Positions 1 to 64,000 of a stretch of 64,000 bases of DNA are shown in pieces (within the stretch, counting starts at the first letter, position 1; each line of letters starts with the position of its first letter). Both the position numbers and the translations under genes were made by a program. The notes beneath the pieces were generated by a model, which was not told where the DNA came from, ran no database searches, and saw only the letters and a program-made list of their open reading frames with translations. The stretch is from Microlunatus speluncae (GTDB taxonomy: Bacteria > Actinomycetota > Actinomycetes > Propionibacteriales > Propionibacteriaceae), in NCBI RefSeq assembly GCF_009299835.1, contig NZ_VKCZ01000006.1, positions 1-64,000 of the forward strand, in the 5' to 3' direction.

Positions 1-2
1 TC

Positions 3-95
3 AAGGCCTGGTGGAACGTCGTCAACTGGGCCGACGCCCAGAAGCGCTACGCCGCCGCCAAGGCGCAGACCCCGGGATTGATCAACCCCGCCTGA
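3..95 (+). CDS. C-terminal end of an unidentified protein (partial)
   Basis: Only the last 30 codons are inside the window, ending at a TGA at 93-95. The visible peptide is rich in Trp, Ala and Lys (it includes [17 protein letters not shown]), and its codons have G or C at nearly every third position, which supports real coding. I do not recognise the family from this tail. A palindromic repeat starts 9 bases after the stop. The downstream transporter could be functionally linked, but nothing in the sequence proves it. Confidence 0.6.
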
Positions 96-103
96 ACCCT
101 TTT

Positions 104-168
104 CGTTCCCTGAGCCTGTCGAAGGGCGGACCAGAATCACCTTGGCCCTTCGACAGGCTCAGGGAGCG
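104..168. repeat. REP-like inverted repeat pair
   Basis: Two 23-bp copies of the window's main repeat (core CCCTGAGCCTGTCGAAGG) face each other at 104-126 and 146-168, separated by 19 bases. They would fold into a long stem in RNA. The pair begins 9 bases after the preceding stop codon and ends about 20 bases before the next start, so it could act as a terminator or an mRNA 3' end stabiliser. Other copies lie at 2440, 2870, 18651, 18878, 24879, 24920 and 60247. Confidence 0.85.
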
Positions 169-194
169 TAACCCTGCGGACGCTCGAGGTGATC

Positions 195-1478
195 ATGAGC
201 TCAGAGCCGAATCTTGATCAGCGGAGCCGGGCCCAGCAGCGCGGGCCGCGGCAGATCATCGCGGCGTCGATCGGCAACGCGGTCGAGTGGTACGACTGGT
301 ACATCTACACGTTCCTGACGCCGATCTTCGCGGCGCAGGTGTTCGCTCCCGGCGACCCGATCGCCCAGGTGCTGCTGGCCTTCGGGGTCTTCGCGGTCGG
401 CTTCTTCCTGCGGCCGATCGGCGGCCTGGTGATCGGCTGGGCGGCCGACCGCTGGGGCCGGAAGAACACCCTGACCGCGACGATCCTGATGATGGGCGTC
501 GGCAGCTTGATCATCGGGCTCACCCCGACGTATGAGTCGGCCGGGGTGCTGGCGCCGGTGATCTTGGTGTTCGGCCGACTGGTCGCCGGCTTCTCGATCG
601 GCGGCGAGTTCGCGGCCAACACGACCTTCCTGGTCGAGTCCGCCCCGCCGCGCCGCCGCGGCTTCTTCTCCTCCTTCCAGTACGTCTCCACCACGGCCGG
701 CCAGCTGGTCGCCTCCGGCGTGGCGACGGTGCTGGCCTTCTCCTTGACCCCGGAACAGTTGTCCGGCTGGGGTTGGCGGATCGGCTTCTTCATCGGTGCG
801 GTGATCGCCCTGGTCGGCCTGGTGATCCGGGTCAGCGCCGAGGAGACCCGGGACGTGACCGCGGACGCCCGGCGGCCGTGGCTGCTGGAGGCGATCGTGC
901 GGCACCCGCGGGAGTCGCTGCTGGTCTGCGGCGTCACCATCGCCGGCACGATCGCGTACTACTCCTGGACCACCTATCTGCCGACCTTCGCGCAGCAGAA
1001 CGGCCACTCGGCCCAGCAAGCCCTGTTGGTGAGCACGATCTCGCTCGCCTTCTTCGGCCTGATCCAGCCGATCACCGGGGCGATCTCGGACAAGATCGGC
1101 CGGAGGCCGATGTTGATCACGTTTGCCGCCGCGTTCGTGATCGGGATCGTGCCGGCGCTGTCGTTGATCAGCTCGAGCAACAGCTTCGCCGGGCTGTTGA
1201 TCATCACCCTGCTGGGGATGATCTTCCTCAGCGGCTTCACCTCGATCAGCGCCGCCCTGAACGCCGAGTTGATCCCAGGCCGGGTGCGGGCCTCCGGCAT
1301 CGGCTTCCCGTATTCACTGACCGTGGCGATCTTCGGCGGCACCGCGCCGTACATCGGGACCTGGTTCAAGCAGCTCGGCAATCCGGGGCTGTTCGGCTGG
1401 TACATCGCGGCGCTCTGCCTGATCTCCCTGATCGTCTACATCTTCCTCAAGGAGACCGCCCACAAGACGCTCGACTGA
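195..1478 (+). CDS. MFS transporter, metabolite:H+ symporter (MHS) type
   Basis: A 427-residue membrane protein with about twelve hydrophobic segments. The EWYDWYIY motif near residue 31 and the AADRWGRK loop between helices 2 and 3 are typical of the metabolite:H+ symporter branch, whose known members carry small organic acids, betaines or shikimate across the cytoplasmic membrane in symport with protons. The substrate cannot be told from sequence. An ATG at 195 is preferred over a GTG at 189, although the GAGGTG at 187-192 lies very close to 195, so the choice is open. A strong hairpin starts just after the stop, so the gene is probably transcribed as a unit ending there. Confidence 0.88.
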   Translation: MSSEPNLDQRSRAQQRGPRQIIAASIGNAVEWYDWYIYTFLTPIFAAQVFAPGDPIAQVLLAFGVFAVGFFLRPIGGLVIGWAADRWGRKNTLTATILMMGVGSLIIGLTPTYESAGVLAPVILVFGRLVAGFSIGGEFAANTTFLVESAPPRRRGFFSSFQYVSTTAGQLVASGVATVLAFSLTPEQLSGWGWRIGFFIGAVIALVGLVIRVSAEETRDVTADARRPWLLEAIVRHPRESLLVCGVTIAGTIAYYSWTTYLPTFAQQNGHSAQQALLVSTISLAFFGLIQPITGAISDKIGRRPMLITFAAAFVIGIVPALSLISSSNSFAGLLIITLLGMIFLSGFTSISAALNAELIPGRVRASGIGFPYSLTVAIFGGTAPYIGTWFKQLGNPGLFGWYIAALCLISLIVYIFLKETAHKTLD

Positions 1479-1479
1479 A

Positions 1480-1503
1480 TGCCCGACAGAAGCCTGTCGG
1501 GCA
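1480..1503 (+). terminator. Intrinsic-type hairpin after the MFS gene
   Basis: Perfect 10-bp arms (TGCCCGACAG / CTGTCGGGCA) with a 4-base loop begin two bases after the TGA at 1476-1478. There is no T-run, as is common in high-GC actinobacteria. It also argues against an upstream start at 1479 for the next gene, because that ATG would be inside the stem. Confidence 0.7.
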
Positions 1504-1523
1504 CTCGCGTTATCGTCGGTTTC

Positions 1524-2393
1524 ATGACGGCGGAACGAGATGATCTTTTGTCCTTGTCGGACTTCGCGTGGCAGCGACTGCTAGCGCGGATCGAGAGTCT
1601 CGACGACGAGGAATACCTCTGGCAGCCGGCGGAGGACAGCTGGTCGGTGCGGCCGGATGCCGACGGTGTCTGGCAACTCGACGGCGCCGCCCTGCCGCCG
1701 GACCCGGCGCCGATCACCACGATCGCCTGGCGGTTGAGCCACCTCGGCGACGTGCTGTCCGGTGAACGCAACGCAACCTGGATCGGGCTGACTCCCGAGG
1801 CGCGCCCCGATCGGCCGGGCCGGGCGGGGACCGTAGCGGAATGCCGGGAGCACCTGGACGACGCGTACGCCTTCTGGCGGCGCTGCCTCGCCCAGGCCAC
1901 CGAGCTCGACCTCACGATGGGTCCGATCGCGGGGCCGTACCAGGGCAGCTCGAGGCGTTCGTTCCTGTTGCACGAGCTGGACGAACTGATCCATCACGCC
2001 GCGGAGGTGGGAGTGCTGCGTGATCTTTTCGCCGCGTCCCGACCGCAACCGCCGATCGTCGCCGCGGCCCTCGGCGCCGACCGTCCCGCACTGGAAGCCT
2101 TGCTGGCAACGGATCCGACGCTGCCGGACCGGCATCCCGACCTGGTCCGGCAGGTCGCGGCGGCGCAGCGCTGGCCCGGCGTCGAACTCCTGGTCGAGCT
2201 GGGCTTCCCGGCCGACCCACCGAGCGGCACCGCCGCCGTCCACTACGCGGCCGGCGCCGGCGAACTCCGGATCGTCCGGCTGCTCGTTGATCATGGCGCC
2301 GATCTCGAGGCCCGCGATCCGACCTTCCACGAGACCCCGCGCGGCTGGGCCGCCTTCTTCGGTCAGACCGAGGTCGCCGAGGCGCTCGGCTGA
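1524..2393 (+). CDS. DinB-like protein fused to ankyrin repeats
   Basis: A 289-residue soluble protein. Residues 1 to about 165 resemble the DinB/YfiT four-helix fold: the HL of WRLSHLGD and the HELDELIHH near residue 155 sit where the metal-binding histidines of that superfamily lie. From about residue 175 to the end come short helical repeats ending in clear ankyrin units (AAVHYAAGAGELRIVRLLVDHGADLEARD). DinB-like proteins are often thiol-dependent metalloenzymes or damage-induced proteins; ankyrin repeats bind protein. The activity of this one is unknown. The ATG at 1524 is chosen because the frame-matched ATG at 1479 lies inside the preceding hairpin. The gene appears to be a single unit followed by a repeat-filled gap. 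Confidence 0.8.
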   Translation: MTAERDDLLSLSDFAWQRLLARIESLDDEEYLWQPAEDSWSVRPDADGVWQLDGAALPPDPAPITTIAWRLSHLGDVLSGERNATWIGLTPEARPDRPGRAGTVAECREHLDDAYAFWRRCLAQATELDLTMGPIAGPYQGSSRRSFLLHELDELIHHAAEVGVLRDLFAASRPQPPIVAAALGADRPALEALLATDPTLPDRHPDLVRQVAAAQRWPGVELLVELGFPADPPSGTAAVHYAAGAGELRIVRLLVDHGADLEARDPTFHETPRGWAAFFGQTEVAEALG

Positions 2394-2439
2394 GGTCGAG
2401 GCGACGTGAGGGTATTCGTCCCTTGAGCCTGTCGCCCTT

Positions 2440-2462
2440 CGTTCCCTGAGCCTGTCGAAGGG
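2440..2462 (+). repeat. REP-like repeat copy (with partial copy at 2417-2434)
   Basis: Full copy of the CCCTGAGCCTGTCGAAGG repeat in the forward orientation. An imperfect copy (CGTCCCTTGAGCCTGTCG) lies just upstream and starts 24 bases after the stop codon at 2393. Together they pair with the inverse copies at 2870-2913. Confidence 0.85.
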
Positions 2463-2592
2463 CAAGCCAATCAAGCGCTGTCTCGGGTTCGGGTGGCAGG
2501 ACCGGTGCACCCGTGGAGTGGACCCGGGAACGGCAGGATTCGCCGGCGCCCGGGTTCGGCCGGGCCAGTCCGCTCGGTGCACGCCGAAGATT

Positions 2593-2826
2593 GAAAGACG
2601 CGCCAAGGGCGGGCGGGTGACGGCGTTTCCTGGGAACTTCCGGCCGGGTACCGGTTGGGCTGTGGTTGGGATCATCGACTGTGACGTTTCCGGGCTCGAT
2701 CGGCGTCGAACGGCCGGGAAACGTCACAGTCGATACCCAGCCGGCGACTTTCGCCCCCCAAACACCGGCACCCGGCCGGATAACGCGGCGGTTCGCCTTG
2801 ACCCGCCCGTCCTTGGCGCGTCTTTC
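2593..2826. repeat. Inverted-repeat-bounded intergenic element, copy A
   Basis: The 26-bp ends (2593-2618 and 2801-2826) are inverted copies that differ at one base. Each contains GAAAGACGCGCCAAGG followed by a GGCGGGCGGGT-type run. The 182-bp interior codes for nothing recognisable and contains a 17-bp inverted repeat. A similar pair of ends bounds the element at 58932-59186, with a different interior. The size and ends resemble a MITE or a mobile intergenic unit. No target-site duplication is obvious. Confidence 0.65.
2674..2734. repeat. 17-bp inverted repeat inside element A
   Basis: Arms ATCGACTGTGACGTTTC (2674-2690) and its exact reverse complement (2718-2734) enclose a 27-base loop that itself contains short complementary stretches. 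It could be a stem-loop in RNA or a protein-binding palindrome. Confidence 0.7.
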
Positions 2827-2869
2827 CGGCCGTCAGGCCGAAACCGAAAGGGGCAGCATCTGGCCTGCC

Positions 2870-2913
2870 CCCTTCGACAGGCTCAGGGAACGAGTCGACA
2901 GGCTCAGGGAACG
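2870..2913 (-). repeat. Two tandem inverse REP-like copies
   Basis: A full inverse copy (2870-2892, containing CCTTCGACAGGCTCAGGG) is followed at once by a second, truncated copy (2895-2913). They lie 32 bases beyond the stop codon of the minus-strand YdcF-like gene, so they are in its 3' flank. Confidence 0.85.
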
Positions 2914-2944
2914 AACAGCCGAACCCTGCCGTGCAGGAAGGCGG

Positions 2945-3964
2945 CTAGGCCGGGATCCCGGCGAGGAGCAGGGCCAGGGGCAGCGGGATGGCGATGATCA
3001 ACACCAAGATCGTGTGGACGAGGCGCTGCTCGCGCAGGATCGCGACGAACTCGCGGATCATCGCGCTCGGCCAGTAGTAGTCGGCGGTGGGGGCGCCAGC
3101 GGCCTGGGCGGCGATGCCGAGCTTGCGGGCCAGGATCGCGGCGCGGAGGACGTGGTAGTTGCTGGTGACGATCAGGCCGGGCCCGGCCGGCGGTGTCACC
3201 TGTTCGGCGAGGACCAGGGCCGAGGAGAAGCGCAGGTTCTGCTCGGTGTTGCGGGATTCGATCTCGGTCCGCAGCACGGTCGGATCGGCGCCGTTGTCCA
3301 CCGCCCAGCGGGCCATCGCCTCGGCCTCGGGGACCTGCTCATCGCTCCCCTTGCCGCCTGACATGATCAAGATCCGGCCGCGGCGGCGGGCGAACTCGGT
3401 CATCCCGGCGCGGACCCGAGAGGCGAGCAGCGGCGGCACCTCACTGCCGGCGCGCAGGCCCGAGCCGAGCACCATCACCCACTCGGCCGGATGATCACGC
3501 ACCAGCCAGCCGTACAGTCCGGCATAGCCGACGAACGCGACGAACTGGAAGCCCAGGTAACCGGCGACCAGCAGGCCGAACAGCCAGCCGGCCTTCACCC
3601 ACAGCGGCGCGCTCAGCAAGACCGGGATGGTCCCGGCGACCAGGACGATGATCAACAGCCCGGCGAGCAGGGAGAGCGAGTTGGCCAGGCTCGCCCGCTC
3701 CCGGCGGAGCATCACCACCCCGTTCAAGATCAGAAAGGCGCCGAGGACGAGGACCAACAGCGGCGAGAGCAACGCCAGCAACGCGATCAGGAAGAACAGC
3801 AGACTCCCGTCCATCAGCCCGATCGACCCGAGCCCGTTGATCAGCAGCATGCCGCCGGCCAACAACCAGAACGCGTTGCTGAGGCGCCGCGGCTCCGTGC
3901 GGGTGCGCCAGACCGCGATCACGCAGACGGCCACCGCCACCGACAGCGCAAAGACGACGATCAT
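2945..3964 (-). CDS. YdcF/SanA-family (DUF218) membrane protein
   Basis: A 339-residue protein with four to five hydrophobic segments in the first 150 residues, then a DUF218 domain, then a C-terminal hydrophobic helix. The domain shows the family signatures: GSGLRAGSEVPPLLASRV near 167, SGGKGSDEQVPEAEAM near 202, the acidic E-S-R-N-T stretch near 236, and SNYHVLRA near 269. Characterised relatives act in envelope processes such as undecaprenyl carrier metabolism or vancomycin resistance, but most have no proven reaction. The start is an ATG at 3964. The 3' end faces the repeat-filled gap. It is read in the same direction as the DUF418 gene upstream, with a 45-bp gap, so they may be cotranscribed. 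Confidence 0.85.
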   Translation of the reverse strand: MIVVFALSVAVAVCVIAVWRTRTEPRRLSNAFWLLAGGMLLINGLGSIGLMDGSLLFFLIALLALLSPLLVLVLGAFLILNGVVMLRRERASLANSLSLLAGLLIIVLVAGTIPVLLSAPLWVKAGWLFGLLVAGYLGFQFVAFVGYAGLYGWLVRDHPAEWVMVLGSGLRAGSEVPPLLASRVRAGMTEFARRRGRILIMSGGKGSDEQVPEAEAMARWAVDNGADPTVLRTEIESRNTEQNLRFSSALVLAEQVTPPAGPGLIVTSNYHVLRAAILARKLGIAAQAAGAPTADYYWPSAMIREFVAILREQRLVHTILVLIIAIPLPLALLLAGIPA

Positions 3965-4009
3965 GAATGATCCGACCGACCGGGCCGCAGGGCCTGACTC
4001 CGCATCACC

Positions 4010-5062
4010 TCAGGATACCGAGGCCGGGACGGGACGTGGGGTCGGCCGGCCGTCGCGCGTCCACCAGGTGAAGCGGCGCCAGAGTTCCTCCAGCGGGCCG
4101 CGGCGGAAGCGGCGTAGCCACAGCCGCATCCCGAGGTTCTGGATCGCCAGCACTCCGATCACCCAGGCGGTCAGCCCGAGCCACGTCCCGAGTCCCTGTG
4201 GGTCCGGAGCCAGGGCGCGGACGGCTGCCGCACCGAAGGTGATCAATACGGTGGCGGACAGGTAGCAGGTCAGCGCCGTGCGACCCAGCGGCTCGAACGC
4301 GGCCACCAGGGCCGGCGCCAACCGGGTCCGCATCAGGCCCAGCACCAGGGCGACGTAGCCGGCGGCCATCACCAGCTGCACCAGGGTCAACAGCACGTAC
4401 GAGGCCTGCAGCTCGGGACGGAGCACCAGCAGGGTGGCTCCGGCCAGCGCCAGCGCTCCGGTCGAGACGCCGGTGATCATGATCGCCCGGCCGGCCGACG
4501 GGCTCTCCCAACGGCCGGCGGCGCCGAGGATGCCGAGGGCGAAGCCGGCGAGCTGCAGACCGATCAGGGTGAACAGCTGGGCCTCGATCGCCAGCCCGGC
4601 GACGATCCCGATCAAGCCGACCAGTCCGAGCACGGGTGCGGCGCGGCGCCGCGGCAGCAAGGTCGAAGGCAACAGGAAGATCAATCCGCTCAGTCCGTAG
4701 ATCAACAACGCCTCGCCCGGCGCGAAGAGCTGATGCGGCAGGCCGAGGATCACCAGGAAGCCCGCACGTCGGGCCAACGCGGCCCGGGGCCGGACCCGGG
4801 TGTCCCGACCGGCCCGCCACACCATGCCGAAGCTCAGGCCGAAGAGCAGGGAGAACAGCGGCAGGAAATGGCCCTGGAAGAAGAGCCGGAGCCCGGTCCA
4901 GCCGGCCGTCTGGAACACCTCGACCGGGATCGCCCCGGCAGTGATCCAGATCGCCACCGAGTTGAGCGGAAAGATCCCGGCGATCGCGACACCGCGCAGG
5001 ACGTCCAGTGAGACGAAGCGCCGCGACGACGTCGAGGATTGAAGGCTGCCCGCATGATCCAT
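4010..5062 (-). CDS. DUF418 (YeiB-like) membrane protein
   Basis: A 350-residue polytopic membrane protein. It begins with a short polar N-terminus and RFVSLDVLRGVAIAGIF, the typical opening of the DUF418/acyltransferase-3-like group, has about nine further hydrophobic segments, and ends with the characteristic RRGPLEELWRRFTWW motif. The family is widespread in actinobacteria and has no established biochemical function. The start is ATG at 5062; a longer overlapping frame to 5099 lacks the family N-terminus. It lies upstream of the YdcF-like gene on the same strand and may share its transcript. Confidence 0.87.
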   Translation of the reverse strand: MDHAGSLQSSTSSRRFVSLDVLRGVAIAGIFPLNSVAIWITAGAIPVEVFQTAGWTGLRLFFQGHFLPLFSLLFGLSFGMVWRAGRDTRVRPRAALARRAGFLVILGLPHQLFAPGEALLIYGLSGLIFLLPSTLLPRRRAAPVLGLVGLIGIVAGLAIEAQLFTLIGLQLAGFALGILGAAGRWESPSAGRAIMITGVSTGALALAGATLLVLRPELQASYVLLTLVQLVMAAGYVALVLGLMRTRLAPALVAAFEPLGRTALTCYLSATVLITFGAAAVRALAPDPQGLGTWLGLTAWVIGVLAIQNLGMRLWLRRFRRGPLEELWRRFTWWTRDGRPTPRPVPASVS

Positions 5063-5126
5063 GTGATCCGATCATGCCGGATGGCCGCTCGCCGATCATC
5101 CGGCGAAGGTCCTCGGTGTGTCGCGA

Positions 5127-6098
5127 TCAGGTACGACCAGGGTCGGGGACGTTGATCTGATCATGGAGTTGCAGCACCTCTTCGGCGGCCAGCCGGACCT
5201 GATGGCGGAGTTCGGCGGGCTCCTCGACCACGGCGGCGCCGGCGAGCGCGAGCGCGACGGAGCGGGCCTCGCCCGGATTCTCCAGGTCGATCTCCACCCG
5301 GGACCAGCCCGGATGTTCGGCGGCCGCCGGCGTGATCCGCGCCCCGGGCCGGCCGCGGAAACGGGCGAGGGCGGCGTCGCGGACCCGGAACACGACCGGA
5401 TAGCTCGGCCACTGCGCCCGGGTCCGCCGCACCGATTCGGCCCAGTAGTCGGCAAGATCGAAGTTCGCGGGCCGGTCGAAGGACTGCGCGGTGACTTCGG
5501 CGCTGAGGATCCGGCTGACCCGGTAGGTGCGCGGCTCCGCGCCGCGCCGGGCGACCAGATACCAGGCATGGCCCTTGGCGACCAAGCCGAGCGGGCCGAC
5601 CGTGATCTTGGACCGGCCGCTGCCGTACTTCATGATCATCAGACGTTCCTCCCACAACGCCTGACGGCAGACGGTGAGCCAGCCGACGTCGTCGGTCGGT
5701 TCTTCGTCCCAGCCGGGCCGGTCGATCAGCACCCGCTGCAGCGCGAAGCCCGCCTCGCGGCGGATCCCCGACGGCAGCGCGGTGAGCAGCTTGTCGTAGG
5801 CCCGGTCGGTCTCGCCCAGACCGAGGTCGGTCAGCACCTGCGTGGTGGTGCCGACGAAGATCGACATCGCCTCCGCCGCGGTCAGCCCGAACAGCCTGGT
5901 CCGGAAGTCCGGCAACAGCGACCAGCCGCCACCCCGGCCGCGGGTCGGGTAGACCGGCACGCCGGCCAGGCTCATCGCCTCCAGGTCGCGCTGCACCGTC
6001 CGCGGTGAGACCTCCAGCCGGCGGGCGAGCTCGGACACGGTCAACCGCCCGCGGCTCTGCAACAGCAGCAGGATCCGGAGCAGGCGTTCGGCACGCAC
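5127..6098 (-). CDS. YafY/PafC-type regulator: DeoR-like HTH plus WYL domain
   Basis: A 323-residue transcription factor. Residues 1-60 form a winged helix (RAERLLRILLLLQSRGRL, then VSELARRLEVSPRTVQRDLE), followed by a WYL sensor domain in which GHAWYLVARRG and RTYRVSRILSAEVT are recognisable, and a WCX-like C-terminal part. WYL domains bind nucleic acid or nucleotide-type ligands, often in stress or defence control. The start is a GTG at 6098, giving the usual family N-terminus. It is divergently oriented to the ABC-2 exporter that starts at 6161, with only about 60 bp between, so it is the obvious candidate regulator of that exporter. Confidence 0.87.
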   Translation of the reverse strand: MRAERLLRILLLLQSRGRLTVSELARRLEVSPRTVQRDLEAMSLAGVPVYPTRGRGGGWSLLPDFRTRLFGLTAAEAMSIFVGTTTQVLTDLGLGETDRAYDKLLTALPSGIRREAGFALQRVLIDRPGWDEEPTDDVGWLTVCRQALWEERLMIMKYGSGRSKITVGPLGLVAKGHAWYLVARRGAEPRTYRVSRILSAEVTAQSFDRPANFDLADYWAESVRRTRAQWPSYPVVFRVRDAALARFRGRPGARITPAAAEHPGWSRVEIDLENPGEARSVALALAGAAVVEEPAELRHQVRLAAEEVLQLHDQINVPDPGRT

Positions 6099-6160
6099 CC
6101 CGTCACTGTGTCACGGAAATAAGCCATTGACTGGCATCTTTTGCGTCAAGGCTGAACTCC

Positions 6161-7144
6161 GTGGATGCGATCACTGTCGACGGACTGACCATGACCTACC
6201 GGGTCCCGATCCGCGAGCCCGGCCTGCGGGCGGCGCTGCGATCGATCGGCCGGCGCAGCCGGCGCGACATCGCGGCCGTGGCCGACGCCTCGTTCTCCGT
6301 CCGGCCGGGTGAACTGGTCGGCTTCATCGGCCCGAACGGCGCCGGAAAGACGACGACGATGAAGATCCTGTCCGGGTTGCTCCGGCCGACCGCCGGCCGG
6401 ATCGACGTCCTCGGCCAGACCCCGTGGGACCGCCGAACGGCCTTCCTGAAACGGATCGCCTTCGTCCGCGGCAGTCAGCCGGTCGGCGGCTCGCAGGAGC
6501 TGACCGTCCTGGACACGCTGGACTACCAACGGCTGCTCTATCAGGTCGACCGGGCCGAGTTCGCCGCGACGCTGGCGGAACTGACCACCCTACTCGACCT
6601 GGAACCACTGCTGCAGCGGCAACTGCGAGCCCTCAGCCTCGGCGAACGGATGCGGGTCGGGCTCGCCCTGTCGCTGAGCTATCGACCCGAGGTGCTGTTC
6701 CTGGACGAGCCGACCCTCGGGCTGGACGTCTCCGCGGCCGCCGCGATCCGCACCTTCGTCCGCGACCAGGTCGCCCGGACCGGGGCCACGGTGCTGCTGA
6801 CCAGCCACTACATGGCCGACGTGGAGGAGCTGTGCCCACGGCTGATCTTGATCGACCAGGGCACGGTCCGCTACGACGGGCCGCTCGGTCAGCTGTCGGC
6901 CCGACTGTCGCCGTACAAATTGATCCGGTTCGCGGCTCCCGAAGCCGGGGCCGAGCAGTTCTCCGGTCTCGGTGAGGTGGTCCAGGAGGACGGGGATGAT
7001 CGCTGGCTGCTCCGGGTGCCGCGGGCCGAGGTGGCGACGACGACCGCCCGGGTGCTGTCCACGATCCGGGTCACCGACCTCGCGGTCGAGGATCCGCCCC
7101 TGGAGCAGGTCATCGACCGCGCCTACCGAGAGGGGATCGGATGA
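6161..7144 (+). CDS. ABC-2 exporter ATPase subunit
   Basis: A 327-residue cytoplasmic ATPase. Walker A is GPNGAGKTT at residues 57-65, the signature is LSLGERMR, Walker B is VLFLDEPTLGLD and the switch histidine is in LLTSHYMADVEEL. The long linker before Walker A and the C-terminal regulatory tail match the group that pairs with DUF990-type permeases, some of which export drugs or viologens. The start is GTG 6161. The last four bases overlap the start of the next gene (ATGA), so it is the first gene of a three-gene operon. A divergent WYL regulator lies directly upstream. Confidence 0.9.
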   Translation: MDAITVDGLTMTYRVPIREPGLRAALRSIGRRSRRDIAAVADASFSVRPGELVGFIGPNGAGKTTTMKILSGLLRPTAGRIDVLGQTPWDRRTAFLKRIAFVRGSQPVGGSQELTVLDTLDYQRLLYQVDRAEFAATLAELTTLLDLEPLLQRQLRALSLGERMRVGLALSLSYRPEVLFLDEPTLGLDVSAAAAIRTFVRDQVARTGATVLLTSHYMADVEELCPRLILIDQGTVRYDGPLGQLSARLSPYKLIRFAAPEAGAEQFSGLGEVVQEDGDDRWLLRVPRAEVATTTARVLSTIRVTDLAVEDPPLEQVIDRAYREGIG

Positions 7145-7911
7145 GCCGGCTGTCCCAGTTGATCATGCTCCGGCTGCGGCAGGAGGTGCTGGAGTGGAGC
7201 GGCTCCTGGTGGTTCCTGACCACGCTGGTGGTCCAGGCCGTTGTCGGTCCGTTGATCGGGCTGTTCGTCTGGTCGGCGGTGTTCCCCGGCGATCCGTCCA
7301 TCGTCAGCTACTACGTGGCGCTGATGTTGATCACGCTGATGACGGAGTCGTTCGAGCAGTTCACCCTGGCCGAGCGGATCTACGACGGCACCCTCAGCCA
7401 TGAGCTGCTGCGGCCGCAACCGGTGCTGATCGGCGTCATCGGCGCCAACCTTGCGATCCGCTCCTGGTTGACGATCATCGGCATCCCGGCAGTCTTCCTG
7501 ACCGGCCTCGCCATGGGAGTCCGGTTCGATCCGGCGGCGATCCTGCTGGCCCTGCCGGCAGTGCCGCTGGCCGGGATCATGATGTTCCTCTGGACGTACG
7601 GCCTGTCGCTGACCGGGTTCTGGACCGAGCGGGTGCATGCCGTCGTCGCCTTCGGCAGCTATCTGATCATGATCCTCGGCGGCACCATCGCCCCGGTCGG
7701 GCTGCTGCCCGAGCCGTGGCAGCAGCTCAGCCGGGTGTTGCCGATGTACGCCATGCTCGGCTTCCCGGCCGAGCTCGCCACCGGTCGGCTGACCGGCGGC
7801 CCGGTGATCACCGGCTATCTGCTGCAGCTCGGCTGGATCGCTGTCGGGGTGGCGAGCTGCGTCCGGCTGTGGCGGGCCGGCACCCGGCGCTACACGGTGG
7901 TCGGCGCATGA
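7141..7911 (+). CDS. ABC-2 exporter permease (DUF990-like), first subunit
   Basis: A 256-residue protein with six predicted membrane helices. The N-terminal helix is followed by a polar loop containing RIYDGTLSHELLRPQP, the typical coupling region of the ABC2_membrane_6 (DUF990) family (TL..LLRP). It overlaps the ATPase gene upstream and the second permease gene downstream by four bases each (ATGA), which implies translational coupling. Together with the next gene it probably forms a heterodimeric membrane channel. The substrate is unknown. Confidence 0.87.
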   Translation: MSRLSQLIMLRLRQEVLEWSGSWWFLTTLVVQAVVGPLIGLFVWSAVFPGDPSIVSYYVALMLITLMTESFEQFTLAERIYDGTLSHELLRPQPVLIGVIGANLAIRSWLTIIGIPAVFLTGLAMGVRFDPAAILLALPAVPLAGIMMFLWTYGLSLTGFWTERVHAVVAFGSYLIMILGGTIAPVGLLPEPWQQLSRVLPMYAMLGFPAELATGRLTGGPVITGYLLQLGWIAVGVASCVRLWRAGTRRYTVVGA

Positions 7912-8693
7912 TCGCGATTGCGCTGCTGGGCGCGAGCTTCTCGATGGCGCTGCGCCGCCTGCTCGCCTTCCGGGTGAACCTGATCTTCGATGTGGTGATG
8001 TCGATGATCTGGCTGGCGGTAACCCTGGCCACGGTGCTGGTGGTCTACACCGCGACCGACACCCTGGCCGGCTGGAGCCTGCCAGAGGCGCTGATCTTGA
8101 TCGGCACGTTCCAGGTGCTCAGTGGGCTGAAACAGACCTTTCTCGATCCCAATCTGTCCTGGTTTCCCGAGCGCGGGATCCGCCAGGGCAAGCTCGACGT
8201 CATGCTGCTCCAGCCGGCGCCGACCCTGTTCCTGGTCAGCCTGTCCAGCTGCTCGCCGCTCTCGCTGGTGCAGTCCGGGCTCGGGCTGGGCGTGATCGTG
8301 GTCGGCCTGGCCCGGCTCGGCCGGCCGCCCGAGCCGGCGGCGGTGGTGTCCTGGCTGGTGATGATCATGGTCGGTCTGGTGATCACCTGGTCGTTGGGCA
8401 TGATCCTCGCGGTGCTGGCGTTCTGGGCGCCGAAGCTGCAACTCGACGTGTTCTACGGCTCGGCCTGGCAGCTCGCCCGCTATCCGGTCGACATCTATCC
8501 CGGTCCCCTGCGCGCCGTGCTGACGTACCTGTTTCCGATGGCCCTGATCGCTACCGCCCCGACGCTGGTCCTGGTCCGCGGCCCGGATCCGGCTCTGCTG
8601 CTCGGTGGGATCGCGGGCGCGATCATCGGTGCCGGCCTGACCACGCTGTGCTGGCGGCTGGGCCTGCGCCGCTACACGGGCGCGACGTCGTGA
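7908..8693 (+). CDS. ABC-2 exporter permease (DUF990-like), second subunit
   Basis: A 261-residue protein with six hydrophobic helices and the family motif SWFPERGIRQGKLDVMLLQPAP (G.LD..LLQP) in the coupling loop. The ATG at 7908 is chosen because it gives the family N-terminus (MIAIALLGASF) and an ATGA overlap with the first permease; the frame stays open further upstream but that extension reads only as a shadow of the first permease. It closes the three-gene operon. The gap to the next gene is 69 bp with no clear hairpin. Confidence 0.87.
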   Translation: MIAIALLGASFSMALRRLLAFRVNLIFDVVMSMIWLAVTLATVLVVYTATDTLAGWSLPEALILIGTFQVLSGLKQTFLDPNLSWFPERGIRQGKLDVMLLQPAPTLFLVSLSSCSPLSLVQSGLGLGVIVVGLARLGRPPEPAAVVSWLVMIMVGLVITWSLGMILAVLAFWAPKLQLDVFYGSAWQLARYPVDIYPGPLRAVLTYLFPMALIATAPTLVLVRGPDPALLLGGIAGAIIGAGLTTLCWRLGLRRYTGATS

Positions 8694-8762
8694 TGCTGTA
8701 GATCCGCTGAAGGTCGGGCCGATTCGATTGTTCCGCGGCCGCTGCCTCGGCACGGTGGGGGC

Positions 8763-10046
8763 ATGGCTCGGATGACCGAAGATCAGGCGATCCGCCGGCT
8801 GCTGGACCGGTACGGGTTCGGCGCCGGCGGCACCGAGCTCGCCGACGCCCGGCGGGCGGGGTGGCGTGCGTCGCTCTCGACCTTGCTCTCCCCCGAGAGC
8901 GACGACTCCTCCGCCACCCCGCCGCCGGAGCTGGCCCCGTATCAGCGCGGCGGCAAGGACGAGGACCCGGCGGCAAAGAAGGAGCGCAAGCAGCGGCAGC
9001 GCGCCGACCGGACCGCGGCCACGATCTGGTGGTTGGACCGGATGGTCGCCACCGACGCGCCGCTGGTCGAGCGGCTGACCTGGTTCTGGCACGGTCACTT
9101 CGCCACCAGCCTGCAGAAGGTGAAGGATCCGCGGCTGATGCTGACCCAGAACACCTCGCTGCGGCGGCTCGGCCGGGGCGACTTCCGTGACCTCGCCCGG
9201 TCGATGATCATCGATCCCGCGATGCTGATCTGGTTGGACGGCAACGACAACACGGCGAAGGCGGCCAACGAGAATCTGGCCCGCGAGTTCCTCGAGCTGT
9301 TCACGCTCGGCCATGGCCACTACTCCGAGGACGACATCAAGGGGGCGGCTCGGGCGTTGACCGGTTGGAAGCTCAACCGGAAGACCGGCATCGCCAAGCT
9401 CAGCCCGAGGCAACACGCGACCGGTGACAAGACGATCTTGGGCCGGACCGCCGACTTCGACGCCAAGGGCTTCGTCGACCAGGTCGTGGCACAGCCGGCC
9501 TGCCCGCGATTCCTGGTGTCCCGGCTCTGGTTCCGGCTGGTCAACGCCGAGCCGCCGCCGGACGAGGCGGTGGACCGGCTCGTCGGCGCGTACGGGCCGG
9601 ACCGTGACTTCACGGCTCTGCTCGGCGCACTGGCCGAGGAGGACGCGTTCGCCGATTCGACGACGACGCTGGTGAAGCAACCGGTCGAGTGGGCGGTCGG
9701 CCTGCTCCGGGCCGCTGGCGTCCGGCCGAGCAAGCTGGAGCCGAAGCAGCAACAGAAGTTGATCACGCTGCTGAAGGGCATGGGCCAGCTCCCGTTCTTG
9801 CCGCCCAGTGTCGGGGGCTGGGCGGCCGGCTCGGCCTGGTTGTCGACCGCCGCCGCCCGGTCCCGGATCGAACTCGCCGCCATGATCAACAAGGCCGCGG
9901 ACGCCGAGCTCACCGAAGCCGACCCGGCCGCGGTGCTCGGGCTGGACCGGGTGTCGGACCGGACCGCCGCCTCGATCGAGAGTGCACCGGCCGAGAGCCG
10001 GCTGGCCGTCGCCGCCTGCTCTCCCGAATACGTCGTTTCCCTGTAA
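8763..10046 (+). CDS. DUF1800 family protein
   Basis: A 427-residue helical protein. It opens with DQAIRRLLDRYGFGA and contains RLTWFWHGHFATSLQKV, EFLELFTLGHGHYSEDDIKGAARALTGW and PRFLVSRLWFRLV, all characteristic of DUF1800. The family is nearly always encoded beside a DUF1501 gene, as here 24 bases downstream, and the pair appears in many environmental bacteria without a proven biochemical role. No signal peptide is visible on this partner, while the DUF1501 protein has a Tat-type leader. A co-exported complex is possible but unproven. Confidence 0.88.
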   Translation: MARMTEDQAIRRLLDRYGFGAGGTELADARRAGWRASLSTLLSPESDDSSATPPPELAPYQRGGKDEDPAAKKERKQRQRADRTAATIWWLDRMVATDAPLVERLTWFWHGHFATSLQKVKDPRLMLTQNTSLRRLGRGDFRDLARSMIIDPAMLIWLDGNDNTAKAANENLAREFLELFTLGHGHYSEDDIKGAARALTGWKLNRKTGIAKLSPRQHATGDKTILGRTADFDAKGFVDQVVAQPACPRFLVSRLWFRLVNAEPPPDEAVDRLVGAYGPDRDFTALLGALAEEDAFADSTTTLVKQPVEWAVGLLRAAGVRPSKLEPKQQQKLITLLKGMGQLPFLPPSVGGWAAGSAWLSTAAARSRIELAAMINKAADAELTEADPAAVLGLDRVSDRTAASIESAPAESRLAVAACSPEYVVSL

Positions 10047-10070
10047 CCGCTCGGCTCCGTGAAGGACGTG

Positions 10071-11369
10071 ATGAAGATGAACCACCCCCCTGAACAGCTT
10101 TCGACGTCGGTCAGCCCGGTCACCCGCCGCCGGTTCCTCGCCTTCTCCGGGGTCGCGGGCGCCGGCGCTCTCGCGGTCGGCGCCTCGCAGATCAGGTGGG
10201 GCGACCTGGTTCAGGCCGCCGCGACCTCGCCGCTCGTTCCGGAGGCCGGCGTGCTGGTGGTGATCACCCTGTACGGCGGCAATGACGGGCTGAACACCGT
10301 AGTGCCCACCGGCGATCCGGTCTATCAGCAGGCCCGGGCCGAGCTGGCCTACCGGCCGGAGGACGTGCTCGACCTCGGCCAGGGGCTCGGCTTCAATCCG
10401 GGCCTCACCTCCCTGCACGGGCTGTGGCGGGACCAAGGCCTGGCGATCGTCCGCGGCGTCGGCTATCCGAAGGCCGATCGGAGCCACTTCCGGTCGATGG
10501 CGATCTGGCAGACCGCCGCCCCGGACACCCCGGCCCGCAGCGGCTGGCTCGGCCGCTGGCTCGACGCCACCACCACCGATCCGCTGCAGGCGGTCTCCCT
10601 CGATTCGGTGACGCCGCCGTTGCTCGCCGGGGAGAAGCTGGCCGCAGCCTCGTTTCCCCTGTCCGGCTTGGCCTTGCCCAAGGGCGGATTGGGTACGGCG
10701 ATCGAACGGCTGGCCAGGCCGGATCCGGGCGATGATCACTGGCTGACCCAGGCGGCGAAGCAGTACGCCGATCTCGGCGCGGCCAGCAAGACCCTCGGCC
10801 CGGCCCGGCAACAGGCGGCGGGCCAGGATGATGATCAACCGGAGGACCGGGACGACGAGTCGGCCAAGGGTGGCTCGGCCGGCGGCCAGAGCCAGCTCGC
10901 CGCCCAGCTCGATCTGGTTGCGACCATGATCGACATGGGCGTGCCGACCCGGGTCTACTCGGTCTCCCTCGGCGGCTTCGACACCCATTCCGACGAGCGC
11001 GGCACCCAGGAGCGGCTGCTGGGCGAACTGGATGCGGCGGTCGCCAAGTTTCGGGCACGACTGCAGGGCAGCGAACGCGGCCGACAGGTGGTGACCATGA
11101 TCTACTCCGAGTTCGGCCGCCGGGTCGTGGCGAACGCCAGCGACGGGACCGATCACGGCACCGCCGGGCCGGTGTTCCTGTTCGGCGACGGGATCCACGG
11201 CGGCTTCCTCGGCGAGGAGCCGAGCCTGACCGACCTGGACGACGGCGACCTGCGCGCCGGCGTCGACTTCCGCTCGATCTACGCCTCGGTGCTGGACCGG
11301 GTTCTCGGCGCCGAGCCGGAGCCGCTGCTCGCCGGCTACGGCACGCGGCTGGACGGGCTGTTCGACTGA
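10071..11369 (+). CDS. DUF1501 family protein with Tat signal
   Basis: A 432-residue protein. A twin-arginine leader (TRRRFLAFSGVAGAGALAVG) lies near residues 18-38, so export by the Tat system in a folded state is likely. The mature part has VVITLYGGNDGLNTVVP, SLGGFDTHSDERGTQ and MIYSEFGRRVVANASDGTDHG, the hallmarks of DUF1501, which shares a fold with sulfatases and phosphatases. ATG 10071 is preferred over GTG 10059 because GAAGGA at 10061-10066 sits 4 bases before it; ATG 10077 is also possible. It forms a two-gene unit with the DUF1800 gene. Confidence 0.88.
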   Translation: MKMNHPPEQLSTSVSPVTRRRFLAFSGVAGAGALAVGASQIRWGDLVQAAATSPLVPEAGVLVVITLYGGNDGLNTVVPTGDPVYQQARAELAYRPEDVLDLGQGLGFNPGLTSLHGLWRDQGLAIVRGVGYPKADRSHFRSMAIWQTAAPDTPARSGWLGRWLDATTTDPLQAVSLDSVTPPLLAGEKLAAASFPLSGLALPKGGLGTAIERLARPDPGDDHWLTQAAKQYADLGAASKTLGPARQQAAGQDDDQPEDRDDESAKGGSAGGQSQLAAQLDLVATMIDMGVPTRVYSVSLGGFDTHSDERGTQERLLGELDAAVAKFRARLQGSERGRQVVTMIYSEFGRRVVANASDGTDHGTAGPVFLFGDGIHGGFLGEEPSLTDLDDGDLRAGVDFRSIYASVLDRVLGAEPEPLLAGYGTRLDGLFD

Positions 11370-11474
11370 TCACTGGTCCGACCGATCGCTGGTCGCCCCG
11401 GTACAACGGCGCTACGATCGGCGGCACAACCGAACACACTTGCACAGGGATTGCGGTGGGCAGCGCAGTGAGGC

Positions 11475-12752
11475 ATGCCCATGACTCAGCATCCCGATGC
11501 CCCCCGGACCGGCTGGAAGCGGAATCTCCGTCGGCTGTGGTTGGCCCAATCGTCGTCCTTGTTAGGCCTCCAGGTCAGCCTGATCGCCCTGCCCCTGGTC
11601 GCGATCGATGTCCTGCACGCCGGCGCCACCGAGGTGGGGCTGCTGGCACTGGCGGCGCAACTGCCCTGGCTGATCCTGCCGCCGATCATCGGAGCCCTCG
11701 CCGACCGGAGTGATCGAAAACGACTGCTCGTGATCAGCCACCTCGGCCGAGCCCTGCTCTGGCTGACCATCCCGGTCGGCTACCTGCTCGGAGTGCTCAC
11801 GCTGCAGCAGTTGTTCGTCGTGCTGCCGATCGTCGGCATTCTGGGGATGATCTTCGACATCGCCTACCGGTCATTCCTGCCCGGAGTCGTACCGGTGTCG
11901 GAGCTCGACGCCGCCAACGGACGGCTGGCCGCGACGGACGCCGTGGCCCGATCTGCCGGACCCGCCATCGCCGGACTGCTGGTGCAGGCGGTCACGGCGC
12001 CGGTGGCGCTCCTGGTCCAGGCCGGCACCGCGCTGCTGGCCGCGCTGTCCACTCAGTCGATCAGGACCGAAGACAGGCCTCCGGTACGCGAGCGGCGAGC
12101 GGTGGGGCCGGCCTCCTGGGCCCGCGACATCGCCGACGGATTCCGTTGTCTGATGAGGATCCGGCCGCTTCGCTGGATCACTCTCGCCGAGACCCTGTAC
12201 CTGTTCTTCTTCGATCTGATCTTCGCCGTGTTGATCGTCTTTCTCCGGACGACGATCGGGCTCGGTGCCGGGCTGATCGGCGTGATCTTCGCCGTCGGCA
12301 GCCTCGGCGGCCTGGTCGGTGCCCTGGTCGTGGTCCGGCTCCGGCGACGATTCGGGTTCGACCGGATCCTCGTCCTGACGGCGATCCTGCGCGGCGTCGG
12401 GCTGCTGCTGTTGCCGTTGAGCCTGGCCTTCGATCCGGACGTCCGGCTGGTGGTCCTGATCGCCGCCCGAGCCCTCAACGCTTGCGCGTGGTCGGGCTTC
12501 GAGGTGCTGGCCCAGACCTATCAGCAGTCGGTGCTGCCCGATCGGTCTCGTGCCAGCGCGACCGCGGCCTCGCTCTGGATCGGCCGCGGGGCGGAGGTGG
12601 CCGGCGCGGCGACCGCTGCCGTCCTGGTCGGGGTGGTCGGGCTGACCCCACTGCTTGTCGCCGCCGGCCTCGGCGGCACCCTGGCCGGTCTGGTGACCCT
12701 CGCGGTGCGGACCGTCGCGACCGGACCTGGCCCCGAGCGCGACGGCCACTGA
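11475..12752 (+). CDS. MFS transporter, efflux-type
   Basis: A 425-residue membrane protein with about twelve hydrophobic segments. The loop ALADRSDRKRLL after the second helix is the MFS motif, and the N-terminus (NLRRLWLAQSSSLLGLQVSLIALPLVAI) and RSFLPGVVPVSELDAANGRLAATDAVARSAGPAIAGLLV are typical of the MFS_3/EntS-like exporters that expel siderophores or macrolide-type compounds. The substrate is unknown. The start is ATG 11475 with a second ATG at 11481. The gene stands alone and converges on the sensor kinase gene. Confidence 0.85.
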   Translation: MPMTQHPDAPRTGWKRNLRRLWLAQSSSLLGLQVSLIALPLVAIDVLHAGATEVGLLALAAQLPWLILPPIIGALADRSDRKRLLVISHLGRALLWLTIPVGYLLGVLTLQQLFVVLPIVGILGMIFDIAYRSFLPGVVPVSELDAANGRLAATDAVARSAGPAIAGLLVQAVTAPVALLVQAGTALLAALSTQSIRTEDRPPVRERRAVGPASWARDIADGFRCLMRIRPLRWITLAETLYLFFFDLIFAVLIVFLRTTIGLGAGLIGVIFAVGSLGGLVGALVVVRLRRRFGFDRILVLTAILRGVGLLLLPLSLAFDPDVRLVVLIAARALNACAWSGFEVLAQTYQQSVLPDRSRASATAASLWIGRGAEVAGAATAAVLVGVVGLTPLLVAAGLGGTLAGLVTLAVRTVATGPGPERDGH

Positions 12753-12777
12753 GCCAGGGACGACGGACCTCCTCCGT

Positions 12778-12838
12778 GCCGAGACGTCACTTGTGTACCG
12801 ACACGCCGCAGAAACGCGTGCATTAGTGCCGTCTCGGC
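12778..12838. terminator. Possible bidirectional terminator between convergent genes
   Basis: Arms GCCGAGACG (12778-12786) and CGTCTCGGC (12830-12838) enclose a 43-base loop between the convergent MFS and histidine kinase genes. The long loop makes function uncertain. Confidence 0.4.
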
Positions 12839-12844
12839 GGGGTT

Positions 12845-14173
12845 TCAGGTGGGGGAGGGGAGGGTTAGGAGGAAGTGGGCGCCGGGGAGGGTGCGGGGGG
12901 CGAGGCAGGTCAGGTCGCCGCCTTGGGCGCGGGCGTAGCCGCGGGCGATGGCCAGGCCTAGGCCGAAGCCGCCCGGCGGGCCGACGGTGCTCCGGTGCTG
13001 ATCGAGCCGGACCAGGCGGTCGAAGACGCGGTCCCGGTCCGCGGCCGGGATGCCGGGGCCGTCGTCCTCGACCCGGATCAGCACCCGGTCGGCGGTCGGC
13101 TCGACGGTGATCAGGATGGTTCCTTGATCGGCCACCGCGCGGCCGGCGTTGTCGATCAGGTTGCGCAGGATGCCGGACAGCCGGTCCGGGTCGGCGAAGG
13201 CCAGGGCCGAGCCGCCCTCCCGGCGAAAGGTCAGCTCGGGATGCAACGCCCGGGCCCGGTGCAGGTCGGCGTCGATCGACTCGGTGACGTCGATCATGGT
13301 GCGGTTCAGCTCCAGCCCGGCGTCCAGCCGGGCGGCCGTCAGCAGGTCGTTGACCAGGGAGCCGGCCCGGCCGGTCTCGCCGATCAGCAGCTGCTGCAGC
13401 CGTTCCCGCTCGGCCGCCGAAAGTTGATCATGGTAGTGCAGCAGGGACTCGGCCGCGGCCTGGATGCCGGCGATCGGGGTGCGCAGCTCGTGCGCGGCGT
13501 CGGCGAGGAACTCCTTGGTCCGCTCCTCCGCCTGCCGGGCCCGCTGTTCCGCGCCCTCGAGCTCGTCCAGCATCTCGTCGAACGCGACCGCGGTGCGGCC
13601 CAGCTCGGTGTTCGGCCGGGTCGGCCGGAGCCGCCGGCCGCGGTCGCCGCCGGCGATGGTCCGGGCCAGCCGGGCCATCGCGCCGAGCGGTGACAACGAC
13701 AGCCGGACCGCGAGCACCACCAGCCCGGCGCTGATCACGATCGCGACCGCGCCGGTGATCAACAGCACCTGCCGCAGCACCGACCGGGCGTCACTGTTGA
13801 GGGCGAGGTCGACGCCGAGGGTGAGGGTCGCGCCGTCGATCCGGCCCGGGCCGGCCAGCTTGGTTCGGGTGATCTTGGTCTGATCGCCGGGCTGGATGAT
13901 GCTGCCGTATTCGGTCCCGTCCCGGAGCACCAACCGAGCCCGTACCCCGTCGGCGTCGACCCGGTTGACCAACTGCTGCGGCCGCACCCCGGTCCGGGCC
14001 AGCTGCCGGGCCAACTGGGCTCGCCCGGTCAGCAGCGCGTCCAGGCTGCGCTCGGACTGGACCGCGAAGATCGTGTCGATCACCAGGCCGAGCCCGATCA
14101 GGACCGCCACCAGGACGGCGATCGTCGCCACCGCCACCCGGATCTGCACCGAGCCGGTCCGCAGGCCGGTCAC
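12845..14173 (-). CDS. Sensor histidine kinase (HAMP, HisKA, HATPase)
   Basis: A 442-residue inner membrane kinase. Two hydrophobic segments (about 13-33 and 136-158) flank an extracytoplasmic sensor region, then come a HAMP domain, the phosphoacceptor motif DAAHELRTP (His228) and the ATPase boxes NLIDNAGRAV, EDDGPGIP and GFGLGLAIARGYARAQGG. It autophosphorylates and passes phosphate to the response regulator encoded directly upstream. The start is a GTG at 14173 that overlaps the regulator's stop codon by four bases (GTGA), so the pair is translationally coupled. The signal sensed is not evident. Confidence 0.92.
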   Translation of the reverse strand: MTGLRTGSVQIRVAVATIAVLVAVLIGLGLVIDTIFAVQSERSLDALLTGRAQLARQLARTGVRPQQLVNRVDADGVRARLVLRDGTEYGSIIQPGDQTKITRTKLAGPGRIDGATLTLGVDLALNSDARSVLRQVLLITGAVAIVISAGLVVLAVRLSLSPLGAMARLARTIAGGDRGRRLRPTRPNTELGRTAVAFDEMLDELEGAEQRARQAEERTKEFLADAAHELRTPIAGIQAAAESLLHYHDQLSAAERERLQQLLIGETGRAGSLVNDLLTAARLDAGLELNRTMIDVTESIDADLHRARALHPELTFRREGGSALAFADPDRLSGILRNLIDNAGRAVADQGTILITVEPTADRVLIRVEDDGPGIPAADRDRVFDRLVRLDQHRSTVGPPGGFGLGLAIARGYARAQGGDLTCLAPRTLPGAHFLLTLPSPT

Positions 14174-14850
14174 GGCGACTCCGCGAGCCGGTAGCCGCGA
14201 CCGCGCACGGTGTGGATCAGCCGCGGGCCGTGCCGTTCCAGTTTTCGCCGCAGCGAGCTGACGTGCACCTCGACCAGGTTGCGATCGAAGCCCGCGTACC
14301 CCCAGACCTCGCTGATGATCTTGTCCTTGCTGACCACGTTGCCGCGCTGGTGGGCCAGATACGCCAGGATCTGCTGCTCGGTCTCGGTCAGCTCGATCCG
14401 GTGATCACCCCGGGCCACCTGGCCCGACTGCTCGGCGATCAGCAGGTCGCCGACCATGATCGCCGGGCCGCCGGGAGCGGTCCGGCGCAGGACAGCGCGG
14501 ACCCGGGCGATCAACTCCACCATCGCGAACGGCTTCACCAGATAGTCGTCTGCACCACCGGACAGCCCGCGGACCCGGTCGACGGTGGTGTCCCGAGCGG
14601 TCAGCATCAGCACGGCCGCGGAGCTGATCGGCCGGATCAGGTCCAGCAGCTCGAAGCCGTCGCGGCCCGGCAGCATCACGTCCAAGATCACCAAGGCAGG
14701 TCGGAACTCACCGAGCACGCGCTCCAGCCCGTCGCCGTCGGCCGCGCCGAGCGGCTCGAATCCCTCCGCGGTCAGGGCCGCGAGCACCGACATCCGGATC
14801 GCGTCGCTGTCTTCGACGACGAGGATTCGGGAGCCGGCCACCCGCCCCAT
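14170..14850 (-). CDS. OmpR-type response regulator
   Basis: A 226-residue regulator. The receiver domain has the acidic pocket VVEDSD, the phosphoacceptor Asp57 in VILDVMLPG, Thr in MLTARD and Lys in VKPFAM. The C-terminal winged helix ends with VEVHVSSLRRKLERHGPRLIHTVRGRGYRLA, the OmpR/PhoB DNA-binding signature. ATG 14850 is chosen because it begins a normal receiver domain; the frame runs on upstream to 15324 antisense to the ligase gene and that part is not real. It is the first gene of the two-component operon. Its 5' flank contains the ligase terminator hairpin. Confidence 0.93.
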   Translation of the reverse strand: MGRVAGSRILVVEDSDAIRMSVLAALTAEGFEPLGAADGDGLERVLGEFRPALVILDVMLPGRDGFELLDLIRPISSAAVLMLTARDTTVDRVRGLSGGADDYLVKPFAMVELIARVRAVLRRTAPGGPAIMVGDLLIAEQSGQVARGDHRIELTETEQQILAYLAHQRGNVVSKDKIISEVWGYAGFDRNLVEVHVSSLRRKLERHGPRLIHTVRGRGYRLAESP

Positions 14851-14935
14851 TGTGCCCGGACCGGTCGCCGCCGCGACGCAACAGCCACGCCTGGTGGCCG
14901 GGCAAGTCGGCCGCCGAGCAGTGCGAGGTGCGCGT

Positions 14936-14961
14936 CTAGTGCCCCCCGCCAGGGGCACTAG
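14936..14961. terminator. Hairpin containing the ligase stop codon
   Basis: Perfect 10-bp arms CTAGTGCCCC / GGGGCACTAG with a 6-base loop. The minus-strand TAG stop codon of the DNA ligase gene (14958-14960) lies inside one arm. A near-identical hairpin ends the sulfatase gene at 58861-58885, also with the TAG inside the arm. Confidence 0.75.
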
Positions 14962-16502
14962 TCCCCCGGCTCGTCCTTGATCGCGCCCAGGGCCAGGACC
15001 GTGTCCAGGGTGTCGGCCTGGTCCGCGGTCTTGTCCTCGCGATAGCGCAGCACCCGGGCGAAGCGCAGGGCAACGCCGCCGGGATAGCGGGTCGAGCGCT
15101 GCAAACCGTCGAACGCGATCTCCACCACGGTTTCCGGTCGCAGATAGACGGTGTAGTCGTCCCGGCTGGTCTCGAGTTCCTGGAACCGTTCGGTCTGCCA
15201 GGTCAACAGCTTGTCGGTCATCCCCTTGAACGTCTTGCCGAGCATGATCGGCTCGCCGCCCCGCGGATCGCGCGCGGCCAGGTGCAGGTTGGACAGCCAG
15301 CCCTGGCGGCGGCCGTGGCCCCATTCGGCGGCGATCACCAGCAGGTCGAGGGTGTGCCGCGGTTTGATCTTGATCCAGGCGGCGTCCCGGCGGCCCGCCG
15401 CGTACGGCGAATCCAGCCGCTTCACCACCACGCCCTCGTAGCCGTCAGCGACCGCCGAGCCGAACACGGCGGTCAACTCGGCCTCGGTGGCGCAGACCCG
15501 GCGCGGCACGATCAGCTCGTCAGGCAGCACCTCGGTCATGATCCTGGTCCGCTCGGTCAGCGGTTCGTCGAGCAGATCGCGACCGTCCAGGTGCAGCAGG
15601 TCGAAGAAGTAGCCGCGCAGCGGAGTGCGCTCGGAGTGCCCGGCGACGTCCAGCTGCGACCCGGTCCGGGACGCGGTCACCTGGAAACTCTCCGGCTTCC
15701 CGTCCGGCTGGAAGGCCAGCACCTCGCCGTCCAGCACCAGCGTCCGGTACGGCAGCGCGGCGACCGTGGCGCTCACCTCGGGCAGCCGTTCGGTGATCTC
15801 GTCCAGCGACCGGGTGAACATCCTGATCGTGTCGCCGTCCTTGTGCACCTGGACCCGGATCCCGTCCAGCTTGTGGTCGACCAGCGCCGGCAGCCCGGAC
15901 TTCGCCGCCGCTGCGGCGACGTCGGGAGCGCTCGCCGCCAGCATCGGCTGGATCCCGGTGCCGACGGAGAGGCCGACCCGTTCCAGCGCGGCCAGGCCGC
16001 CGTCGACCAGCACCCGGGCCGCGGCCGTGGTCGACGAGCTGAGCATCGCCGCCCGCCGGACCGCCGCCAGCGGCACCTCGTACGCGACCGCCAGGCCCTC
16101 CTGGACCTGCGCCTCCAGCGCGCCCTGCCGCAGCTCGCCGGAGACGAGCCCGGCCAGCAGCCGCTGCTCCGCCGCGGTCGCCCGGCCGAAGAGCTCCGCC
16201 ACCACCTCGGCCCGGCGGCCGGCCGATCCCGCACCGGACAGTTCGGCGGTGGCCTGGAATGCCGCGTCGACCTCGGCCACCGTCAGCGTCGACTCGACCG
16301 CCGGGGTCGGCGCCTTGCTGATCGTCCGCCAGCCGATCCCGGTCCGCCGTTGCCGCAACGAGCCGGCGAGATAGGCCACCACGATCTCGATCTCCGCGGC
16401 ATCGCCATCCCGCAGCACCTCCGCGATCAACTCCCGCTTGGCGATCCGCGACCGCGTCGCCGCCATCGCTGCCGACGCGGCGGCCACCCGTTCCAGCTGC
16501 AT
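14958..16502 (-). CDS. ATP-dependent DNA ligase
   Basis: A 514-residue enzyme that seals nicks by forming a ligase-AMP intermediate. The nucleophilic lysine is in VDHKLDGIRVQ (motif KxDG, about residue 211). An N-terminal helical DNA-binding domain (ATRSRIAKRELIAEVL) precedes it, and the OB-fold part contains PGGVALRFARVLRYREDKTADQADTL near the end. The layout matches actinobacterial LigB/LigC-like repair ligases, not a full LigD, because no polymerase or nuclease domain is present. ATG 16502 gives the family N-terminus MQLERVAAAS; an ATG at 16520 is an alternative. The gene is monocistronic and divergent from the secreted protein gene. Confidence 0.92.
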   Translation of the reverse strand: MQLERVAAASAAMAATRSRIAKRELIAEVLRDGDAAEIEIVVAYLAGSLRQRRTGIGWRTISKAPTPAVESTLTVAEVDAAFQATAELSGAGSAGRRAEVVAELFGRATAAEQRLLAGLVSGELRQGALEAQVQEGLAVAYEVPLAAVRRAAMLSSSTTAAARVLVDGGLAALERVGLSVGTGIQPMLAASAPDVAAAAAKSGLPALVDHKLDGIRVQVHKDGDTIRMFTRSLDEITERLPEVSATVAALPYRTLVLDGEVLAFQPDGKPESFQVTASRTGSQLDVAGHSERTPLRGYFFDLLHLDGRDLLDEPLTERTRIMTEVLPDELIVPRRVCATEAELTAVFGSAVADGYEGVVVKRLDSPYAAGRRDAAWIKIKPRHTLDLLVIAAEWGHGRRQGWLSNLHLAARDPRGGEPIMLGKTFKGMTDKLLTWQTERFQELETSRDDYTVYLRPETVVEIAFDGLQRSTRYPGGVALRFARVLRYREDKTADQADTLDTVLALGAIKDEPGD

Positions 16503-16623
16503 GCCGGCAGTCTCCACCATCGGCCCGACATTCCGGCTGGACCGACCCTTGACGCCGGTTCCGCGCTCACGTACCTTCCATTCAATTACGACCGTGCACT
16601 AACCGGGGAAATGGGTGGGTCGA

Positions 16624-18549
16624 ATGTCCAGAGTTGCTCGTCGACTGGCGCTCCTCGCGGCCCTGCTGCTGGCCCTGACCGGCATCGCGGTGCCGGCCGG
16701 GGCCGAACCACGGGCCGCCACCGTGACCGACCTGGGTCCGGCGTCCTCGGTCACCTCCACCGGGGTGGCCGCGCAGCTCGGCGACCTCATCTGGACCGCC
16801 ACCTCCGGGGTGTCGCCGGTCAAGGTCGGCGCCTTCGATCCCGACACCGGCCGGGTCGAGCGCACCATCGACCTGCCGTCCGGAGCCGGGGTCTGGGCGA
16901 TGGCCACCGTCGGCACCGACCTCTACGTCGGCACCTACACCCCGGGCGATCTGTACAAGATCAACACCGACAACGGCACGCTGACCAAGGTGGCCAACTT
17001 CGGCTCCTTCATCTGGTCGCTGGCCGCCGCACCGGACGGCACGATCGTGGCCGGCACCTACCCCGACGCGGGCGTGCACAGCTACGACCCGGCCACCGGC
17101 AGCACCCGCTCCTACGGCACCGTCGCCCCCGGCGAGCAGTACGTCCGCAGCATCGCCGCCGACGACCGGACGATCTATGCCGGCATCGGCTCGCACGCGA
17201 AGTTGATCACCGTCGACCGGACCAGCGGAGCCACCGCCAGCGTGCTGCCGGCCAAGTACGCCGACCGCACCTTCGTCGCCACCCTCGCCCTGGACGGAGA
17301 TCGCCTCGCCGCCGGACTGTCGCCCACCGGCACGATGTTGATCTTCGACACCGGCGATCTGAGCACTCCGGTCGAGGTGCAGTCACCGGGCGGTGATCAG
17401 TACGTGACGGCGATCAGCCACGACCCGGCGAACGGCGACATCTACTTCGCCACCCGGGCCTCCGGCACGCTCTACCGGGTGCCGGCCACCGGCGGCGAGC
17501 CGGAGCGACTCGGCCAGCCCTACGACGGCGCCTACTTCAACAACATCCTGATCGACGGCGATCAGGTCCGGGCCAGCCTGACCAGTCAGATCGTGGACTA
17601 CGACAAGGCGACCGGCACCTTCACCGGAGTTGATCTTGGCCAGGCCGGCCTGCCGCCGGCGCCCGAGCTGGCGATGCATCTCGCCGCCACCGACCGGCAG
17701 GTCCTGGTCAGCGGCAAGGCCGGCATCCAGGTCCACGACCTGCGCGCGGGCAGCAACAGCCGGGTCTTCCTGCCCGGCGAGGCCAAGACGATGACGGCGA
17801 TCGGCGACCGGCTCTATCTCGGCGTCTACACGCTGGCCCGGGTCTGGTCGATGCGGCCGGACGGCACCGACCTGACCGAGCTGGACCGGATCGAGTACGA
17901 GCAGACCCGCCCGACCGACGCCTGGTACGACCGCGGCACGCGGCAGCTCTTGATCGCCACCGAGGCCGACTACGGCAAGATCAACGGCTCCCTGGCCACC
18001 TACCGGCCCGGCGACGGGCGGCTGACCGTCCACCGCGGGATCGTGCCGAACCAGTCACTGAAGTCGATCACCGTACACAACGGCATCGCCTACCTGGGCA
18101 GCGAAACCCGCAACAGCCTCGGCACCGACCCGATCGAGAAGGAAGCCACGATCTCCCGGGTCGACCGGCGCACCGGCCGAGTCCTCGACCAGTTCGCGCC
18201 CGTGCCCGGAGCACAGCAGATCACCGACCTGATGCCGTACCAGGGCCGCGTCTACGGCACCACCGAGAAGGGCGACCTGTTCGTCCTTGATCGTTCCGGC
18301 CGGCAGGTCGCCGCCACGGTCAAGATCGGCACCGGCGCCAGCAGCCTGGTGCTGGCGGGCGACGGCCTGTACGGCACCGACGGGAAGCGGCTGTTCAAGA
18401 TCAACTCCGGCCCGACCCCGACCGTCAGCACCGTGGTCGACGGACTGGCCGCCCAGGCCTACGCCGTCGGCCTGATCGCCGCCTCCCCCGACGGCCGCAC
18501 CCTCTACACGATCAAGGGTCGCAACCTGATCGCGGTCACCAGCTTCTGA
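16624..18549 (+). CDS. Secreted beta-propeller (PQQ/YVTN-like repeat) protein
   Basis: A 641-residue exported protein. A Sec signal peptide (basic RVARRLALLAALLLALTGIAVPAGAE) ends near residue 28 with an AxA-type cleavage site. The rest is a series of about 40-50-residue beta units with repeated patterns such as IWTATSGVSPVKVGAFDPDTG, LYVGTYTPGDLYKINTDNG and IVAGTYPDAGVHSYDPATG, expected for a seven- or more-bladed propeller or two propellers. No catalytic motif is visible; it may bind or cleave a polysaccharide or act as an extracellular scaffold. ATG 16624 is preferred; GTG 16615 is in frame. A protein of the same kind is encoded at 45882-47966. Confidence 0.82.
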   Translation: MSRVARRLALLAALLLALTGIAVPAGAEPRAATVTDLGPASSVTSTGVAAQLGDLIWTATSGVSPVKVGAFDPDTGRVERTIDLPSGAGVWAMATVGTDLYVGTYTPGDLYKINTDNGTLTKVANFGSFIWSLAAAPDGTIVAGTYPDAGVHSYDPATGSTRSYGTVAPGEQYVRSIAADDRTIYAGIGSHAKLITVDRTSGATASVLPAKYADRTFVATLALDGDRLAAGLSPTGTMLIFDTGDLSTPVEVQSPGGDQYVTAISHDPANGDIYFATRASGTLYRVPATGGEPERLGQPYDGAYFNNILIDGDQVRASLTSQIVDYDKATGTFTGVDLGQAGLPPAPELAMHLAATDRQVLVSGKAGIQVHDLRAGSNSRVFLPGEAKTMTAIGDRLYLGVYTLARVWSMRPDGTDLTELDRIEYEQTRPTDAWYDRGTRQLLIATEADYGKINGSLATYRPGDGRLTVHRGIVPNQSLKSITVHNGIAYLGSETRNSLGTDPIEKEATISRVDRRTGRVLDQFAPVPGAQQITDLMPYQGRVYGTTEKGDLFVLDRSGRQVAATVKIGTGASSLVLAGDGLYGTDGKRLFKINSGPTPTVSTVVDGLAAQAYAVGLIAASPDGRTLYTIKGRNLIAVTSF

Positions 18550-18560
18550 TGATCATGGCT

Positions 18561-18673
18561 TCCTGAGCTCGCCGAAGACTCGGTTCAACCCTGCCCTTGC
18601 GTCGATTCCGGCCGTTGGGCCGCAGCGCAGGAGGGGCCTGGTCTGGTCTGCCCTTCGACAGGCTCAGGGAACG
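18561..18673. repeat. Degenerate REP-like inverted pair
   Basis: TCCTGAGCTCGCCGAAG at 18561-18577 is a diverged forward copy starting 12 bases after the stop codon at 18549. It faces a full inverse copy at 18651-18673 across a 73-base spacer. Placement beside the stop codon matches the other copies. Confidence 0.7.
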
Positions 18674-18877
18674 ATCATTGCTGCCGGTTGAGCCTTCGGG
18701 GACTTTCTTGGCACCAAGAGGGGCGGGCTCGGACGCCCGTCGGCTCCGGTCCGCCCGCTCGCGTTCCGCTGCGGCCGTTGAGTCGGCAAGGTCCGTGGCG
18801 GAGCTTGCGTCGAGAGTGGACTTTTCCACCTGAAATCGTCGAATCATCGTGGATAAGGTCACACTCGGCGCGCTCGG

Positions 18878-18901
18878 CCCTTCGACAGAGCTCAGGGAAC
18901 G
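18878..18901 (-). repeat. Variant inverse REP-like copy
   Basis: CCCTTCGACAGAGCTCAGGG-type copy with one inserted base relative to the consensus, 72 bases beyond the stop of the ABM gene. Confidence 0.75.
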
Positions 18902-18972
18902 GACACCCACGACCGACCCCGCCGGAACAGGGGATGCCACACCACAGCTCCAAGATCATCGGTGGACAGGCG

Positions 18973-19284
18973 TCAGAGTGTGCCCTGATCGGCGGTGCCG
19001 ACGGGGATCGGGGTCATCCGGGTCACGACGGTCGGCTTGGCCAACAGGCCGTTGATCCCGGCGCCGAGGATCTTCACCGCGTCGCCGGCGCCGTGGGCGT
19101 CCAGCTCCTCGGCCGAGGTCCACTTCTCGATCATCGTGATCGTGCCGTCGGCGGCGTCGTGGATGGCGTACAACTCGCAGCCGGACTCGGCGTGGACGGC
19201 CTCGATGCCGGCCCGCATCGCCTCGGCGAGCCGATCCTTGGCTCCCTCGACCGGGTGGAAGACGGCGGTGACGACGACGGTCAT
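18973..19284 (-). CDS. ABM-domain monooxygenase-like protein
   Basis: A 103-residue single-domain protein of the antibiotic biosynthesis monooxygenase fold (dimeric ferredoxin-like). Supporting patterns are VVVTAVFHPVEGAKDRLAEAM, then SGCELYAIHDAADGTITMIEKWTSAEELDAH, the usual strand-helix order with the E-x-W motif. Relatives include YgiN-type quinol monooxygenases and stress proteins; whether this one is catalytic cannot be told. The start is ATG 19284. It is divergent from the Opp-type importer at 19465 but no functional link is evident. Confidence 0.85.
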   Translation of the reverse strand: MTVVVTAVFHPVEGAKDRLAEAMRAGIEAVHAESGCELYAIHDAADGTITMIEKWTSAEELDAHGAGDAVKILGAGINGLLAKPTVVTRMTPIPVGTADQGTL

Positions 19285-19393
19285 GGCACTCCTCGATGAT
19301 TGGCGGACGCGGGCCGATTATGGCTCATCGCGGTGTGCCACGTCGGCAGGCCCCGGGCCAAATATCAATCTGCATGCAAACGGTCGAGTCCCA

Positions 19394-19430
19394 TTGACAC
19401 CGAACCGGTTAAGTGATGGGTTGTCCTCAC
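19394..19430 (+). promoter_or_regulatory. Possible promoter/operator of the Opp-type importer
   Basis: A perfect -35-like TTGACA (19394-19399) is followed by an 8-bp palindrome AACCGGTT (19403-19410) within the spacer; the matching -10 is weak. It lies about 65 bases before the substrate-binding protein start. A repressor bound to the palindrome would block RNA polymerase. No adjacent regulator gene is present, so the regulator is unknown. Confidence 0.35.
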
Positions 19431-19464
19431 TCGCACCAATGTTGCCCGAGGGGGAAGGACGACG

Positions 19465-21279
19465 ATGACCGAACCGAAGAACCACACAGGTGTGGATCTC
19501 AACTCCTGGGGGTCTTCCATGGAGTCCAGTCGACGCCGGTTCCTGGCCATGGCCGGGCTCACCGCCGGCGGAGCGGCCGTCGGCATCGGCGCCGCTGGCT
19601 GCGGTACGGCACAGACCGGAAACCGACCTGGCGGAGAGCAGAGCCGGGGCCGCCCCGGAGCGTCCGGGGAGACCTTCTTCGTGGCCGGCTTCCAGTGGGG
19701 CCCGCCGAACAACTTCAATCCGCTCGGCCCGTCGCCCGCGTGGCCGTGCGGCAACGCGCAGATCCAGCTGATCTACGAAACCCTGCTCCGGTTCAACATG
19801 CTGGACGGCAGCCTGCAGCCCGGCCTCGGGGCCGAGCTCAAGGAGGTCGACGGGCAGACGCTCGACGTGCCGCTGCAGGAGGGCACCAAGTGGCAGGACG
19901 GCTCGGAACTCACAGCCGAGGACGTCGTGTTCACCTTCGAGCTGGCCAAGGACAACGAGCTCAGCTACTCCAACGTCTGGGAATACCTGGAGTCGGTGAC
20001 CGCGACGGATCCGCGGACGATCCAGTTCAAGGCCAAGTCCAATCCGCTGAACCTGCTGCCGATCCGCAACGCGCTGGCCACCACACTGATCCTGCCCAAG
20101 GCGGTCTGGAGCAAGCTGGACGCCAAGAAGCTGCAGACCGACACCAACCTGAAGCCGATCGGCAGCGGCCCGTTCACGATCGACAAGGCCGACCAGACCC
20201 AGATCAACCTGGCCCGCTTCGACGACTACTGGGGCAAGGCGCTGTACGGCACCCCGGCGATGACCACGATCAACCACCCGATCTTCCGGTCCAACAACGA
20301 CGGCGACCTCAAGCTGGAGAGCGGCGAGATCGACGCCAGCCAGCAGTTCACCGCCCAGATCTGGAAGATGTGGGAGAAGGGCAAGCCGGTCGGCACCTGG
20401 CTGAAGGAGAAGCCCTACTACCTGCCGGGCAACACGCCGCTGCTGCAGATCAACAATAAGGTCAAGGGCCTGGACAACCCGCTGGTCCGGCGCGCGATCG
20501 CGTTCGCCATCGACACCCCGAACATCGCCGCGACGGCCATGTCGGACTACTCCGACCCGGCCAACGCGAGCCTGATCCTGCCGACCGGTTACGAGGAGAA
20601 GTTCTACGACCAGGCGGCGGTCGACTCCCAGGGCTGGAAGTACGATCCCGACAAGGCGGTCGAGATCCTGGAGGGCGAGCTCAAGGCCAAGAAGGGCTCC
20701 GACGGCATCTACGAACTGCCGGACGGGACCCGGCTCGGCCCGTGGACCATGATCACCCCGACCGGCTGGTCCGACTGGCAGACTGCCTGCGAGGTGACGG
20801 TGAAGAGCCTCAAGGCGGTCGGCATGGATGTCGCCACCGAATTCCCACAGGCACCCCAAGTGACGTCGAAGATGCAGAACGGCGACTTCGAGCTGGCCTG
20901 CTGGAGCGCCTCCGGGGTCAGCCCGGCCAGCCCGTGGTCGCGGTTCCGGGATCTGATGGATTCCCGCGGCGCCGCTCCGCTCGGCAAGACCACCTTCTTC
21001 AACTTCATCCGGTTCTCCGATCCCGCCGTGCCCGGCCTGCTCGACCAGGCCGGCGCCGCGACCAGCGACGAGGAACGTCGCACGGTCTATCAGCAGCTGG
21101 ATGCGATCTTCCGGGAGAAGGTGCCGGCGGTGCCGCTGATGTATCGGCCGCTGGAGTTCTACGAGTTCAACGAGACCAACTGGACCGGCTTCCCGACCTC
21201 GGAGAACGCCTTCGCGCCACCGATGTGGCAGGGGGCCGGCATCCAATGGTTGTTCAAGCTCAAGAAGGTGGGCACCTAG
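19465..21279 (+). CDS. Opp-type ABC importer substrate-binding lipoprotein
   Basis: A 604-residue SBP_bac_5 protein. Residues 20-46 carry a twin-arginine leader (SRRRFLAMAGLTAGG) and lipobox GAAGC with Cys46, so it is a lipid-anchored extracellular receptor. The mature part shows the family order: FQWGPPNNFNPLG, ETLLRFN, WQDGSELTAEDVVFTFELAKD, VRRAIAFAIDTPNI and VPLMYRPLEFYEF. Family members bind oligopeptides or, often in actinobacteria, cello- or xylo-oligosaccharides; I cannot choose between these. A strong Shine-Dalgarno (GAGGGGGAAGGA) precedes ATG 19465. It is the first gene of a five-gene operon that continues to 24871. Confidence 0.92.
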   Translation: MTEPKNHTGVDLNSWGSSMESSRRRFLAMAGLTAGGAAVGIGAAGCGTAQTGNRPGGEQSRGRPGASGETFFVAGFQWGPPNNFNPLGPSPAWPCGNAQIQLIYETLLRFNMLDGSLQPGLGAELKEVDGQTLDVPLQEGTKWQDGSELTAEDVVFTFELAKDNELSYSNVWEYLESVTATDPRTIQFKAKSNPLNLLPIRNALATTLILPKAVWSKLDAKKLQTDTNLKPIGSGPFTIDKADQTQINLARFDDYWGKALYGTPAMTTINHPIFRSNNDGDLKLESGEIDASQQFTAQIWKMWEKGKPVGTWLKEKPYYLPGNTPLLQINNKVKGLDNPLVRRAIAFAIDTPNIAATAMSDYSDPANASLILPTGYEEKFYDQAAVDSQGWKYDPDKAVEILEGELKAKKGSDGIYELPDGTRLGPWTMITPTGWSDWQTACEVTVKSLKAVGMDVATEFPQAPQVTSKMQNGDFELACWSASGVSPASPWSRFRDLMDSRGAAPLGKTTFFNFIRFSDPAVPGLLDQAGAATSDEERRTVYQQLDAIFREKVPAVPLMYRPLEFYEFNETNWTGFPTSENAFAPPMWQGAGIQWLFKLKKVGT

Positions 21280-21298
21280 GCCTCGGGGAACTCAGTTC

Positions 21299-22309
21299 AT
21301 GGTCTTCGCCCGCTATCTGGGCCGCAAGGTGCTCTGGTACCTGCTCGCCCTGGTCGTCGCGCTGCTGCTCAACTTCCTGCTGCCCCGGCTGATCCCGGGC
21401 AACCCGGTTGACGCGATCGTCAGCCAGTTGGCCCGGGGCGGCGGCACCAGTGGTGATCAGATGCGCATCATCCACGAGCACTTCATGGCCGAGTTCGGCC
21501 TGAACGAGCCGATGTGGAAGCAATTCTTCATCTATCTGGGCCAACTGGCCCAGGGCAACCTGGGCACGTCGTTCGCGCAGTACCCGGCGCCGGTGAACAA
21601 GCTGATCGGGGACGCTCTGCCGTGGAGCATCGTGATCCAGCTGCCGGCGATCCTGATCGGCTGGATCGTCGGCAACGCCCTCGGTGCGATCGCCGCCTTC
21701 AAGGGCGGCGGCTTCGACCGGGGCGCGTTCCTCGGCTCGCTGTTCCTGTCCAGCCTGCCGTACTACTGCCTGGCGATCCTGCTGCAGTACATCGTCGGCG
21801 TCACGCTCGGCATCATGCCGATCAGCGGGGCCTACTCGCTCGGGCTGTCACCGGAGCTGTCGTTCGCCTTCTTCGGTGACGCGATCACCTACTTCTGGTT
21901 ACCGTTCTGGTCGCTGGTGTTGATCTTCGTCGGCGGCCAGGCGATCGGGATGCGGTCGATGGCCATCTACGAGCTCGGCTCCGACTACGTGAACTACGGT
22001 CGCGGCCTGGGTCTGCGGGATTCGACCATCGTCCGCTACATCTTCCGGAACGCGATGCTGCCGCAGATCACCGGGCTGGCGCTGTCGATCGGCGGCATGA
22101 TCGGCGGCGCGCTGATCACCGAGCTGGTGTTCAACTACCCCGGCCTCGGCACCCTGTTGTTCAACGCGATCAGCCAGGGAGACTATCCGGTGATCCAGTC
22201 GATCACCCTGTTGATCACGCTGGCCGTGCTCGGCGCGAACTTCTGTGTCGAGATCGCGTACGGCATCATCGATCCCCGGATCCGGGCAGCTCAGAGTGGT
22301 GACCGCTGA
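21299..22309 (+). CDS. Opp-type ABC importer permease (DppB/OppB-like)
   Basis: A 336-residue inner membrane permease with six helices. The N-terminus RKVLWYLLALVVALLLNFLLPRLIPGNPVDAI is the classic OppB start. The coupling loop is NYGRGLGLRDSTIVRYIFRNAMLPQITGLA, followed by GGALITELVFNYPGLGTLLFNAI. Together with the next gene it forms the membrane pore. Its TGA overlaps the next ATG by one base (TGATG at 22307-22311), so translation is coupled. Confidence 0.93.
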   Translation: MVFARYLGRKVLWYLLALVVALLLNFLLPRLIPGNPVDAIVSQLARGGGTSGDQMRIIHEHFMAEFGLNEPMWKQFFIYLGQLAQGNLGTSFAQYPAPVNKLIGDALPWSIVIQLPAILIGWIVGNALGAIAAFKGGGFDRGAFLGSLFLSSLPYYCLAILLQYIVGVTLGIMPISGAYSLGLSPELSFAFFGDAITYFWLPFWSLVLIFVGGQAIGMRSMAIYELGSDYVNYGRGLGLRDSTIVRYIFRNAMLPQITGLALSIGGMIGGALITELVFNYPGLGTLLFNAISQGDYPVIQSITLLITLAVLGANFCVEIAYGIIDPRIRAAQSGDR

Positions 22310-23211
22310 TGAGAGCCGTGAACTTCACTCCCCGCTTCTGGTTCGCCAGCGTGCTGATCGGGCTGACCATTCTGATCGGCCTGTTCGGTCCGTTGATCAT
22401 CCAGACCGACCCGAACCAGGTCATCGGCGGTCTCTACGATCCACCCCAGGGCTTCGGCCCGCTGTTGCTCGGCACCGACAACGAGGGCCAGAGCGTGATC
22501 GCCAATCTGGTCTACGGCACCCGGACCTCGTTGATCGTCGGGCTGCTGGCCGGCTCGCTGGCCACCGCGATCGGTCTGATCATCGGCCTGATCGCCGGCT
22601 ACCGCGGCGGCTGGGTGGACGACATCCTGATGGGCGCGACCAACATCGCGCTGGCCATCCCCGGCATCGTCGTGGTGATCTTGCTGTCGATCGCACTGAG
22701 CAACCGCTCGATCCTCACCCTCGCACTGGTGATCGGGGTGACCGGCTGGCCGTGGACGGCCCGGGCGGTCCGGGCCCAGGCGACCAGCGTGCGGACCCGG
22801 GAACACATCGACGTCGCCCGGCTCTCCGGCGCGCGGTTCTGGTCGATCCTCGGCTGGGATGTGCTGCCCTACCTGCTCAGCTACGTCGTGATGGCGTTCG
22901 TGCTCCAGGTGTCCGGGGCGATCCTGGCCGAGTCGGCCCTCAGCCTGCTCGGCCTCGGCCCGGCCGGCGGCACGGTCAGCCTCGGCCTGATGCTCTATTG
23001 GTCACTGACCTGGGGGGCGGTGCGCAACAACTACTGGTTCGCGTTCATCCCGCCGACCGTGATGTTGTCGATCGTGGCGTTCTCGCTCTTGATGTTGCAG
23101 TCCAGCCTGGACGAGGTGTTCAATCCGCGGTTGCGCCGCGGCCGGGCGCGACGGCGGCGCAGCATGCAGGAGAAGGAAGCGGCACTCCCCGTGGAAGGGC
23201 CGCCGAAATGA
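22309..23211 (+). CDS. Opp-type ABC importer permease (DppC/OppC-like)
   Basis: A 300-residue permease with six helices. LLGTDNEGQSVIANLVYGTRTSLIVGLLAG is the OppC signature, and REHIDVARLSGARFWSILGWDVLPYLLSYV is the coupling loop contacting the ATPases. The C-terminal arginine-rich tail (RRGRARRRRSMQEKEAA) is cytoplasmic. It overlaps the following ATPase gene by four bases (ATGA at 23208). Confidence 0.93.
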   Translation: MRAVNFTPRFWFASVLIGLTILIGLFGPLIIQTDPNQVIGGLYDPPQGFGPLLLGTDNEGQSVIANLVYGTRTSLIVGLLAGSLATAIGLIIGLIAGYRGGWVDDILMGATNIALAIPGIVVVILLSIALSNRSILTLALVIGVTGWPWTARAVRAQATSVRTREHIDVARLSGARFWSILGWDVLPYLLSYVVMAFVLQVSGAILAESALSLLGLGPAGGTVSLGLMLYWSLTWGAVRNNYWFAFIPPTVMLSIVAFSLLMLQSSLDEVFNPRLRRGRARRRRSMQEKEAALPVEGPPK

Positions 23212-24074
23212 CCTCACTGCTGTTGAAGGCCGAGAACATCCACGGCGTCTATCGTTCCGGCAGCGCGGAGTTGCACGCTGTTGATCATGTCTCGCTGACC
23301 CTGGACGAGGGCGAGGTGCTCGGGCTGGCCGGCGAATCCGGCAGCGGCAAGTCGACCCTGGGCTCGATCATCTCGCTCACCGCCCGTCCGCCCCTGTATG
23401 TCGACGACGGCAAGCTGGAGATCGACGGCAAGGAGCTGATGCTGGACGGATCCCAGCGGATCCCCCGGACTTGGCGCGGATCGGTGGTGTCGATGCTGCC
23501 GCAGGGCGCGATGAACTCGATCAGCCCGACCATGCGGGTCCGTGATCTCGTCGTCGACGTGGTCAAGGCCCATGATCGATCGGTCAAGAAGTCGGAGGCG
23601 ATCGATCTGGCCCGGGACCGGTTCGAGACCCTCGGGCTGCCGGTCCGGGCGCTGGACGCCTATCCGCACCAGCTGTCCGGCGGGATGAAGCAGCGGACCG
23701 TGACCGTGATCTCGACGCTGCTCAACCCGCGGATCCTGATCGCCGACGAGCCGACCTCGGCGCTGGACGTGACGTCGCAGAAGGCATTGATCGACATGCT
23801 GCAGGACATGCTGGAGAAGAAGATCATGTCCGGCGTCATCTTCATCACCCATGATCTTCCCGTGTTGCGTACGGTCTCGAACCGGTTGTCGATCATGTAT
23901 CGCGGCCAGATCGTCGAGACCGGCAACACGGGCGAGATGGTGGACGACCCGCAGCATCCGTACACCCGGGCCCTGCTCGGCTCGGTCCTGGTCCCGGAGC
24001 CGCGCTATCGCAAGCTCCGGATCGAGGGGATGAAGGGCTTCGAGGACGCACCGACCACCGGGAGGACGTCATGA
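23208..24074 (+). CDS. Opp-type ABC importer ATPase (DppD/OppD-like)
   Basis: A 288-residue ATPase. Walker A is GESGSGKST, the signature is HQLSGGMKQRTV, Walker B is ILIADEPTSALD, and the H-loop is FITHDLPVLRTVSNRLSIMYRGQIVETG. The C-terminal HPYTRALLGSVL is the oligopeptide ATPase extension. ATG 23208 is chosen for the four-base overlap and normal N-terminus; the frame is open upstream to 22245 but that part is an artefact of the permease. It works as a heterodimer with the next ATPase. Confidence 0.92.
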   Translation: MTSLLLKAENIHGVYRSGSAELHAVDHVSLTLDEGEVLGLAGESGSGKSTLGSIISLTARPPLYVDDGKLEIDGKELMLDGSQRIPRTWRGSVVSMLPQGAMNSISPTMRVRDLVVDVVKAHDRSVKKSEAIDLARDRFETLGLPVRALDAYPHQLSGGMKQRTVTVISTLLNPRILIADEPTSALDVTSQKALIDMLQDMLEKKIMSGVIFITHDLPVLRTVSNRLSIMYRGQIVETGNTGEMVDDPQHPYTRALLGSVLVPEPRYRKLRIEGMKGFEDAPTTGRTS

Positions 24075-24871
24075 CCGCCGTGGAACCATCGGCACCGGAT
24101 GCCGGCACCGACATCTTCGCCGCGGAGCGGATCAGCCGGGTCTTCGGCACGGGCCGCAACGCCGTGACCGCGGTCGACGGCGTCAGCTTCGTGCTCAAGG
24201 AGAAGGCGATCACGACGATCGTCGGCGAGAGCGGCTCCGGGAAGTCGACCATCGCCCGGATGGTGCTCGGGCTGCTGCCGGTGAGTTCGGGCACGATGAG
24301 CTTCGACGGCCGGGACGTGACGACCCTGTCGTCGACCGCGCGGATCGCGTACTGGCGCGATGTCCAGGCCGTCTTCCAGGACCCGTTCTCCGCCTTCAAC
24401 CAGTTCTTCACCGTGCGCCGGCTGCTCAACCGGTCGCTGCGGATGCTGGACAAGGTGTCGGCGAAGGAGCGGCTGGAGGAGGCGCTGGGCCACGTCGACA
24501 TGGGCCTGGACGTGCTCGACCGGTTCCCGCACCAGCTCTCCGGCGGGCAGCGGCAGCGGATCATGATCGCCCGCGCGCTGATGCTCCGGCCCCGGCTGCT
24601 GGTCGCCGACGAGGCGACCTCGATGCTGGACGCGTCACTCCGGGTCAACATCCTGAACGTGCTCACCGACCTGCGTGATCAACTGGGAATGACCGTCCTG
24701 TTCATCACCCACGACATCGGCCAGGCCTGTTATATCGCCGACAAGGTGCTGGTGATGGAGAACGGCGTGCTGGTCGAGCAGGGCCCGACCGACGACGTGA
24801 TCTTCAACCCGCAACACGAATACACCCAGCGCCTCCTGGCCGACGTCCCCCGCCTGCACGAATCCGCCTGA
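24071..24871 (+). CDS. Opp-type ABC importer ATPase (DppF/OppF-like)
   Basis: A 266-residue ATPase with Walker A GESGSGKST, signature HQLSGGQRQRIMIARAL, Walker B LLVADEATSMLD and switch FITHDIGQACYIADKVLVMENGVLVEQG. Walker B has EAT where most ABC ATPases have EPT; this is a known variant of the OppF side. HEYTQRLLADVPRLH ends the protein. It closes the five-gene operon, and a REP-like inverted pair starts 8 bases after its stop codon, consistent with a transcript 3' end. Confidence 0.92.
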   Translation: MTAVEPSAPDAGTDIFAAERISRVFGTGRNAVTAVDGVSFVLKEKAITTIVGESGSGKSTIARMVLGLLPVSSGTMSFDGRDVTTLSSTARIAYWRDVQAVFQDPFSAFNQFFTVRRLLNRSLRMLDKVSAKERLEEALGHVDMGLDVLDRFPHQLSGGQRQRIMIARALMLRPRLLVADEATSMLDASLRVNILNVLTDLRDQLGMTVLFITHDIGQACYIADKVLVMENGVLVEQGPTDDVIFNPQHEYTQRLLADVPRLHESA

Positions 24872-24878
24872 TCTTGGT

Positions 24879-24942
24879 CGTTCCCTGAGCCTGTCGAAGG
24901 GCAGAGGCGATGGGGCCCGCCCTTCGACAGGCTCAGGGAACG
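24879..24942. repeat. REP-like inverted repeat pair between convergent genes
   Basis: Two full 23-bp copies face each other (24879-24901 and 24920-24942) with an 18-base spacer. They are 8 bases from the stop of the plus-strand ATPase gene and 8 bases from the stop of the minus-strand DUF899 gene. This symmetric placement suggests a shared bidirectional terminator or 3' end stabiliser. Confidence 0.88.
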
Positions 24943-24949
24943 GAACAAG

Positions 24950-25678
24950 CTAGCTGAGGTCGTCGGAGTGGCCGGCTTCGATCCGCGACCATTGGGCGGT
25001 CGGACGGCCGTTCAGCCGGAACTGTTCGCCGGCGGTCTGGTACGGCTGCGGCCAGCCGGCCGGCGAATCCTCCCAGGCCTCCTGGCGGCCGTACACGGTG
25101 AGGTCGAGCAGGCTGTAGCTGTTTGCTCCGGCCTCGGTGCCGCGGTCGCCGGTCCAGCTGGTTTGGAACACCCGGTCCCCGTCGCGCACGTAGCAGGCAT
25201 AGCCGCCGAACCCGAGGTCCCCGAGCAGGGCCTGTTCGGAGTCACGGGCGGAATACCAGGGCATGGTCCAGCCCATGAAGTCCCGGTATTTCGAGGTCTC
25301 CGGATAGGAGCCCGCGCAGAAGGTCGCGTAGGTGACATCGCGGGAGTGCAGGTAGGAAAGCTCTAGGGCGTGCCCGGTGAAGAACGTGCAGCCCTCGCAC
25401 TGGTCCGCCGCGGGCCTTCCGTGATGCCACATGTGGTAGTAGACGATCAGTTGCTTGCGGCCCTCGAAGGTCTCGATCAGCGACACCTCGCCGTCGGGTC
25501 CGATGACCGGGATCGACGCGTCGACCTCGACCATGGGCAGCCGGCGCCGGGCTGCGGCGATCGCGTCGCCCTCGCGGGTGTGGGCCTTCTCCCGGACCAG
25601 CAGCCGGTCCGCCTCGGCCTGCCAGGTCGCGCGGTCGACGACCTCGGGTAGCGGATTGGCGTCGTTGCGCTCCGTCAT
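24950..25678 (-). CDS. DUF899 thioredoxin-like protein
   Basis: A 242-residue soluble protein. The N-terminal helix region (VDRATWQAEADRLLVREKAHTREGDAIAAARRRLPMVEVD) and the thioredoxin-like core with LIVYYHMWHHGRPAADQCEGCTFFTGHA are specific to DUF899, in which the single C-x-x-C-like pair (C-E-G-C) may be redox active. The family is common in actinobacteria and proteobacteria and has no established substrate. The start is ATG 25678. A GCGCGGA/TCCGCGC hairpin lies just upstream. Confidence 0.88.
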   Translation of the reverse strand: MTERNDANPLPEVVDRATWQAEADRLLVREKAHTREGDAIAAARRRLPMVEVDASIPVIGPDGEVSLIETFEGRKQLIVYYHMWHHGRPAADQCEGCTFFTGHALELSYLHSRDVTYATFCAGSYPETSKYRDFMGWTMPWYSARDSEQALLGDLGFGGYACYVRDGDRVFQTSWTGDRGTEAGANSYSLLDLTVYGRQEAWEDSPAGWPQPYQTAGEQFRLNGRPTAQWSRIEAGHSDDLS

Positions 25679-25700
25679 GCTTGCCCTTCTCTCGGTTCGA

Positions 25701-25717
25701 GCGCGGACGTTCCGCGC
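25701..25717. promoter_or_regulatory. Short palindrome upstream of the DUF899 gene
   Basis: GCGCGGA-CGT-TCCGCGC, a perfect 7-bp inverted repeat with a 3-base centre, 23 bases upstream of the DUF899 start. It could be an operator or a small hairpin. Confidence 0.4.
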
Positions 25718-25761
25718 CGTCGACTGGGTAGACCCGCCGGACCCACGAGACTCATCGGCCG

Positions 25762-25843
25762 ACCGTCACAAATCGGGAGCGCAACGCCGATCCGAGCCGA
25801 AATCCGGGCCCGGCGATGCGTTGCGCTCCCGATTTGTGACGGT
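25762..25843. terminator. Perfect 26-bp stem between CGNR and DUF899 genes
   Basis: The left arm (25762-25787) begins ACCGTCACAAATCGGGAGCG and the right arm (25818-25843) is its exact reverse complement over 26 bases, with a 30-base loop. It lies 22 bases past the stop of the minus-strand CGNR gene and is the likely terminator of that gene. Perfect pairing over 26 bp is longer than a normal intrinsic terminator and suggests a recent or maintained repeat unit. Confidence 0.75.
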
Positions 25844-25864
25844 GCCCGGGCTAGAGCTCTGCGA

Positions 25865-26425
25865 TCAGTCCGTGTCGGCGCGGGCCACCCGGGCGGCGTA
25901 CGCACGCTTCATCTTGATGTGGTTGCCGCAGCCGGCCATGGAGCACCAGCGGCGCGACTGGTTCCGCGACGTGTCGTAGTAGGCCCAGCGGCAGGTGTCG
26001 CGGTCGCAGACCTTGAGCCGCGGCCAGGTGTGGGCCTCGGTCGCCTGCCGGATCGCCTCGAGCAGGCCGACCAGCGCTCGTTCGATCGCGGCGTCCCCGG
26101 CCGGCACCAACCGGTAGCCGCCCGGACCGAACGCCGCCCGAACCGGCAAGCCGGCGAGGATGCGGTTGCCCGCCTCGATGGCCGCACCGACCGCCTCGTG
26201 TCCGCCGTGTTCGAGCAGCATCGCGCGAATCCCCTCCCGGACCGCCCGGGCCGCCGTCAGGTCGGCCGCGGCGAGCCGGGCGGAGGCCGGCAGCAGTCCG
26301 CGGGCAACGAACCAATCCCGCAGGGCTGCCGGCCGGTCGAGGGTCTCGTCGTCGACCTGCGGCTCGTAGCTGTTGACGAAGTCGCGGAGCAGCACTACCT
26401 CGGCCGGAATCGCCTCGGGTGCCAT
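25865..26425 (-). CDS. CGNR zinc-finger (ABATE domain) regulator-like protein
   Basis: A 186-residue protein. An N-terminal ABATE domain (LLRDFVNSYEPQVDDETLD, RAVREGIRAMLL) precedes a C-terminal zinc knuckle CDRDTCRWAYYDTSRNQSRRW, then CSMAGCGNHIKMKRAY, with the diagnostic CGNR-type motif (here CGNH). The family is thought to bind nucleic acid and regulate stress genes. ATG 26425 is chosen over GTG 26434 because AGGAGG lies 8 bases before it. It is transcribed away from the LacI-type fragment. Confidence 0.85.
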   Translation of the reverse strand: MAPEAIPAEVVLLRDFVNSYEPQVDDETLDRPAALRDWFVARGLLPASARLAAADLTAARAVREGIRAMLLEHGGHEAVGAAIEAGNRILAGLPVRAAFGPGGYRLVPAGDAAIERALVGLLEAIRQATEAHTWPRLKVCDRDTCRWAYYDTSRNQSRRWCSMAGCGNHIKMKRAYAARVARADTD

Positions 26426-26489
26426 CGCGACCACCTCCTCTCACACCACCATAACGTCTTGACTGGTATGAATTCGTCGATCAGACTCA

Positions 26490-26503
26490 GAACACCGGTG
26501 TTC
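26490..26503. promoter_or_regulatory. LacI-type operator palindrome
   Basis: GAACACCGGTGTTC is a perfect 14-bp palindrome with the central CG step usual for LacI-family operators. It is followed by a second, partial GGTGTT-GGCC-GGTGTT arrangement to about 26519. It lies 55 bases before the LacI-type fragment, so autoregulation is plausible. Confidence 0.5.
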
Positions 26504-26557
26504 GGTGTTGGCCGGTGTTACGGGGGTTGGACCGCGAAGGACACGAAAGGGGCCGAG

Positions 26558-26917
26558 ATGGCCACGCTGCGCGACGTCGCCGACCGGGCCGGGGTGTCGA
26601 CCAAGACCGCGTCCAATGCGATCAACGGCTACACCCGGGTGAGCGATCACCTGCGCCGCCGGGTCGAGGCCGCGGTCGAGGAGCTCGACTACCGGCCCAA
26701 CCAGCTCGCCCGGGCCCTGCGCGGCGGGCGCGGCGACCTGCTGACCCTGGTGGTCCCGGCCGGCGGCGACGAGTTGATGATCACCGTCGCCCGGCAGGTG
26801 ATCATGGCGGCCGAGCAACTGGGCTGCGAGATCGTCACCGATCATCGTGACGCCACCGATCGGAACAGCCTGTTGATCTTGACGGCCGAGCGCCCAGCTC
26901 CCCCGCTCAGCGACTGA
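26558..26917 (+). CDS. LacI-family HTH fragment (truncated regulator)
   Basis: A 119-residue product. Residues 1-60 are an intact LacI-type DNA-binding domain with hinge (ATLRDVADRAGVSTKTASNAINGYTRVSDHLRRRV, then LDYRPNQLARALR). About 40 residues of the first strand-helix of the sugar-binding domain follow, then an unrelated tail and a stop, against about 340 residues for a full regulator. The A-S-N in the recognition helix replaces the usual V-S-R/N. A hairpin containing the TGA ends it, and a convergent sugar-importer gene follows. The full gene may have been cut by rearrangement, or a DNA-binding-only repressor may remain. Start ATG 26558, with GAAAGGGG before it. Confidence 0.7.
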   Translation: MATLRDVADRAGVSTKTASNAINGYTRVSDHLRRRVEAAVEELDYRPNQLARALRGGRGDLLTLVVPAGGDELMITVARQVIMAAEQLGCEIVTDHRDATDRNSLLILTAERPAPPLSD

Positions 26918-26922
26918 GCGGG
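26902..26922. terminator. Hairpin containing the LacI-fragment stop codon
   Basis: CCCGCTCAG (26902-26910), a 3-base loop and CTGAGCGGG (26914-26922) form a perfect stem. The TGA stop at 26915-26917 is inside the right arm, and the stop of the convergent sugar-binding protein gene follows at 26924, so it can serve both genes. Confidence 0.7.
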
Positions 26923-26923
26923 T

Positions 26924-28543
26924 TCAGTTCCGGCCCTGGATCGCCAGCGCCTCTTCGTACTCGTGCCGGATGGCGTCACCGCCGGACTTGCGCCAGTCGG
27001 CGACCGCCTGGTCCCAGCTGCCGAGGTCGGCCCGGCCGAGCTGGATGTCCTTGGTGGTGGCGTCCATCCGGGAGTCGAGGATCTTGCCGCGGGTCGACTG
27101 GGTCGGCGAGTAGGTGCCGTAGACGGGCTTGGTCGCCGCCGTCGGCAGGATCGCCTTGAGGTGGTTGTAGGCCACGTCGACCGCCTCGGGATGTCCCGGG
27201 AAGTAGACCGGGAAGCCGCCGTCGATCAGGTACTGGATCGGGAACTCACCCAGGCAGACCTCGCTGCCGCCGACCTCGGTCAGCACCGGGTCGGTGCCGT
27301 CGAGGGTGTAGTGACGGTCGGGCAGCCCGAACTTGCGGAACAGGTATTCCTGGGTGCCGAACGGGGCGGCCATCCAGTTGAGCACCCGGAGCAGCAGCCG
27401 GGTCCGCTCCGGTGAGCTCGGCTTGATCGTCGCGATCGAGTTGTTCGGTGAGCCGAGCAGGAACCGGCCGACATCCCCGTCGCGTTGCCGGGCGACCGGC
27501 AGCGAGATCGCGAAGCCCTCGACCGTGTTGCGCCGGTAGAAGCTCTGGATCGACGAGTACGTGTCCTGAGTCAGCACCGCCGAGCCCTGGCTGAACCAGA
27601 CCTTCTGGTTGTTCTTGGCGATGCCGTCCGGATGGATCAGCCCATCGGCCTGCAGCTTGGCCGTGATGCTCAGCATCTCCTTGTGCTCTTCGGTTTCCCG
27701 GCTGTGCACCAACTTGCCGTCGCGCACCTCCCAGTCGTTGGGCATGCCGAGCATCGCGGCCAGCGCCGCCGTCGGCGGGACGGCGAACGCCCACCGGTTC
27801 TGCTTCTCGTCGGTGATCGCGGCCGCCGCCTTGATCAACTCGTCGGCGTTCGGCGAACCAAGATCAACACCGAGCTGGTCCAACAGGTCCTGCCGGGCCA
27901 GCAGCAGGTTGGACGACATCACCCCTCGCTGGATCGGCACCGCCCGGATGCCGCCGGAATACACGCAGCCGCGCCAGGACTCGGCGGACAGGTTGGCCAG
28001 GAACGGATACTCCAGGATGGCGTCGCCGGACAGATGCTCGGTCAGGTCCTGGGCCCGCGCCTCGAGGAACTGCGGCAGGTAGGCGAAGCCGCCGTCGACG
28101 TTGAACATGTCGCCCAGGGTGTCGCCGGCCACCGCGGTGGCGAACTTGCTGCCCCAGTCGCTCGCCGCCGTGATGCTCAACCGCAGCGGCGATCCGAGCC
28201 TCTTGTTCAGCTCCTGCCAGTACGGGTTCCGGTCGGCCGTCGGCGGGATCGGGTTGGAGGTCTGCACCGTGCCGCTGATCTCGCTGCCGTCGCCCGGCGA
28301 GCCCTGGGTCGCCTGCGGCGGGTCGGCCGGGAACCGGTAGAAGCAGTCCGGCATCAGTTCGTGGGTCGTCGGCAGGTCCGGCTTCGGGCCGTCGAACCGC
28401 TGGTACGTCGGCAGCTCGACCGGACGGTTCAGCGCCGCGATGTCCTTGGACCGGGTCACCGTGGCGCAGCCGCTCAGGCCCGCCAGCCCGGCCGCGGCCG
28501 CCACGGATCCGCCGAGCAGCCCTCTTCTGCTGATCATGGTCAT
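26924..28543 (-). CDS. Sugar ABC importer substrate-binding lipoprotein (LplA-like)
   Basis: A 539-residue SBP_bac_1-type lipoprotein. SRRGLLGGSVAAAAGLAGLSGC is a Tat-like leader with lipobox Cys26. The large size and the PTADRNPYWQELNKRLGSPLRL and GSPNNSIATIKPSSPERTRLLLRVLNWMAAPFGTQEYLF blocks match LplA/YtcQ-type receptors for oligosaccharides such as uronic-acid or plant polymers. ATG 28543 overlaps the upstream permease stop (ATGA). It is the third gene of a permease-permease-receptor operon read leftwards. No ATPase gene is present. Confidence 0.88.
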   Translation of the reverse strand: MTMISRRGLLGGSVAAAAGLAGLSGCATVTRSKDIAALNRPVELPTYQRFDGPKPDLPTTHELMPDCFYRFPADPPQATQGSPGDGSEISGTVQTSNPIPPTADRNPYWQELNKRLGSPLRLSITAASDWGSKFATAVAGDTLGDMFNVDGGFAYLPQFLEARAQDLTEHLSGDAILEYPFLANLSAESWRGCVYSGGIRAVPIQRGVMSSNLLLARQDLLDQLGVDLGSPNADELIKAAAAITDEKQNRWAFAVPPTAALAAMLGMPNDWEVRDGKLVHSRETEEHKEMLSITAKLQADGLIHPDGIAKNNQKVWFSQGSAVLTQDTYSSIQSFYRRNTVEGFAISLPVARQRDGDVGRFLLGSPNNSIATIKPSSPERTRLLLRVLNWMAAPFGTQEYLFRKFGLPDRHYTLDGTDPVLTEVGGSEVCLGEFPIQYLIDGGFPVYFPGHPEAVDVAYNHLKAILPTAATKPVYGTYSPTQSTRGKILDSRMDATTKDIQLGRADLGSWDQAVADWRKSGGDAIRHEYEEALAIQGRN

Positions 28544-29466
28544 CCCTTCACCGCCCCGGTCAGCATGCCCTTGGCGAAGTGCCGCTGCAGGAACGGGTAG
28601 ACGATCAGGATCGGGACCAGGGAGATCACCAGGATCGCCATCTGGATCGACTCCTGCGGTGGCAGCTGATCGGCCGCCGCGCCGCCGAGATCGCCGCTGC
28701 TGAGCTCAGTGTTGTTGATCACGTACGTCCGCAGCACCAACTGCAGCGGCCACTTCGCCGTGTCGCTGATGTAGAGCAGGGCGCTGAAGAACGCGTTCCA
28801 GTAGCCGACCGCGTAGAACAGTCCGATCACCGCGAGCACGGCGCGGGACAGCGGCAGCACGACCGACCAGAAGATCCGGAGATCACCGGCACCGTCGATC
28901 CGGGCCGCGTCGACGACCTCGTCCGGGATGCCCATGAAGAACGAGCGCAGGATGATCACGTTGAAACCGCTGATCGCGGTCGGCAGGATCAGCGCCCAGA
29001 GCGAGTCGAGGAGGCCGAACTGCTTCACCACCAGATAGTTCGGGATCAGGCCCGGACTGAACAGGAGACTGAACAGGACGATCATCAGGATCGGCCGCTG
29101 GCCGAACGAGCCCGGCCGGCTGAGCGAGTAGGCCAGCATGGTGGAGCCGGCCAGGCTGACCAGGGTGCCGCCGATCGTGATCAGGAAGCTGACCAGCAGC
29201 GCCTGCAGGACGACGCCGCCGTTGAAGATCGTCCGGTAGGCGTCCAGATGGATGCCGTCCGGCCAGAGCACGAAGCCGCCGGAGTTGGTGACGTGGGACT
29301 GGCTGGCGATGCTGGTCGAGATCACGCCGACGAACGGGATGATCACCAGCAGGCAGGCCACCACCAGCACGATCGCCTTGATCGCCCGGACTGGGACGCT
29401 CGGCGCGTCGATCGGCCGCCGGCGCCTGCCTCGCGGTGGCGTCACGAGATTCTGTGTGGTCGTCAT
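28540..29466 (-). CDS. Sugar ABC importer permease (LplC/MalG-like)
   Basis: A 308-residue permease with six helices. The coupling loop is VVDAARIDGAGDLRIFWSVVLPLSRAVLA and the tail VYPFLQRHFAKGMLTGAVKG is the standard C-terminus of this subfamily. ATG 29466 is chosen for the ATGA overlap with the upstream permease and the normal N-terminus; the frame is open further upstream. The VINNTELSSGD and QLPPQESIQMAILVISLVPILIVYPF region fits LplC permeases. It is the second gene of the operon. Confidence 0.9.
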   Translation of the reverse strand: MTTTQNLVTPPRGRRRRPIDAPSVPVRAIKAIVLVVACLLVIIPFVGVISTSIASQSHVTNSGGFVLWPDGIHLDAYRTIFNGGVVLQALLVSFLITIGGTLVSLAGSTMLAYSLSRPGSFGQRPILMIVLFSLLFSPGLIPNYLVVKQFGLLDSLWALILPTAISGFNVIILRSFFMGIPDEVVDAARIDGAGDLRIFWSVVLPLSRAVLAVIGLFYAVGYWNAFFSALLYISDTAKWPLQLVLRTYVINNTELSSGDLGGAAADQLPPQESIQMAILVISLVPILIVYPFLQRHFAKGMLTGAVKG

Positions 29467-30503
29467 TGCTTCTGATACACCCCCGCCTCGCCGAACACGT
29501 GCGCGATCTTGTTGGCCCCCAGCACCAGCGCGACGCCGACCAGGCCCTTGACCAGGCCGACCGCGGCCGACACGCCCCACTGGCCGGCCAGGACGCCGTT
29601 GTTGTAGACGTAGGTGTCCAACACCTCACTGGCCGGTCTGCCGACGAAGCCTTGCTGCAGGACGATCTGCTCGAAGCCGACGGTGAGCGAGTCGCCCAGC
29701 CGCAAGATCAACAACAGGATGATCAGGCCGCGGATCCCGGGCAGCGTGACGTGCCACAGCTGGCGCCAGCGCGAGGCTCCGTCGACCCGCGCCGCCTCGT
29801 ACAGGGCGGGATCGATCTGGGTCAGCGCGGCCAGGAACAAGATCGTCCCCCACCCGGTGTCCTTCCAGATCACCTGGCTGGTCAGCAGGGTGATGAAGGT
29901 GTCCGGGTTGCCGAGGAAGTCGACGGTCTCGATCCCCTGCGACCGGAACAGGTTGTTGATCAAGCCGCTGCCACCGAGGATCTGCTGGAAGATCGCGATC
30001 ACGATCACCCAGGACAGGAAGTGCGGCAGGTAGAGCACCGACTGGACGATCCGCTTGATCCGCTCCGACAGCAGGCTGTTCAGCAGCAGGGCCAGGGCGA
30101 TCGGCGCGGGGAAGACGAACACCACCTGGACCAGAGTGATCACCAGGGTGTTGCGCAGCGCGTTGAGGAACTCGAGATCGCCGTTGAAGATCACGGCGAA
30201 GTTCTCGAAGCCGACCCACGGGCTGCGGCCCAGCGGGACGAACGGCAGGTATTCCTGGAAGGCGATCAGATTGCCCAGCAGCGGCAGGTAGTGAAAGGCC
30301 AGCAGCAGGCCCAGACCCGGGATCGCCATCAACAGCAGCACCTTGTCCCGCCGGGCGCGAGCCCACCAGGAGAGGGCCGGTTTCTGCGGTCGCGGCACGG
30401 CCGGCGGCGACGATCTCGCCACCGCGCCGGGGTCCTCGACCTCGATGGTGTCAGGTCCGCCAGTGTCCGGGACTGTCGTCCGGTCTGTTCGGGCCACGCG
30501 CAT
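29463..30503 (-). CDS. Sugar ABC importer permease (LplB/MalF-like)
   Basis: A 346-residue permease with a 50-residue polar N-terminus, then six helices (KVLLLMAIPGLGLLLAFHYLPLLGNLIAFQEY and onward). The coupling loop is YEAARVDGASRWRQLWHVTLPGIRG. It starts at ATG 30503; a GTG at 30497 has better spacing from the AAGGGG ribosome site and is an alternative. It is the first gene of the operon, and its stop overlaps the next start by four bases. An inverted repeat likely to be an operator lies upstream at 30563-30589. Confidence 0.9.
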   Translation of the reverse strand: MRVARTDRTTVPDTGGPDTIEVEDPGAVARSSPPAVPRPQKPALSWWARARRDKVLLLMAIPGLGLLLAFHYLPLLGNLIAFQEYLPFVPLGRSPWVGFENFAVIFNGDLEFLNALRNTLVITLVQVVFVFPAPIALALLLNSLLSERIKRIVQSVLYLPHFLSWVIVIAIFQQILGGSGLINNLFRSQGIETVDFLGNPDTFITLLTSQVIWKDTGWGTILFLAALTQIDPALYEAARVDGASRWRQLWHVTLPGIRGLIILLLILRLGDSLTVGFEQIVLQQGFVGRPASEVLDTYVYNNGVLAGQWGVSAAVGLVKGLVGVALVLGANKIAHVFGEAGVYQKQ

Positions 30504-30562
30504 CCCCTTCGCATCCTCGTCGGCTGCCGATCCCCTTCACCCTGCAGCAGACGTCTGCAACG

Positions 30563-30589
30563 TGGCAACCGTTTGTCATCCGATTGCCA
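30563..30589. promoter_or_regulatory. Candidate operator of the LplB-type sugar operon
   Basis: TGGCAA and TTGCCA form an inverted repeat with 15 bases between, and an internal CAACCGTTTG-like block gives it a LacI-family look. It lies 60 bases upstream of the minus-strand importer operon and 140 bases upstream of the divergent O-methyltransferase gene. Confidence 0.4.
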
Positions 30590-30726
30590 AAACGAATTGA
30601 AATATTCGATCCCGCTGCCCGCTGTCCGAGAGAGCGGTTTCACGGGACCGTATCATCCCGGCCGAATCCTGGCGACTTGTCGCCAGCCCGGCGGCCCGGA
30701 CGACCCCGGCCGGACAGGATCGGTCT

Positions 30727-31716
30727 ATGGACGATGTTGCGCTCGAAGCCTGGACAGTGATCGATCTGGTCACTCCGCTGGCGGTACGGATCGCCGCCAC
30801 GACCGGTCTGCTCGGCCGCATCGTCGACGCCCCGGTACCGATTCCCGAACTGGCCGCCGAACTGGCGCTGACCGAGGACGTACTGCGCCGTCTGCTGCGG
30901 CCGCTGGCCGTCCGGCAGGTGGTCCGGCTGGAGGGCGACCGGGCCGTCGCGACCGAGGTCGGGCGCGCCCTCGCCGACGGGCCGACCGGGGCGTTCTCGG
31001 CCCGGCTGGACTGGGCCGGTGCGGCCGGCGAGCTGGACCGGCTCGTGATCAGCGAGGCCCTGTCCGCCGTCCGGGGCGCTGCCCCGGACCGGCTGTGGGA
31101 CCGGCTGGACCGGGATCCGGAGCTCAGCCGGTCCTTCGACGCCCTGATGTCGGCCCGGGCCACCGAATGGATCGCGCCGGTGGCGGCCCATCCGCTGTGG
31201 TCCGGAGTTGATCACGTGCTGGAGCTCGGCGGCGGTCGCGGGCATCTGCTGCGCGCCCTGCTCGACGCCTGGCCCCGGTTGCGCGGCACCCTGCTGGACC
31301 GGGCGGCCGTGATCACCGATCTGGCCGGATCAGAAGCGGTTGCCGCTGGCCGGCTCCGGCTCGAGCCCGGCGACTTCTTCGGCGACGTACCCACCGGTGC
31401 CGACGTCTACCTGCTCGCGCACGTCCTGCACGACTGGGACGACGAACAGGCGATCCGGATCCTCGCCTCGGCCGCCCGCGCCGCCGGGCCGCACGGCCGG
31501 GTCGTCGTCGTTGAACGCGTCGTCCCGGAGCAGCTCACGGCCGACGCGGCGACGCTCGAGACGGCGATCCAGGATCTCCGGCTGTTCGTCCTCTTCGGCG
31601 GCGGCGAACGTACCGAACAGCAGTTCCGCACCATGGCCGATCGGGCCGGCCTCGCTCTCGGGAGCATCGATCCACTGACCGGCCACAGGCAGCTGCTGGT
31701 CTTCCGGGCCACCTGA
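30727..31716 (+). CDS. SAM-dependent O-methyltransferase (class I, plant-type)
   Basis: A 329-residue enzyme. The N-terminal winged-helix dimerisation domain (PIPELAAELALTEDVLRRLLRPLAVRQVV) is followed by a Rossmann domain with VLELGGGRGHLL as the SAM motif, then LAHVLHDWDDEQAIRIL (catalytic His-Asp of the acetylserotonin/caffeate-type family) and VVVVERVVPEQ. It likely methylates a hydroxyl on a small aromatic or polyketide metabolite in the cytoplasm. No biosynthetic genes are beside it, so the substrate is unknown. It converges on the regulator gene at 31734 with an 18-bp gap. Confidence 0.87.
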   Translation: MDDVALEAWTVIDLVTPLAVRIAATTGLLGRIVDAPVPIPELAAELALTEDVLRRLLRPLAVRQVVRLEGDRAVATEVGRALADGPTGAFSARLDWAGAAGELDRLVISEALSAVRGAAPDRLWDRLDRDPELSRSFDALMSARATEWIAPVAAHPLWSGVDHVLELGGGRGHLLRALLDAWPRLRGTLLDRAAVITDLAGSEAVAAGRLRLEPGDFFGDVPTGADVYLLAHVLHDWDDEQAIRILASAARAAGPHGRVVVVERVVPEQLTADAATLETAIQDLRLFVLFGGGERTEQQFRTMADRAGLALGSIDPLTGHRQLLVFRAT

Positions 31717-31733
31717 TGTGGCGCGGGGGGGGG

Positions 31734-32468
31734 TTAGAGGAGGCCGCGGCGGTTGGCTTCGGCGCCGGCCTGGAAGCGGCTCTGGACGCCGAGGAAGGTG
31801 AGCAGCTCGCGGACCCGGCGGCTGTAGCTGCGGTCGGAGATGCCGAGCTTGCGGCAGGCCACCAGGTCGGTCTCGCCGGCGGCAAGCAGCGGCAGCACCG
31901 GGGCCAGGTGCGGCGGCAGCTGTCCCGACTCGTCGTCGATCCGCGTACCGCGCCGCCAGAGATCACGATGCAGGGTGACCAGGGTGTCGACCAGCAGCCG
32001 GTCGCTGATGATCGCGAAGCCGTTCGCCAGGACCGTCCGGTCGACCGCCATCACGGCGAGCCGGCGATCGAGGATGGACACCTTGAACGGGACCCGGTCC
32101 AGCACCCGAGCCTGCCCGCCCTCCCGGTGCACGATCGCGCCGGTGGCCCGATCCGCGGCCAGGCCCCGGCGCGACGTCACCTGACGGACCGCCGCGCCGC
32201 GGCGCAGGGCCGCCCGCAACGTGGCCGGGCCGCGGAGCTGAATCCGTTCCGGTACGGCGTTCTCGACCAGCCAACTGGTGTCGTCGATGCCGAGGAACTC
32301 CCGCTCGACGCCGCGGCGCAGGTCGGCGATGACGTTCCACATCTCGCAGCCACGGCCCCGGATCAGCTGCGCCGGTGGGGCCAGCCGCCGCTGCACCCGG
32401 AAGCGATGGTGGTCCAGCGCCTCGTCCAGACGTTCCAGTGCTGTCGATACCCCCACTGCTACATCCAC
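31734..32468 (-). CDS. LuxR-type HTH regulator with TrmB-like sensor half
   Basis: A 244-residue transcription factor. Residues 180-240 are a LuxR/GerE-like helix-turn-helix (LPLLAAGETDLVACRKLGISDRSYSRRVRELLTFLGVQSRF). The preceding 170 residues contain helix- and strand-rich blocks (IVHREGGQARVLDRVPFKVSILDRRLAVMAVD) like the effector half of streptomycete regulators of that group. It lacks an N-terminal receiver domain. The start is taken as GTG 32468. It lies next to an AraC-type regulator in the same orientation and converges on the O-methyltransferase gene. Its target is not evident. Confidence 0.75.
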   Translation of the reverse strand: MDVAVGVSTALERLDEALDHHRFRVQRRLAPPAQLIRGRGCEMWNVIADLRRGVEREFLGIDDTSWLVENAVPERIQLRGPATLRAALRRGAAVRQVTSRRGLAADRATGAIVHREGGQARVLDRVPFKVSILDRRLAVMAVDRTVLANGFAIISDRLLVDTLVTLHRDLWRRGTRIDDESGQLPPHLAPVLPLLAAGETDLVACRKLGISDRSYSRRVRELLTFLGVQSRFQAGAEANRRGLL

Positions 32469-32531
32469 CGTCGCCTCGTCGTTCTGGTCCGGACCGGTCC
32501 TTCGTAGTTTAGAACCGGTGTAGGGCGGAAA

Positions 32532-33422
32532 TCAGAGGCTCAGCAGCCGGCCGGCCAGCGGCAGCAGGCCGCCGAGCCGGAGCGGCTCCAGTGGGTCGAC
32601 CGGGTCGGCGGTACCGCGATAGCGGCCGGGCGGGCAACCGTAGGCCTGCCGGAACCGGCGGGAGAAGTGGTACGGATTCGTGTAGCCGACCTGCCGGGCC
32701 ACCTCGGCCAGCCCGGCGTTGCTGCGCTGCAGCGAGACCGCGCCGCGAGCCAGCCGGATCAGCTCGAAGCAGCGCGCCGGCCCGGTGCCGTAGTGATCAC
32801 GAAACACCCGGTGCAGGTGCCCGGAGGAGACGCCGATCGCCCCGCACAGCTCCTCGACCGGCACGATCCGCATCCCGTCGGCCGCCCAGAGCGACCGGAC
32901 CCGGTCCACCGCTGCCGCGACCTGGGTCGGCAGGTCGGGCTCGGCGGCGGCCAGCGGGCCGGTGACGTACAGGTCGACGAGCAGGGTGACCAACTCGTCG
33001 CTGCGCCGCCGGGCCGCGTCGGTGCCCAGGCCGGCGAGCTCGAGCAGGTAGTCGCAGATGCCGCTCAGGATCGGCGCAGTGACCAGGTCCCGGACCATCG
33101 GCCAGCGCCAGGTCGGTGGCAGTCCGGCCGGATCGGTGATCATGAAATGGATGAAGGCGTGCCGGGTCGCCCGGCGCGGATCCCACTGGAAGGTGTCCCG
33201 GGTGCCGGGCGTCGCCAGCACCAGCTGGCCGGGCCGCAGCGGCGTCGTGCCGGCCTCGAGCTCGCCGGCGCGAGGGCGGGACCAGATATGCCGGGCCGAC
33301 CCGGTCAACAGCCAGACCAGCTCGAAACTGGACAGGGTTCGTGGCCCGTACACATCTCCTGGGGGATAATCAGCGAACAGCACGGTCCCGGCGGTCTGCA
33401 CCCGAAGCGGCCCTGATGTCAC
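32532..33422 (-). CDS. AraC-family regulator (divergent to PhyH-type gene)
   Basis: A 296-residue regulator. A cupin-like N-terminal sensor half (VLFADYPPGDVYGPRTL, LRPGQLVLATPGTRDTFQWD) precedes two C-terminal helix-turn-helix motifs (VEELCGAIGVSSGHLHRVFRDHYG and LAEVARQVGYTNPYHFSRRFRQAYGCPPGRYR). AraC proteins of this type bind sugars or related ligands. It is divergent from a phytanoyl-CoA-dioxygenase-like gene with 93 bp between, so it most likely controls that gene. Start GTG 33422. Confidence 0.87.
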   Translation of the reverse strand: MTSGPLRVQTAGTVLFADYPPGDVYGPRTLSSFELVWLLTGSARHIWSRPRAGELEAGTTPLRPGQLVLATPGTRDTFQWDPRRATRHAFIHFMITDPAGLPPTWRWPMVRDLVTAPILSGICDYLLELAGLGTDAARRRSDELVTLLVDLYVTGPLAAAEPDLPTQVAAAVDRVRSLWAADGMRIVPVEELCGAIGVSSGHLHRVFRDHYGTGPARCFELIRLARGAVSLQRSNAGLAEVARQVGYTNPYHFSRRFRQAYGCPPGRYRGTADPVDPLEPLRLGGLLPLAGRLLSL

Positions 33423-33515
33423 GATCAGATATTAGTTCGCGGCTTTCCGCTATTGGCCGGATCGATCGGCCTTGGCACTGTGTTGATCAACGACCCAGAC
33501 CTCGAGGGGGCCACC

Positions 33516-34451
33516 ATGACCTCACTGCTCGCCACCGGCACCGATCACCCGGCGCTGCGGCGGTTCGACCGCCCGGATGCGGAGTTCGCCCGGCACTTCG
33601 CCGAACACGGCTTCGCGCTGCTGGCCGACGGGCTCAGCGCCGAGGAGGTGGCCGCGGTCAATGACGACGCGCTCCGGCTCTGCCGCGGTGATCTGGGCGA
33701 GATCTACAACGGCTGGCGGGACAGCGACGATCCGCACAGCGCCCCGGCCGACATCGCCACCCGGACCGACGAGGAGGTGCTGCGCTCCTTCCTCTGCATC
33801 CACTTCCCGCACAAGGTGTCAGAGGCGTCGCTGGCCGCGCTGACCGCGCCGCGGATCGTGGACGCGCTGGTCTCGGTGATCGGCCCCAACGTCAAGGCGA
33901 TGCAGTCGATGCTGTTCATCAAGTCCGAGGGCAAGCCCGGCCAGGCCTGGCACCAGGACGAGTTCTTCATCCCCACCCGGGACCGGTCGCTGACCGCGGT
34001 CTGGATCGCGCTGGATGACGCGACGATCGAGAACGGCTGCCTCTGGGTGCAGCCCGGTTCGCACCGCCGCGGCGTGATCTATCCCTCCAAGGAGCAGAAC
34101 GATCCGCGCTTCGACTGCACCGGCGAGGCGTACGACTTCCCCTACGCCGACGAGGATGCGGTCCCGGTCGAGATCCCGGCCGGCACGGCGTTGATCTTCA
34201 ACGGCTACCTGCTGCACCGGTCGCTGGAGAACTCCGGCAAGCACGGCTACCGGCGGGCCCTGGCCAACCACTATATGAGCGCCGAGTCGCTGCTGCCGTG
34301 GCGCCTGCCGACCGAGGGCGAACACATGGCCACCGCCGACTTCCGCGACATTCTGCTGGTGGCCGGCGAGGATCCGTATGCGTACAAGGGAATCGTCGAC
34401 GAACACCGCCCCATGTCCCGCGCCGACAAAGACGGCGGCTGCGACCGCTGA
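33516..34451 (+). CDS. Phytanoyl-CoA dioxygenase (PhyH)-family enzyme, copy 1
   Basis: A 311-residue Fe(II)/2-oxoglutarate oxygenase-like protein. The metal triad is visible as H-x-D in AWHQDEFFIPTRD and the distal H in YLLHRSLENSGKHGYRRALANHY, which also has the Arg that binds 2-oxoglutarate. Such proteins hydroxylate fatty or other metabolites; in actinobacteria they often sit beside sugar regulators. ATG 33516 is chosen because GAGGGGG precedes it; the frame is open upstream to 33453. Its TGA is the first base set of a long palindrome shared with the convergent exporter gene. Confidence 0.88.
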   Translation: MTSLLATGTDHPALRRFDRPDAEFARHFAEHGFALLADGLSAEEVAAVNDDALRLCRGDLGEIYNGWRDSDDPHSAPADIATRTDEEVLRSFLCIHFPHKVSEASLAALTAPRIVDALVSVIGPNVKAMQSMLFIKSEGKPGQAWHQDEFFIPTRDRSLTAVWIALDDATIENGCLWVQPGSHRRGVIYPSKEQNDPRFDCTGEAYDFPYADEDAVPVEIPAGTALIFNGYLLHRSLENSGKHGYRRALANHYMSAESLLPWRLPTEGEHMATADFRDILLVAGEDPYAYKGIVDEHRPMSRADKDGGCDR

Positions 34452-34464
34452 CCCAACACCTACC

Positions 34465-34524
34465 ACCCCGAGTTGTCAGAATTAGGGAACGCTATAGCGT
34501 GCCCTAATTCTGACAAGTCGGGGT
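34465..34524. terminator. 60-bp palindrome between convergent genes, copy 1
   Basis: A palindrome centred at 34494/34495: the 15-bp arms TTGTCAGAATTAGGG (34473-34487) and CCCTAATTCTGACAA (34502-34516) plus the 12-bp core ACGCTATAGCGT, extended by ACCCCGA / TCGGGGT blocks. It lies 13 bases after the PhyH gene stop (34451) and ends 5 bases before the exporter stop (34529), so it can terminate both. A second copy with the same core and outer block lies at 36408-36473. Confidence 0.85.
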
Positions 34525-34528
34525 TGGG

Positions 34529-36250
34529 TCAGCCTTTGAAGAGGCGGGAGAAGGGGCCGGTCCCGGTGATCAGGTCGGGGTACGTGCCCGATTCGACGAT
34601 GCGGCCGTCGTCGAAGACATAGATCCGGTCCATGCCGCGGAGGGTCGTCGCCCGGTGCGAGACGACGATGGTGATCCGCTCCTGCTTGGTCCGGCGCAGC
34701 TCGTCGAAGATCATCCGCTCGGCCTCGGCGTCGACCGCCGACGTCGGTTCGTCGAGGATCCAGATCCCAGCGGCCCGCAGGTGGATCCGGGCCAGCGCCA
34801 GGCGCTGCCACTGTCCTCCGGAGAGGCCGGGGCCGCTCCACTGCTGGCCGAGTTGAGTGTCCAGGCCGTCCGGCAGCCGGTCGACCAGAGTGTCGGCGTG
34901 GGCATCGGTCAGGGCGGCCCGCAGTTCATGATCATCGGCCGGGCGGGGCCGGCCGAGGCCGACGACGTCGCGCACCGTGAACTCGTACCGGCCGAACTCC
35001 TGGGTCAACAGCCCGAACCGGCCCAGCCGCTCGGTGATCGACAGTCCGGCCAGATCGACGCCGTCGATCGCCACCCGGCCCGACCGCAGCCCGACGGTGC
35101 CGAGCAGCGCGTTGACGCAGGTCGTCTTTCCGGCACCGTTGATCCCGACCAGGGCGATCATTTCGCCGCGCCGGGCGGTCAGCGACACGTCGTGCAGCAC
35201 CGCCGGACCGTCGCCGTAGCCGACCGTGATCGCCTCGCAGGACAGCGTCTCCGCCGACCGGTCGATCGACTGGATCGGCACCAACGGCACCGACTCGACG
35301 AGGCGGCGGTAGGTGATCGCCTTCGGCGCGGCCGAGACGATGATGCCGATCGCGAAGCCGGCGTAGCGGATCCCGGCCAGTCCGGCCACCGTGCCCAACA
35401 CGGCTGCCGCGGCACCGGCGGTGTTGGCCCCGCCGACCACCAGCGCCGCCAAAGCACCGGCCAGCAGCAGCGCGGTGGCCAGGCCGGACAGCAGATCCAT
35501 CCGCTGTCCGACGGCGATCATGGAATCGAGCACGCGGAGGGCGGCGCGGCGCTCGCCGGCAGCGAGCTCGGCCACCCGGCCGGCCGTGCCGAGCGTCGCC
35601 AGTTCGGTGCCGGTGCGTTCCCGGATCACCTGCTCGGTCGCGTAGCCGGCCCGGTGCTGGTGCCGGGCCAGGATCGGCCAACCGCGCGTCTCGGCCCGGG
35701 CGATCACCGTGTGGCCGAACACGGTCGGCAGCAGGGCCGCGCCGACCAGGATCGCCGTCACCGGGTTGATCAAGAACAGCGAGCCGCACAGGGCGAGAGC
35801 CGAGATCAACATGCTCACCACCTCGATCACCTTGCTGGACAGCTTGTCGATCTCCTCGCAGGCCGCCCGGCTGGCCTCGATCTCGGTGCCGACCGACGCG
35901 TCGGACAACGCGCCGGGTGGCAGCCGGGACACCGCGGTCAGTAGGTCGGCCTGCAGGCGGAAGCGCAGCCGCAGCCACATCCGCTGGGCCAGCGTCATCG
36001 CGACCTGGGACAGCGGATAGCTCAGCCCGACCACCGCGGTGACGCCCAGCAACGGTCCGGCCAGATCACCGGGTGTCCCGCCGTCGAGTCGGGTGATCAA
36101 GGCCTGGACCATGATCACTTGGAGCGCCGGCAGCAGCGCTTGGACCAATGTGAGCAGGCCGTAGCCGGCCAGCCAACCGGGAGTTCGGCGGGCCGACAGC
36201 CGGAGGCTCCAGCAAGCGGCGGGAAGGGCGGACAGCAGGGACGACGGCAT
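34529..36250 (-). CDS. ABC exporter, fused membrane and ATPase domains
   Basis: A 573-residue half-transporter. About six helices in residues 1-290 are followed by an ATPase domain with Walker A GINGAGKTTCVN, signature GLSGGQWQRLALARI and Walker B IWILDEPTSAVD, then VSHRATTLRGMDRIYVFDDGRIVESGTYPDLI. It would act as a homodimer or with an unseen partner to export lipid, peptide or drug. The start at ATG 36250 gives a normal exporter N-terminus; an ATG at 36403 adds 51 polar, low-complexity residues and is less likely. It is flanked on both sides by copies of one long palindrome. Confidence 0.88.
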   Translation of the reverse strand: MPSSLLSALPAACWSLRLSARRTPGWLAGYGLLTLVQALLPALQVIMVQALITRLDGGTPGDLAGPLLGVTAVVGLSYPLSQVAMTLAQRMWLRLRFRLQADLLTAVSRLPPGALSDASVGTEIEASRAACEEIDKLSSKVIEVVSMLISALALCGSLFLINPVTAILVGAALLPTVFGHTVIARAETRGWPILARHQHRAGYATEQVIRERTGTELATLGTAGRVAELAAGERRAALRVLDSMIAVGQRMDLLSGLATALLLAGALAALVVGGANTAGAAAAVLGTVAGLAGIRYAGFAIGIIVSAAPKAITYRRLVESVPLVPIQSIDRSAETLSCEAITVGYGDGPAVLHDVSLTARRGEMIALVGINGAGKTTCVNALLGTVGLRSGRVAIDGVDLAGLSITERLGRFGLLTQEFGRYEFTVRDVVGLGRPRPADDHELRAALTDAHADTLVDRLPDGLDTQLGQQWSGPGLSGGQWQRLALARIHLRAAGIWILDEPTSAVDAEAERMIFDELRRTKQERITIVVSHRATTLRGMDRIYVFDDGRIVESGTYPDLITGTGPFSRLFKG

Positions 36251-36407
36251 CGAAGGCACCAAGTTTCTTGATCGATTCGGGTGGGATCGAAGCCCGGGCA
36301 CGCTCGCGCCCCCTGAGCGCTGCGTATCTACCGGGCTCCCACCAAATGCGATGCCGTCTCGTCGCCGAGACCCAGAGGCAGATGGCCGAAGGTTGAATCT
36401 CACCCTA

Positions 36408-36473
36408 CCAACCCCGAGTTGTCAGACTCTGGGCACGCTATAGCGTGCCTAGAGTCTGACAAGTCGGGGTTGG
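36408..36473. terminator. 66-bp palindrome, copy 2
   Basis: Centred at 36440/36441, with almost complete symmetry over 66 bp. It shares the core GCACGCTATAGCGTGC and the outer block CCCCGAGTTGTCAGA with copy 1, but differs between (CTCTGG against ATTAGG), with compensating changes on the opposite arm. It ends 2 bases before the stop of the minus-strand permease gene (36475), as copy 1 ends 5 bases before the exporter stop. Confidence 0.85.
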
Positions 36474-36474
36474 G

Positions 36475-37317
36475 TCAGCCTTTGAGGCCGGTTTCGGCTA
36501 CGCCTTGGACGAGGTAGCGCTGGAGGAAGACGAAGACCAGGACGAGGGGGGCGATGGCTACGGCGGCGGCGAGGAAGAGCTCGTGCAGGTTGATCGTCTG
36601 GGCGGTCATCAGGGTGGAGAGGGCGACCTGGACGGTCCACATGTCCGAGCTCTGACCGATCACCAGCGGCCAGAGGAAGGAGTTCCAGCTGTTGATGAAG
36701 GTGATCACCGCGATCGCGGAGAAGAAGGCCAGCGAGTTGGGCACCACGATCTGCCAGTAGGCCCGGAACCAGCCGAGACCGTCGACCCGGGCGGCCTCCT
36801 CCAGCTCCTTCGGGAAGTTGAGGAAGTACTGCCGGAACAGGAAGGTGGTCAGCCCGCTGAACAGGGTCGGCACGATGATGCCCTGCAGGGTGTCCACCCA
36901 GCGCAGTTGGGAGACGATGATGAAGCTCGGGATGAACGTCACCGCGGCCGGGATCATCAGCGTGACCAGGGTGGCGTAGAAGATCTTGTTCGCGTGCCGG
37001 TACGGGATCCGGGCCAGGCCGTAGCCGGCCAGCGACGACAGCAGCAACTGGCCCAGCGTCTGCAGCACGGCGACGATCGCCGAGTTCTTCAGGCCGCCCA
37101 GGATGTTGACCGACCGGTCGGTGAACAGCTCGGTGAAGTTGGCCCACTGCAGCTCGGTCGGGAAGAACGTCCAGTTCGGCGAGGTGATCTCCACCTCGGT
37201 CGACAAACCGTTGCGCAGCACGAGATAGAACGGGATCAGGAACAGCACGGCCGCGATGATCAGCACCAGGTAGCGGACGATGGCGCCGGCGATCCGGGCT
37301 CCGCGGGCGCTATTCAT
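36475..37317 (-). CDS. Sugar ABC importer permease (MalG-like)
   Basis: A 280-residue permease with six helices (YLVLIIAAVLFLIPFYLVLRNGLS onward) and the coupling loop EEAARVDGLGWFRAYWQIVVPNS. AVITFINSWNSFLWPLVIG is typical of MalG/UgpE permeases. It starts at ATG 37317 and ends with VQGVAETGLKG. It is the last gene of a receptor-permease-permease operon read leftwards, with a 52-bp gap to the preceding gene that contains a short imperfect palindrome (CCCCGCGGAAACG / CGTTTTCGTGGGG). No ATPase partner is local. Confidence 0.9.
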   Translation of the reverse strand: MNSARGARIAGAIVRYLVLIIAAVLFLIPFYLVLRNGLSTEVEITSPNWTFFPTELQWANFTELFTDRSVNILGGLKNSAIVAVLQTLGQLLLSSLAGYGLARIPYRHANKIFYATLVTLMIPAAVTFIPSFIIVSQLRWVDTLQGIIVPTLFSGLTTFLFRQYFLNFPKELEEAARVDGLGWFRAYWQIVVPNSLAFFSAIAVITFINSWNSFLWPLVIGQSSDMWTVQVALSTLMTAQTINLHELFLAAAVAIAPLVLVFVFLQRYLVQGVAETGLKG

Positions 37318-37369
37318 CGGGGTCCCCGCGGAAACGTGGAGCGCAGCGGAGCGTTTTCGTGGGGTGATT

Positions 37370-38260
37370 TCATTCCGCCGCCTTGCCGAAGCCGAAGATC
37401 TTGCCCTGCAGCAGCGTGACGATCATGATCAGCAACGCCAGGATGACGGCCCCGGCGCTGCCGTAGCCGAAGTTCTGGTCGTAGATCGCCGTGTAGTAGA
37501 GGTAGACCAGCGGCGGCCGGGCGAAGGAGGAGTTGCCGAGCAGGTTGACGAACTCGTCGAACGCCTGGAAGGCGGCGATGAACAGCAGCAGGGTCACCGC
37601 GACGGTGGTGGCGCGCAGCTGCGGCAGCGTGATGTGCCACAGGGTCTGCCAGCCGGGTCTGGCGCCGTCCACCTGGGCCGCCTCGTAGAGCTCGGGCGGG
37701 ATCCGCTGCAACCCGGCGATGAACAAGATCATGTAGAAGCCGATCTGCAGCCAGAGCCGGGCGGTCACGATCACCACCCAGTACAGCGGCGGATCCGGGG
37801 TGCCGAGCCAGGCGACGTTCTCGATCCCGAACCAGCCCAGCACGGTGTTGGCCAGGCCGAACCGGACGCCGTTGAAGATCGACAGCTTCCAGACCATCGA
37901 GGCGACGACGTAGGAGCAGGCGGTGGGCAGGAAGAAGACCGACCGGAAGAAGGCGCGGGCGAACCGGATCCGCTGCAGCAGCAGGGCGAACGCCAGCGCA
38001 CAGATCAACGTGATCGGCACGATGAAGACCGCGAAGATCATGAAATCGACCAGGCTGGTCAGGAACGGACCGGGCCGGAGCAGGTCGACATAGTTCTGCA
38101 GCCCGACCCAGGCTCGCGGCGTGACCGTGTTCTGGGCGCGGTTGAAGCTGAGCACCACCGACCAGGCGATCGGGATGTAGACGAAGATCAACAAACCCAG
38201 GGCGAACGGCCCGACGAACAGCCAGAACGCGCCCGTGACACCGCGGATCCGGGTGGCCAT
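37370..38260 (-). CDS. Sugar ABC importer permease (MalF-like)
   Basis: A 296-residue permease with six helices; FWLFVGPFALGLLIFVYIPIAWSVVLSF is the standard N-terminus, and ELYEAAQVDGARPGWQTLWHITLPQLRATTV is the coupling loop. It starts at ATG 38260, six bases after the receptor gene stop, so they are cotranscribed. It pairs with the MalG-like permease downstream. Confidence 0.9.
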   Translation of the reverse strand: MATRIRGVTGAFWLFVGPFALGLLIFVYIPIAWSVVLSFNRAQNTVTPRAWVGLQNYVDLLRPGPFLTSLVDFMIFAVFIVPITLICALAFALLLQRIRFARAFFRSVFFLPTACSYVVASMVWKLSIFNGVRFGLANTVLGWFGIENVAWLGTPDPPLYWVVIVTARLWLQIGFYMILFIAGLQRIPPELYEAAQVDGARPGWQTLWHITLPQLRATTVAVTLLLFIAAFQAFDEFVNLLGNSSFARPPLVYLYYTAIYDQNFGYGSAGAVILALLIMIVTLLQGKIFGFGKAAE

Positions 38261-38266
38261 GGCGGC

Positions 38267-39589
38267 TCAGCCCAGCAGTTGATCAAGCTGCTGCTGCACC
38301 GTCTTGACCGCCGCGTTCAGCGACGTCGAAGGATCCTGGCCCTTCCGCACGATCGCCGTCGCCGCGTCACCGAGCGCGTTGTTCATCGCCGGGCTCCAGG
38401 TGGTGCCGCCGGCGATGGCGTAGTCGTTGTAGAACTTCACCGCCTCCGCAGCCGGCCCGGACTGCAGCTTGGCCGCCTTCGCCGCCAGGCTCTTCCGCGG
38501 CGGGATGTGGAAGCCGTAGGAGAGGTTGAAGTCCTCCTGGAACGCCGTGTTGTCCAGCCAGAGCCACTTGATGTAGGCCTTCGCCGCGTCGACGTTGCCC
38601 GATTTGGCACTCACCATCGCCGACCAGCCGCCCTGCGGCGTCGAGGGCTTGCCGATCGTCGCGCTGAACGGCGGGAACGGCACGATCCCGAAGTCGTCGT
38701 CGAGGGCCTGCTGGATCGCCGGCATCGCCCACAGGCCGGTCCACTGCATGGCGCACAGGCCCTGGGTGAACGACGACGGATCCCAGTAGTCGGTCGGGGC
38801 GCCGAGCAGGATCGACTTGTCGTCGACCAGCTGCTTGAGCTTGCCGAGCGCCGCGACCACGTTGTCCCCGGTGAAGTTGATCTTGTTGTCCGGGGTCAGG
38901 TAGTTCTGGCCGACCGACCAGAGCACCGGCCCGAGCATCGAGCCGCCGCCGTAGGCCGGCGTGACCCCGGCGTCGTTGCCGATGAACAGGCCCTTCTGAT
39001 CGGGGGTGGTGAGCTCTTTGGCCGCGCTGACCAGCTCGTCCAGGGTGGTCGGCGGATTGACGCCCGCCTTCTCCAGCACGCTCTTGCGGTAGTAGAGCAG
39101 CACCGTGTCGTCGACGATCCGCGCCCCGTACAACTTGCCGTCGACGGTGATCGACTTCAGGTCGGCGTCGGTGTAGTCGGACCTGATCGGCTCCAGGATG
39201 TCGTCCAGCGGCACGATCTGGTTGGCTCGGACCATGGCCAGGTTGGCGCTGCCCTCGAAGACGTCCGGCCCGTCGCCGGACAGCAGGCCACTGTTGACCT
39301 TCGACGTGTAGTCGCCCGGGGTCCACTGCACCTTGATCGTCGCGTCGGGATAGTCCTTGGCGTAGCGCTCGACGGCCTGCTGGGTCCCGGATTCGCCGTA
39401 CTGGTGATACCAGACCTTGAGATTGGGCTTGGCGCCACCGCCGCCCGGCTCCGCGCCACCGCCGTCCAGACCCGTACTCCCGCCGCCACAGCCGGCCAGC
39501 AGTCCGGGAGCGCCGACCGCGGCGGCACCGAGACCGAGCCCGGCGAGCAGCCGCCGACGGGTCAGTGAACTGGGCGGTAGCGGGACCAT
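38267..39589 (-). CDS. Sugar ABC importer substrate-binding lipoprotein
   Basis: A 440-residue SBP_bac_1 lipoprotein. The leader TRRRLLAGLGLGAAAVGAPGLLAGC has a Tat-type RRR and lipobox Cys34. The mature domain contains KVWYHQYGESGTQQAVERYAKDYPDATIKVQW, the typical first strand and helix, and ends with AVKTVQQQLDQLLG. ATG 39589 is preceded by AAGGAG at 6-base spacing, which decides the start against the frame's longer 39655 option. It is the first gene of a three-gene importer operon. Four phased direct repeats lie upstream at 39676-39744. Confidence 0.9.
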   Translation of the reverse strand: MVPLPPSSLTRRRLLAGLGLGAAAVGAPGLLAGCGGGSTGLDGGGAEPGGGGAKPNLKVWYHQYGESGTQQAVERYAKDYPDATIKVQWTPGDYTSKVNSGLLSGDGPDVFEGSANLAMVRANQIVPLDDILEPIRSDYTDADLKSITVDGKLYGARIVDDTVLLYYRKSVLEKAGVNPPTTLDELVSAAKELTTPDQKGLFIGNDAGVTPAYGGGSMLGPVLWSVGQNYLTPDNKINFTGDNVVAALGKLKQLVDDKSILLGAPTDYWDPSSFTQGLCAMQWTGLWAMPAIQQALDDDFGIVPFPPFSATIGKPSTPQGGWSAMVSAKSGNVDAAKAYIKWLWLDNTAFQEDFNLSYGFHIPPRKSLAAKAAKLQSGPAAEAVKFYNDYAIAGGTTWSPAMNNALGDAATAIVRKGQDPSTSLNAAVKTVQQQLDQLLG

Positions 39590-39675
39590 GGCGACTCCTT
39601 CGTTGCACTGATCCCCGAGCAGCTCCGACTGTACAACCGGCAACCGGCTCACCACAGGCCATGACCTAAATCCGA

Positions 39676-39744
39676 CAAGATCAGATGAATCCCGGCAAGA
39701 TCACCTGTGAACCTGACAAGATCAGCTCGCGGCCGGCAAGATCA
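39676..39744. promoter_or_regulatory. Four phased direct repeats upstream of the sugar importer operon
   Basis: On the minus strand the motif TGATCTTGYCRG occurs four times, with CAAGATCA on the plus strand starting at 39676, 39696, 39717 and 39737. The spacing is 20, 21 and 20 bp, about two helical turns, so all four would lie on the same face of DNA. It sits 87-155 bases upstream of the substrate-binding protein start; the last copy overlaps the stop codon of the MerR-VOC gene. Candidate regulator array. Confidence 0.6.
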
Positions 39745-40494
39745 ACGAGCGCTCTCCCACAGCACGATCCGGTTGCCCACCGGGTCCTCGATCCGCGAAC
39801 TCCGCGGCCGGTTCACGCCGTCGGACGGCGGGTACTGTTCGACCGCCCCCGCGGCCAGGGCACGCCGATGGGTCTCCTCCAGCCCGACGACGCCGAGCCC
39901 GAACGCGGTCCGGTGCCCGAAGTGCGGTTCGTCCGCGGTACGGACCCGGAAGTTCAGGAAGCCGATCGCGTCGCCCTCGCCGAGGACGACCTGGCGACCG
40001 CCGCCGCCCCAGTCCTCGAGCGGGGTGCCCAGCACCTCACCCCAGAAGGCGGCCGCGACCTCGAGGTCGGCCTGGGAATCCACGCCCAGGTTCACGGTGG
40101 CGAGTCGGAAATCAGCAGCGGTCGTCATCGGCGTCTCATCTCTCTCGGTGTCGGTCAGTCGGTCCAGCACGGCCTCGACCCGGCCCGCTCGTTCGCGCAG
40201 CTCGGCCCGGCGCCGGTCCAGCACCACCCGCGCCTCGGCGGCGGTGCCGTTCAGGATCGTGCCGATGTCCTCGGTCGACAGCTCCGCCTCCCGGAGCAGT
40301 CGGACCCGCCGGCCGGGCCCGACCTGCGCGTAGCCGTACCGCCGATAGCCGGTCCGTGGATCGGTCGAGGCCGGCGGCAGCAAGCCGATCTCGTCGTAGT
40401 GGCGCAGGGTCGGGATCGACAGCCCGGTCAGCATCGAGAAGCTCCCGATGGTCACGAGTTCTTCGGGTACGAGTTCTTCGGTCACATCCGACAT
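39742..40494 (-). CDS. MerR-type HTH fused to a VOC (glyoxalase) domain
   Basis: A 250-residue protein. Residues 10-80 form a MerR-like winged helix (VTIGSFSMLTGLSIPTLRHYDEIGLLPPASTDPRTGYRRYG), then a dimerisation helix, and residues 125-250 are a VOC fold (RLATVNLGVDSQADLEVAAAFWGEVLG, AIGFLNFRVRTADEPHFGHRTAFGLGVVGLEETHRRA). In such regulators the C-terminal domain serves as ligand sensor. ATG 40494 gives the normal N-terminus; the frame remains open to 40761 antisense to the next gene. It lies downstream of the HxlR-type gene in the same direction. Confidence 0.82.
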   Translation of the reverse strand: MSDVTEELVPEELVTIGSFSMLTGLSIPTLRHYDEIGLLPPASTDPRTGYRRYGYAQVGPGRRVRLLREAELSTEDIGTILNGTAAEARVVLDRRRAELRERAGRVEAVLDRLTDTERDETPMTTAADFRLATVNLGVDSQADLEVAAAFWGEVLGTPLEDWGGGGRQVVLGEGDAIGFLNFRVRTADEPHFGHRTAFGLGVVGLEETHRRALAAGAVEQYPPSDGVNRPRSSRIEDPVGNRIVLWESAR

Positions 40495-40519
40495 CGTGCT
40501 GTCTCCGGTGACCCGAGAG

Positions 40520-41215
40520 TCAAGCCCCGCTTGCCGGGTGCGGCTCGAACCGGGTGGCCGCGACGAGCGACCGGACGGCATCCGCGTCGCCGCTGACGCT
40601 GACGCCGGGCGCTTCCGCGGGATCGACCGCGGCGAAGATGCACGCCTTCCAGGCTCCCGTCGACGCCTCGACGGCGGCCGCCGGCCCCTGTGGCGGCAGG
40701 CCTCTCGCCATAACGGTGCCGGACTCGGTGATCGTGCCGACATACTGCACCGGCGGTGCACTCTCGATCCGCGAATCGGTCAGCCGCAGCCCGACCACCA
40801 GGTCCGGGCCCCCGACCGGACCAGGCCGGGCATGGGCCCGCATCGCCAGCACCAGGGTGTCCGGACTCATCCCCGCTTCGACCGGCAGCCCCGGCGAACT
40901 CACCGCCCACAACGACAGCGCGGCATTCACCGCCTCGAGCTCGCGGCCCCAGTCGGTCAGGTCGTAGACGGCCACCCGGGCCGGCTCGGGCAACTCGCGC
41001 CGGGTCAGCACGCCGGACGTCTCGAGCTCGTGCAACCGCTGGGTCAACGCGGTCGGGCCGATGCCGATCACGTCGCGCTGCAGGTCACCGAACCGCTTCG
41101 GCCCGAGCAGCAGTTCGCGGATGATGATCAACGCCCAGCGCTCGCCGATCAGGTCCAGGGCGTGCGCCGCGGCACAGCCGTCGTCATAGGACCCGTACGA
41201 CCTCCGTGTTGCCAT
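40520..41215 (-). CDS. HxlR-family regulator with C-terminal SCP2-like domain
   Basis: A 231-residue transcription factor. Residues 10-105 are a HxlR winged helix (CAAAHALDLIGERWALIIIRELLLGPKRFGDLQRDVIGIGPTALTQRLHELETSGVLTRR). The remaining 120 residues (LVLAMRAHARPG, VVGLRLTDSRIESAPP) look like an SCP2-type lipid-binding fold, common in this subfamily. Start ATG 41215. It is divergent from the MDMPI-family gene, and an operator lies between them at 41227-41243, so it probably represses itself and its neighbour. Confidence 0.87.
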   Translation of the reverse strand: MATRRSYGSYDDGCAAAHALDLIGERWALIIIRELLLGPKRFGDLQRDVIGIGPTALTQRLHELETSGVLTRRELPEPARVAVYDLTDWGRELEAVNAALSLWAVSSPGLPVEAGMSPDTLVLAMRAHARPGPVGGPDLVVGLRLTDSRIESAPPVQYVGTITESGTVMARGLPPQGPAAAVEASTGAWKACIFAAVDPAEAPGVSVSGDADAVRSLVAATRFEPHPASGA

Positions 41216-41226
41216 GTCCCAACCTT

Positions 41227-41243
41227 ACTACTTGACAAGTAGT
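41227..41243. promoter_or_regulatory. Operator palindrome between HxlR and MDMPI-family genes
   Basis: ACTACTTGACAAGTAGT has perfect 8-bp arms around one central base, 12 bases from the HxlR start and 25 from the divergent start. It resembles the short A/T-flanked palindromes bound by HxlR and MarR proteins. The TTGACA inside it could be part of a -35 element. Confidence 0.65.
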
Positions 41244-41267
41244 GCTCGCTACCGTTTCAGTAGTGTC

Positions 41268-41912
41268 ATGACCAAGCTGAAGACTGCCGAGGTGTGGGCG
41301 ATCGTCCACGCCGAACGGCGCGCGCTCGTCCGGGACCTCGCCGACCTCACGGCCGAGCAGTGGGAGACGCGGTCGCTCTGCCCGGACTGGACCGTGCACG
41401 ACGTGGTCGCGCACCTGGTCGACTCGGCCAAGGTCGGCCGGCTCGACTTCATCCGGCGGATGATCACCAGCCGCTTCGACTTCGACCGGGACAACGCGAA
41501 CGGGGTGGCCCGGGAGCGACGGGACCGCCCGGAGGACACCCTGGCCGCACTGGCGGCGACGGTCGAGCTGACCCGGACTCCGCCGGCCGATCCCGCCACC
41601 CGGCTGGTCGAGGCGTTCGGCCACGGCGAGGACATCCGCCGTCCGCTGGGCCTCACCGGCAGCTATCCGGCAACCGGGATCGGCGCGGCGCTGAACTATC
41701 TGGCCAGGACCGGCGTGGCCGTGGGCGGCGGTAAGGAGCGAGTCAGCGGGTTGCGGATCCAGGCGACCGATCTGGACTGGTCGACCGGCTCCGGGCCGGA
41801 CCTGCGCGGCCGGGGCATCGACCTGCTGCTGGCCCTGTCCGGCCGCCCGGCCGGCGCCGCCGAGCTGTCCGGCGCCGGGCTGGAGACCCTGACGGCGAGC
41901 TTCAGCGCCTGA
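41268..41912 (+). CDS. MDMPI (maleylpyruvate isomerase)-family metal-dependent protein
   Basis: A 214-residue DinB-fold protein of the mycothiol-dependent family. VWAIVHAERRALVRDLADLTAEQWETRSLCPDWTVHDVVAHLVDSAKV is the metal-binding N-terminal domain, and FGHGEDIRRPLGL is the second conserved histidine block. Known relatives use mycothiol or detoxify electrophiles. ATG 41268 is chosen; the frame continues upstream to 41214, but this would cross the operator. It is divergent from the HxlR gene that probably regulates it. Confidence 0.83.
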   Translation: MTKLKTAEVWAIVHAERRALVRDLADLTAEQWETRSLCPDWTVHDVVAHLVDSAKVGRLDFIRRMITSRFDFDRDNANGVARERRDRPEDTLAALAATVELTRTPPADPATRLVEAFGHGEDIRRPLGLTGSYPATGIGAALNYLARTGVAVGGGKERVSGLRIQATDLDWSTGSGPDLRGRGIDLLLALSGRPAGAAELSGAGLETLTASFSA

Positions 41913-41936
41913 TCGCCGCCGGTACTGTCAGTGGTC

Positions 41937-42557
41937 ATGACCGCCACTCCTCGCCGACCGCCGGGCCGGCGGCAGCGGCTCGGCGAAGATGAGCGACGGA
42001 AGCAGATCATGGCCGCGGCCATCCAGGAGATCGCCGACAGCGGGTACGAGAGCGCAACGCTGACCCGGATCGCGGCCCGCGCCGACGTGGCCAAGGGCCT
42101 GGTCTGGCGCTACTTCAGCGGCAAGGACGAGCTGATGGAAGCCACGGCCCGGGCGACGATGGAGATGATGCGGGAGCAGATCGTCGACGTCCTCGATCTC
42201 GGTCAGCCGGTGCCCGACATCATCCGGTCGGCCCTACGGCAGGCCGCGCTCCAGGTCCTGACCCATCGCAACGAGTTGCTCGCCCTGAACCGGATCGTGC
42301 ACAACCTGCACAACGACGAGCGCAGCATCGCCGGCTTCTACGAGGAGACCTACCTCCAGCAGGAGCAACTGTTCCGACGCGGCCAGGCCGAGGGCAGCCT
42401 GCGCGACTTCGACCCCAGGGTCATGGCGGTCACCTACCAGGGCTCGATCGACGTGATGATCGCCTACCTCGAGGACCATCCCGAGGTCGATCCCGCCCAC
42501 TACGCGGCCGGGCTCGCCGAGATCCTGCTCGGCGGGATGCAAGCCGGGAGCCGCTGA
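41937..42557 (+). CDS. TetR-family regulator
   Basis: A 206-residue repressor. The HTH is TLTRIAARADVAKGLVWRYFSGKDELMEA near residues 43-72, followed by an all-helical ligand domain with DIIRSALRQAALQVLTHRNELLALNRIVHNLHNDERS. It resembles BetI/AcrR-type repressors. ATG 41937 is used; a GTG at 41931 is in frame. A hairpin follows its stop, and two near-identical operators lie in the next gene's start region, so it is the likely regulator of the VC0807-like/SDR pair. Confidence 0.88.
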   Translation: MTATPRRPPGRRQRLGEDERRKQIMAAAIQEIADSGYESATLTRIAARADVAKGLVWRYFSGKDELMEATARATMEMMREQIVDVLDLGQPVPDIIRSALRQAALQVLTHRNELLALNRIVHNLHNDERSIAGFYEETYLQQEQLFRRGQAEGSLRDFDPRVMAVTYQGSIDVMIAYLEDHPEVDPAHYAAGLAEILLGGMQAGSR

Positions 42558-42571
42558 CCCAACCCCTGATC

Positions 42572-42589
42572 GGCCCGGGCTGCCGGGCC
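42572..42589 (+). terminator. Hairpin after the TetR gene
   Basis: GGCCCGG and CCGGGCC pair across a 4-base loop, 15 bases after the TetR stop codon, giving a GC-rich intrinsic-type terminator before the next gene's operators. Confidence 0.6.
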
Positions 42590-42601
42590 TTCGACTTGCC
42601 T

Positions 42602-42640
42602 ATTGACTACCTGGTCATTAATAATGACTGCATGGTCAAT
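42602..42640. promoter_or_regulatory. Double TetR-type operator overlapping a start codon
   Basis: TGACTACCTGGTCA (42604-42617) and TGACTGCATGGTCA (42625-42638) are near-identical 14-bp sites 21 bp apart, and the whole 39-bp block is itself symmetric about 42621. The second site contains the ATG at 42632. Two sites on one face of DNA would allow cooperative binding of two TetR dimers. The likely binder is the TetR protein encoded immediately upstream. Confidence 0.7.
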
Positions 42641-43345
42641 AACGTTCCGTCGGACGAGGCGGTGAGTCCGGCCTCGCCGGCGACGGAGCCGGGGTCGACC
42701 GGCGGTGCCCGCAACCCGCAGCGCGAGATCGCGCTCAGCCTGGTCGTCAACGCGGTGCTGCCGATCGCGACGTTCTACGGGTTGCGCGCGGCCGGGGTGG
42801 ATCAGTGGCTGGCGCTGATGCTGGGCCTGATCGCACCGGCCGCGATGGCCGTGCATTCGGTGCTGACCAAGCGGCGGGTCGACGTGCTCGCCGGCCTCGT
42901 CATGGCCGCCCTGGTGCTCAGCGTCGGGTTGTCGCTGCTGACCGGCAGCCCGCGGACCCTGTTGGCGCGCGACGGCGTGGTCACCGCGGCCATCGGCGGC
43001 TGGATGATCTTCACCCTGACCCGTACGCCCTACTATCTGTCCGCGCTGCGGCTGTTCACCGGCGGCACGCTGCGGGACAAGATCAACTCGGCCTGGAGCG
43101 ATCGGCCGGACTTTCGAAGGGTCGTGTACAGGTGCACGGTGATCTGGGGTTCCGCGTTGCTGCTGGACGCCGCGAGCACGGTGATCTTCGCCTACACGCT
43201 GCCGATCGACCTGGTCCCGCTGATCGGTGCGGTCAAGCTCGTCGTCTTGATCATTCTCGCCGAGGTGAGCAGCCAGGTGTGGTTCCGGCTCAAGGGCGTG
43301 CCGCTGCTGTCACTTGATCAGGCCGACGGCCAGGAGCGATCATGA
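42632..43345 (+). CDS. VC0807-like membrane protein
   Basis: A 237-residue protein with a polar 38-residue N-terminus, five to six hydrophobic segments and the conserved ALRLFTGGTLRDKINSAWSDRPDFRRVVYRCTVIWGSALLLDAASTVIFAYTLPIDLVP block of the VC0807/DUF3159-like group, which has no known biochemical role. The start codon lies in the second operator, so repressor binding would also hide it. An upstream ATG at 42596 is possible but would start before the operators. Its TGA overlaps the SDR start by four bases (ATGA), giving a two-gene operon. Confidence 0.78.
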   Translation: MVNNVPSDEAVSPASPATEPGSTGGARNPQREIALSLVVNAVLPIATFYGLRAAGVDQWLALMLGLIAPAAMAVHSVLTKRRVDVLAGLVMAALVLSVGLSLLTGSPRTLLARDGVVTAAIGGWMIFTLTRTPYYLSALRLFTGGTLRDKINSAWSDRPDFRRVVYRCTVIWGSALLLDAASTVIFAYTLPIDLVPLIGAVKLVVLIILAEVSSQVWFRLKGVPLLSLDQADGQERS

Positions 43346-44112
43346 GCGAGCGCACCTACGTCGTCACCGGCTCGGCCTCGGGCATCGGGGCCAGCACCGC
43401 GTCGATCCTTCGAGATCTTGGTGCCACGATCATCGGCTGCGACCTGAACGACGCCGACATCATCGCCGACCTGTCCACCCCGGCCGGCCGCGAGTCGCTC
43501 GTCGCCGAGGTGACGAAAGGTGGGCCGATCGATGCCGTGCTGGCGGTCGCGGGGGGCGGACGGACCGGGCTGCTCGAGACCAACTACTTCGGCACCGTGG
43601 CCACCCTCGAGGGCCTGCGGCCGCTGCTGGCGCGAAGCCGGGCCCCGCGGGCCGTCGCCGTCTCCTCGACCTCGTCGCTGGCTCCCGCGGACAGCCGGGT
43701 GCTGCAGGCCTGCGCCGCCGGTGACGAAGCCGTCGCGACCGCTCTGGTCGCCGCCGATCCCACCCTGCGCGAGGCCGCCTACGGCATCGCCAAGCGAGCC
43801 CTCAACGGTTGGGTACGACGAGCGGCGCCGACTCCGGACTGGGCCGGCGCCGGCATCCCGCTGAACGCGGTCGCCCCCGGGGTGGTGGACACTCCCGCCG
43901 CCGCCTGGATCCTCAACGACGATGCGGTCCGGGCTGCCGTCGAGGCGGCCGCACCGCAACCCCTCGGCGGCTTCCCCGGCCGGCCCGAGTGGGTCGGGCA
44001 GCTGATCGGCTGGCTGGCCGGACCGGAGAACCGATTCGTCACCGGCCAGGTGATCTTCGCCGATGGCGGCGCCGAAGCGGCCCTGCTCGGTGACCGTCAG
44101 TGGCAGGGCTGA
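43342..44112 (+). CDS. Short-chain dehydrogenase/reductase
   Basis: A 256-residue NAD(P)-dependent oxidoreductase. The cofactor motif is TGSASGIGAST near residue 10, catalytic Ser is in VSSTSSLAP and catalytic Tyr-Lys in YGIAKRAL, and APGVVDTPAAAW is the loop after the active site. The arrangement resembles 3-alpha-hydroxysteroid or coniferyl alcohol dehydrogenases. It forms an operon with the VC0807-like gene, probably under the TetR regulator. The real substrate is unknown. Confidence 0.9.
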   Translation: MSERTYVVTGSASGIGASTASILRDLGATIIGCDLNDADIIADLSTPAGRESLVAEVTKGGPIDAVLAVAGGGRTGLLETNYFGTVATLEGLRPLLARSRAPRAVAVSSTSSLAPADSRVLQACAAGDEAVATALVAADPTLREAAYGIAKRALNGWVRRAAPTPDWAGAGIPLNAVAPGVVDTPAAAWILNDDAVRAAVEAAAPQPLGGFPGRPEWVGQLIGWLAGPENRFVTGQVIFADGGAEAALLGDRQWQG

Positions 44113-44119
44113 CGACGGG

Positions 44120-44938
44120 TCAGGGTGCCGGGTAGAGCACCGGGTTGAGCTCGGTGTCGAAGCGATCGCCGGGGCTGCGGCCGGGGCCGCAGGTCAACAG
44201 GTCGGCCCGCTGCGCGTCGTTGGTCGGCTCGCCGATGATCATGTCGGCGTCCATGTAGATGATCGTCATCACCCGGCGCGGCACGGTCGACGTGTTCGGG
44301 CTGGCCCGGTGGAAGGTCCAGCCGAGGTGATAGCTGACGTCGCCGAGGGCGAACGGGCTGTCGTCGATCTCGTAGCCCTGGCGCAGCATGTAGTCGGCGA
44401 CCTTGGCCTCGGACTCGTCACTGATCGGCAGGTCGCGGCCCATCCCGAACCGGTGGCTGCCCACCGCGAAGGTCAGCGGGCCGAGCTCGGCCGGCGTGTC
44501 CTGCAACGGAATCCAGACAGTGATCGCCCGGTCGGTGGACAGCGGCCAGTAGTACTGGTCGGCGTGCCACGGGGTGATCCCGCCGCTCGGCTCCTTGTAC
44601 AGCGCCTGATCATGGTAGAGCCGCACCGACCGGACGCCGAGCAGGTCGGCCGCCAGCCGGGCCAGGTCCGGTGAGCGGACGAAGCGCTCGACCATCGGGC
44701 TCTGCTTCCACAGGTGACCGACCTGCAGGAAGGCCTTGCTGTACGTGTCCCGCTCTTCCATCGGCAGGTGCTGGGTGTTCAGTTCGATCACCTTCTCGGT
44801 GATCTCGTCGGCGAACGGCGCCAGCTCGACCGGGTCCAGCACGCCGCGCAGCTTGGCGAAGCCCTGCCGTTCGAAGGCCAGTCGCTCGGCGTCGGTCAGC
44901 TGATAGTTGCTGGTGACGGTGTCGATCGTCGTGGTCAT
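44120..44938 (-). CDS. Phytanoyl-CoA dioxygenase (PhyH)-family enzyme, copy 2
   Basis: A 272-residue protein. GGITPWHADQYYWPLSTDRAITVWIPLQDTPAELGPLTFAVGSHRFGMG includes the H-x-D iron ligands, and LGWTFHRASPNTSTVPRRVMTIIYMDAD provides the distal His and the 2-oxoglutarate-binding Arg. It differs from copy 1 by more than half of its residues. ATG 44938 gives a normal N-terminus; ATG 44950 and longer options exist. It is divergent from an AraC-type gene 107 bp away, repeating the arrangement at 32.5-34.5 kb in the opposite orientation. Confidence 0.88.
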   Translation of the reverse strand: MTTTIDTVTSNYQLTDAERLAFERQGFAKLRGVLDPVELAPFADEITEKVIELNTQHLPMEERDTYSKAFLQVGHLWKQSPMVERFVRSPDLARLAADLLGVRSVRLYHDQALYKEPSGGITPWHADQYYWPLSTDRAITVWIPLQDTPAELGPLTFAVGSHRFGMGRDLPISDESEAKVADYMLRQGYEIDDSPFALGDVSYHLGWTFHRASPNTSTVPRRVMTIIYMDADMIIGEPTNDAQRADLLTCGPGRSPGDRFDTELNPVLYPAP

Positions 44939-45044
44939 GTCGATCAGCATCGCCGCACCGGGCGCCGCAGACCAGTAGCCGGTTTGCCCGGTTCTGATAC
45001 CCCGTTGCCCGCCGGGCCCGCAACCGATTGCGTACGATCTCGGG

Positions 45045-45881
45045 ATGCGCCAGCCGCTGTACGAGCGGACCGTGCCGGAGCCCGGCCAGTCCTGGCGGTG
45101 GTTCGAGGCCACCGGCCTGTACACCTACCTCTGGCACAACCACGCCGAGCTCGAGCTGATCTTGATCACCACCGGCACCGGTTCGATCTTCGTCGGCGAC
45201 CGGGTGCTGCCCTACGCGCCCGGCGACCTGTTCCTGCTCGGCCCGCAACTGCCGCACGCCTACGTCTCGGCGACCTCGAGCCACGCGCTGGTCTGCCAGT
45301 TTCCGGAGACCCTGATCGGGCCGGAGCTGCGGCACCGGCCCGAGTTCACCACGCTGCGCCGGCTGCTCGGCGAGGCAGGCACCGGGCTGCACTTCGCCGG
45401 GTGCACCGAGCAGGGTTGGTCGGGCCTGAGCGCGCCGAGTCCGGGGCGGCGAACGGTCAATCTGCTCGGGCTGCTGGTTGAGCTTGCCGATCGGACCGAC
45501 GGCCGGCGGGTGGCCAGCTCCCGCTACCTGCCGGACCGGTCGACAAGATCACGAGACCGGCTGGAGCGGGTCGTCGGTCATCTTGCCGATCACCTGACCG
45601 AGCCGATCACGCTGACCGAGATCGCCGCGGTCGCCGCGTTGACGCCGACCGCGACCAGCCGGTTCTTCCGCCGGCAGACCGGGATGACGATCACCGCCTA
45701 TCTCAACCGGGCCCGGATCGCCAACGCCTGCCACGCCCTGGCCGAGTCGGACGCGCCCATCGCCACGGTGGCCCGGCTGAGCGGCTTCGCCAACCTGGCT
45801 CATTTCAACCGCGAGTTCCGCCGCGGCCTCGGCCAGACCCCGAGCAGCTTCCGCCGGATCGCCCGGCCCTCCTCGGGATGA
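45045..45881 (+). CDS. AraC-family regulator (divergent to PhyH copy 2)
   Basis: A 278-residue regulator with a cupin N-terminal half (LYTYLWHNHAELELILITTGTGSIFVGDRVLPYAPGDLFLLGPQLPHAY, the metal/ligand-type fold) and a C-terminal double HTH (LTEIAAVAALTPTATSRFFRRQTGMTITAYLNRARIANACHALAES and VARLSGFANLAHFNREFRRGLGQTPSSFRR). It is likely to control the divergent PhyH gene. It converges on the secreted propeller gene with no spacer. Confidence 0.9.
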   Translation: MRQPLYERTVPEPGQSWRWFEATGLYTYLWHNHAELELILITTGTGSIFVGDRVLPYAPGDLFLLGPQLPHAYVSATSSHALVCQFPETLIGPELRHRPEFTTLRRLLGEAGTGLHFAGCTEQGWSGLSAPSPGRRTVNLLGLLVELADRTDGRRVASSRYLPDRSTRSRDRLERVVGHLADHLTEPITLTEIAAVAALTPTATSRFFRRQTGMTITAYLNRARIANACHALAESDAPIATVARLSGFANLAHFNREFRRGLGQTPSSFRRIARPSSG

Positions 45882-47966
45882 TCAATACCACTTCACCTCG
45901 AGCAGCAATCCGTTCTGGACATAGAACTTACTGGCCCCGGGTGACGTGTCGGCGAAGCTGCAGCGGTAGTTGGGACCAAGATCATTCAGCGTGTCCGGGT
46001 CGATCCGCCGGGTGGTCCCGCTGGTGGTGTAGATCGCGCCGTCGCCGGGATCGAACGACATGTTGACGGCCCGCGGCTGGAAGCCCGAGATGGTCGGCCA
46101 CGGGTAGTCGAAGTATTTCTTCGACCGGAGCAGGCTGCCGTCCGCCGGGTCGATCTCGAAGACGGTCCCGTACGACTGACCGAACAGCCGGCCCTGGCCG
46201 TCGAAGGTCAGCCCGGCCACGCCGTCCTCGTCGGCCAGCGGGGTCGACGTCCACTTCACCGCCCCCGTGGCCGCGTCCAGGGCGAACACCTGGCCGCGGT
46301 GCTTCGAGCCGTCGGCCGGGTTGCAGCAGCCGAGCGACCCGCCGTAGAGGATCCCGTCCCGATAGGTCAGCGCCGAGATCTGGTTGGCACCGGAGACGAG
46401 CCCGGAATTCCAGGTCCGCCGCTCCCCCGTCGCCGGGTCGTAGAGGGTGACCGCGCCGTTGAGCTGGGTGTTCTTGGGCGACGTGCCGATCGCGACGTAC
46501 TTGCCGGCGCTGACCACCGTCCACGGCCGCTCCTGGCCCTCCTTCTTCAGATCGAACAACTTCTTCGGGTTGGTGCCATCGGCGAACGGCTGGGCCGGAT
46601 CGTATTCCCAGAGCTCGGCGTTGGCGTAGATGCCGAGGTAGAGCTTGCCGTTGTGGCTGCCCATGCCCTCGATCTGATGCGGGAACTTGTACTCGGTCCA
46701 TTTCGTCGTCGCCGGGTCGTACGCGACGAAGCCGCCCTGGAAGTAGCCGCCGCCGTAGATCCGGCCGTCGGGCCCCTTGGCCAGCGAGCGCGGCGCGGTC
46801 GGCGTGCCGACCAGCCCGTCGATCTGGGCCAGGACGCCCGTCTTGGTCACCGTGTCGTAGCGCCAGAGGTCGCCACCGGCGCCGCCACCGACGATCGTCT
46901 CGTGGCCGGTGGTCGGATCGGCGAACCGGCCGAGCCCCTTGCCCGCGCCGAGCCCGCCCTTGTCCGCCTGCTCATCGCCGCCGCGGTAGCCCGTGCCGGT
47001 CAGCGTGCCGGTCCGCGGATCGAACCGCTTCAGCTCGGTCGAGTCGATCAGGTAGACCCGGCCGCGGGAGTCGGCGGCGGTGATCGTCTGGCCGGCGTAA
47101 CCCGGGATCTCGTACGCCCACTTCAGGGTCCGCAGGTTGAGCACCCAGCCGGTCGACGGGCTGGTGCCGCCGGCGAACATCACGTAGAGATAGCCGGCCT
47201 CGTCCTCCAGCTGGTACGCGTACTTGTCGGTCGGCATGCCCTTCGGCAGCGGGATCTCGACCCGCTTCCCGGTCGCCGGATCGACCTGCCACAGCCCGGC
47301 GCTCTGGCCCAGGCCGGCGTAGATCTTGCCCTCGGCGTATTCGACCGAGCGGACGTAACCGTACCTGCCGCCGAAGTCGCCGTAGTCCCGGAAGCTGCGG
47401 GTCTCGGCGTTCCAGGCGAGCAGCCGGCCGCCGGGCAGTGGCGGCGGGGCGAAGCCCTCGGTGGTGCCGAGGTAGAAGTTGCCGTCGTCGTCGACGTCGC
47501 CCTCCCAGGTGAAGCTGGCGTACTGCGTCGGCCGGCCGAGGTCCTCGAGCTCGGCCGCTCCCCAGGGCAGCCGGTAGACGTGCCCGTAGCCGTACGAGGA
47601 GGCGAAGACGTTGCCGTGCCGGTCCACCGAGACACCCCAGGCGCCCTGAGCCCCCTTGTCCGCCGGCACCTCGGTCGAGTCCGGATCGGGCACGAAGAGC
47701 GGCAGCATCCGCAGCACCTTCGCGGAGAACGTGTCGATCTCCGCCAGGTAGCCGGGCGACCCGCTGAACACTCGGTAGGTCCGCACCGATCCGTCCGGCA
47801 TCCGCGCCGTCTCCCCGCTCGGCGAACTGGTCGAATAGAGCGGGATCTGCCCGCGGTTCCACCACTGCGGCCTGCTCGGCGGCACCTCCGCCGCGGCGAT
47901 CGGCGGGCGGGCCAGACCGGCCACGACCATGATCAACACCAGTGCTCCGACGACCCAGCGACTCAT
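45882..47966 (-). CDS. Secreted beta-propeller protein, second copy
   Basis: A 694-residue exported protein. SRWVVGALVLIMVVAGLARPPIAAAE is a Sec signal peptide. The mature part is a long propeller with units such as GDLWRYDTVTKTGVLAQIDGLVG, HNGKLYLGIYANAELWEYDPAQP and GRLFGQSYGTVFEIDPADG. It ends in NDLGPNYRCSFADTSPGASKFYVQNGLLLEVKWY, giving a Cys next to aromatic residues. No catalytic site is apparent. The same general design appears at 16624-18549, so the genome keeps at least two. It could be an extracellular carbohydrate-binding protein. It is monocistronic, with a 218-bp upstream region. Confidence 0.82.
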   Translation of the reverse strand: MSRWVVGALVLIMVVAGLARPPIAAAEVPPSRPQWWNRGQIPLYSTSSPSGETARMPDGSVRTYRVFSGSPGYLAEIDTFSAKVLRMLPLFVPDPDSTEVPADKGAQGAWGVSVDRHGNVFASSYGYGHVYRLPWGAAELEDLGRPTQYASFTWEGDVDDDGNFYLGTTEGFAPPPLPGGRLLAWNAETRSFRDYGDFGGRYGYVRSVEYAEGKIYAGLGQSAGLWQVDPATGKRVEIPLPKGMPTDKYAYQLEDEAGYLYVMFAGGTSPSTGWVLNLRTLKWAYEIPGYAGQTITAADSRGRVYLIDSTELKRFDPRTGTLTGTGYRGGDEQADKGGLGAGKGLGRFADPTTGHETIVGGGAGGDLWRYDTVTKTGVLAQIDGLVGTPTAPRSLAKGPDGRIYGGGYFQGGFVAYDPATTKWTEYKFPHQIEGMGSHNGKLYLGIYANAELWEYDPAQPFADGTNPKKLFDLKKEGQERPWTVVSAGKYVAIGTSPKNTQLNGAVTLYDPATGERRTWNSGLVSGANQISALTYRDGILYGGSLGCCNPADGSKHRGQVFALDAATGAVKWTSTPLADEDGVAGLTFDGQGRLFGQSYGTVFEIDPADGSLLRSKKYFDYPWPTISGFQPRAVNMSFDPGDGAIYTTSGTTRRIDPDTLNDLGPNYRCSFADTSPGASKFYVQNGLLLEVKWY

Positions 47967-48184
47967 CGCGCCCCGCCCCCTTGAGACCGACAGATTTCGG
48001 ACGCTCGATCGAGCGGTTACCGACCTGTCGTTATTCAGGGAATGTAGAGGCCGCGGACCGATCCCGTCAAGGACTTGAAGGCGCCCGGTTGCCCGGGTCA
48101 GCTGAGGCGACCGACGCCGAACCTGGAGCGGGTCGCGGGACGCCGAGATACCATGATTTCAACCCGTCGCAGACGGAGGACACA

Positions 48185-48622
48185 ATGGCGTGGGTTATCT
48201 GGTTGGTCGTGGCCGCCGTTCTGGGCGTCGCCGAATTCTTCACTCTGACACTGGCATTCGGCCTGTTGGCGGCAGCGGCGTTGATCGCCGCAGTCACCGC
48301 CGGCCTCGGCGCCCCGGTGCTGGTCCAGATCCTGGTCTTCGCCGCCGCCACCGCGGCCGGGCTCCTGGTGGTGCGCCCCATCGCCATGCGGCAGCGGTCG
48401 GGCACCCCCTTGGTGCGCGACGGCAGTGATGCGCTGATCGGCAAGACCGCGGTGGTCCTGCAGCAGGTCAGCATGGCGCGGGGCCTGATCAAGCTCGGCG
48501 GCGAGGAATGGTCGGCCCGGTCCTACGACGAGCACCAGGTGATCGAAGCCGGGACGCTCGTCGACGTGCTGGAGATCGACGGCGCCACGGCCGTGGTCTA
48601 TCCGCGCGAATTGCTGCCCTGA
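48185..48622 (+). CDS. NfeD-like membrane protein
   Basis: A 145-residue protein with three to four hydrophobic helices (MAWVIWLVVAAVLGVAEFFTLTLAFGLLAAAALIAAV) and a C-terminal OB-fold containing GSDALIGKTAVVLQQVSMARGLIKLGGEEWSARS. NfeD proteins pair with SPFH proteins in membrane microdomains. The next gene, 29 bases downstream, is the SPFH partner. ATG 48185 is the start of the homologous part; the frame is open to 47942 but the extension reads as noise. Confidence 0.87.
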   Translation: MAWVIWLVVAAVLGVAEFFTLTLAFGLLAAAALIAAVTAGLGAPVLVQILVFAAATAAGLLVVRPIAMRQRSGTPLVRDGSDALIGKTAVVLQQVSMARGLIKLGGEEWSARSYDEHQVIEAGTLVDVLEIDGATAVVYPRELLP

Positions 48623-48651
48623 CCCCGTCACCGAGGACGGAAGGAGGAGAG

Positions 48652-49725
48652 ATGGAGACCCTGTTCTTGATCATCATCGTGGTGCTGCTCGTCGGTTTCG
48701 TGGCGGTGGGTGCGGTACGGATCGTGCCGCAGGCCCGGCGCTACAACGTCGAACGCTTCGGCCGCTATCGGGCGACGCTGCAACCGGGATTGAACTTCAT
48801 CATCCCGTTGGCCGACCGGGTCAACAACAAGCTGGACGTACGCGAGCAGGTGTTCTCCTCGCGCCCGCAACCGGTGATCACCCAGGACAACCTGGTGGTG
48901 AACATCGACACGGTGCTGTACTACCAGATCACCGACCCGCGGGCCGCGGCGTACGAGGTCGCCGACTATCTGCAGGCGATCGACCAGCTCACCGTGACCA
49001 CCCTGCGCAACGTGATCGGCAGCATGGACCTGGAGCGGACGCTGACCTCGCGCGAGGAGATCAACACCCAGTTGCGGATCGTGCTCGACGACGCCACCGG
49101 CAAGTGGGGCATCCGGGTGAACCGGGTGGAGATCAAGGCGATCGACCCGCCGGCCACGATCAAGGAGGCGATGGAGAAGCAGATGCGGGCCGAGCGCGAC
49201 AAGCGGGCCGCCATCCTGCACGCCGAAGGCGAGCGGCAGGCCAAGATCCTGACCGCGGAGGGGACCCGGCAGCAGGAGATCCTCGTCGCGCAAGGTGATC
49301 AACAGGCAGCGATCCTGCGCGCGGACGGCGAGGCCAAGGCGATCGAGCGCGTCTTCCAGGCCGTGCACCGCAACGACGCCGACCCGAAGGTGCTCGCGTA
49401 CAAGTATCTGCAGATGCTGCCCCAGTTGGCCGACGGCGACAACAACACCTTCTGGGTCATTCCCGGAGAGTTGACCCAGGCGATCCAGGCCGTGACGGAG
49501 GGCTTCCGTGATCACCCTGCGGTGCCCACACCGACCGCTCGGCCGACCGACGACGGCCCGTCACCCGATGCCGACGAGGACGACCGGACCCGCGCCTTGA
49601 CCACGGGCGATGCGCAGGACACGACCCTGGCCGCGGTCGAGGCCGTCTCGGCACTGACCGAGGCCAAGTCACAGGTCGCGGCGGTGGAGCGCGGTCCGGG
49701 AACGGGAAACGGCGCCCATCCGTGA
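48652..49725 (+). CDS. SPFH/stomatin-like (slipin) protein
   Basis: A 357-residue protein. One N-terminal helix (TLFLIIIVVLLVGFVAVGAVRIV) anchors it. The SPFH domain follows (NVERFGRYRATLQPGLNFIIPLADRV, ITQDNLVVNIDTVLYYQITDPRAAAYEV, RNVIGSMDLERTLTSREEIN). Then comes a long charged helix (EKQMRAERDKRAAILHAEGERQAKILTAEG) and a low-complexity acidic tail. Such proteins oligomerise and organise membrane lipid domains, with NfeD as partner. Start ATG 48652, preceded by GGAGGAG. It converges on the ribosomal operon. Confidence 0.92.
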   Translation: METLFLIIIVVLLVGFVAVGAVRIVPQARRYNVERFGRYRATLQPGLNFIIPLADRVNNKLDVREQVFSSRPQPVITQDNLVVNIDTVLYYQITDPRAAAYEVADYLQAIDQLTVTTLRNVIGSMDLERTLTSREEINTQLRIVLDDATGKWGIRVNRVEIKAIDPPATIKEAMEKQMRAERDKRAAILHAEGERQAKILTAEGTRQQEILVAQGDQQAAILRADGEAKAIERVFQAVHRNDADPKVLAYKYLQMLPQLADGDNNTFWVIPGELTQAIQAVTEGFRDHPAVPTPTARPTDDGPSPDADEDDRTRALTTGDAQDTTLAAVEAVSALTEAKSQVAAVERGPGTGNGAHP

Positions 49726-49756
49726 GGATGAGCGCCGGTTCCGGTGATCGTTGAGG

Positions 49757-50473
49757 TCAGCCGGCCTTGGTGAAGCCTGCGGCCTCGGCTGCTTCCTCGC
49801 TGTCGAACCAGACCTCGGCCTCGGTCTGGTCGTACCACTGCGACGCGGTCGTGTGGTACTTCATCGAGTCCTCGTTGCCCTTGATGTCGAAGCCCGCTGG
49901 CGGCTCGGTGCCCCGGTAGGTGCCATCGGCGGTCTCGGACTTCTCGGCGGCGAGCTCGGCGTTGGTCGGCTCGGCGGTGTCCTCGGCCACGGCCTCGGAC
50001 GCGTCGGCGGCCAGCTCCTCGTTCGACGGCTCGGCGGCCTTCTTGGCCGTCTTCTTCGCCGCGGCCTTCTTGGCCGGCGCGGTGCCCCGGCCGTTGGCCT
50101 GCTTGGACTCCTCGACGGTCTCGGTCACCAGCTCGATCACGGCCATCGGGGCGTTGTCGCCCTTGCGCGGCCCGACCTTGGTGATCCGGGTGTAGCCGCC
50201 CTCACGCTCGGTGAAGGTCGGCGCGATGTCGGCGAACAGGGTGTGCACGACACCCTTGTCCCGGATCGTCGACAGCACCTGCCGACGGGAGTGAAGATCA
50301 CCGCGCTTGGCCTTGGTGATCAACTTCTCGGCCAGCGGCTGGACCCGCTTCGCCTTGGCCTGGGTGGTCACGATCCGGCCGTGCTCGAAGAGCTGGCTGG
50401 CCAGATTGGACAGGATCAGGCGCTCGTGGGCCGGGCTGCCGCCGAGCCGGTTGCCCTTGGTGGGGGTAGGCAT
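49757..50473 (-). CDS. rplQ: 50S ribosomal protein L17 with C-terminal extension
   Basis: A 238-residue bL17. Residues 1-118 are the normal core ([59 protein letters not shown], then [23 protein letters not shown]). A 65-residue Ala/Lys/Glu-rich linker and a terminal domain with [24 protein letters not shown] and [15 protein letters not shown] follow; this resembles the sunset domain also found in other actinobacterial proteins. The core alone is about 120 residues, so half the gene is extension. It is the last gene of the operon infA-rpmJ-rpsM-rpsK-rpsD-rpoA-rplQ and is needed for ribosome assembly. Confidence 0.95.
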
Positions 50474-50505
50474 CTCAGTAGATTCTTCCTGTTAGCGACG
50501 TCGAC

Positions 50506-51531
50506 TCAGTACTGCTCGGTCTCGCTGAAGTCGACCTCGTCCTCGGTCTCTTCGTCGTCATAGTTCCGGCCCACCGTCAGCGGGTCGAAGCCGGGCGAGC
50601 TGTCCTTCAGGGACAAGCCCATCTCGTGCAGCTTCAGCTTGACCTCGTCGATCGACTTGGAGCCGAAGTTGCGGATGTCCAGCAGATCCTGCTCGCTGCG
50701 CGACACCAACTCGCTCACCGTGTGGATGCCCTCGCGCTTCAGGCAGTTGTACGACCGCACGGTCAGGTTGAGGTCCTCGACCGGCAGGGCCAGATCGGCG
50801 GCCAGCTGCTCGTCGATCGGCGACGGGCCGATCTCGATGCCTTCGGCCTCGAGGTTGAGCTCGCGGGCCAGGCCGAACAGCTCGACCAGGGTGCGGCCGG
50901 CCGAAGCCACCGCATCCCGCGGCCGGATCGCCGTCTTGGTCTCGACGTCGATGATCAGCCGGTCGAAGTCGGTCCGCTGCTCGACTCGGGTGGCCTCGAC
51001 CTTGTAGGTGACCTTGAGCACCGGCGAGTAGATCGAGTCGACCGGGATCCGGCCGATCTCGGCGTCGGCGGTCTTGTTCTGCACCGCGGAGACGTAGCCG
51101 CGGCCACGCTCGACGACGAGCTCCATCTCCAGCCGGCCGTTGTCGGCCAGGGTGGCGATGTGCAGGTCGGGGTTGTGCACCTCGACGCCGGCCGGCGGGG
51201 CGATGTCGGCCGCGGTGACCGCGCCCGGGCCCGCCTTGCGCAGATACATGGTGACCGGCTCGTCCTCCTCGGAGGAAACGACCAGGCCCTTGAGGTTGAG
51301 GATGATCTCGGTGACGTCCTCGACGACGCCCTCGAGCGTGTCGAACTCGTGCTGGTTACCGTCGATCTTGATGCTGGTGACGGCCGCCCCCGGGATGGAG
51401 GACAGCAGCGTGCGCCGCAGCGAGTTGCCGAGCGTGTAGCCGAAGCCCGGCTCCAGCGGCTCGATGGCGAAGCGGGAACGGTAGTCGGAGACGGTCTCCT
51501 CCGACAGCGTCGGGCGCTGTGCGATCAACAT
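50506..51531 (-). CDS. rpoA: RNA polymerase alpha subunit
   Basis: A 341-residue protein. The N-terminal domain has [58 protein letters not shown], which binds the beta subunits and dimerises. The C-terminal domain holds [53 protein letters not shown], which contacts promoter UP elements and activators. The start at ATG 51531 gives the family N-terminus; an extension to 51594 is untypical. It lies between rpsD and rplQ. Confidence 0.97.
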
Positions 51532-51627
51532 GATGAATCTTCTTTCCCCGTACCGACCGCTATTTGACGGTACGGAAACCGCCGGCGCATCCAACGCCGG
51601 CGGGTCCTGCTTTCACTCCAAGATCAA

Positions 51628-52233
51628 TTACTTGGAGTAGAGCTCGACGATCAGCTGTTCCTGAACGTCGATCACGATCTGTTCGCGCGTCGGCAGCTGG
51701 TGGATGAGCACGCGCATCTTGTTCGGCAGCGCGTCCATCCAGCCGGGCACGTCCCGCTCGCCGTGGGTCTCGCGGGCGACCACCAGCGGCAGCACCTCGC
51801 GCGACTTCTCCTTGAGGTCGATCACGTCGTGCGGGCTGACCCGGAACGACGGGATGTTGACCTTCTGGCCGTTGACCAGGAAGTGGCCGTGCACGACCAG
51901 CTGCCGGGCCTGCCGCCGGGTCCGGGCGAAGCCGGCCCGATACACGACGTTGTCCAGCCGCGACTCGAGGATCTGCAACAGCAGGTCACCGGTCTTGCCG
52001 GACTGCTTGTTGGCCTCTTCGTAGTAGCGGGCGAACTGCTTCTCCAGCACGCCGTAGGCGAAGCGGGCCTTCTGCTTCTCCCGCAACTGCAGCGCGTACT
52101 CGGTGTCCTTCGTCCGGCCGCGGCCGTGCACGCCGGGCGGGTAGGGGCGGCGCTCGAACGCCTTGTCGCCACCGACCAGGTCAACACCCAGTCGACGGGA
52201 CTTCTTGGTCATGGGACCGGTATAGCGAGCCAT
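51628..52233 (-). CDS. rpsD: 30S ribosomal protein S4
   Basis: A 201-residue uS4, typical length. It begins MARYTGPMTKKSRRLGVDLVGGDKAF, and contains the S4 RNA-binding domain (RLDNVVYRAGFARTRRQARQLVVHGHFLVNGQKVNIPSFRV). The N-terminal region lacks the four cysteines of the zinc-containing form, so it is the zinc-free type. It binds 16S rRNA early in assembly. Confidence 0.97.
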   Translation of the reverse strand: MARYTGPMTKKSRRLGVDLVGGDKAFERRPYPPGVHGRGRTKDTEYALQLREKQKARFAYGVLEKQFARYYEEANKQSGKTGDLLLQILESRLDNVVYRAGFARTRRQARQLVVHGHFLVNGQKVNIPSFRVSPHDVIDLKEKSREVLPLVVARETHGERDVPGWMDALPNKMRVLIHQLPTREQIVIDVQEQLIVELYSK

Positions 52234-52255
52234 GTTTCAGTCGTCCTTTCTGGGA

Positions 52256-52657
52256 TCAGACCCGGCGCCGCTTGGGCGGGCGGCAGCCGTTGTGCGGAAC
52301 GGGGGTCACGTCGGCGATCGCGCCGACCTCGAGGCCGACGGCGCCGAGCGAACGGATGGCGGTCTCCCGGCCCGAGCCCGGGCCCTTGACGAAGACGTCG
52401 ACCCGCTTCATGCCGTGCTCCATCGCGCGCCGGCCCACGGCCTCGGCGGCCATCTGCGCGGCGTACGGGGTGGACTTGCGGGAGCCCTTGAAGCCGACGG
52501 TGCCGGCCGAGCCCCAGGCGATCACGGCGCCGGTCGGGTCGGTGATCGAAATGACGGTGTTGTTGAACGTGCTCTTGATGTGGGCGTGGCCCGCGACCAC
52601 GTTCTTCTTCTCCTTGCGCCGGACCTTCTTGGCGGCGCCGCGTGCTGCATTAGCCAT
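52256..52657 (-). CDS. rpsK: 30S ribosomal protein S11
   Basis: A 133-residue uS11. [80 protein letters not shown] covers most of the conserved sequence, and it ends [11 protein letters not shown]. It lies between rpsM and rpsD, 45 bases after rpsM. Confidence 0.97.
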
Positions 52658-52701
52658 CAGTGCTGTATCTCCTGGAGGTTTCTACCAAGTACGCGGCGGC
52701 G

Positions 52702-53076
52702 TTACTTGGACTTCTTCTTTCCGGCAACGGGCTTCCGGGCGCCCTTACGGCCCCGGGCGTTGGTACGGGTGCGCTGACCACGTACCGGCAGGCCGCTGCG
52801 GTGACGACGGCCCTGGTAGGAGCCGATCTCCACCTTGCGCCGGATGTCCGCCGAAACCTCTCGGCGAAGATCACCCTCGGTCTGGTAGTTCGCTTCGATC
52901 CAGTCCCGCAGAGCGACGAGTTGCTCGTCGCCCAGTTGATGAACCCGGAGATCGCCACTGATCTTCGTGGCCTCCAGGGTTTCGGCGGCGCGCGTCTTGC
53001 CGACGCCGAAGATGTAGGTCAGTGCGACCTCGAGCCGCTTCTCACGCGGCAGGTCCACACCAATCAGGCGTGCCAT
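52702..53076 (-). CDS. rpsM: 30S ribosomal protein S13
   Basis: A 124-residue uS13. [34 protein letters not shown] and [27 protein letters not shown] are the family signatures. It contacts 16S rRNA and the tRNA region of the head. A 216-bp gap separates it from rpmJ upstream; I see no gene there, only a short GACAGG-type repeat and a possible leader. Confidence 0.97.
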
Positions 53077-53292
53077 CAGGCGGTCTACCTCTCGGTTCCG
53101 GCCCGGATCCCGTTTCCTGCGGGTGTCATCCGGACCGCGAAGGTGTCTGGCGTGACGCGTCCCTGTCGATCCAGAACTGACAGGGCCTCGGCCTTCGTCC
53201 GAGGGTGGGCTCCGGGTGCTTGCCCGGAGTTGCGGTCACGCTTTTTCAGTTGATTCGGGGACTTGCGAGTTCCCGATCGGGCCTGGTGTCGA

Positions 53293-53406
53293 TCAGCCCT
53301 GGCGCTGCTTGTGTCGGGGGTTCTCGCAGATCACCATCACACGACCGTGCCGGCGAATCACCTTGCACTTGTCGCAGATCTTCTTGACGCTCGGCTGAAC
53401 CTTCAT
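53293..53406 (-). CDS. rpmJ: 50S ribosomal protein L36
   Basis: A 37-residue bL36, too short for most ORF filters. It starts [22 protein letters not shown] and ends with the [11 protein letters not shown] tail. The zinc ribbon is intact (C-x2-C, then C and H), which marks the zinc-binding form. It lies between infA and rpsM, as usual in actinobacteria. Confidence 0.95.
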
Positions 53407-53515
53407 CGAGCTGCTTTCTCGATCAACCCATGGCACGCCACAGGTCTGGTGGATGGTTTGCGGTTGCCCTCGCCGGAGCGAGGAGCGAGATCCGGGACTG
53501 GTCCCGGAACGGTGA

Positions 53516-53737
53516 CTACTTGTGCCGGTAGACGATGCGGCCCCGGTTCAGGTCGTACGCGGAGAGCTCGACGACAACGCGGTCGGTGGGAAGAATGCGG
53601 ATGTAGTTCTGCCGCATCTTGCCGCTGATCGTGGCCAGCACCTTGTGTCCGTTGGACAACTCGACACGAAACATCGCGTTCGGCAGGGCCTCGACCACGG
53701 TGCCCTCCAACTCGAGGGCGCCTTCCTTCTTCGCCAT
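53516..53737 (-). CDS. infA: Translation initiation factor IF-1
   Basis: A 73-residue S1-fold protein: [73 protein letters not shown] is the family consensus in full, so function is not in doubt. It binds the A site during initiation. ATG 53737 is the correct start inside a longer open frame that runs to 54577 antisense to the next gene. It is the first gene of the ribosomal operon; a promoter is visible upstream. Confidence 0.96.
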
Positions 53738-53772
53738 AAACTCTCTAACGATCGCCTGACAGGAAACATCGA

Positions 53773-53828
53773 GCCACCGACAAAGGTGGCCGACCCGAAA
53801 CTTTACGCCAGATCGCCCGTCGACCCAA
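53773..53828 (-). promoter_or_regulatory. Promoter and leader hairpin of the infA-rplQ operon
   Basis: On the minus strand, -35 TTGGGT (53828-53823), a 17-bp spacer and -10 TAAAGT (53805-53800) form a good promoter. The leader then contains a GCCACC/GGTGGC hairpin (53773-53790) before the infA start at 53737. The hairpin could be a simple structure or a control site; no known ribosomal-protein-binding motif is evident. Confidence 0.55.
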
Positions 53829-53927
53829 ATCACGGCCGATCGGGCCGATCGGCGGTCGGGGCGGGCATCCTGCGCTGATGTGTCCAGTCTGCTCCGGCCG
53901 CTCAAATCGGCTGCCACACTGGGCCCG

Positions 53928-55022
53928 ATGCGAACCATGGGGGTAGAGGAAGAACTGCTGCTGGTGGATCCCGAGTCCGGAAGTCCGGCAGCCGTCGCGG
54001 GCAGTGTGCTGGCCGACGCCGCGGCCCGGGCCGGTGGCCATCCGGCCGGCGAGATCGAGGCCGAACTGCAGCAGCAACAGATCGAGGTCGAGACCACACC
54101 CACGACCTCGCTGACCGAGATCGGCACCCAGGTCCGCGACTGGCGCCATCGGGCCGACGAGCTGGGCCGGGCCTCGAACGTCCGGGTGGTCGCACTGGCC
54201 ACGTCACCGCTGCCGGTCGATCCGCGGACCACGGTCAAGCCGCGGTACCGGGCGATGGTGGAGCGGTTCGGACTGACCACGATGGAGCAGCTGACCTGCG
54301 GCTGCCATGTCCATGTCGGGGTGGAGTCCGACGACGAGGGGGTCGCGGTGATCGACCGGCTGCAGCCGTGGTTGCCGTGCCTGCTGGCCCTCTCGGCCAA
54401 TTCGCCGTTCTGGCACGGCCGCGACAGCGGGTACGTCAGCTTCCGGTCCCAGGTCTGGGCTCGGTTCCCGACGTCGGGTCCGACCCGGCCGTTCGGCTCC
54501 CCCGCGGCGTACCGGGCCCACGTCGACGAACTGCTCGCCAGCGGTGTCCCGTTGGACGGCGACATGATGTATTTCAACGCCCGGCTGTCCCGGCACTACC
54601 CGACGGTGGAGATCAGGGTGGCCGACGTGTGTGCCCGGACGGCCGACACGGTGATGATCGCCGGCCTGGCCCGGGCCCTGGTCGACACCACCGCCGCGGC
54701 CTGGGCGGCCGGTGAGCCGGCGCCCGGCACCGACCCTGACCGGCTCCGGCTGGCGCAGTGGCAGGCCGGCCGGTCCGGCCCCCGCGGCGACCTGGTCGAT
54801 CCGGTCGGTGGCCGTCCGCGGCCGGGCCCGGAGGTGATCGGCGCGCTGCTGGACTACGTCGACGACGCCCTCACCGCCAACGGCGACCGGGACACCGTGC
54901 ACGCCGAGGTGGAGCGGGTCCTGGCCCACGGCACCGGTGCGGATCATCAGCGTGAGTTGCTGGAACGCACCGGCGACCTCTCCGCGGTCGTCCGCGGCTC
55001 CGCCGAGCTCACCCTCGCCTGA
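53928..55022 (+). CDS. Glutamate-cysteine ligase family 2 (YbdK-type)
   Basis: A 364-residue GCS2 enzyme. [18 protein letters not shown] is the family N-terminus, [63 protein letters not shown] covers the ATP/amino-acid binding region and [12 protein letters not shown] follows. Actinobacteria lack glutathione, so this class probably ligates glutamate or another amino acid to an amine; one relative acts in ergothioneine synthesis, but the egt genes are not here. ATG 53928 is preferred over GTG 53880. It is divergent from infA. Confidence 0.87.
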
Positions 55023-55065
55023 TCCGGCCCGGACCGGTGTAGCCGCCGACCCTGGCCCGTTCGGC

Positions 55066-55148
55066 GCACGGAACTCGACCGGGGTCGACTTCCGCACACC
55101 CAACGACCCCTCCGCCGCACGTAACTCGACCGGGGTCGACTTCCGCAC
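55066..55148. repeat. Direct repeat with internal palindrome (two 32-bp units)
   Basis: Two nearly identical 32-bp units lie at 55066-55097 and 55117-55148, period 51 bp, each built around CTCGACCGGGGTCGACTTCC. They sit between the convergent ligase and sigma factor genes, 44 bases after one stop and 12 bases before the other. The CGACCGGGGTCG centre is a near-palindrome. Confidence 0.75.
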
Positions 55149-55160
55149 CAAGCAGGCCTG

Positions 55161-56357
55161 CTACCGGGATCGGAGAGCGGCGAGGCGGGATTCGAGCAGG
55201 GCGCGTTCGGGGTCGGTCGGGCCGAGCCCCAGGGCCTGCCGGTACGCGAGCTCGGCCTCACCGGTCCGGCCCAGGCGGCGGAGCAGGTCGGCGCGGGCGG
55301 CGGGGAGATAGCGGTAAGAGGCGAGTTCGGGGTCGGCGGTGAGGGCGTCGATCAATTCCAGCGCCACCGCGGGGCCGGCGGTGTGGGAGATCGCGACGGC
55401 CCGGTTGAGGGCGACGATCGGGCTCGGCCAGCGGCGGTAGAGCCGGTCGTAGCCGGCGACCACCGCGGGCCAGTCGGTCGCGTCGGCGATGCGGGCCGAG
55501 GCGTGGACGCCGGCTATCGCGGCCTGCAGGACGTGGCGGCCGGGGTCGGCCGGGCGATGATCACCGGCGATCCGGTCCAGTAGCGCCAGCCCCTCGGTGA
55601 TCTTGTCCCGATCCCAGCGTTCGCGGTCCTGGTCGGGCAGCAGCACCAGTCGGCCGGCTTCGTCGATCCGCGCGTCCCGGCGGGCATCGGTGAGCAGCAT
55701 CAGGGCCAGCAGGCCGGCGGCCTCGGTCTCGGCCGGCAGCAGCCCGGCCAGCACTCGGCCGAGGTCGAGCGCGGAGGCGATCAACTCCGGCCGGGTCGCC
55801 GCGGCACCGCCGGTCGGCGAGTAGCCCTCGTTGAAGATCAAATAGATCACCGCCAGCACGCCGTCCAGGCGCTCCCCCAGCTTCGGATCCGGCGGCACCT
55901 GGTACGGGATCGAGGCGGCCGCGATCTTCTTCTTGGCCCGGGTCAGCCGGGCCGCCATCGTCGGCTCCGGCACCAGGAACGCGTTCGCGATCTCGGCCGT
56001 GGTCAGGCCGCCGACCATCCGCAGCGTCAGCGCCACCCGGGCCGGCAGGGCCAGCGCCGGATGGCAACAGACGAAGATCAACCGCAGTCGGTCGTCGTAA
56101 CCGAGCAGGCCGTCCGCTTCGCCGATCTCGACGGACTCCGGCTCGGCCGCGAGCAGCGGCAGTTTCCGGCGCAGGGTCTGATCGCGCCGGATCGCATCGA
56201 TCAGTTTGCGCCGGGCGGTCGCCACCAGCCAGTTGATCGGCTGCTCCGGCACCCCGTCGTTCGGCCAGGTCTCCAGGGCGCGTACGTACGCATCGGCGCA
56301 GGCCTGCTCGGCCAGGCCGAGATCGCCCGCGGCCGACCGGGCGGTCGCTGCGAGCAC
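55161..56357 (-). CDS. ECF-type sigma factor with C-terminal TPR-like domain (ECF42-like)
   Basis: A 398-residue product from GTG 56357. The sigma-2 part is LGLAEQACADAYVRALETWPNDGVPEQPINWLVATARRKLIDAIRRD and the sigma-4 part VALTLRMVGGLTTAEIANAFLVPEPTMAARLTRAKKKIAAA. A 220-residue helical C-terminal domain (YSPTGGAAATRPELIASALDLGRVLAGLL; SPIVALNRAVAISHTAGP) is the hallmark of ECF42. The frame stays open before 56357 and encodes a helix expected at the true N-terminus (EVAAAAAEAHRTGWSTVLAATARS), but has no ATG, GTG or TTG, only a CTG at 56438. The YCII gene upstream is its usual partner. Confidence 0.85.
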   Translation of the reverse strand: MLAATARSAAGDLGLAEQACADAYVRALETWPNDGVPEQPINWLVATARRKLIDAIRRDQTLRRKLPLLAAEPESVEIGEADGLLGYDDRLRLIFVCCHPALALPARVALTLRMVGGLTTAEIANAFLVPEPTMAARLTRAKKKIAAASIPYQVPPDPKLGERLDGVLAVIYLIFNEGYSPTGGAAATRPELIASALDLGRVLAGLLPAETEAAGLLALMLLTDARRDARIDEAGRLVLLPDQDRERWDRDKITEGLALLDRIAGDHRPADPGRHVLQAAIAGVHASARIADATDWPAVVAGYDRLYRRWPSPIVALNRAVAISHTAGPAVALELIDALTADPELASYRYLPAARADLLRRLGRTGEAELAYRQALGLGPTDPERALLESRLAALRSR

Positions 56358-56430
56358 AGTCGACCAACCCGTCCGGTGCGCCTCGGCGGCGGCCGCGGCG
56401 ACCTCGGACGGGTCGGCGGATCCTCGGCGC

Positions 56431-56778
56431 TCAGCCAGTCGGCATCACCGGCCGGACCTCGACGTTGGGTTCCGGAATCAGCCGGGCCAGGCTGAGGGCA
56501 TGATCGAGATCGCGAGCCTCGATCAGGTAATAGCCACCGAGCTCCTCCTTGGTCTCGGCGAACGGACCGTCGGTGATCATCGATTCGGCCCCGGCCCGGT
56601 TGCGCACCGTGGTCGCCGTCGCCCCCGGTTCGAGCGCCTCGGTGGCCACGATCGTCGCCCCGGACTCGCGGGCCTGCTCCATGAACTTCCCGTGCTCGGC
56701 CATCAGGGCCTCGACCCCCGCCTCGTCACTGGGCCCCTCGGCCGGGTCTCCGTACAGCAGGAACATGTAGGCCGGCAT
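56431..56778 (-). CDS. YCII-related (DGPF domain) protein
   Basis: A 115-residue protein. MPAYMFLLYGDPAEG opens the ferredoxin-like fold, and AESMITDGPFAETKEELGGYYLIEARDLDHALSLARLIP is the DGPF block that names the family. In ECF42 operons this protein is thought to modulate the sigma factor. ATG 56778 is preceded by GAAAGGGG; an upstream extension to 56847 is not homologous. Its stop overlaps the start region of the sigma gene. Confidence 0.9.
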   Translation of the reverse strand: MPAYMFLLYGDPAEGPSDEAGVEALMAEHGKFMEQARESGATIVATEALEPGATATTVRNRAGAESMITDGPFAETKEELGGYYLIEARDLDHALSLARLIPEPNVEVRPVMPTG

Positions 56779-56962
56779 CGCCGCCCCTTTCAGTCGTCTT
56801 GCGCCAGTGTCACCCCGGGGACGAACGGGTGTCGCCGAAATCGACAACGCGTCGTCCGGGATTTCCGGTCCCCAGCACCGGCATTTTGCGGGATGCCCCG
56901 AACCGGTGTCAGTTCCTTTCTAGAATGGAGAGTCCAGTTGAGGTCGCGGGGGTGACTGTGCT

Positions 56963-57397
56963 GTGTCTGAGGGAAATGGTTCACGAGAGGATGCCGGCTC
57001 GGCGGCCGGTCGCTGCCGAGCACTTCGCCGGGTGGCGCTCAGTGGCGAGGCGGGCGAGGTCGCGGCGCGGCGGCTGAAGCTGAGCCGGCTGGAGCGGCTG
57101 ATCGTCGCGGCCGGTGGGCTGCGGCATGATCCGGCTGATCCACTCGGCGCCGAGGCCAAGGAAGTCACGATCGCTGCCGCACGGGCCGGGGCCGACTCCG
57201 CCGCCGTCGCGGTGCGCGAAGTCGTCGCGGTCGCCGACGACGGTTGGGGCGCGGTGCGGGCGATCGCCGGCCGGGAGATCGAACGGCTCACCGCTGACCT
57301 CGGAGAATGGTTCACCCTCGCCGACGAAGCCAGCCGACACCTGGGATCCGATCCGACGTCGGGCGGGTCCGATCGGCGCCGAAAGCCGAGCAGGTAG
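56963..57397 (+). CDS. Hypothetical protein
   Basis: A 144-residue frame starting at GTG 56963. Codons from about residue 30 on have very high G/C at position 3, as in real genes here. The content is alpha-helical and charged (GEAGEVAARRLKLSRLERLIVAAGGLRHDPADPLGAEAKEVTIAAARAG; then an EIERLTADLGEWFTLADEASRHL helix). No signal peptide or membrane segment. I do not recognise a family. The preceding TAGAAT at about 56922 could be a -10. It may be a small helical regulatory or structural protein. Confidence 0.55.
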   Translation: MSEGNGSREDAGSAAGRCRALRRVALSGEAGEVAARRLKLSRLERLIVAAGGLRHDPADPLGAEAKEVTIAAARAGADSAAVAVREVVAVADDGWGAVRAIAGREIERLTADLGEWFTLADEASRHLGSDPTSGGSDRRRKPSR

Positions 57398-57493
57398 ATC
57401 CACGCCGCACCGAGCTGCCTGGAGCCGGATGTCGCCACCCATGGTTAGCGACCCGGCTCTACCGCAAGATCGTCGGCCCGCGAGAATGACCGC

Positions 57494-58864
57494 ATGCCGC
57501 GACGCCCCAATGTGATCGTTTTCCTCACTGATCAACAGCGCTGGGACACCCTCGGACTGGCCGGGAATCCCGAAGGGCTGACGCCCAACCTGGACCGGAT
57601 GGCTCGGCGCGGCGCCTACTTCGACGCGGCGATCACGCCGCAGCCGCTGTGCACGCCGGCGCGGTCGTGTCTGCAGACCGGTCGGTTCGCCAGCAGCAAC
57701 GGGGTCTACCGCAACGGGATCCCGCTGGACACCGACGCCGAGACGCTGGCCAAGATCTTCGGCCGCGCTGGCTATCGCTGCGGCTACATCGGCAAGTGGC
57801 ATCTGGGTGACACCTCCTCCCGCGGCCCGGTCCGGCCCGAACAGCGCGGCGGCTACCACGACTGGCTGGCCGCGAATGCCTTGGAGCACACCTCGGATGC
57901 GTACCGGACCGTGGTCTGGGACGGCGATGATCAAGAGGTGCGGCTGCCCGGCTATCGGGTGGACGCACTGACCGACGCCGCGATCCGCTACGTCGATGAT
58001 CATGCTCCCGGCGATGGCGACGACGGCCAGCCATTCTTCCTGTTCCTGTCGTTCCTCGAGCCGCACCACCAGAACCACCGGGACGACTATCCCGCGCCGG
58101 ACGGCTACGACGAGCGCTATCGCGGCCGGTGGATGCCACCGGATCTGGCCGCGCTGCGCGGCACCGCGTACCAACAACTCGGCGGCTACTACGGAATGAT
58201 CAAGCGACTGGACGAAGCCTACGGCCGACTGGTCGACGCGCTGCGCAGTCTCGGCCAGCTGGACCAGACGGTGATCGCCTTCAGTTCCGATCATGGAAAC
58301 CACTTCAAGACCAGGAACGGCGAATACAAGCGATCCGTGCACGACGCCTCGGCCCGGGTGCCACTGGTGATCAACGGCCCGGGCGTGCCGCGCGGCCGGT
58401 TCGTCGACGAAGTGGTGAGCACCGTCTCGCTGCCGGCGACGCTGCTGGAGCTGGCCGGGATCGCCCCACCGGAAGGGATGCAGCCCAGCCTGGCCGCGGC
58501 GATGGACCCGGCGGCACCCCGGCGCTCCGGCGAGGCCTTCATCCAGGTCAGCGAGACCGAGGTCGCGCGCGGATTGCGGACCAGTCGCTGGAAGTACGGC
58601 ATCGTCGCCCCGGCCGCCGACCCGCTCCGCGATCAGCACAGTGATCATTACGTCGACGGCTACCTGTACGACCTGCAGGCCGATCCGTACGAACTCACCG
58701 ACCTGACCGGCCTGCCGAGCCACCGCGCCGTCGCCGACCGCCTGCGCACCCGGATCGCGGAGTGGATGACCCTCGCCGGCGAGCCGCCCGCCCGGATCGA
58801 CCCGGCCCCCGAACGCGCCGGCAACCGCCAACTCACCGTGTCCGCCGAGGAAGTCCTGCTCTAG
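57494..58864 (+). CDS. Type I sulfatase
   Basis: A 456-residue hydrolase. The metal-binding Asp13 is in VIVFLTDQQRWDTLG, the formylglycine site is Cys53 in CTPARSCLQTGR (C-x-P-x-R), and NGVYRNGIPL, YIGKWHLGD, FSSDHGNHFKTRNGEYKRSVHDASARVPLVI supply the remaining family residues. It would cleave sulfate esters, usually on sugars. No signal peptide is present, so it seems cytoplasmic, and no formylglycine-generating enzyme is encoded nearby. The TAG stop lies in a hairpin. Confidence 0.92.
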   Translation: MPRRPNVIVFLTDQQRWDTLGLAGNPEGLTPNLDRMARRGAYFDAAITPQPLCTPARSCLQTGRFASSNGVYRNGIPLDTDAETLAKIFGRAGYRCGYIGKWHLGDTSSRGPVRPEQRGGYHDWLAANALEHTSDAYRTVVWDGDDQEVRLPGYRVDALTDAAIRYVDDHAPGDGDDGQPFFLFLSFLEPHHQNHRDDYPAPDGYDERYRGRWMPPDLAALRGTAYQQLGGYYGMIKRLDEAYGRLVDALRSLGQLDQTVIAFSSDHGNHFKTRNGEYKRSVHDASARVPLVINGPGVPRGRFVDEVVSTVSLPATLLELAGIAPPEGMQPSLAAAMDPAAPRRSGEAFIQVSETEVARGLRTSRWKYGIVAPAADPLRDQHSDHYVDGYLYDLQADPYELTDLTGLPSHRAVADRLRTRIAEWMTLAGEPPARIDPAPERAGNRQLTVSAEEVLL

Positions 58865-58885
58865 TGCCCTGCGCCAGGGCACTAG
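58861..58885. terminator. Hairpin containing the sulfatase stop codon
   Basis: CTAGTGCCCT and AGGGCACTAG, perfect 10-bp arms with a 5-base loop. The TAG stop at 58862-58864 is inside the first arm. The stem is nearly identical to the one that contains the ligase stop at 14936-14961. Confidence 0.78.
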
Positions 58886-58931
58886 GTTGCTCGATCGTTC
58901 GCTGAGTCCCGGTCTGAGCTGGTCAAAAGAT

Positions 58932-59186
58932 GAAGACGCGGCAAAGGGCGGGCGGGTTGAGCTGGGTCGAGTCTCCGCTGCCGACCGCCGGATGGGCGGC
59001 GCCGTCGGCACCGGCCGCCAGGACCACTTCGCCCCACCTCCTCGCCCTCCGCCCCACCTACAGCCGGCGCGAAGGCCCAGAAAGTGGAGCGAAGCCGGTC
59101 GGCGCGGATCCCGAGCTCCACACCGACCGACGCCCGGCAGGATCAGCTGCACCCCTCCTGCCCCGCCCGTCCTTGGCGCGTCTTTC
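58932..59186. repeat. Inverted-repeat-bounded intergenic element, copy B
   Basis: The left end (58932-58957, GAAGACGCGGCAAAGGGCGG onward) and right end (59162-59186, CCCGCCCGTCCTTGGCGCG then TCTTTC) match the ends of element A at 2593-2826. The interior of about 205 bp is unrelated to A's interior. It lies between the sulfatase and the decayed hydrolase and forms part of a 400-bp stretch with no credible gene. The frames here look like shadows. Confidence 0.6.
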
Positions 59187-59199
59187 AAATCACCCTCCG

Positions 59200-59788
59200 C
59201 TACGACGGACCGGCGAGGAAGGCCCGGATCTCCCGGGTCCACACCGTCGATCAAGGCCAGGTAGGCCGGAGCGAGGTCGAGGTTCCAGACGAAGATCGTC
59301 GAGTTGCGCAGCGCTCCTGCGGCGTCCTGCTCGATGGCGCGCCGCCGTTGGTACTCCGCCCAGCCGTCGAGGTAGGGCCGGCCGGCGGAGCTGTCGTACG
59401 TGCTGGTCGAGGCGAGCACGAGCCGACGGACATCGGCCGGATGCTCTTGCACATAACGGGTCGCGGCCCGGCCTCCGGTCGAGAAGCCGAGCAGGTCGAC
59501 GATGCCCAGGCGCAGCTTCTTGATCAACCGCCAGGTGTCCTCGATCACGAACTCGGGCTGCAGGGCGTCCGGCGGAAGATCGCGGCTGCTTCGGCCGCAG
59601 CCGCGGAAGTCGAAGGTGACGACGTGATGATCGACGGCCAACGGCCGCAAACCTGGCAGCAGATAGCTGTGCCCGACATCGGGACCACCGTGCAGGGCGA
59701 CCAGCGACGGACGATCGGTCCGGCGCCGGCCCAGCTGTCGGACGAACAGCGTCACGTCGCCGACCTCGACCAGGCCCGACTGCTCCAT
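59200..59788 (-). pseudogene. Truncated alpha/beta hydrolase
   Basis: From ATG 59788 about 183 residues match an alpha/beta hydrolase: LVALHGGPDVGHSYLLPGLRPLAVDHHVVTFDFRGCGRSSRD (oxyanion region), then DLLGFSTGGRAATRYVQEHPADV (nucleophile Ser103), RRLVLASTSTYDSS, and a start of the lid. The homology stops near 59240, before the catalytic Asp and His. The frame then runs without a stop for hundreds of codons through repeat element B and the antisense of the sulfatase. This is consistent with loss of the C-terminal half. It is adjacent to a VOC gene on the opposite strand. It is probably non-functional. Confidence 0.65.
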
Positions 59789-59867
59789 CCCGACAGTGTC
59801 GAGCCCGCCGCCGACAGTTCCGAATTGTCCAAGTCGGCGGCGACCCCGGCCGGGCAGACTCGTGATC

Positions 59868-60242
59868 ATGAAGCAGCCAGTCCGCCCCAAACTGCCCGTC
59901 GCCAAGGCCGATGAGGCGATCGCCTGGTACACCGAGGCCTTCGGCGCTCGCCTGCTCGATCGCTACACCCACGGTGATCGGGTGGTGTATGCCTCGATCG
60001 AGGTCTTCGGCGGTGCCGTCGGGCTCAAGGACGGGGACGAGTTCGATCCGGCGCCGACCGAGCGGGGAGTGCTCGTCGAGGTGGACACCGATGATCCCGA
60101 CCGGTTCGAGGCCGCCGCGCTGCGGCTGGGCGGGACCAGTGTGTTTCCCGTTGCCGATCAGGCCTACGGCGCGCGGGGTGGCCGGGTGCGGGATCCGTTC
60201 GGCCACGAGTGGCTGCTGCAGACGCCGCTCGAGGACGCCTGA
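59868..60242 (+). CDS. VOC (glyoxalase/bleomycin-resistance) family protein
   Basis: A 124-residue protein with the paired beta-alpha-beta units: KLPVAKADEAIAWYTEAFGARLLDRYTHGDRVVYASIEVFG and VEVDTDDPDRFEAAALRLGGTSVFPVADQAYGARGGRVRDPFGHEWLLQTP. PhnB-like members bind metal or sequester toxic compounds. ATG 59868 fits the family start. It is divergent from the decayed hydrolase, and its stop is followed after 4 bases by a REP-like copy. Confidence 0.87.
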   Translation: MKQPVRPKLPVAKADEAIAWYTEAFGARLLDRYTHGDRVVYASIEVFGGAVGLKDGDEFDPAPTERGVLVEVDTDDPDRFEAAALRLGGTSVFPVADQAYGARGGRVRDPFGHEWLLQTPLEDA

Positions 60243-60246
60243 CTTG

Positions 60247-60269
60247 CCCTTCGACAGGCTCAGGGAACG
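60247..60269 (-). repeat. Single inverse REP-like copy between convergent genes
   Basis: A full 23-bp inverse copy (CCTTCGACAGGCTCAGGG core) 4 bases after the VOC gene stop and 16 bases from the stop of the SRPBCC gene on the other strand. It has no facing partner, unlike most copies. Confidence 0.85.
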
Positions 60270-60285
60270 GACAAGCGGGCCGGGC

Positions 60286-60738
60286 TCAGTGCCAGTTGCT
60301 GATCCGGACGTCGTTCGGGGCGGCCTCGCCGGTGCCGGTCTCGACCAGCGCCTTGAGGCTCATCAGGAACGTCGCCCACTTGGTGCTGCAGTGGTGCATG
60401 AAGGGGACGGGCTCGCGCCAGCCGCGGTGGCTGAACAGGACGATGGTGTAGTCGTCCTCGGTGCTCAGCTCGAAGTAGATGGTGGTGCCGATCCACTCGT
60501 CCGCGCCGCCGACGACCTCCCAGACGACGCGCTGCCCGGCCTCGTTCTCGCGGACCAGCATGTCGAAGCCGCCGGGCGGCGGGGCGTCCTGGAACCGGAA
60601 TTCGATCTTGCCACCGACCGTCGCGTCACCGCCGGTGTCGGCGGTCCACCAGCCGGCCAGGCCGTCGATGGTGCTGACGGCGGCATACACGTCGCCCAGC
60701 GGAGCGGTGGTGCCGATGCGATGCAGGATGTCGACCAT
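60286..60738 (-). CDS. SRPBCC (AHSA1-like) ligand-binding protein
   Basis: A 150-residue START-fold protein: ILHRIGTTAPLGDVYAAVSTIDGLAGWWTADTGGDATVGGKIEFRFQDAPPPGGFDMLV and a C-terminal helix (HHCSTKWATFLMSLKALVETG). It probably binds a small hydrophobic ligand. It is the third gene of an operon with an SRPBCC and an ArsR gene upstream, separated from the latter by 90 bp. Confidence 0.87.
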   Translation of the reverse strand: MVDILHRIGTTAPLGDVYAAVSTIDGLAGWWTADTGGDATVGGKIEFRFQDAPPPGGFDMLVRENEAGQRVVWEVVGGADEWIGTTIYFELSTEDDYTIVLFSHRGWREPVPFMHHCSTKWATFLMSLKALVETGTGEAAPNDVRISNWH

Positions 60739-60828
60739 GATGATGTCTCTCTGTGAGCGCCCGGATTCGGGCAGGTTTGATCAACTTCGCCACGGGCGTG
60801 GCGAAGCTTTCCTGATGAGGAAGGACGT

Positions 60829-61167
60829 TCAGGCGTCCTGATTGCGCTGGATCGTCTCGGCGATCCGCTTGATCCGATTCAGTCGGGCGTCCCAGGCGGA
60901 CCCGACCGTGACGAGTTGCCGGCTGGCCCGGGCGAGCCGGTCTTGATCAACTTCGTAGCGACGCTCCCGGCCGGCCGGCGCGCTGTGCACCAGCCCGACC
61001 CGGTCCAGGACGCCGAGGTGTTTGGCGACCGCCTGCCGGGTGACCGGGAGCTGTTCGCTCAGCGTGGTCGCGGTCCCGCCGCCGGCGATCAGCAATAGGT
61101 CGAGCATCCGCCGGCGGGTGGGATCGCCGATGGCCGACCAGAGCTGGTCGTCGGCCGCCTCACTCAT
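60829..61167 (-). CDS. ArsR-family regulator
   Basis: A 112-residue winged-helix repressor. WSAIGDPTRRRMLDLLLIAGGGTATTLSEQLPVTRQAVAKHLGVLDRVGLVHSAPAGRERRYEVD is the ArsR consensus. The lack of the metal-binding cysteines suggests a non-metal ligand, as in the SRPBCC-linked subgroup. ATG 61167 is chosen; the frame remains open to 61536. It overlaps the SRPBCC gene upstream by four bases (ATGA). It likely binds the two operators upstream of the operon. Confidence 0.9.
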   Translation of the reverse strand: MSEAADDQLWSAIGDPTRRRMLDLLLIAGGGTATTLSEQLPVTRQAVAKHLGVLDRVGLVHSAPAGRERRYEVDQDRLARASRQLVTVGSAWDARLNRIKRIAETIQRNQDA

Positions 61168-61631
61168 GGCGTCGGGGTCAGCCGGCTGACGTAGCCGACC
61201 AACCGGGGCAGGAAGTGATCCCAACCGGTCGCGTGATCGCGATGGGCGTCCTCGACCAGGCCCGGCTCCCAGCCCCGGTCGGTGAAGCCGGTCTCGCTGA
61301 ACCGCAGCAAGGTCCCGGAGCCGTTGGGCTCCAGGTCGAAGGTCACCAGCAGCGAGTTGCCGGGGCCCGGGGTGACGCCCTCGTCGTAGACCCAGCGGAA
61401 CGAGAAGCGCCGCGGCGGATCGGCTTCGACCACCAGCAGGGAGACGATCTTGGCGTCGGGATCGGCCGGGTCGCCGAAGGTGATGGTTCCGGCCCCACCG
61501 GGCACCGGGTCGAGCTCGGCCTCGTCCGGCCACCATTCGCGCACGTGCTCCGGGGAACTGATCACCCGGTAGACCACCTCGGGCGTCGCCTCGATCCGGA
61601 ACTCCCGCTCGATGCTGCTGTGCTGGTTCAT
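61164..61631 (-). CDS. SRPBCC (AHSA1-like) protein
   Basis: A 155-residue START-fold protein: SIEREFRIEATPEVVYRVISSPEHVREWWPDEAELDPVPGGAGTITFGD, then RRFSFRWVYDEGVTPGPGNSLLVTFDLEPNGSGTLLRFSETGF. First gene of the operon SRPBCC-ArsR-SRPBCC read leftwards. The promoter with two operator-like palindromes lies upstream at 61653-61714. Confidence 0.88.
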   Translation of the reverse strand: MNQHSSIEREFRIEATPEVVYRVISSPEHVREWWPDEAELDPVPGGAGTITFGDPADPDAKIVSLLVVEADPPRRFSFRWVYDEGVTPGPGNSLLVTFDLEPNGSGTLLRFSETGFTDRGWEPGLVEDAHRDHATGWDHFLPRLVGYVSRLTPTP

Positions 61632-61652
61632 GATGTTTCCCTGACCTAGTAG

Positions 61653-61714
61653 TGCAACCTTTCGTTGCGCATAACTCTAGAGCAGGTTCAGCCGCAATGC
61701 AACCATTAGTTGCA
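61653..61714 (-). promoter_or_regulatory. Promoter with two ArsR-type operators
   Basis: On the minus strand a -35 TTGCAT (61702-61697) and -10 TAGAGT (61679-61674) are 17 bp apart. TGCAACCATTAGTTGCA (61698-61714) overlaps the -35, and TGCAACCTTTCGTTGCG (61653-61669) covers the likely start of transcription. Both sites are TGCAAC-N5-GTTGC palindromes, 45 bp centre to centre. The ArsR protein encoded in the operon is the natural binder. Confidence 0.7.
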
Positions 61715-61756
61715 CATTAAGTGACGAGAGCGCCCAGGATCGTGATCGGAGCAGGA

Positions 61757-62641
61757 TCAGGCCGGTGCCGGGGCGGTCAGGCCGCCGCGTTCCAGGTAGA
61801 GCTCGACGCTCTCCCGGAGGGCCTTGAGGATGTAGGGCGGGAAGTCCATGCCCTGGCGATGGGCCCAGAGCAGCCGCTGCTCGACCCGGCCGACCTCGCG
61901 GGCGTACCCGGCAAGATCATCATCGAGGCCGAGGTCGACCACCACGCCGCCCATGTCGGCCTTGAAATTGTTCATCGCGTTGGTGCCGACCAGGTTGTAC
62001 GACTTCTCCCGCAGCACCCGGGTCAGGAACAGCTGCCACGGCTTCAGCACGCCGTCCTGGACCATCGCGGTCGCCGACATCTGGTAGAACGCGAAGTGAC
62101 CCGGCTCCTGCTGCTTGATCGGCGTGATGATCGTCTCCGCGATCGCGTCCTCGCCCATCTCGCGCATCCCCGAGTTGATCTGGTTGTACGCCAGCACGGC
62201 CTGCCGCTCGGTGCTCGCCCCGGTGAGGAAGTAGAGCAGCTTCGCCACTTCCTGGACCGGCTTGAGGTTGGCCAGCGCGCCCAGGATCTTGATCTTGAAC
62301 GAGACGTCCAGGTGCGGCTCGGCCTGCTTGCGACCGAGGTCCTGCTGCAGCCGGTCCAAGATCAGCCCGTGCTGGATCTCCTGCGGCTGCCAGACGTCGG
62401 CGTAGAAGGTGCGGTTGGTGTCGTCCACGTCCGGAAGCAGCACCAGCAGCTCCAGCACGTTGCGGTCCACCTCGAGCTCGACCCGAGCCAGATAGTCGAT
62501 CACGTGACCGTACTTCGACTGCACCAGGTCGGGGCGTTTCACCGTCCGGTCGACGGAATCGAGGGAGATCGGAGGGTAAAGTTCACCCAGTCGCTGAACG
62601 TGTTCAGCGATCTTCTGCTGGGTGATCCGCTGCCGTGGCAC
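61757..62641 (-). CDS. Ferritin-like di-iron protein, acyl-ACP-desaturase-like
   Basis: A 294-residue all-helical protein. Candidate di-iron ligands form two E-x2-H sets: QPQEIQHGLIL and KQQEPGHFAFYQM, with Glu partners in VDRNVLELLVLL and EDAIAETIITP. This resembles the FA_desaturase_2/ferritin-like fold, in which the centre desaturates or hydroxylates lipids bound to carrier protein. The substrate is unknown. No fatty-acid genes are nearby. ATG 62641. It may instead be a general ferritin-like oxidase, so the desaturase label is tentative. Confidence 0.65.
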   Translation of the reverse strand: MPRQRITQQKIAEHVQRLGELYPPISLDSVDRTVKRPDLVQSKYGHVIDYLARVELEVDRNVLELLVLLPDVDDTNRTFYADVWQPQEIQHGLILDRLQQDLGRKQAEPHLDVSFKIKILGALANLKPVQEVAKLLYFLTGASTERQAVLAYNQINSGMREMGEDAIAETIITPIKQQEPGHFAFYQMSATAMVQDGVLKPWQLFLTRVLREKSYNLVGTNAMNNFKADMGGVVVDLGLDDDLAGYAREVGRVEQRLLWAHRQGMDFPPYILKALRESVELYLERGGLTAPAPA

Positions 62642-62762
62642 GGATGGAGTCTAACTCCCAGAAATTAGGGCAACCAAAGCCTTGTCTGTGTCCTCCAACA
62701 CAACAGGACCTGAACTCTGAACCGGACGCCGATCGTCCGCAACCGTTTCTACTCTGAGGCAC

Positions 62763-63365
62763 ATGACCGATCGTGAGTTGGGGTTCGGCGATTACCGGAT
62801 CGAGGCACTGAGCACGCAGACCTGGGCCGCCTTCGCGGCCCTGGCCGAACGGCACAACGGCGTCTGGGGTGGCTGTTGGTGCACCAAGTTTCACGGCGAC
62901 TGCGAGGGCGTGGATCGCGCGACGCTCGGCACCCGCGAGTTCAAGCGACGCCTGGTCGAGCTGGACCGGGCGCACGCGGCGCTGGTGTTCGACGGCGACC
63001 GGGCGGTCGCCTGGGCCGAGTTCGGCCCGATCGACGAGTTGCCGGACATCCAGCACCGCAAGGAATGGGAGCCTACGGTCACCCGCCGACCCGACTTCCG
63101 CATCACCTGTCTCTTCGTCGATCGGGACTATCGCCGCCGGGGGATGGCCCGGCTCGCGGTCCAGGGTGCGCTGCTGTTGATCGGCCGAGCGGGCGGCGGG
63201 CTGGTCGAGTCTTATCCGCACGACCTCGCGCCGGGCAAGAGGCCCTCCGCGTCGTTCCTCTACAACGCCACCCGGAGCATGTACGAACAGCTCGGGTTCA
63301 GCTATCAGCGGCCCAAGGGCCTGGGCAACTGCGTGATGACCCTGGAGGTCGCGGCCGGCTCCTGA
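62763..63365 (+). CDS. GNAT-like acetyltransferase
   Basis: A 200-residue protein. FRITCLFVDRDYRRRGMARLAVQGALLLIGRAGGG is the acetyl-CoA-binding motif A of GNAT enzymes, and YEQLGFSYQRPKG is the terminal motif. An unusual GGCWCTKFHGDC block near residue 36 is a Cys/His-rich insert shared with a GNAT subgroup. The acceptor is unknown. It is divergent from the ferritin-like gene. Confidence 0.82.
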   Translation: MTDRELGFGDYRIEALSTQTWAAFAALAERHNGVWGGCWCTKFHGDCEGVDRATLGTREFKRRLVELDRAHAALVFDGDRAVAWAEFGPIDELPDIQHRKEWEPTVTRRPDFRITCLFVDRDYRRRGMARLAVQGALLLIGRAGGGLVESYPHDLAPGKRPSASFLYNATRSMYEQLGFSYQRPKGLGNCVMTLEVAAGS

Positions 63366-63374
63366 GCGGTGGGG

Positions 63375-63746
63375 TCAGATGGCGATCAGGATCACGATGA
63401 GGATCGCGATCAGGGCCACCACGCCGACGACCGCGCCGACCGCGATCACCGCCAGCCGGTTGCCGGACCTCGGCTCGGCCAGCTCGCCGGGCCGGCCGGT
63501 GCCGGTGTCGACGATCGCCGGGTTCTCGTACGTCTGCAGCGGGGGCAGACCCTGCACCACCGGGACCAGCTCGCCCAGCTGTCGGGCGGCGAACAACTGA
63601 TCCAGCCGGGACTGATACTCCTCCTGCGTCAGCGCTCCGTCGGTGAAGGCGGTGTTCAGCCGGCGGCTCAACCGGTCCCGTTCGTCGTCGGAGACCGGCT
63701 CGGCCGGCTTGCTCCGATACGGCGAGGAGATCGGGAGTTCGCTCAC
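63375..63746 (-). CDS. DUF1707 (SHOCT-like) membrane-anchored protein
   Basis: A 123-residue protein. The DUF1707 domain is VSDDERDRLSRRLNTAFTDGALTQEEYQSRLDQLFAARQLGELVPVVQGLP, and a C-terminal helix (LAVIAVGAVVGVVALIAILIVILIAI) anchors it in the membrane. The family occurs widely in actinobacteria, with no defined role beyond envelope association. Start ATG 63746. It faces the GNAT gene with a 9-bp gap. Confidence 0.87.
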   Translation of the reverse strand: MSELPISSPYRSKPAEPVSDDERDRLSRRLNTAFTDGALTQEEYQSRLDQLFAARQLGELVPVVQGLPPLQTYENPAIVDTGTGRPGELAEPRSGNRLAVIAVGAVVGVVALIAILIVILIAI

Positions 63747-63832
63747 GCCATCAGCCTACCCGCGGCGGGCCGGTCGGACCGGAGCCGGCAAATCGAGTCG
63801 GCCCGTCGCTCCGGTCGGCTTAGGGTGTGCAC

Positions 63833-64000
63833 ATGCGGATCGGGCCCGATCTGAACGGGCATGGAGAAGGCGAGCGCTCCCGGCCGCGGCCGACGTTGCG
63901 CGATGTCGCGCGCCGCGCGGGAGTGTCGGCCAAGACCGTCTCCAACGTGATCAACGGCTCCGCCCCGGTCAGCCCCGAGACCCGGCTGCGGGTCGACCAG
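63833..64000 (+). CDS. LacI-family regulator (N-terminal part only)
   Basis: The window ends 56 codons into the gene. After an unusual polar leader ([19 protein letters not shown]), the HTH is [36 protein letters not shown], the LacI-type signature. It is partial at the window edge, not shown to be truncated. Compare the LacI-type fragment at 26558, which shares the STKT/SAKT pattern. Confidence 0.88.

Follow-up and report, generated by a model that had tools for sequence, protein, structure and literature searches.

The region examined is a window of 64,000 nucleotides from Microlunatus speluncae (contig NZ_VKCZ01000006.1, positions 1 to 64,000). It contains two long palindromes on either side of an ABC exporter gene. 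The gene upstream of the first palindrome (33480..34451, + strand) encodes a phytanoyl-CoA dioxygenase (PhyH; PF05721, E=2.3e-37). The exporter gene (34529..36250, - strand; ABC_tran, 2.2e-24) has an uncertain start, which may be 36403 instead of 36250, and its best relative in the genus has 49% identity. Beyond the second palindrome lies an ABC permease gene (36475..37317, - strand; BPD_transp_1, 7.2e-20), whose assignment to sugar transport was inferred by eye from the neighbouring permease and binding-protein-like genes.

Copy 1 of the palindrome is at 34465..34524 and has arms of 30 nt that are 93% complementary. Its 44-nt core is at 34473-34516 and carries CCGAG/GTCGG extensions. It lies 21 nt past the dioxygenase stop and 12 nt past the exporter stop. 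Copy 2 is at 36408..36473 and has arms of 36 nt that are 94% complementary, with a 44-nt core at 36419-36462. It lies 12 nt past the stop codon of the permease gene and 168 nt upstream of the exporter start chosen by the gene finder. The two copies share the tip ACGCTATAGCGT, at 34489-34500 and 36435-36446, which occurs at 20 sites in the genome. The pattern TTGTCAGA-N16..40-TCTGACAA occurs twice in the window against 0.00 expected from shuffles. As RNA, the two sites fold at -47 to -64 kcal/mol on either strand, with z of -10 to -13. The observation in the original prediction, two palindromes with a shared core and outer block and a changed middle, is confirmed, with two corrections. The G facing G next to TTGTCAGA is a mismatch, and each copy has one further position that is not a Watson-Crick pair (A facing G in copy 1, G facing T in copy 2). 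The claim that the exporter lies exactly between the palindromes is loose, since copy 1 lies between two converging stop codons and copy 2 belongs to the permease gene.

The two palindromes are members of a dispersed hairpin repeat with about 267 copies in this genome (266-267 exact matches), whereas the reversed pattern gives 0. Each copy consists of CCGAS-TTGTCAGA, a 9-bp stem that varies while its arms stay matched, a tip, and the mirror half. The length is nearly fixed although the gap was left free in the searches (20-50 nt in one, 24-34 nt in another); 64 of 66 copies from this genome are 44 nt. The copies lie a median of 12 nt past stop codons. In this genome 30 are between convergent genes, 23 between tandem genes and 4 between divergent genes (p 4e-6 against intergenic length). 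Among elements in tandem pairs, 57 of 64 are nearer the upstream stop. Of 94 loci, 19 were left out of the placement analysis by eye as chance-like; these are 18 non-actinobacterial records (inner pairs 1-9 of 14, four of them 8-9) and one titled Actinobacteria with 5, and 4 further elements with fewer than 15 of 22 pairs were removed by rule. Related copies occur in many Actinomycetota. A search of viral contigs gave 20 pattern matches with inner pairs of 1-6 of 14, which were read as chance, and a search of Rfam gave only weak matches, none reaching the cut-off of its family.

A sample of 64 copies (61 distinct) was used to examine pairing and subfamilies. These came from the window and 40 stretches chosen from the first listed places on six contigs, and are not a random draw. 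In this sample 90.2% of cells pair, against 82.7% in shuffles (0 of 500) and 27-37% when the arms are slid, and the covariation score is 0.282 against 0.140 (0 of 500). However, the two measures least misled by relatedness, pairs with a change on both sides and further pair types, do not exceed the shuffles (476 and 479 of 500 reach them). Arms were also swapped between elements within subfamilies or genomes, and matching within the element is supported in 4 of 8 groups: subfamilies II and III of this genome (p 0.0004 and 0.018) and two other genomes (p 0.0002 and 0.0004). For one of the genomes compared (G501), 24 of 25 listed copies were used, leaving out a tandem near-duplicate. The signal is weak in the most abundant subfamily I (p 0.07) and absent in 9 Oerskovia copies (p 0.94). 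Copy 1 belongs to subfamily II, and copy 2 is classed in subfamily III, exactly at the limit of 8 mismatches. Near-identical or identical middles occur at unrelated loci, which points to copying. The flanks of the 64 copies show little in common beyond about 7 nt, apart from one tandem trio and the window pair; a MITE of an insertion sequence would have a target-site duplication and a parent IS.

The interpretation in the original prediction, that base pairing is maintained and that the exporter is a passenger cassette, is partly supported. Maintained pairing is mostly supported and extends beyond two copies, but the cassette is not supported for the exporter. One proposed check was whether gene and palindromes are absent together in relatives. 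The six best permease orthologues in relatives (65-87% identity) show no palindrome of this family in the 180 nt read past the stop, although one has a different small hairpin, and no close exporter orthologue was found in 20 genus genomes (best 49%). This condition is fulfilled there but does not discriminate, because neighbouring copies within 3 kb are common (5 of the 19 neighbouring pairs among the 20 places listed for one contig). The cassette idea fits a different gene, the AbiEi-nuclease described below.

Palindromes spaced about 1.05 kb apart led to a gene encoding an AbiEi-type DNA-binding region fused to a DUF559/Vsr-like nuclease domain, both assigned from sequence (hereafter AbiEi-nuclease). 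Strong orthologues were found in 8 of 198 genomes, and all 9 have a palindrome on each side, with starts 1,017-1,077 nt apart; both palindromes are intact in most cases (15-22 of 22 pairs). One genome has only 8 exact copies and two of them bracket the nuclease. A strong orthologue was found in 8 of 14 genomes with two or more palindromes and in 0 of the 184 others (Fisher 6e-11). Of the six genomes with two or more palindromes but no strong orthologue, two with 52 and 36 palindromes are MAGs of 80% and 72% completeness, and the other four have 2-6. In the M. speluncae genome, 52 of 64 sampled copies lie within 8 mismatches of the palindromes flanking one of its two strong nuclease copies (43 and 9), whereas the remaining twelve (subfamily II, with copy 1 of the window) match neither. 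Of the 9 homologues in this genome 4 have no palindrome pair.

The association extends across the class. Of 57 distant homologues, 42 are bracketed by matching palindromes, often with another box, that score better than the best of 32 ABC control loci (0 of 32), while 15 of the 57 class-wide loci and 10 of 16 distant family loci did not pass, the latter at a stricter cut. The 62 class-wide nuclease loci are high-scoring hits and not a random draw. This flank statistic was the third tried, and its cross-locus control shares boxes with the cases and is conservative. A strict inverted-repeat score gave both sides >=12 in 4 of 25 nuclease loci and similar palindromes in 6 of 25, against 0 of 32 controls. 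A gapped local alignment of whole flanks placed 30 of 59 loci above its threshold, but was discarded because GC-rich flanks aligned at length and truncated loci were mis-set. A box read from nuclease flanks is itself dispersed in 13 of 61 genomes, with up to 40 copies and a control of 0; presence of the nuclease was examined only for those of the 13 that also appear in the survey of 394 class genomes. Outer-box similarity follows nuclease similarity (Mantel r 0.36, p 0.001), but the tip does not (r 0.02, p 0.35). The palindrome-nuclease-palindrome unit is present or absent between the same neighbours, as seen in occupied and empty icd-GT sites (22 of the 30 icd loci returned were read), and one site has a lone palindrome. 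The nuclease keeps the same neighbours in several species. It had no hit on plasmids, none among viral contigs, and one weak hit (33%) in the phage collection, on an unannotated 7.6-kb record.

The domain assignments rest on sequence and weak structural evidence. Two PADLOC AbiEi models match 67 and 65 of 68 members, over residues 12-185, and Pfam AbiEi_4 matches 16 of 68 at E<=0.01. DUF559 matches the C-terminal domain in 19 of 68 at E<=0.01. A profile search of the PDB gave the endonuclease-like 3hrl at E 2.5e-4 with one profile (A2), while another (A1) alone found no relative. The putative catalytic residues E207, D239 and H259 are invariant in 68 members; such residues are typical of EDxHD/Vsr-like nucleases. 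A single-sequence structure model was of no use (pLDDT 38.4) and a four-sequence model was weak (58.6). With a low-confidence model, the first Foldseek hit is S. agalactiae AbiEi (6y8q_A, E 2.1e-4, but TM-score only 0.15-0.19). The fold match to 3hrl is also weak (Z 5.4), no better than an unrelated top row, and families not listed by VIA-align 2 are not excluded.

The family resembles REP/REPIN elements with their RAYT (TnpA-REP, Y1 HuH) transposases in being short extragenic palindromes in hundreds of copies, and in that palindromes flank the gene of the associated protein, with the AbiEi-nuclease in place of RAYT. E. coli REP has conserved non-pairing positions in the stem (PMC8266576), as does one position here, although the unpaired position beside the box is peculiar to the M. 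speluncae genome. However, no Y1_Tnp (PF01797) was found in 20 genus genomes at E<=0.001, while the control was detected in 5 of 14 known genomes. There is no GTAG or CGTC foot beside the hairpin (tags named in the title of PMC3733652); CCGAS stands beside TTGTCAGA in nearly all copies read from this genome, which were picked by TTGTCAGA. The element is symmetric, 44-48 nt long, and its box differs by nuclease clade. The AbiEi antitoxin and autorepressor of the AbiE type IV toxin-antitoxin system has an operator of two inverted 23-bp repeats (PMC7319586). The present protein differs in its fused nuclease domain and its genome-wide sites. The AbiE system has an adjacent DUF1814 nucleotidyltransferase toxin; here no second gene lies between the palindromes in the loci read. 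Compared with Vsr-like/DUF559 endonucleases and EDxHD homing endonucleases, it is fused to AbiEi, tied to dispersed palindromes, and not in an intron or intein. In the open-access literature searched (including PMC12306157, PMC5217627, PMC3116915 and PMC6006769), no title or abstract opening joins DUF559 or AbiEi-nuclease proteins to dispersed palindromes.

The palindromes are best explained as copies of a REP-like hairpin family whose dedicated protein is the AbiEi-nuclease, a reading considered somewhat more likely than not. The analysis itself demonstrates the abundance of the family, its near-fixed length, its placement at 3' ends, the arm matching in this genome and two others, and its coupling to the nuclease gene. 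The mechanism, in contrast, is inferred. In this view the AbiEi part would bind the outer boxes (half-site about 22 nt, as in the two 23-bp repeats bound by AbiEi), the nuclease would nick or cut an extruded or single-stranded hairpin, and single hairpins would thereby be copied in trans to new sites, while the nuclease gene stays at one or two chromosomal loci. Copies would survive mainly just past stop codons, where a stable hairpin on both strands is tolerated or useful as a bidirectional transcript end. The association is strong but mobilisation is inferred; no movement was observed, no target duplication or junction was found in an unsystematic look at the flanks, and the conserved neighbours and lack of plasmid hits are unlike an active transposon.

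The alternative that survives best, although unlikely, is that the palindrome is the two-half-site operator of an AbiEi-like regulator. It would bracket its own gene for autoregulation, and the scattered copies would be binding sites (regulon, roadblock terminator or nucleoid site) multiplied by selection and ordinary duplication and not by the nuclease. The AbiEi operator, two 23-bp inverted repeats 3 bp apart at which AbiEi represses its promoter (PMC7319586), has the same geometry as a 44-48 nt palindrome. The PADLOC match, the conserved neighbours, the Oerskovia result and the restriction of the unpaired position to this genome also favour it. However, a dyad operator only needs two good half-sites, yet in four groups the arms of one element match each other better than swapped arms. 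The near-identical middles and the conserved putative catalytic residues also argue against it.

It is less likely that the copies are bidirectional transcription terminators homogenised within each genome, with the nuclease gene merely autoregulated or terminated by one. The placement, with enrichment between converging genes, and the very stable GC-rich hairpins past stop codons agree with this. However, no U-tract follows the stem in the window copies, where GGGGTTGGGTC follows on the + strand and CTCGGGGT-type sequence on the other. The family also differs from intrinsic terminators in its sequence-specific box, its copied subfamilies and its own nuclease. It also does not explain why strong orthologues were found only in palindrome-bearing genomes or why the box follows the nuclease clade, and a palindrome also sits before the nuclease. 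A selfish or defence-like unit (homing, restriction or addiction), in which the nuclease acts on DNA lacking or carrying the palindrome as its recognition or protection site, is also unlikely. The invariant residues, the occupied and empty sites and the lone palindrome are consistent with it, but a homing enzyme would cut its own copy because both flanking palindromes are mostly intact, there is no second gene between the palindromes in the loci read, and there is no plasmid hit and one weak hit in the phage collection. The exporter cassette is very unlikely and refuted in its strong form, since despite the lack of close exporter orthologues and of copy 2 in relatives there are about 267 copies at the 3' ends of many genes, the two copies fall in different subfamilies, and copy 2 lies at the 3' end of the permease.

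REP-type palindromes are credited to one enzyme family, the Y1 RAYT proteins. Here, a large phylum that includes the main antibiotic producers appears to run the same kind of arrangement with an unrelated protein, which domain libraries see only as an AbiEi antitoxin or a DUF559 protein. With about even likelihood, this may be a new class of bacterial dispersed element, in which single 44-48 nt hairpins are copied in trans by AbiEi-nuclease fusion proteins. Such elements would have spread through Actinomycetota in parallel, box-specific systems (several in one genome) that evolved independently of REP/RAYT and use a restriction-type nuclease instead of a HuH transposase. The finding gives a testable role to a widespread family of unknown function, matched in 151 of 394 class genomes, predicts the DNA site of a member from its own flanks, and may define a set of bidirectional transcript ends in actinobacteria.

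The two palindromes exist as described in the original prediction, and their pattern is absent from shuffles of the window. Copy 1 (core 34473-34516) lies between the converging stop codons of a PhyH dioxygenase gene and the ABC exporter gene. Copy 2 (core 36419-36462) lies 12 nt past the stop codon of an ABC permease gene and 168 nt upstream of the exporter start chosen by the gene finder. Each palindrome is thus explained by a gene that ends at it. The interpretation in the original prediction, that compensatory changes show maintained base pairing and that the identical flanks suggest a passenger cassette around the exporter, is only partly supported. The identity of the two copies continues for some 16 nt past the right arm (34525-34539 and 36471-36485) through TTGGGTCAGCCTTTGA, over both stop codons and into the last codons of the exporter and permease genes, which may or may not be due to chance.

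The palindromes belong to a genome-wide family. The core ACGCTATAGCGT occurs 20 times in the Microlunatus speluncae genome, whose assembly is rated 97.4% complete with 7.8% contamination. The wider pattern TTGTCAGA-N28-TCTGACAA occurs 266 times and TTGTCAG-N30-CTGACAA occurs 267 times, while the reversed pattern occurs 0 times. Among 198 genomes of the taxonomic family the repeat is found in 14, or in 19 with the looser pattern, five of them with single copies. A scan of named genomes returned at least 94 stretches, in Oerskovia, Isoptericola, Cellulomonas, Antribacter, Luteimicrobium, Krasilnikoviella, Propionicimonas, Nocardioidaceae, Frankiales and others. In 18 stretches of other phyla the inner part pairs at 1-9 of 14 positions and in 20 viral stretches at 1-6, suggesting that these matches are chance. 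A Bacteroidota record (a Saprospiraceae MAG, locus L150:1029) contains a TTGTCAGA palindrome with perfectly matched flanks, but this is probably an unrelated hairpin. The length of the repeat is nearly fixed. With the gap left free at 24-34 nt, 64 of 66 M. speluncae copies have a 44-nt core, and with a gap of 20-50 nt nearly all listed matches in the genus are of one length, as judged by eye. One stretch of M. speluncae contig C3 (L055:316-568) has three copies spaced 104 bp apart with repeated flanks, a small tandem array of palindrome plus flank.

A gapless alignment of 64 M. speluncae copies shows that CCGAS and TTGTCAGA are nearly invariant, the latter partly because copies were picked by it. 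These are followed by nine stem positions that vary between copies while the arms stay matched, and then by a tip (YSCYMKRGSR). In this alignment 90.2% of cells pair, against 82.7% in shuffles and 27-37% when the arms are slid, and the covariation score is 0.282 against 0.140 (0 of 500 shuffles). However, the number of pairs with a change on both sides (11 against 11.9) and the number of further pair types (28 against 30.5) do not exceed the shuffles. Because the copies are related, arms were also swapped within groups and stem mismatches were counted per element. In M. speluncae the mismatches are 1.17 against 2.24 swapped in subfamily II (n=12, p 0.0004), 0.78 against 1.73 in subfamily III (n=9, p 0.018) and 1.12 against 1.26 in subfamily I (n=40, p 0.07). 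In other genomes they are 1.36 against 3.53 in PROP2 (n=14, p 0.0002), 2.27 against 3.97 in Propionicimonas AF21 (n=11, p 0.0004), 1.5 against 1.71 in Chersky_165 (n=6, p 0.41), 1.6 against 2.16 in UBA6238 (n=5, p 0.14) and 3.78 against 3.31 in Oerskovia enterophila (n=9, p 0.94), which shows no matching. Therefore, four of eight groups are clearly matched within elements, three point the same way without significance and one does not. In genome G501, which has another box, the four positions after the box match (1.79 against 2.40, p 0.007) and the next five do not. The tip is no better matched than swapped arms in M. speluncae subfamilies I-III (in I it is worse, 2.48 against 2.03), but it is matched in AF21 (1.27 against 2.04, p 0.001).

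The position beside TTGTCAGA is G or C on each side with no regard to pairing in the M. speluncae genome (33 paired of 64, 35 expected), but is mostly paired in PROP2 (12 of 14) and AF21 (8 of 11) and always in Oerskovia (9 of 9). In M. speluncae template-switch repair should have corrected that position too, which speaks for selection on the stem rather than repair; however, this is an inference and holds for that genome only. The O. enterophila copies (loci L078, L110, L122, L143, L153 and L163) keep the box and always pair beside it but show no arm matching beyond chance; they are perhaps a decayed or differently used branch.

The copies are placed mainly near the 3' ends of genes. A simple codon-based gene finder, whose calls are approximate, puts 63 exact M. 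speluncae copies in 30 convergent, 23 tandem and 4 divergent sites, with 3 inside a predicted gene and 3 at an edge. Against intergenic length, the excess of convergent and lack of divergent sites has a p of 4e-6. In 75 loci from the scan of named genomes the convergent, tandem and divergent counts are 18, 36 and 6 (12 inside, 7 edge; p 3e-4), and in 16 loci of the genus they are 7, 5 and 1 (1 inside; p 0.3). In tandem pairs 57 of 64 copies are nearer the upstream stop. The median distance to the nearest stop, for convergent and tandem sites only, is 12 nt in M. speluncae, 18.5 nt in the named loci and 8 nt in the genus loci.

The repeat also has a partner gene. No Y1 transposase was found in 20 genus genomes. 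When genes between copies about 1 kb apart were inspected, the same protein, a putative nuclease with an AbiEi-like region, appeared in three genomes (loci L087, L117 and L005). A search of the 198 family genomes gave strong orthologues (53-100% identity, E below 1e-70) in exactly eight, nine copies in all. All nine have a family palindrome on both sides (15-22 of 22 positions paired), with starts 1,017 to 1,077 nt apart and with the TTGTCAGC form of the box in genomes G005, G015 and G010. One copy is split (G010) and one has a C-terminal frameshift (G001). All eight genomes carry palindromes, and of the 184 genomes with fewer than two palindromes none has a strong orthologue (Fisher 6e-11). 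Six palindrome genomes lack one, namely G171 and G155 (52 and 36 copies, MAGs 80% and 72% complete) and G004, G170, G146 and G011 (2-6 copies), as would be expected of missing contigs or relics.

The subfamilies of the repeat match their protein. The M. speluncae genome has two strong copies of the gene with different palindrome stems, one on contig C11 with subfamily I and one on contig C6 with subfamily III. Of the 64 sampled palindromes 43 are within 8 mismatches of the first, 9 of the second and 12 of neither. Copy 1 of the window is among the twelve, and copy 2 is exactly at the limit. Seven further, distant homologues exist in the genome. Two have a clear pair of quite different palindromes (L373 at C2:218256, GGTCAACTTGGCCG..; L378 at C7:111486, AGTTGCAGC..), one has a weak pair (L375 at C9:163284, TGCGTTTCTC..) and four have none. 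The bracketing palindromes are unrelated, suggesting parallel systems in one genome, and one of these three loci is on the contig of the window.

The association extends to the class. With a profile search, 151 of 394 class genomes have a homologue. Of 62 loci examined 57 had both flanks; 42 of these are bracketed by matching palindromes better than the best of 32 ABC control loci, and 37 better than the 99th percentile of 5,224 cross-locus pairs. Of 16 distant family loci 6 pass the latter cut-off. The boxes differ by clade and include TTGTCAG, GACGTCATACG, GTCGTGTGCC, GATCTTGG, TTTGGACCC and more. Across the 54 of 68 loci used, outer-box similarity tracks protein similarity (Mantel r 0.36, p 0.001, the floor of 1,000 permutations), the inner stem less so (0.19, p 0.001) and the tip not (0.02, p 0.35). 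Related species share both box and protein, so this is not proof of recognition; however, in 6 of 8 genomes with two such loci the paralogues have unlike boxes (outer similarity 0.23-0.57), whereas in G000 and G239 they have alike ones (0.84, 0.76). As a test, the pattern GTCATACG-N24-CGTATGAC was taken from the flanks of three nuclease loci (L308, L314, L324). It occurs in 13 of 61 genomes of that family with 1 to 40 copies, against 0 for the control, although the counts include the flanks themselves (2 of 3 in G435, 3 of 25 in G501). In one genome, G647, two distinct inner-stem subfamilies (AAGTGGYYGC and AATCGTGGCC) share the GTCATACG box, like subfamilies I-III in M. speluncae. Another repeated or inverted sequence, CTTCGACAGGCTCAG and its complement, is located beside ABC genes of three genus genomes (L192, L218, L221).

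Occupied and empty sites of the unit were compared at icd. In genomes G165 and G163 the order is icd, palindrome, nuclease, palindrome, glycosyltransferase. In G164, G170, G167 and G151 icd (89-96% identity) is followed by the same glycosyltransferase without the nuclease and without a palindrome just past icd. Of 22 icd loci read, 3 have the unit (G165, G001, G015), one (G004) has a lone palindrome and 18 have neither. In G015 the unit lies between an ugd-like gene and icd, and in M. speluncae it lies beside an ugd-like gene. The nuclease gene often lies beside TCA-cycle-like genes (L289-L292, L087, L117), which include icd, a gene that looks like monomeric isocitrate dehydrogenase in G018 and G010, and a malate-dehydrogenase-like gene in G005. 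These neighbors, including ugd, were named by eye. The gene is thus mostly inherited in place, as reported for RAYTs (PMC3116915), and was not found in the plasmid collection searched.

The protein seems to have two parts. Residues about 12-185 match AbiEi models of PADLOC (67 of 68 members for the most matched model). The C-terminal part matches DUF559 in 19 of 68 members and, with the 68-member profile, 3hrl, an endonuclease-like protein (E 2.5e-4), but the 8-member profile found nothing. The residues E207, D239 and H259 are invariant and fit a Vsr-like active site. The AlphaFold model is weak (pLDDT 58.6). Its first Foldseek match is AbiEi of S. agalactiae (E 2.1e-4, TM-score 0.15-0.19), and 3hrl aligns to the C-terminus at Z 5.4, which is no better than an unrelated row. 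AbiEi binds two 23-bp inverted repeats 3 bp apart (PMC7319586), which is the geometry of these palindromes.

The analysis establishes a large, structured, box-specific repeat family that is coupled to one protein family. Binding of the box by the AbiEi part, cutting of a hairpin and copying in trans are inferred from sequence. The strongest alternative is that the palindromes are a dispersed operator without mobilization; the within-element arm matching in several groups and the near-identical middles at unrelated loci speak against this possibility but do not exclude it. As inferred, the system works like REP/RAYT, but it does not qualify as REP/RAYT by membership.
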